Assembly: GCF_000003605.2 (NCBI RefSeq)
Contig: NW_003156734.1
Span: forward strand, 636,188 to 658,143
Direction: 5' to 3'
Origin: Saccoglossus kowalevskii
Lineage: Eukaryota; Hemichordata; Enteropneusta; Harrimaniidae
Length of the DNA stretch: 21,956 nt
Below the pieces are notes generated by a model. That model saw only the letters and a program-made list of their open reading frames with translations. It did no database searches and was not told where the DNA came from. Positions within the stretch are counted from its first letter, which is position 1, and the number at the start of each line of letters is the position of its first letter. Below, piece by piece: positions 1-21,956 of the stretch. A program made the translations under genes and the position numbers.

Positions 1-715
1 GATAAGGTAGAATCCGAATTGATGCAACTTCAACAGGAAGGTGTAATCGAACCTGTTGAGTTTTCTGATTGGGCTGCACCCATTGTACCTGTGTTGAAGG
101 GTAACGGTCAAATACGTACTTGTGGAGATTACAAAGTAACCATGAATCAAGTTGTGAAACTCGATTCGTAACCGATTCCACGAATCAAAGATCTTTATGC
201 AACCCTGAGTGATGGACAGACTTTCACTAAGCTTGATTCAAGTAATGCCTACTTACAACTGCCACTAGATGATAAATCCAAGGAGTTCACTAACAATAAA
301 AACACACCGTGGACTTTTCAGATATAATCGCCTACCGTTCGGAGTATCATCAGCTCCAGCGATTTGGCAAAAGTGTATGGATAGCCTCCTAGAAAGAATT
401 CCGCATGTGTGTGTATTTATTGATGATGATCTGATCACAGGAGAGACAGAAGCTGAACACTTACACAATTTAGAGTCAGTATTGAATAAATTTTCTGAAG
501 CGGTAATTCATGCTCGTAAAGAGTAATGTGTTTTCCAAGCAAAAGAAGTAGAGTGTCTCGGATACCGTATCGATGCAGTGGGCCTACATCCACTGGAAAG
601 CAAAGTTCGCGCGTTGATGGATGCTCCTGTTCCGCGTAGCGTAACTGAATTGAAAACATTACGGTCATTTTGTATCCAAATTATCAACCGTGTTAGCGCC
701 ACTGTATATACTTCT
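1..715 (+). pseudogene. Ty3/Gypsy reverse transcriptase domain, decayed, 5'-truncated by window edge
   Basis: This is the reverse transcriptase part of a Ty3/Gypsy (K02A2.6-like) pol polyprotein, which in life would copy element RNA into DNA. Frame 1 (1 to about 295) shows the N-terminal RT block with DWAAPIVPV and the motif-A region TKLDSSNAYLQ. Frame 2 (about 295-665) continues with RYNRLPFGVSSAPAIWQ and the YxDD-type catalytic box as FIDDDLITG near 412-440, then the connection region. It is broken: in-frame stops at 169-171 (TAA) and 524-526 (TAA), a frame change near 295, and a short deletion with a frame change near 665-680, where the link to the next block is lost. The start of pol, gag and the 5' LTR would lie before the window. 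The family assignment is confident; no function is expected. Confidence 0.93.
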
Positions 716-1230
716 GAACAAGAATACTAAATGGTACTGGGGAGTGACACAAGATGAATCATACAACGAGTCTAAGTGATTATTAAATTCTTCGAAAGTA
801 CTTGTTCACTATGACCCAACGAAAGAATTGATACTTGCTAATGCATGCGGTGCATCACACTACAGACTCGGTGCTGTTCTCTCTCACGTAATGCCAGATG
901 GCTCTCAGACACCAATTACCTTCGCATCACGCGTATTATCACCCACCGAGAAGAATTGTTCTCAGCTAGAGAAAAAAGTGTTATTCTTACTTGTTTAGCA
1001 GACATTTTGAAATTCTCAATGATCACAAGCCGTTACAAACCTTGTTTAATGAAGAAAAAGGTGTCCCAACAATGGCATCATCGCGAGTCCAACGATGGAA
1101 TCCCACATTATCCGCTTACGACTATAAGTTTACGTGTAAGCCAGACAAAGATGGGCCATGCCGACACGATGAGTCGATTACCACTGCAAGATCAACCGTC
1201 CAACATTCCTATACCTACTGATACCGTGTT
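682..1230 (+). pseudogene. Gypsy RNase H domain and linker, frameshifted
   Basis: This block continues the pol pseudogene into the RNase H domain, which would degrade the RNA strand during reverse transcription. Frame 3 (from about 682 to 985) reads the connection and early RNase H with KWYWGVTQDES and GAVLSHVMPDGSQ, interrupted by TGA at 777-779. Frame 1 (about 985-1150) reads RHFEILNDHKPLQTLF and ASSRVQRWNPTLSAYDY, characteristic of the domain end. Frame 2 (from about 1150) reads HADTMSRLPLQ, the usual end of RNase H. Between the frame-3 and frame-1 parts about 30 bp of expected sequence are missing. A single extra base near 1150 probably explains the last shift. Several independent lesions indicate an old copy. 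Confidence 0.92.
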
Positions 1231-2240
1231 ACTGATGGAATTCCTAGACACATCACCTGTAACGTCAGAGGATATCAAACGATGGACAGATCGTGATCCA
1301 GTTATTATCACAAGTTCGTAGATTCATTACTAACGGTTGGCCAAATACATTGTACCAGAAATCCGTTGAGCCAGAACTCAAACCATACTTTGTTCATAAA
1401 TGCGAATTGAGTGTTCAAGATGGCATAGTTCTATGGGGCAGTGAAGTCATTGTGCCGCAGCAAGGACGATCGCGTATACTAAAAATGTTACGTGAATCAC
1501 ACCCAGGAATAGTTCGCATGAAAGCATTCGCTCGAAATTATGTATGGTGGCCATATCTAAATGATGAAATAGAGACTACTGTTCGCAAATGCAGTACTTG
1601 CCAAGTTATTGCGAAATTGCCCGCACCTATACCAATGCATTCATGGGAATACCCAAAAGGACCATGGGATCACATACATATTGATTATGCAGGACAGTTT
1701 CTTCATCAAATGTTTCTAGTAATCATCATCTGTGCATATTCAAAATGGATGGAAGTATTTCCGATGAAATCTACTACAGCTGAAGCTACAATAGAAAAAC
1801 TACATATTGTGTTTGCACAGCAAGGATTACCATCTACAGCCATATCCAATAATGGTCCACAGTTTGTCAGCCATGAGTTTAAGACATTTATGCGAGCGAA
1901 TGGAGTTACACACATAACTTCCGCACCATATCATCCTGGATCCAATGGTTTGGCAGAGCGATCTGTACAAACATTTAAGGAAGGGATGAAGAAGTTGAAT
2001 AAGGGGAGCATTTCATCCAGAGTATCACGATTTTTACTCAAATACCGTGCTACACCACATTCCACGACAGGAAAGTCACCAGACATATTACTGTGTAGAA
2101 GAAAGTTGAAAACTCACCTTGACCTACTTCAACCTGATGAATCAGCGAAAGTGCGACGTGCACAGACGACTCAGAAATTATGGCACGATATACACTCAAA
2201 AGGTGGAGAATTCTCTATTGGATACCGTATTTGCTTATAA
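1231..2240 (+). pseudogene. Gypsy integrase (H2C2 + DDE core), catalytically dead
   Basis: Integrase inserts the element DNA into the genome. The first part is in frame 2 to about 1300, then a long open stretch runs in frame 3 (1293-2240). The zinc-binding region carries HPGIVRMKAFARNYVWWP and KCSTCQ, but the expected first zinc His is Arg (CGT, 1491-1493). The DDE core has the first Asp in HIDYAG (1683-1685) and the Glu in GLAERS (1956-1958). The second Asp, normally in SDNGPQF, is Asn (AAT, 1848-1850). The C-terminal region ends early at 2238-2240, after which matching sequence resumes near 2250-2275 in another frame, so a short stretch has been lost. It was a true integrase by family, but two key residues are gone, so I infer it is inactive. 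Confidence 0.95.
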
Positions 2241-2519
2241 TTTTAGATCTAGTGTACAATAAGACGCCATACAGATCATCTCAAAAAGTGATTGTTAGAT
2301 GTTAGTGTTGATACCAAGTTATATTCACATAGTGATAGTGAAATAGTCAGTAGTGATATTTTGTTTATTCCAACCACTACACAGATTGGTGTACCCAAAA
2401 TCCCTGATAGCATAATTCAAAAATCATCAGATTTAGGAAATTTACCTAGTACACCGAAACCTGTTGAGTTACGACGTTCAACTCGAATTAAAAGGGCACC
2501 AGAACGTTTAGATTTGTAA
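2241..2519 (+). pseudogene. C-terminal tail of Gypsy pol
   Basis: A short open stretch (2292-2519) ends in ELRRSTRIKRAPERLDL followed by TAA. A basic tail of this RRSTR...PxRLDL type closes many K02A2.6-like Gypsy polyproteins. Just before it, RRHTDHLKK (about 2255-2280) is the end of the integrase C-terminal region, closed by a TGA. This marks the end of the coding part of the element, which is followed by about 275 bp of non-coding sequence before the polypurine tract. Confidence 0.8.
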
Positions 2520-2795
2520 AATGTTTATTACACTAGTTAGTAATGTGTTCTTACTTTTGAAGTTACAGAAAAAAAAACTGTTTGAGCAACCTTAATTTTG
2601 TGTTTCAGAGCAAATTCAGAGCAGGGAAGGTGAATGCTGAAGATTCACTAGCAAGCGTGATTTTTTTTCTGGAAACCTCTCCCCTCTAGTTAGGTTATTT
2701 TGTTATTTATATTGTTGTAATTTTTGGAGTTTTATTGAAGGCAAATTGCAGAACTCTTATGCACACAACTAGCATTTGTATGTATTCAAAATCTT
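2520..2795 (+). other. Untranslated 3' internal region of the Gypsy element
   Basis: No ORF or recognisable motif. Its position between the pol stop codon and the polypurine tract fits the 3' untranslated internal part of the retrotransposon. Confidence 0.6.
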
Positions 2796-2807
2796 AAGAA
2801 AGGGGAA
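2796..2807 (+). other. Polypurine tract (plus-strand primer) of the Gypsy element
   Basis: AAGAAAGGGGAA is an uninterrupted purine run ending directly at the TG that opens the LTR. This is the expected place for the plus-strand primer in LTR retrotransposons. Confidence 0.8.
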
Positions 2808-2990
2808 TGTAGTATATTCACATTTTATTGTACTTGTGAGATGACCCTTGACCCTATCATAGCTAGCTATTTGAGACGCCCCTTAACTAGTGTCGTCTGC
2901 GCCTGGAGATGCCCGCCATGTTGTAAGTTCCGTAAGCAGAATAAACCTGTTACTGGATTGATCTTGTGTTTCTTGTGTGGATACATTACA
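2808..2990 (+). mobile_element. 3' LTR of the Ty3/Gypsy element (183 bp)
   Basis: The stretch begins TGTAGTATATTC right after a polypurine tract and ends ATACATTACA, so it opens with TG and closes with CA. The ends are roughly inverted (TGTAgTAT against TGTAatGTAT). An AATAAA lies at 2940-2945, about 45 bp from the end, as expected for the LTR polyadenylation signal. The matching 5' LTR and the target duplication partner lie outside the window, so the right boundary rests on the CA end and the inverted termini only. Confidence 0.75.
2940..2945 (+). promoter_or_regulatory. AATAAA polyadenylation signal inside the LTR
   Basis: AATAAA within the LTR, about 45 bp before its 3' end. It would end the retroelement transcript in R. 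It could also stop read-through towards the aminopeptidase gene, which lies downstream in the same direction. Confidence 0.6.
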
Positions 2991-3468
2991 TTTACGAGAA
3001 TCTATAGCGAATGGTAGATTGTGATTATGTCATCGTGATATGTTGCACGATGGTTTTCCATAGAAACGAACTTGAACCAACAACATTTGAGCCCGGTATT
3101 TGAGACGTACGATTAGAAAAATCGTGAAAAGGTACAACAAAGGTAGTAATAATATCATGGTACACTTACCGGGTTGGAAATTGAAATTCTCATAGTGAAC
3201 GATGTAAATCAGAAAAGATAACTTGCGAGACAAGATGAGACGGTGGTTGTACGTGTTGTAGCAACGGCGCAATGTGTGATGATTGTTGTAATTGAACATG
3301 CGTTACGTCATCAGTGCGCTTCCATTCGATTGTTGAAAACACCGCGATAAAATGCGGTATTTCTTAAATTAGTTTGCAAAGAAAACGCGTGTTTATTTAC
3401 CGGTATTGAAAAAGAATTGGTTAAAACTAATTAAACAAAGTAAATGTGAAAGTTACTGTGTACGGTGC
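2991..3468. other. Intergenic sequence between the LTR and the inverted-repeat element
   Basis: No recognisable gene. A minus-strand open stretch (3030-3299) contains a good GTAAGT donor on that strand (just after 3173 reading downward) but has no recognisable domain; see findings. The sequence is locally richer in CpG and ACGCGT-like words than the introns. Confidence 0.5.
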
Positions 3469-4165
3469 CCGGGGGTCCGACTTAAAGAATGATCTGGTAC
3501 GCATGTCTGTGAAAAAAAACGCGTTAAAAGGGTGTGTGTTTTTTTAAGAAAAGCACGTTAACGCGCGTTACGCGTTTAGGGTTACAATTTCAGTCAAAAT
3601 AGACAAAAAGGGTGTCCTTTCCGTTTGACAGTGCAATTATCATTATGAACATTCTGCCTTGATATGTTGAAAACACATTACAGCACCATTGTTAATTTTC
3701 AATTAAATAATTTGCAAATTCAAAATTGGTTGTGAAAGACCCCAGGATGAGTTGAGGTAGAGTGGGTTGTATTTATGGGTTTCAGATATATATGCTCAAT
3801 GATGGAAATTGTTGAAACCAAACTGGAGAAATTTATTGATGTTTGCATATTCCTGAAAAATGAATATGATCTTAACAAAATATGTTGTAGTATAAATCAT
3901 TTAGAAGTAAAGATATTATAGCCACACTGTGAAGGTGACTAATCACAGTGTTAATTGTCATTTAAATGCTAACAACATTTCTGCTTTAATTTTGTTTCAT
4001 GCCGTAAATAGATTTTAAAACACTCAACGCATTTAGGGTATGTATTTTAGCTTATTTTAGTTAAAAGGGTACGAAATTTTGACATTTTAAAACGTGTTTA
4101 GGGTCATTTTGAAAACCCCTTTCACAGACATGGGTTCCAGGTATTTCCACAAGTCGGACCCCCGG
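3469..4165. mobile_element. Non-autonomous DNA transposon (MITE-like) with terminal inverted repeats
   Basis: The left end CCGGGGGTCCGACTT (3469-3483) is exactly inverted at the right end (4151-4165). A second matched block, CATGTCTGTGAAA at 3502-3514, is inverted at 4120-4132, so the arms match in two blocks across about 46 bp. A possible 5-bp target duplication GGTGC flanks the element (3464-3468 and 4166-4170). The interior has no ORF but carries a repeated ACGYRTTTAGGGT word (3571-3582, 4027-4039, 4092-4104) and a small hairpin at 3924-3951. The superfamily is not decided; no transposase is present. Confidence 0.7.
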
Positions 4166-4769
4166 GGTGCGTTGGCAAGGTTTGACATAGCGCCCTCTAG
4201 CGGCGATATGTAGATAACCATTGTTGTTCGCTTAGCGTGCGAAGTTACTACCGGTAGCACTGCCTCGGAATATTTATTTTGCGAGGTCACGGTCATGTTC
4301 AACGAATAAAAACGATGATATGCCCTGAGTCAGTGTTGATCTAATGAAATAAAATAAATAAGAGGTTATGTGCGACAATATTGTCAACTGACCATTGCTT
4401 CCTTGGCCACAGTGCAGTGTATGATTTATGAGAAAGAAATAATGCAAGGAGTTGTGGAGATTATTGTATTTTCAAGTTTTCGCATTTAAATACTTGGTAT
4501 CAAAGAAACAGTTTAATAGTTGCAATAGCATCATCATGAAGTTACATGGCATCAAGAGATTACATTTTAACCAAATACAAATAGAGTTATAGCGCCCGCA
4601 GTGTTAGTTACTCTTATTTCGTTCATTGGAATCAGCTGGCGACAGATAGCATCGTAGAAGACGCCAACGTCGTTCAGAAGTATTTAAGCAGTCAGATCAC
4701 ATCGTTTACTTGAACCAAGCCACAAAGTATGTTGTGGTTACAGAGAACGTTAGCTGGGTTTCATAAACC
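4166..4769 (+). other. Upstream region / putative promoter and 5' UTR of the aminopeptidase gene
   Basis: This is the interval between the inverted-repeat element and the start codon. It contains a CTCF-like motif (4188-4204), a second weaker AGCGCCCGCAGTG (4591-4603), and no clear TATA box at a useful distance. An upstream ATG at 4729 opens a frame that overlaps the main start. The transcription start cannot be placed from sequence alone. Confidence 0.45.
4188..4204 (-). promoter_or_regulatory. CTCF-like binding motif
   Basis: TAGCGCCCTCTAGCGGC closely resembles the reverse complement of the CTCF core, which is of the form TAGCGCCMYCTRGTGGC. CTCF is present in most bilaterian animals. The match is by eye and only suggestive; such words also occur inside old repeats. 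Confidence 0.35.
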
Positions 4770-4929
4770 ATGGAGTCGCCAACAACGTACGAACACAGTG
4801 ACGCGATGGTTCCAGACCAAAAAAATGCCTTCGTTTTCACTGGAAATATCCGAGTCAAATTGGTACGTCGTTTGGGCTTCATTTCATCATCACGACATTG
4901 TCTTCGAAAGAGAGTCAGGTTCCTTTTGA
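4729..4929 (+). other. Upstream ORF overlapping the aminopeptidase start
   Basis: An ATG at 4729, 41 bp before the main start and in a different frame, opens a 66-codon frame that runs 160 bp into exon 1. Its context has A at -3. If the transcript starts upstream of 4729 it could lower translation of the main frame. The encoded peptide resembles nothing I recognise, so it is listed only as a possible translational control element. Confidence 0.3.
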
Positions 4930-5413
4930 TAATGTCTTTTCTTATTTTAACGTTGCTGCTGGTAATTGGTGTCCGATCGCCTAATGTAAATTCACCTCCT
5001 GACCGCCAATCCGCGGAACTATCATTAAGTCGGCGTCTTCCTCTCGATGTGAAGCCAACCAACTATAAAATAAAATTAACACCATATCTAGACGAAGAGG
5101 ACTTGGAACGCCTTTTCACGTTTGACGGGGAGGTGTATATATTAGTGACCTGCCGTCAAATGACCGACACTGTAACACTGCATGCTGCCAGTCTTAGCGT
5201 TGACATTGAGTCCATCCAAGTCACGGACATGAACGGTGATGTAAACATGGGAGTGGTCGCCACAAACATTGTATCCCAGTTTGACTTTTTCGTGATAAAC
5301 TTGAAGCATTCGCTACAAGTTGGTCGCCAATATATAATGTACATGAAATATTCCGGGAATATGACGACCGACAACAGGTGGCTGGGTTTTATTGCAAGTT
5401 ACAGTGGAACCAG
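4770..5413 (+). CDS. Aminopeptidase exon 1: cytoplasmic tail, TM anchor, M1 N-terminal domain
   Basis: Encodes residues 1-214 plus two bases of codon 215. It holds the basic tail with RHCLRKRVR just before the membrane segment (positive-inside, type II), a Ser/Pro-rich stalk, and the first part of the N-terminal beta domain from LPLDVKPTNYKIKLTPYL. An NMT glycosylation site is at residue 197. The exon ends ...ACCAG and the donor GTAAGG is partly made by a MITE (see 5418-5862). It ends in phase 2. Confidence 0.93.
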
Positions 5414-8400
5414 GTAAGGGACGACGTCAAAAGATCGATGTCGGATAAAAAACTTAAATCCTTTAGTTTTTTTTCCAAATCCCCCTACCCCCCACTGAAA
5501 CTTAGTTGATAAATATTCGTCATGGCGTCAGACTACATTCACTATTAAATACAAATTGATAATCGAACAGTAGTATTGCATAGCAGTTGGTTGTCGGGTG
5601 GGTGTAAAGAGAGTTTACAAATGCACCTCATTTGACGCACAGATTTACACTCGAACCAAACCATTTTTCTGTGTTTTTTCTTCTCTTTTCGGTTATTTCT
5701 GTCCATGATTGGATAGAACTACAAATACTCCAAGATTTTTTTGACTTCATTAAAAAATAAAATCGTTTTTGTAGGATGGAAACTTTTTGAGGTCAAAACC
5801 CCCCACCCCCAAACTAAAGGAAATAAGTTTTTTATCCGACATTGATCTTTTGACGTCGTCCCTAAGTCCGTTAAATTATGCATTTACCTACCAGTCGCCT
5901 AGTACCAATACAATTTTCTACCCGTAACAGTTCTAAACTTAATGACGTTTTATTCCGTGATCGTAGATGCATTTTTATACTTTTTCCTTTTAAATGTGTT
6001 GTTGAAATCTACCTTGGATAGAACTTACTATAGCTTTTTCATGACAATATCTGATTTTTTACAAACGATCCGCAGCATTTCACTTTTTCGCTATATTATA
6101 TTTGTAAGCAGTGAGACAGACAAAGGGTGAAATTGGGACTGAGGGTGTGACTTTAACTTTAAAGTTGCCTTACACTGGGGAAGTATCTCTCTGCAGAAAT
6201 AATTAATGCAGCAGTAGATATCTGCACCAGACGTTTCTTTCCAATAGTTATAAATTACTCAGTATTTTCATAGATTCATTTGCAATTGAGTTTTCAGCAT
6301 TCTAGGGCGTCATCAAGTCGCATATCTGTTTAATGATCAAAGATGAATCATATTACAAAATTAGTATCCAATGTGAAATATTTTCCATTAGGTATAAGAT
6401 GAACAACAGACTCTGAGTTGTTTTCTGTATAACCATTAGATCCCTCCCTTTTGAATTATAGAATGATTATTTTACAAACATTGTGTGAGAATGAACTTAG
6501 AATATAGAATTTATCGATGTACTTCCTACACTGTAGGCTGTAGTTGTGTTTAGAATGAGCTTAAAGCAGGATTAACATCAGCAATGCATGATGGGATTTA
6601 TTGTATAAGAAGTTATTCAATAAATGGTACAATATGTCAGGTTTTAATTCTTGAACGCTATAACTCTCAAATTTGATTTTTGCCCAAATTTACTCAAAAT
6701 TGAAACTTGCATTTTGCCAACAATACAAATTCAAGATCAATAATTGATGAATAAATAGCAAGTTATATGTGGAAATGCTTTTGCAATAATAGAAGGTTTT
6801 AAACAGTTTGTTTACCGGAATCTATGTATGTCAACTTGCTTTGGTTATATAATGTGTTTTTGTTTTCTGAGTCTGCAATAAATTGCTGGAAGAAAGTACT
6901 GTTATTGTGACTGAATACATGTTGTTTGTTTGTTTGTTTACCATACTTGATGAACCTGTCTGTAGATATATTGCTTCCACACACCTGGAACCCACTTATG
7001 CTAGGTCTGTATTTCCATGCTTTGATGAGCCTTCGCTGAAAGCAACCTTTGACATCACAGTGAAGCACAGACTGGGAAGATCTGCGCTGTCCAATATGCC
7101 GAATATCAAGAATCACACACAAGGGGAATGGAATACTGCATACTTCAATACAACAGTCGTTATGTCAACCTACCTGGTAGCGGTAGTTGTGTCTGATTTT
7201 GAATGTAAAGAAGCTGTTTCTGAAGGTGTACAGGTGTGTATAGGAAATGAATGAATATTGAATTATTATGCAGATTTTGTTATTTATGCTGGAATTAGAT
7301 GCGCGTCATGCAAGTGTACCATTATGATACACAGACATGCATGCTCTTGTTTGCAGTGATGTTGTATATGCTCAATTTCAGACTAGCCATGTAACTCTGT
7401 TGGTCATGACTGCATATGACGTTTAGTGAAGTATTTTCGCAATGTTTCTGAGATGTATTTTATTGGTCTGAATCAAAATAACTCATCGATATGTGGTTTG
7501 GATATATACATGTAGATTCCAAATGTGATGTGATAATTTTTGCTGTTCGATTTGTTCAAATTAACATGCGTAGTGATTACTAATAAATAGTTTGGTCCAC
7601 ACAGTAAAAATTTGTTGTCAATTCGTCAAATACAGGATCAGATTTCATTGTAGAGTCAATGGGACTGCACACTGCATATATGATGTGTATTCTACACTAC
7701 CCTTTACACGTAATTCATTAGGCCTTGATTCAATATAATTCCTGATTTCTGAATTAATAGCTTTTGTGCTTTTATTGTGCTTTTATGTGCTTGCTTATAT
7801 TGTGTGACCTGAGGTCATAATCCCCTCAAATAAAAGTGACATCATCTTTCAACTAACTAACATATTTTGGGGGGCATTTTGGGAGTTAAAAAAACTATGT
7901 CATGGTCACATTTACTCAGCGAAACACACACGTTCCATATCTATTTCATTTCATTTTCTCAGTGAAAAATCATCTGTTTCATCTGATATTCCTCATTTCT
8001 CATCTGTCTTGTATAGTTCTTCTAGCTGCCCTCGTTTGTACCCACCCACACTCACTCAGCTACCTTTTAAAAAACTGTTTGAAATATGCTGCTGACTTCT
8101 TCCATGGTTGCATCTTTATTGTTCCTTTGACTTTTTATATTGCTGTCCTATCCTCACCTGTTGCTACAAGCATGTGCAAGTAGAACTACCGTACATCGCA
8201 TCTCATTAGTATTCGGAAATTATGAATAAACCTGGCATATTGTCTCTATTATGTATATTGAGGGGGGCATGGGGGGGGGGTAGCTGGTACAGTTTTACAG
8301 TTTACAGTGAATTGTGTCATCTAGTCGTTTTACAGTTTCGAAAATGTAATTTCCCTTGACTATTCTTTATGACTTTTTTCATTTGGATGTAAATTCTTGT

Positions 8401-11400
8401 ACGTACCTAGAAAAATGACACATTTTTACAGTGTACGAAAAAAATATTTAATTGATTACGTTGTACGTCTAGCCTGTGATTACAGAATTATGGAATTTAT
8501 TTGTTTTCAATTTATGTTGTACGAACAAAAAAATATTGCAATTACGTTGAACGAAAAAAAAACCTTGTCCCCCCCCCCAAATTGGCTGAGTTTAATTTAC
8601 AAGGAACCGACCATGAATGTAGTTGTTAACTGAAATACCATGAGTTACAATGAATGAATAATTATATGACAACAAAAACAAAAAGATGAAATAAATGCCA
8701 AAACCGATTTGCTACATTACTCATGAGTGGAATGGTAATCATTGACCGTCTTTTCAGAACTTTTCAGTCAAACACATCAAATGAATAAAGATGTTTCATA
8801 TCTTGAAACGTCTTTATTTGTATAGCCATTCTAACCAAATCCTTAGTGGGGGTTAAAGGTAATGATCGACTCCTAATACAAAGTTGTGGTTCAAACGCAG
8901 CTAAGTCACCCTTTTCAATAGTTGACAACAAACTTTGATCAAATTCCAAACCTTGTCACTTATAGTCAATTTCTAAGTTCTAATCTACATACTAACGACC
9001 AAACTGTAGGTGCTTAATTAACTAATTAATTAACTAATTGCTTATGAAAAAATGGGGGTGTTACTAATAAGCTTGTAAAAAAAAATGTTAAATATTGAAC
9101 ATACTGTAAAACATGTCTTTTTCGCGAATTTAGCGAGAGAACTGATTCGCTGATTCAACATGTCGTTAATGATTTTATTATCAATTTAAAATGGCTGCCA
9201 GACAAAGAAATCAACCATGACAAGAGAGATTCGTTAAATCAACATTTCGCTATAACGTCATTTTACCACAATTCGCTAAAATTGCATGCCGCTTTTTCAA
9301 CATGTTTTACAGTAATTCTTCTTTTTGTGGTATTGAATACTCTTAATACTCAAAAAAAAAATATTTGTTTCAATTTTCTCTGGAACATCTCCAAAGCAAA
9401 AACCTTTTTTTTGTCTAAGTGCAAATTTGAAACAATTCATATCATTAGCTGCTTATAACTATGTGACTTTGTGATGTCATTATAATTATTTAGTTCCGTG
9501 TTTGGTCCGCCAAAGATGACTTAAAAGATACTCAGTTTGCCTTGGAGATTGGAATGCAGTTTTTATCATATTTTGAAGATCTGTGGTACATACCATATCC
9601 TTTGCCGAAGCTAGGTAAGTTACAATGGTGGAGAAAGTGTATGTTGTCTGTGATTTTATTCACCTGTTTGCATTTTCTTATAAAACTACATGAAATAAGA
9701 ATATTTTTATTCAATCTTGAAAAATGTCAATATAATTATTATAAGATAGTTTAGATGTGTGTTTTTTTTTATATTGACACAATTGATATTTGTATAAATT
9801 TTAATAGTTTTAAAAACAATGTAGTCACTTTTTTTAGAAAGTCATTTTTTTGCTATTTGTGTTTTTTAATATTTGATAAATGTTTTATTTGTGAAGTATT
9901 TTATTATGCAAGCCTGTAATTGGGGTTTTTGCCTGTTGGCTTTAGCTTAATAGAAAAATAGTTTAATATTTATTTTATTCATATATTTTATTTTACTAAT
10001 TATTTCAACTTTTGGTTTTCATCAAAACCCATGTTAATTAAAATAATGTAAAATAAGATATGTTTGATAAGATACAACAACACAATTACAAAAATGAAAA
10101 ACAGTAATAATAAAACAAAAGATATGAAATATAATGACAATTTATCAGACTGGCAAAATGTATAGTTTTCATTTATGTACCATATTTACTCTATTAGTAG
10201 CGCATGCATGTGCAAATATACAATACATGCAACTATTGGGTGCATTGCAAATAAGATAATGTTTTGATTATATTTTTTAAAGATAATACGCTTTTATTTT
10301 TGTGTTCTATATTTATTTTTTATATCTGTTATTTGTTTCAAGACATGGTGATAATTGATATAGATGGCAGTGGTGCAATGGAAAACTGGGGTTTGATAAC
10401 ATTTAATAGTCCTATGGTGTTATATAATAAAGTTAACGATTCACTGTCACAACAAGTGACTGTTGCAATGACAGTGGTTCATGAATTAACACACATGGTA
10501 GGTTGAAGGCACATATGCTGCAACTTTTCATCTAAAAAAAGTGTGAAGTAAATCTTTTGTTGTTTAAATATATTAAATGTCCCTGTTGTCTCAGGCAAGC
10601 AAATTACTAGTGTTATCATTTGTTAAAAAGGTTATCATAAGATGGATAGATTATACAATTTTTTTTTTTTTTTTTATTGTATTTTTTTTTTGTGGATAGC
10701 AAAAATGATCTATTGTAATTTTTACTATAATTTCCCATTACTGTATTCGGAATATTGCTCAAAACAGTTCAAAATAATTCCTAGTATCACAGCACAGAAA
10801 TTTAGCAAACTAATATTATGATTTACATAAATATGAATAATTAATGTGTTTATTTATTTTAATATTGCAGTGGTTTGGTAATATAGTAACCCTTGATTGG
10901 TGGGATGACACGTGGTTGAAGGAAGGTTTTGCAGATTTCTTTCAGTTTTGGGGAGTAGACCATTTAAAACCAGGCTGGCATGTAGTAAGTATATAAGAAC
11001 TTAATTTTTTCTCCCATAATCACCATGGCAACCTGCATCATTTGATATCTGTAGGTGTTAAAAAGTTCTCCTTCTCCGTCATAATAAATATTTAACTCTT
11101 TGAGTGCCAAAGTCAAATTCTGTTACCATTTACGAAAAAAAAAATTCACAGATTTTTTTCAAAATTCTGAATAAGACCTGTAGCTCATAGAAAATGATGT
11201 CCAAAATGATCAAAACAGTTTCATAGAAAAATACTAAAAAATCAGCAAAATGGTGCACAAAGATTTTGGTGGGAAGAATTATGACATTCTAATGATTTAT
11301 ATTAATGTTTGTCATAAGTTGTGTACTTTTAGTCTGCAAAATATAATGATATTTATATAGAAAATAAATGTCTAAAGTACCATTATTAATATTAATATTA

Positions 11401-14400
11401 TCATAATGCTTCTAATATCTTTGGGTGGATACAGTACAATCACGTTAATCAAAATAAACACTATCAGTTTACATAAATGTGATTTTTTTGCATTTTCGGC
11501 CCAAAAGATAGCTTTATGTTTAATTGTTGACAAATAGGTGAGTGTATGTTGTATTATAAAACAGGAGACAAATATTAATAAGATACGTCTTATGAAGCCA
11601 AACAAAACAAAATCTTGATTTTCAAGCAAAGGATTATGGGTAAAGTATGACATCATATTATCTTTACCCATAATCCTTTGCTTGAGAATAAAGATGGCTG
11701 ACAACTTAATACTTTATAATACCGTAATTCAACTTTAATACCAAGTACATGCTATCATATCATACCGTTCAATAAGCTTTAATATGTAAAGTTAAATATC
11801 AAGAGAATGAAAAGTGATATAAAAAAACTGTAAATTGCATTCTCCTACATTTGTGAAGCTTTTCCCTCAGGGGTCATTATGTTGTTTGGATTGATGTTTT
11901 CTTTAAAGTAATTACACTGTTTTGAATTTTGAAATTTGAAAAGTAGTCTCTGTCAATTAGTCTAAAACTAATTTGTGATTGCTGCTGATTTGACATTGTA
12001 CTAAATAATATGTGTATTCTTATTTCTGTTTAGTATGAAGAGTTCTATCAAGATAGGATAACATTCCAAGCATTTTTAGCGGATATGGATCCTGATTCCC
12101 AGTCTATTGTCGCACCAGCCGGAAAGTACAGACCACCTGTGGAACAGTTTGCTACAACCTCCTATAAAAAGGTACTATATGAATATTGATAGGTTTAAGT
12201 TTAATATATATTGTAATGAGATTGTATCTACAGTCCTGTAGCCTTGTCATCACTAATCATCAACAACAACAACAAATCTGGATAACTTTCAGTATTTCTG
12301 AGTGTGTTAAAATAATATTGTTTGATTTTGTATCTTGATACAATTGATAATATTTTTTGTGAAATAAAAATACTGTTTTGGCAGTAAACAGTATTCGGTT
12401 CAATGAAATAATGAGATTGATTTTCTGTATGCTAGGGAAACCTGGGACACATATTTCATCAAACAATTACTGCAATGTATGCAGCCAAAGAAGGTTTTCA
12501 TTTTATTCTGTATCAAAAAAAAAATAATTTAAGCATGCTTAATAACAACTTGAAATATCCACATTGCCTCTCGTACACTGTGTTGATTTCAAACTTAAAT
12601 TAACTGTGACCGATTATTAAAGATACGCTATGAAATGTACAAAGCTACAGAATCTTACGATTTACAGCGACTCACAAAATTGATGGTAATTTGCCGCCTG
12701 TAATATTGAAGCAATTTATAGTGCTCTTTACCGATTTCCGATTTTTGAAATGAATAAAAGACGTCTATTCTGAGAATAGTGACAATACGTTTTTACAGCT
12801 AAGGTAAAACACATTTCACAGTGGTAAATCAGGATGCATTAGACATTAATTGGCACACCATGCTGTGAGCAGTTTCTCTTTGTGCTTTAATGGTCTTCAA
12901 GCGATATATTCTCCCTAATTCAATCAACCTTGCACAGATAATTTCCCACAACCATAAATACAGCATGTATGACACTTAATTTTGATTGGTGCTTCCTCTC
13001 TCTTCTCCAGGGTGCTGCCATGGTGATGATGATGCAGACTTTCTTGGGAGAAGAGACGTTTTATGAGGGTGTGCGGAATTACTTAATGCGTCATTTGTAT
13101 GGCAGTGTCAAACGAACCGATTTGTGGGCATGCTTGACAGAGGTATGTGCTTTACCGCTGATATGAACATCATTAATACTGCATAAATCAATATGAGATT
13201 CCCTGAAGGCTATCAGGATTCCAGTGAAATTAGTTTACATGTATTTGCATTCAACATTAATCACCATCAACGATGCTCCTGTAAATCAAACACATGATTC
13301 ATTTTCATGCCGAACTAATGTTGAGACGGACTGTTCCTTTGGTACATGCAACCATGAGTCAATAATGTGAAGGAAGAAATATATTACAAAAACAACATTC
13401 AGAGAGTTTGATGTTTACACAGGATATAAAGAGTTGTTTTGTGGTGTATTTCTCATCCAACCATGTTTAAAAGAGCTAGGCTATAAATGATTAAAAAACT
13501 TGGGTATTTGAGTGCATATATATGACCTTTATTTATTTATTTTTATTTATTTGTTTGTTTATTTAATTTGGTGCAACACTCTTTGAACAGGGACTAGCTA
13601 TAAAAACAAGGAGCTGGAAAGTAATTCATAACAAAAAATAAAAAGCATACATGATTTCATGACTAAAAAAATCTTTCTTTTTTAGTTCCCGTTAGGACAT
13701 GTATCTTAGAAATGCCTGGACCAATCACAATCAAACTTCACACATACATCATACATGATATCATACATATGCACGTCAATTTGTTTTATGATCTGATTCA
13801 AGATGGCTGAATGGCGGCCATTTTTGTGCTAAAAAAGCATTTCTCGGCTGTTTAAAGATGGATTTTGTTCAAACTTGATATATACATTAGACATTATGGG
13901 ACCTTGATGCAAATAAATTTGTTTTTCAGATAACATTCAAAATGGCCGACTGGCAGCCATTTTGTTTTAATGAATGGGCTTCTAGACCCATATCTCCGAC
14001 TTGTTTTGACTGATTATGTTCAAATTTTAAATATTCATTATACATCATGTCATAGATAGACAGATATATTGGTTTGACGATCCTATTCAAAATGGCCGAT
14101 AGATTGTCATTTTTGTGCTAAAAAATCATCAAATATCAAGCATTTCTGGCATTTATGGATGAATTTCGTTCAAACTTGGTACATTGTACATACATTAGAC
14201 ATTACGGGTTCCTGATGCACGTCATTTTATTTTTCAGATCAGATTCAAAATGGCTGTCTGGCAGCCAATTTGTTTTAATGAATGGGTTTCCAGACCCATA
14301 TGTCTGACTTGTTTTGATTATGTTCAAATTTTTAATATTCATTATATATTATGTCACAGATATACGGATATATTGGTTTGACAATCCTTTTCAAAGTGGC

Positions 14401-17400
14401 CTAATGGTGGCTATTTTTGTGCTAAAATAATCCTCGAATATCAAGCATTTCTTGCATTTATGGATGGATTTTGTTCAAACTTATAACACACATTAGACAT
14501 AACAGGTTCCTGACTGGCTGACTGGCAGCCATTTTGTTTTGCTTCTCGAGCCATATCTCTTAAAGGGCCATTACACATTAGGCTTTGACTGATTATATTC
14601 AAATTTTATTTATTCGTTATACCATAGACCTTCTAAGGGCTATGGTTATACATCATGTTATATATATATACATGTATTTAAAATGGCTGATTTTGAATGC
14701 TGTTCCAGAGCAATATCTCTCAATATGGACAAGTACTTGTTTGACGATCAGATACAAATGTCAATCATTTTAATGTTAAAAAAATCATATTCCTGACATG
14801 GTTATATTCCAGCTATATTACTATAAACAAAACTATATATCTTAAATTTGATAACTAACAGGGACTGTGCCATGCATGGCATGCATGGTGTCAATAACTT
14901 TATTAATTCCTTAAAATTTACTTTCTCTGTTTGCCTGACTATTGATAAATTCACTTGTAGGCTGACATAGGTAAAGGAGACACAGATTTCAGATCTCTGA
15001 TGGAGCCATGGCTGCTATATCCTGGCTATCCACTCGTCACTATATTAAGGCAGGGTAGTGTCATAACAGTGGAACAGGAACAATTCTTAATACAACCTTT
15101 GAAAAAAATCAGGTTAGTTCTCATTTTTAGAATTAAAAAAAAATCAGTTCTAGTCTTCGTGAATCACACTAGTGTATTTTATTATAGTAAAATTAGGAAC
15201 GACGTCAAAAGATCGATGTCTGATAAAAAACTTATTTGCTTTAGTTTGGAGGTGGGGGGTTTTGACCTCAAAAAGTTTCCATCCTACAAAAACGATTTTA
15301 TTTTTTAATGAAGTAAAAAAATCCTTAGAGTATTTGTAGTTCGTTTTTTTTTAAATCAATCATAGACAGAAATAACAAAATGAAAAAAAAACATCCAAGA
15401 CGAGAAAATAGTTTGGTCCGATATGTGTGTCAATTGAGGTCAATTTCCTGGCATAGACCTAGAGCATGCGCAGAACCCAGAAAAGTAGTTTGAAAAGAAA
15501 GCGTATATTTCCCTTCATTTTTACAACCAACTGCTATGCCATATTACTGTTCAATTATCAATTTTTATTTAATGGGGAATGTAGTCTGACGCCATGATCA
15601 ATATTTATCAATTAAGTTTCAGTGGGGGGGGGGGAAACTAAAGGAATTAAGTTTTTTATCCGACATCGATCTTTTGACGTCGTCCCTTAACTGTCAGCAA
15701 TTTATCAAAGCTGAGGTTGAGGGCGCTATTTCATATGTAAGGGAATTATAATTTGTTTCTATCTTTGCTGTACAGTAATTGGTCAATACCACTGACATAT
15801 TATCATTCTGGTAATGTGAATGGTTCTCCAGCCAAACGGATATGGTTCACTGGACACACAGGTTCACTAGTTATTTGTTTATTCAATTCTCGAATTGATA
15901 GCATTCGCATATTGCGTGACCCTGACATAAACAAACCAAAAGGTAGAACAGATTTTGAATGTTCAAAATGCGCAAAGACACAATACACCACTTGCCCGTG
16001 TTTCCAACTCGCAGCGTAAAAAACACCTCAAATAAAAGGGCCAAGATCTTTCAACTAACTTGCATCAGCCTTTGTTTACTGTTCTGCCTATTAAAGCAAG
16101 AAAAACGAATATGCAAATTAACGTTGGCTATATACAGTACTTACATAACAAACTGAGTATTTGTATAATTATTAACTCAAATCCAGCTTTTTTGTTTTGC
16201 TGTATTAAAATTTATACTCGCAGTTTATTTCGGCCTAAGAAGATGTCTTCTTGATTCATGCAAAGAAAACTATGGAAAAGTTGTGCAAATTCAGATCTAG
16301 ATAATTCTACGATGAACTAATTTCTGGCTGATCACTTCCCCTACAGCAACTTTTAACCTGACTGGAGTCAGTGAATCTGATTGGACGCTATTCAACATCA
16401 ATCAAACAGGTTATTATCGTGTTAATTACGACACTGATAACTGGTATAAATTAATCAATCAGTTACAATATGACCACCGAGTAATTTCATGTCAAAACCG
16501 AGCTGCTTTAGTGAGTGATGTCCTAGCAACAACACAGTCACAACATGTCAGGGCCGACTTATCACTACAACTCATGGAGTATCTTGTAAATGAGACAGAC
16601 TATTCACCATGGGTTGCATTGCAGAGTTCTGTTTCATATATTGACAGAATGCTCGGGAGGACTCCTGTGTATGAAAGATTCCAGGTATATTTCAGTTTCT
16701 TTCCCTGATACTTGAATGCATGCACATATCAATCTCAGCACAAGACAAAGTTATATTCAAAATGAAAATTAGAACAGAAGGGTTGTTTTGAAAATGACAG
16801 TATTTCATTTGCACAGCAAGTTTCACATCAATTTTGTTTTGAGAGAAAAACACACAATATGATTAATTTTATTTTCTTCCCAGAATTTCATCCAAAGCCT
16901 GATTAAGCCGATGTATTATAAATTTGGTTGGAATGTGAGTTCGATACAAAATATAGTAAATTAGTAAGTATATATATAAAATTATAGTATAATAATAGTT
17001 TTTACTTGAATAATTTTTAATGAAGCAAGATTTTAAAATAGACATTATGATTAGGTTTTTCATGAGATAGCACTTTATAAATAACAAATTGACGGTAGAT
17101 GGAGATATGATAGCCCTGTCATTTAGTTCCAAACTTGGAATAGCTTTGGTGGCAACTATCCTCTGTATGTACATTTAGCATTTGAATGCACATGCAATAA
17201 AAAAATCAGGAGAGACAACAGTGACATTCAATATCAATATCACTGTTGTCTAGCTGAAACATATATATTTTTAATAAAAGGTGTTTACTGTAACATGCTA
17301 ATTTATTGATTAGCAAAACTGGTATCAAATGGTGGTAAACTCTAGAAGTTTAGACTTATTAATTAAGTTAAATTATATAAAATATGAATTAAATTAAATA

Positions 17401-20400
17401 TTGTGGGGGCCGGCAATTAAGTTCATACCATGCCTTTTCATTTGTGTTTCTGTGATGTCTTCTCGCTTAGAGGCTGTTGTTAGCATCTAAAACAAGATCT
17501 GTGGTATCTATGCATTGGAATTAATGGTCACCAAAAAAGGTATTGTTACTTATGAAGTTGTTGTTTCTTACAGTAAAAAAGCACTCCTGGCAATACAACT
17601 TTCTTGTTACTATGGAAATAGTAACTGCATCAAAATAGCAAGAAGGAAGTTCCATGATTGGCTGAGTACTTCTACTAGGTATTAAAATATTTGTACATGA
17701 GTTGCGTCTACCAGGAGAGTAGCTTGAAATAATCTTTTCATTGATATAAAATTACATACAGGTATTTCAGCACAGCACCATTTTTGATATTTTTTTTTCA
17801 AATCAAAGAAAATCCTATAAACAAGAGATGACGCATGTTCTATTTCAGTATTAATAATTAGTTTCAAATTTCTGCCATTCATTTTTATTAATTTTCAAAA
17901 GTGTACAAAATTAATATAATTATGAAAATTATACTAATAAGTAAATATTTATTATTCAATTTTTAAAAATTCTTCGTAGTTACATGCATTGTATATTTGT
18001 GCATATAGACTTGTGTAAAAGATCCTGTTAAAAGGTTTAATATTATTATCTAATCACAGTGCAAGACTGGTCTGGTCTACTTTAAAATCTGACCAAAAAC
18101 CTATTTGGATATTTTGCACCTCTAAATAAGCAAGTACAGCAATACCATTTAACTTCAGTATCATTTTGGCTATTGTGTAGAAAATATATTATTCTTTTTG
18201 TCGTGAGAATGGAAATTTTTTTTTTGTAAAAAAAAATGGATGTAGTAGACTTTGTGTTGCGCATATGGCAGTTAACATAGAATTCAAATTTGTACACTAC
18301 TAAGCACGCTCCTGTGCAAGTTTGCAATGCATTATGGGAAAGAATTCACATCATATATACAATGCAATTGAAAACTAATTATCACACTGGAAACTGAAAA
18401 ATCAAATGTCAATTTTTTTGAAATGTTTAAAAAAATATTATTGAAGAATAATATATAACTTTTTCCTCCCATGTCACCATGCAAAATTTAGAGAAGAAAA
18501 AATGATTTTACCATAGAAACCATTGCAAAAATGTATATTTTTATAATTTTTCATTTCCAGACTCTTATTTTCTAAAAAAGTTATCCGTTGACCCCATTTT
18601 TTTTTGTAATTTTCAATATTCTAATGACATAAATGAAAATTAATGATATCATGACAAAGAAGACATGTAATCATTTCAGCTCCAATCTTCTTTATGACAT
18701 GATTACTAAATGTGTTTTCTATACTCACCAGGTTGAATAAAGATGTCAGTGATACGATATTATGTACAGGATTAATACACAGCAGTGAAAGAGACTGGGT
18801 TGCTGCCCTCGCAGTGCTACTGAAAAGTAATAATAACAGGTTGTCTGTGAACTCCAGAAAATCTTTAGCTTGCAGTAGATTACCTGTGGTTTTACAAAGA
18901 TACATGGAGCAGTCCACACATGCCGGAGACTTTGCCGATATTATTGGTGATGTGCGGGATTCATCACCGATGGGATTTCAGATAGCTTGGAATTACACCC
19001 TGGAAAACTTTGATACTCTCAGCAAAATGTGAGTGTATATCACAGATATACTGAATTAGACAAATTATACTCACAGTTTTAGAATTAAGTAGAAAATAAA
19101 ATGAAATATAAATGTAATCTCAAGATACTTTTGATCTTTGTAGTCTAGTTAATTGCTGCACTTTGAATAGAAGGTAATTGCTTTTACTGTATTAGCTCTA
19201 TTTGAAGCATGTTAGAAACACGCATAGTTGAATGTATTGCATTCTGGATCATTAAAATATAACTTGTTGACCATAGAAACACCACTGTTGTTTGCATATA
19301 GGTGCATGTGCTACCAATAAAGCAAATACGGTAATTAATTATCAGTGTTTGGCTTCTAATATGTAATTTTTTTTACAGTGATAAAGCCAGTACATATGAT
19401 TTACTATGGAAGTTTGTTAATCACATGAACTCAGACAAAGATCTAGACAATGTAAGTATTATATCATCGTAGAAGTAGAGGCAATTGATTGGATGCATAG
19501 TGAAACAGTTGTGGTATCAGGATGTATTACAATGACATCATTGTTGCATTGCACTGTGGGATATGTGTGTATACAAGTAATGATGAATTCATATATTAAT
19601 AATTTGGCTGTTCAGTGCAATAAAGCAGCGTAATAATTTTCTATATCTCCATACTGTTTAGTTGATATCCTGAAAATCATTTCTAGAAAAATCGTTTTGT
19701 TTTTGTTTTTGTTTTTAGAATATGTATTTAGAGCATCTATGTGTCCTAATGGCATAGTTGTATTATTGAAATTACTGTAGAAATCTTCTCAGGTTTTTTT
19801 AATAGATTTTACATATGATACCAAATACCCGAAACCTGCATTTTTGTGGAGGGAGCTTTTGGGTATAAAAGGCCTGCCTGCCTTCCTTTTGGCTGGAGCT
19901 AGAACAATTATTTCTGTCATTTACAATCATGTTTGACTGCTACTGACTTTCTATGCTAATTAGTGTTTTAATTGCTGTGTTAATTGCACTGGTGAACGTG
20001 ATCTTGTTTTTGACTACGTGTATTATTGTTTTGTTATTCATAGTGATGATTTATCACCATCTTACCATACTTGTCTGACTCATCCCAAAAAATTGCTTAG
20101 TCACGCCAAGAAATGGCCAAAAGACACCAGGTGCCAGATTAGCAGGAATAAATTACGTCTTTTCGGGGGGATTGATTTTTTTTGAAAATCGTTGAAGGTA
20201 AAATTTCTTAGTCAAATATTTTTTATTGGTTTCGCACGGTTTCGCTAAAGCCGATCATTTATAACTGGCCCATGAACGCATGGTTAATGTTGAGGCTAGC
20301 GAAGATGCATTTTTAAGTATTTCAAGAAATCAGTAATTTCCATACAATCATGTTGTCCGTTTGCAGTTGACATGATTGTTCCTCAGTTCTTGTGAAATCT

Positions 20401-20714
20401 TCGTCGCATATCACACAAATTGCATACCCTCATCTTATAACTCCTTGACTCAACTCGTATGATTTTTAAAGTAAGGCTTATGCAAGGAATTTAATGTAGT
20501 GATATTTAACATATTGCTATATGTTTTTTTTATTCATTGTTGACATTCCTGTTGTTATTTTCAGTATAAGAATTTAAGAAGATACATAACAAAAGATATG
20601 ACTGATGATTATTATAAACAATATGCAGTGATAAATGGGAATAAAGATTGGATGAAAATGAATTATCAGGATGTTGCTGATTTTCTGAAAAATAAAATAC
20701 CGTCTGTTACCTAG
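4770..20714 (+). CDS. M1-family zinc aminopeptidase, type II membrane ectoenzyme (aminopeptidase N / TRHDE-like), 15 coding exons
   Basis: The spliced frame gives 950 residues, close to the usual length of membrane M1 aminopeptidases, which remove N-terminal amino acids from peptides outside the cell. Order of parts: a basic cytoplasmic tail (1-50), one membrane segment (FLLIMSFLILTLLLVIGV, 51-68), an M1 N-terminal domain (about 85-290), the catalytic domain with GAMEN (355-359), HELTH zinc site (391-395), third ligand Glu414 in WLKEGFA exactly 18 residues later, and Tyr478 in SYKKG, then the ERAP1-like C-terminal domain (about 604-930). Several N-X-S/T sites fit an ectoenzyme. The start is chosen because an in-frame TAA (4764-4766) lies just before it and its context ACCATGG is strong. 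All introns are GT-AG and all phases agree. WLKEGFA and PGWH recall TRHDE, but the subfamily is not proven. Confidence 0.95.
5414..6965 (+). other. Intron 1 (1552 bp)
   Basis: A GT-AG intron joining AG|A to rebuild Arg215. Its first 452 bp are the MITE and its target duplications. The rest (5866-6965) is plain AT-rich sequence where I see no gene or repeat, apart from a short GTTT run before the acceptor. Confidence 0.85.
5418..5862 (-). mobile_element. PIF/Harbinger-like MITE, copy 1 (445 bp), inserted in the exon 1 splice donor
   Basis: Terminal inverted repeats starting GGGACGACGTCAAAAGAT (5418-5469, inverted at 5811-5862) agree at 49 of 52 positions. They are flanked by a 3-bp duplication TAA (5415-5417 and 5863-5865). 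TIRs beginning GGG with TWA duplications are typical of the PIF/Harbinger superfamily. There is no transposase ORF. A second copy lies at 15196-15686 in the opposite orientation; copy 2 is taken arbitrarily as plus. The 5' duplication lies inside the exon 1 donor. Confidence 0.88.
6966..7233 (+). CDS. Aminopeptidase exon 2: end of N-terminal domain
   Basis: Completes Arg215 and encodes residues 216-304. It carries the family block EPTYARSVFPCFDEPSLKATF, followed by LSNMP and MSTYLVAVVVSDF, all standard for the M1 N-terminal domain just before the catalytic domain. NHT and NTT glycosylation sites are present. The acceptor is TGTCTGTAG and the donor CAG|GTGTGT, ending in phase 0. Confidence 0.95.
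8433..8604 (+). repeat. Imperfect direct repeat, period about 86 bp
   Basis: GTACGAAAAAAATATTT...ATTACGTTGTACG (from 8433) recurs as GTACGAACAAAAAAATATT...ATTACGTTGAACG (from 8519). There are two diverged copies, the second ending near a poly-C tract and its right edge poorly defined. Origin unknown. Confidence 0.5.
8784..8818. repeat. Small hairpin in intron 2
   Basis: AATAAAGATGTTTCA (8784-8798) is inverted at 8804-8818 with one mismatch and a 5-base loop. No function can be assigned. Confidence 0.5.
9102..9314. mobile_element. Tc1/mariner-like MITE (about 213 bp with TA ends)
   Basis: TACTGTAAAACATGT (9102-9116) is perfectly inverted at 9300-9314. If the outer TA is the target duplication, the inverted repeats begin CTGTAAAACATGT, a Tc1/mariner style. 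The interior holds repeated TTCGC and TTTAGCGA words, as seen in abundant MITEs of aquatic invertebrates. No ORF. It lies about 180 bp before exon 3. Confidence 0.75.
9494..9614 (+). CDS. Aminopeptidase exon 3
   Basis: Encodes residues 305-344 plus one base of Asp345. FRVWSAKDDLKDTQFALEIG and YIPYPLPKL match the stretch that leads from the N-terminal domain into the catalytic domain. The acceptor is TTATTTAG and the donor CTAG|GTAAGT, ending in phase 1. Confidence 0.95.
9615..10342 (+). other. Intron 3 (728 bp)
   Basis: Very AT-rich with long T and A runs, especially 9730-10150. No repeat family or gene recognised. Confidence 0.85.
10343..10497 (+). CDS. Aminopeptidase exon 4: GAMEN and HEXXH
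   Basis: Completes Asp345 and encodes residues 346-396. It contains GAMENWG (355-361), the exopeptidase motif that holds the substrate N-terminus, and HELTH (391-395), with two zinc ligands His391 and His395 and the catalytic Glu392. The exon ends one residue after the zinc motif at CACATG|GTAGGT, phase 0. Confidence 0.97.
10498..10870 (+). other. Intron 4 (373 bp)
   Basis: AT-rich, with a 17-base T run (10659-10675) followed by further T runs. Nothing else recognised. Confidence 0.85.
10871..10984 (+). CDS. Aminopeptidase exon 5: third zinc ligand
   Basis: Encodes residues 397-434. WFGNIVTLDWW and WLKEGFADFF follow the HEXXH site, and Glu414 is the third zinc ligand. Lys413 replaces the more usual Asn before this Glu; Lys is also found there in TRHDE and ERAP2. 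The donor is taken as GTA|GTAAGT, phase 0. Confidence 0.95.
10985..12033 (+). other. Intron 5 (1049 bp)
   Basis: AT-rich intron carrying an 84-nt near-perfect hairpin (11612-11695). The stretch from about 11090 (AACTCTTTGAGTGCC) looks like a repeat edge, but I could not find its partner. No gene recognised. Confidence 0.8.
11612..11695. repeat. Long near-perfect hairpin (34-nt arms, 16-nt loop)
   Basis: The left arm (11612-11645) and right arm (11662-11695) are complementary at 32 of 34 positions, including an uninterrupted 23-bp block CAAGCAAAGG...GTAAAG (11623-11645 with 11662-11684). The loop is TATGACATCATATTAT. It may be a minimal MITE or a small-RNA-like hairpin within the pre-mRNA. 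The sequence shows the structure but not its role. Confidence 0.85.
12034..12171 (+). CDS. Aminopeptidase exon 6: catalytic Tyr
   Basis: Encodes residues 435-480. It ends with FATTSYKK, where Tyr478 corresponds to the transition-state-stabilising tyrosine in the SYxKG motif of M1 enzymes. The acceptor is CTGTTTAG and the donor AAG|GTACTA, phase 0. Confidence 0.93.
12172..13010 (+). other. Intron 6 (839 bp)
   Basis: AT-rich with a short CAA run (12259-12274). No repeat element or gene recognised. Confidence 0.8.
13011..13142 (+). CDS. Aminopeptidase exon 7
   Basis: Encodes residues 481-524, continuing the SYKKG motif into GAAMVMMMQTFLGEETFYEG and the YLMRHLYGSVKRTDLW helix block. The acceptor follows a strong pyrimidine tract (CTCTTCTCCAG) and the donor is GAG|GTATGT, phase 0. 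Confidence 0.96.
13143..14960 (+). other. Intron 7 (1818 bp), largely tandem repeat
   Basis: Contains a TTTA/TTTG simple repeat (13527-13567) and then an array of diverged ~150-bp subunits (about 13685-14800). The first 380 bp and last 150 bp look unique. No gene recognised. Confidence 0.8.
13685..14800 (+). repeat. Tandem array: ~308-bp units made of two ~150-bp subunits
   Basis: The phrase AAAATGGC...GCCATTTTGT recurs near 13802, 13941, 14091, 14249, 14394 and 14516, a spacing of about 120-158 bp. Alternate copies are most alike: TGGCAGCC at 13951 and 14259 are 308 bp apart and share long flanks, as GAATGGG(C/T)TT with ACCCATAT. Each subunit also carries GTTCAAACTT-type and ACATTAGACAT words. 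The last copies (after 14570) are degraded. It is likely satellite-like or derived from a repeat-rich transposon. Confidence 0.8.
14961..15112 (+). CDS. Aminopeptidase exon 8
   Basis: Encodes residues 525-574 plus two bases of Ser575. LMEPWLLYPGYPLVTI matches the conserved W-x-x-x-x-GYPV-type segment that ends the catalytic domain, and the following FLIQP begins the linking beta domain. The acceptor is CACTTGTAG and the donor CAG|GTTAGT, phase 2. Confidence 0.94.
15113..15775 (+). other. Intron 8 (663 bp), three-quarters MITE
   Basis: About 83 bp of unique sequence, then MITE copy 2 (15196-15686), then about 89 bp before exon 9. Joining AG|T gives Ser575. Confidence 0.88.
15196..15686 (+). 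mobile_element. PIF/Harbinger-like MITE, copy 2 (491 bp), opposite orientation to copy 1
   Basis: The same terminal inverted repeats as copy 1 (15196-15247, inverted at 15635-15686) match at 48 of 52 positions, flanked by a TTA duplication (15193-15195 and 15687-15689). The left interior, with GGTTTTGACCTC and CATCCTACAAAAACG, is the reverse complement of the right interior of copy 1, proving opposite orientation. No ORF. The two copies show many differences, so neither is recent. Confidence 0.9.
15776..15861 (+). CDS. Aminopeptidase exon 9
   Basis: Completes Ser575 and encodes residues 576-603 plus one base of Ala604. NWSIPLTYYHSG and RIWFTGH match the beta domain between the catalytic and C-terminal domains. 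The donor ACAG|GTTCAC is weak. A second donor 81 bp further, AAAG|GTAGAA at 15943, would keep the frame and add 27 residues. The short form fits the family better because TATFNL follows directly. Confidence 0.85.
15862..16346 (+). other. Intron 9 (485 bp)
   Basis: Starts with an 81-bp in-frame open stretch up to an alternative donor (15943). It contains a 35-bp block (16025-16059) that is also found in intron 2 (7824-7858). Otherwise unremarkable. Confidence 0.75.
16347..16684 (+). CDS. Aminopeptidase exon 10: start of ERAP1-like C-terminal domain
   Basis: Completes Ala604 and encodes residues 605-716. NINQTGYYRVNYDTDNW is the highly conserved entry of the C-terminal domain, followed by NRAALVSDVLA and LVNETDYSPWVAL helices. 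NLT, NQT and NET glycosylation sites are present. The acceptor is CCCCTACAG and the donor CAG|GTATAT, phase 0. Confidence 0.96.
16884..16963 (+). CDS. Aminopeptidase exon 11
   Basis: Encodes residues 717-742 plus two bases of Tyr743, NFIQSLIKPMYYKFGWN and then VSSIQNIVN. The end was chosen at TTA|GTAAGT because it gives phase 2, which exon 12 needs. The earlier GTGAGT at 16935 would break the frame. The length between GW and the next conserved Cys also fits the family with this choice. Confidence 0.82.
16964..17573 (+). other. Intron 11 (610 bp)
   Basis: AT-rich. It includes a 12-bp inverted repeat AGACAACAGTGA (17213-17224, inverted at 17240-17251). I examined a possible extra 38-bp exon ending before 17165 and rejected it. 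No gene recognised. Confidence 0.7.
17213..17251. repeat. Short hairpin in intron 11
   Basis: Perfect 12-bp arms AGACAACAGTGA with a 15-base spacer. No function can be assigned. Confidence 0.6.
17574..17678 (+). CDS. Aminopeptidase exon 12
   Basis: Completes Tyr743 and encodes residues 744-777 plus two bases of Arg778. KKALLAIQLSCYYGNSNC followed by IARRKFHDWL matches the helical-repeat segment of the C-terminal domain with its conserved Cys pair. The acceptor is TTTCTTACAG and the donor CTAG|GTATTA, phase 2. The whole exon is too short to stand out as an ORF. Confidence 0.9.
17679..18731 (+). other. Intron 12 (1053 bp)
   Basis: AT-rich with T and A runs. No element or gene recognised. Confidence 0.8.
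18732..19028 (+). CDS. Aminopeptidase exon 13
   Basis: Completes Arg778 and encodes residues 779-876 plus two bases of Ile877. LNKDVSDTILCTGLIHSSER, DWVAALAVLLKS and FQIAWNYTLENFDTL match the last helical repeats of the C-terminal domain. An NYT glycosylation site is present. The acceptor is ACTCACCAG and the donor AAAAT|GTGAGT, phase 2. Confidence 0.94.
19029..19378 (+). other. Intron 13 (350 bp)
   Basis: AT-rich, nothing recognised. Ends in a T-rich tract and ACAG acceptor. Confidence 0.85.
19379..19451 (+). CDS. Aminopeptidase exon 14
   Basis: Completes Ile877 and encodes residues 878-901, with STYDLLWKFVNHM. It is a short exon recognised by phase and by the TTTTTACAG and AAT|GTAAGT splice sites, and it bridges two parts of the C-terminal domain. 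Phase 0 at the end. Confidence 0.9.
19452..20564 (+). other. Intron 14 (1113 bp)
   Basis: Contains a GTTTTT simple repeat (about 19697-19717) and an isolated TATAAAAGG (19864-19872). No gene or transposon ends recognised. Confidence 0.8.
20565..20714 (+). CDS. Aminopeptidase exon 15 (terminal)
   Basis: Encodes residues 902-950 and the TAG stop (20712-20714). YKNLRRYITKDM, then NKDWMKMNYQDVADFLKNKI, matches the last helix of M1 C-terminal domains, which usually reads W...N...V..WL. There is no C-terminal membrane or GPI signal, consistent with anchoring at the N-terminus only. Confidence 0.94.
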   Translation, partial: YKNLRRYITKDMTDDYYKQYAVINGNKDWMKMNYQDVADFLKNKIPSVT

Positions 20715-20764
20715 ACAACAACGGTGTAATGCGATCAGTAAAACTTTCATTAAGGAGCACTACA

Positions 20765-20770
20765 AATAAA
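20765..20770 (+). promoter_or_regulatory. Polyadenylation signal AATAAA
   Basis: AATAAA 50 bp after the stop codon is the first such signal downstream of the gene and gives a short 3' UTR. The downstream tandem array begins only after this point. Confidence 0.7.
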
Positions 20771-21375
20771 CATCTCATGCAGAGGTTCTTAAGAAGATAA
20801 TGTTAGAGAGTGCATGATGTTCCACTGAAAAAATAACTACTAGTATTCCATGCATATTAATTACCTAATTTGCATAATTTTGTAGCTTTTCAGCTTATAT
20901 TGCATTTACTAATCATTACATTTCAATGAAACTTGGTACATAGATGCTCTTCGGCTATACAAATACCTAATTGGTTTTGAATACTGTACGTTAAATACTT
21001 TATTTATGCTTGGAATTAATTTTCGCTGAAGGAATTATAGTCCAGTGGATTTAGCCCTGAAACAGGTCGAACCGGGAAGTAAATAGTACATTAACAAGTT
21101 TGGTATCAAAAGAGGGAATATTTTGTAGATTTACCAAAAAAAACCCCAAGAACTGATAACATGGGCAATTTTTTTTACACAGGTAGATGTAAGATTAGTG
21201 TTTTTCATGCATTTTAGATTTTTCTTACATTTATATTTTGTAATTAATATTACTTACAGCCTACACATTATTTCATATAGATATTGCTAGTGTTTTTATA
21301 CACTTTTTATTTAGATAAACCGGAGAAACTATCTGCCAGTTATAGAACAGAAATTTGCTGATGTCAGCACTTTTT

Positions 21376-21407
21376 GACTCCCATGTGCGAAGCACAAAAT
21401 GGGAGTC
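21376..21407. repeat. Palindromic edge of the downstream repeat
   Basis: GACTCCCAT (21376-21384) is inverted as ATGGGAGTC (21399-21407), with an inner GTGC/GCAC stem and a GAA loop. It sits just before the microsatellite and the tandem array and may mark the end of a repeat element. Confidence 0.7.
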
Positions 21408-21418
21408 TTTGCAGTTAG

Positions 21419-21467
21419 TGTGTCTGTATGTGTGTGTGTATGTGTGTATGTGTGTGTGTATGTGTGT
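21419..21467 (+). repeat. TG/TATG microsatellite
   Basis: A run of TGTG and TATG words, directly between the palindrome and the first regular tandem unit. Confidence 0.9.
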
Positions 21468-21470
21468 CCG

Positions 21471-21956
21471 ACTGTTCCACTGCTATCTCAAGAACCATAC
21501 ATCGGTTTTTGATGAAACTTGGTGCATAGATGCTCTGGGTCAATGCGCAGATTTGATTAGGTTTTGGTAAAAATCCATGCTCGTTAATTACCTAATTTGC
21601 ATGATAATTAGCTAATTTTTAGCTGTTCTATGACTGTTCCACTGATATCTAAAGAACCACTCATTGGATTTTGATGAAACTTGGTACATAGATGCTCTGA
21701 ACATATGCGCAGATTTGATTAGTTTTTGGTAAAAATCCAGGCATATTAATTACCTAATTTGCATGATAATTAGCTATTTTTTAGTGGTTCCATGACTGTT
21801 CCACTGATATCTAAACAACCACTCATTGGATTTTGATGAAACTTGGTACATAGATGCTCTGAACTAATGCTAGGTTTTGATTAGTTTTTGGTAATAATCC
21901 GTGGATACTAATTACCTAATTTGCATAATGATTAGTCAATTTTCGGTTTTTCCACT
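21471..21956 (+). repeat. Tandem repeat array, period 162 bp, runs off the window
   Basis: ACTGTTCCACTG begins units at 21471, 21633 and 21795. GAAACTTGG starts at 21514, 21676 and 21838, each exactly 162 bp apart. Each unit contains a GATGAAACTTGGTACATAG phrase and an ATTACCTAATTTGCAT phrase. The third unit is about 11 bp shorter, and a fourth begins at the window edge (TTCCACT). No coding capacity is supported. Confidence 0.92.

Follow-up and report, generated by a model that had tools for sequence, protein, structure and literature searches.

Duplication of a TWA triplet at the target site marks the PIF/Harbinger group of transposons among its relatives (PMC4482050), and what members of the group ask of their targets has been described in several cases. 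When the flanks of mPing were altered, TTA or TAA was chosen in 45 of 46 insertions, and the passage that reports this asks nothing beyond the triplet; the same source describes the excision of Tourist-like elements as generally precise (PMC4561436). Harbinger elements in barley prefer a short TAA motif, again with nothing asked beyond the triplet in the passage concerned (PMC5738225). A wider motif is found in some relatives, for example NuwaII, which prefers C|TNA|G (PMC4482050). The ends of mJing and Jing are given as GGCTGTGTTCG and GGGTGTGTTTG, respectively (PMC6850418).

The greater part of an animal aminopeptidase gene of the M1 type lies on the plus strand of the window considered here, meaning the whole stretch of 21,956 nucleotides that was analysed; 15 exons were modelled for this gene. 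Exons 1 to 11 join in frame, and their open frame includes the zinc motif HELTH, which I take to be that of the M1 family; on these grounds the gene does not look decayed. Exons 12 to 15 are tentative, because the frame breaks past exon 11, and the model apparently lacks a small exon ahead of exon 12. The exon peptides match aminopeptidase N and its relatives, as well as the Pfam families Peptidase_M1_N, Peptidase_M1 and ERAP1_C. The surroundings of the gene hold repeats of their own. What looks like a decayed Gypsy-type retrotransposon (positions 1-3000, by a reverse transcriptase-/integrase-like reading made by eye) ends upstream of the gene, and a further inverted-repeat element lies upstream of the coding start (3468-4166, with 47-nt arms 83% complementary and the ends CCCGGGGGTCCGACTT). 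Past the gene there are three tandem copies of a 162-nt unit (21470-21955), parts of which appear again at 20841-20950.

Exon 1 (4770..5413, plus strand) is coding from the ATG at 4770, stays open in frame, matches aminopeptidase N in translation and has CAG as its last bases. Exon 2 (6966..7233, plus strand) follows the acceptor TGTAG at 6961-6965 and was placed by its in-frame join and by protein alignment. The join 5413|6966 defines intron 1 as a phase 2 intron. The peptide of the joined exons 1 to 3 aligns across it to aminopeptidases in the PDB (lowest E-value 4.3e-39), and a single match to Pfam Peptidase_M1_N (residues 95-285, E 1.2e-40) covers it. All four PDB alignments displayed are interrupted near the join by a short gap, a few residues long, so that homology backs 5413|6966 but does not fix the exact residue or base. 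Presumably the position of the intron is conserved in the aminopeptidase genes of other animals, an assumption that forms no part of the evidence.

The first bases of intron 1 run directly into a MITE. At its left border the letters are ACCAG (5409-5413), GTAA (5414-5417) and then GGGACGACGTC from 5418 on; at its right border they are GACGTCGTCCC (up to 5862), TAA (5863-5865) and GTCCG. This copy (copy 1; 5418..5862, plus strand) is 445 nt long, begins GGGACGACGTC and is flanked by the target duplications TAA at 5415..5417, which are also positions +2 to +4 of the donor, and TAA at 5863..5865. Complementarity between its arms (5417-5469 and 5811-5863) is 94%; as the arms include one duplicated base, the terminal inverted repeats proper to the element come to 52 bp. 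The cut is ambiguous by one base, since TAAG occurs on both sides, and the empty site predicted from it is unaffected.

Intron 8 of this gene holds a second copy, 491 nt long and of the opposite orientation (copy 2; 15196..15686, minus strand), with arms 92% complementary and with the target duplication TTA on its left (15193..15195) and on its right (15687..15689). The two copies are identical in 362 of 425 ungapped columns, with gaps in 86 of 511 columns. That copy 2 has a TTA duplication of its own supports both the borders of the element and the 3-bp duplication, which is short and in this respect counts against the explanation favored below. The element is thus repeated and dispersed within 22 kb, two copies in all, both with a TWA duplication (TAA for copy 1, TTA for copy 2), and the same borders within different flanks speak for a mobile, TWA-targeting family. 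Three of the four ends start with the G-rich GGGACGACGTC and the remaining one with GGAACGACGTC. Starts with GGG or GGC are typical of PIF/Harbinger-type ends, and MITEs of this type depend for their mobility on an autonomous relative, whose DDE transposase acts together with a Myb-like protein. From its ends and its duplication, the element would be a non-autonomous DNA transposon of the PIF/Harbinger type. Its exact end patterns had no matches in collections of viral and prokaryote contigs, where little was expected, and Rfam at gathering scores gave no match in the window.

Excising the element together with one TAA gives CAG|GTAAGTCC (with more of the flank, ACCAG|GTAAGTCCG). To judge how unusual this sequence is, contexts were counted on both strands of the window after each element and one of its duplicates had been removed. 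There are 1,169 TAA sites in this element-free window, 40 of which read TAAGT, 12 GTAAGT and only two AGGTAAGT; removing both TTA duplicates of copy 2 lowers the first count to 1,167 and leaves the others the same. Both AGGTAAGT sites are donors at exon ends of the gene model, one of them the empty site of copy 1 and the other the donor of exon 3. The GT of GTCCG, to the right of copy 1, corresponds to the displaced +5/+6 of the predicted ancestral donor. Of the 13 other donors in the model, 9 have GT at +5/+6, and GT follows 40 of the 1,169 TAA sites (3.4%). An earlier normal donor at this place thus makes the displaced GT some twenty times as probable as an arbitrary flank would. No other observation speaks as strongly for a donor that predates the element, and I infer that it was in use before the insertion.

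The history that I consider very probable is that intron 1 already had a GTAAGT donor when a MITE of the TWA-targeting, PIF/Harbinger type entered the TAA at its positions +2 to +4, and that this donor most likely still works. A staggered cut followed by the filling of gaps is the mechanism by which target duplications arise. Here it would have duplicated TAA, leaving G plus TAA on the exon side, with the terminal G of the element taking the place of the old +5 G and the second G that of the +6 T. CAG|GTAAGT would so have become CAG|GTAAGG, with the loss of one pair to U1 and the gain of 448 nt by the intron, whose length goes from 1,104 to 1,552 nt. Any TWA-targeting element with ends that start with G would have the same effect at a GTWAG donor, preserving it, and the survival of the insertion therefore needs no special targeting. 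By precise excision, the insertion of copy 1 could revert to the original donor.

Much of this history had been proposed in the first-pass annotation of the window. It placed the start of a MITE at G5418, right after the ACCAG|GTAA of exon 1, with TAA on both sides, and these coordinates and letters are correct. The matching ends and the TAA and TTA duplications bear out its view of the element as a TWA-duplicating MITE, and the rarity of AGGTAAGT (two of 1,169 TAA sites, both of them modelled donors) agrees with the empty site CAG|GTAAGT that it predicted. The sequence at the borders likewise accords with its account of the donor, in which GT, +3 and +4 were kept through the duplication, the element supplied the G at +5 and the sole change was from T to G at +6. 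It was also right that the MITE extended the intron, in the sense that an existing intron was lengthened and not made. Its statement that the duplication rebuilt the donor holds for the T of GT, the first duplicated base; the G of GT belongs to the left flank, so the duplication alone did not do it.

A different origin of the donor deserves consideration. Since this element turns any G followed by TAA into GTAAG, the original donor might have lain elsewhere, upstream or downstream, the insertion having built the present one from a flanking G, the TAA and the GGG end and so shifted the border of the exon. The few extra residues that homologues have near the join make a small shift conceivable. 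I regard such a shift as unlikely, given that the right flank has GT exactly at the old +5/+6 (GT follows TAA at only 40 of 1,169 sites), that exon 1 ends in CAG, and that the frame and the M1_N domain continue through the join.

The preservation of the older donor can also be judged from the sequence of the present 5' splice site, GTAAGG (5414..5419, plus strand), in which +1 to +4 come from the host and the duplication and +5/+6 from the element. CAG|GTAAGG has GT at +1/+2 and complementarity to U1, as a U2-type donor does. On a crude scale, calculated for a human-type U1 end, the pairing energy is -12.1 kcal/mol at the predicted empty site and -11.5 kcal/mol at the filled site, and the filled site remains the strongest of the 14 modelled donors. 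Its use at present is accordingly most likely. The opposite outcome would be that the insertion damaged the donor, with the product now made from a cryptic donor or a retained intron and the gene or one of its isoforms impaired. Either retention of intron 1 or the use of any downstream donor leads at once to an in-frame TAA stop at 5415-5417, and one GT within the element (at CGG|GTGGGTGT, its G being position 5598) has a better U1 energy than the donor of exon 1 (-12.6, on the same crude scale). Moreover, +5/+6 fall within the long stem of the element in the predicted fold of the filled pre-mRNA, and if that fold forms, their pairing could hinder U1. The donor is paired in the predicted fold of the empty site as well, so that folding does not discriminate and is used neither for nor against the preservation of the donor. 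Damage of this kind seems to me very unlikely, in view of the U1 pairing of the filled donor, the best of the 14, and of an open frame with HELTH through exons 1 to 11, in a gene that has no look of decay.

A more radical possibility is that the element created intron 1 itself, as introners do. Introners are known that have inverted ends and obtain their 5' splice site by way of the target duplication (PMC9860276), and in this respect they resemble copy 1. Introners have both splice sites at or near their ends; the acceptor of intron 1 (6965) is 1,103 nt past the end of the element. When the element is removed, an intron of 1,104 nt keeps both splice sites, and copy 2, also intronic, is distant from both splice sites of its intron. 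The creation of the intron by the element is hardly credible on these grounds, and the lengthening of an older intron remains the reading to be preferred.

The first-pass annotation went further and suggested that a GTAAG donor might itself be a hot target for elements of this kind, a suggestion that the window does not support. There are 806 TWA triplets in the introns of the model, 762 of them outside the elements, and the GTWA form is found in 5 of the 14 donors of the gene model. About 0.7% of random insertions into TWA in these introns (5 of 762) would then fall on a donor, and occasional insertions into donors need no preference. The donor of exon 8 (GTTAGT, 15113..15118, plus strand) is of the GTWA type and lies 83 bases ahead of copy 2, and it was not hit. 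With many intronic copies per genome, insertions into donors should occur, in a form tolerable to selection.

One feature of the flanks could be read the other way. Both copies, in the orientation of the element and at the same end of it, have CAGN ahead of TAA (5411-5417 for copy 1 and 15687-15693, minus strand, for copy 2), and CAGN precedes only 13 of the 1,213 TAA sites that the window has on its two strands, the two MITE sites included. The motif C|TNA|G of NuwaII is absent at both. The transposase of the family might thus prefer CAGNTAA, which matches the donor consensus CAG|GTAAG, making donors a real hot target in which insertion is nearly harmless. I consider this highly improbable: the match was spotted after the fact in two sites, and the site of copy 2 is not a donor. 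If such a preference were true, the element would be a splice-site-seeking and splice-preserving transposon, and if an extended target matching donors held throughout the genome, the choice of target by a transposon would be linked to tolerance by the splicing machinery.

The two copies, in introns 1 and 8 and opposed in orientation, flank exons 2 to 8, a block of 1,080 nt that is divisible by three and has phase 2 on both sides. Their RNAs are predicted to pair with each other much more strongly than each does with itself (-545.6 kcal/mol together vs -276.8 kcal/mol apart, while ten shuffled controls gained nothing), in a model that leaves out the last two bases of copy 2 and ignores both the 9.3 kb between the copies and co-transcriptional folding. 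If it took place as modelled, such pairing could favor the circularization of these exons or the in-frame skipping of exons 2 to 8. MITEs of plants have been linked to circular RNAs (PMC12595863). The introns in between hold other repeats. In intron 5 there is a short, near-perfect hairpin (11612-11695) with 34-nt arms 94% complementary and a 16-nt loop, and intron 7, which separates exon 7 from exon 8, has imperfect repeats about 300 nt apart, with recurring stretches like GGCAGCCATTTTGTTTT (13722-14540).

What makes the locus of use is that it would provide a worked example of how a TWA-targeting element with ends starting with G can do almost no harm to a GTAAG donor, and of how the growth of an intron can begin right at its first bases. 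Where insertions are many, chance alone can be expected to place one in a donor. Among the matches listed in the literature (titles and the starts of abstracts), no title concerned the preservation of a donor by the target duplication of a MITE.

Compared with described systems, the element is like the Tourist-like PIF/Harbinger MITEs mPing and mJing in its TAA/TTA duplication, its inverted ends starting with GG and its short, non-coding body. It differs from them in having an animal as its host, and its ends are of 52 bp rather than the 11 bp given for mJing (PMC6850418). As with the introners with terminal inverted repeats treated in PMC9860276, its target duplication (TAA, positions +2 to +4 of the donor) gives part of the 5' splice site, but those introners make introns, whereas here an existing intron was lengthened by an element with no role in the acceptor. 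The location of a MITE at a splice site recalls the MITE-associated alternative 5' splice sites of mulberry, which are tied to alternative splicing or exonization (PMC6593561); the donor described here, by contrast, seems to be preserved. MITEs at splice sites are an event of a known kind, to which this case belongs, with preservation of the donor as its particular feature.
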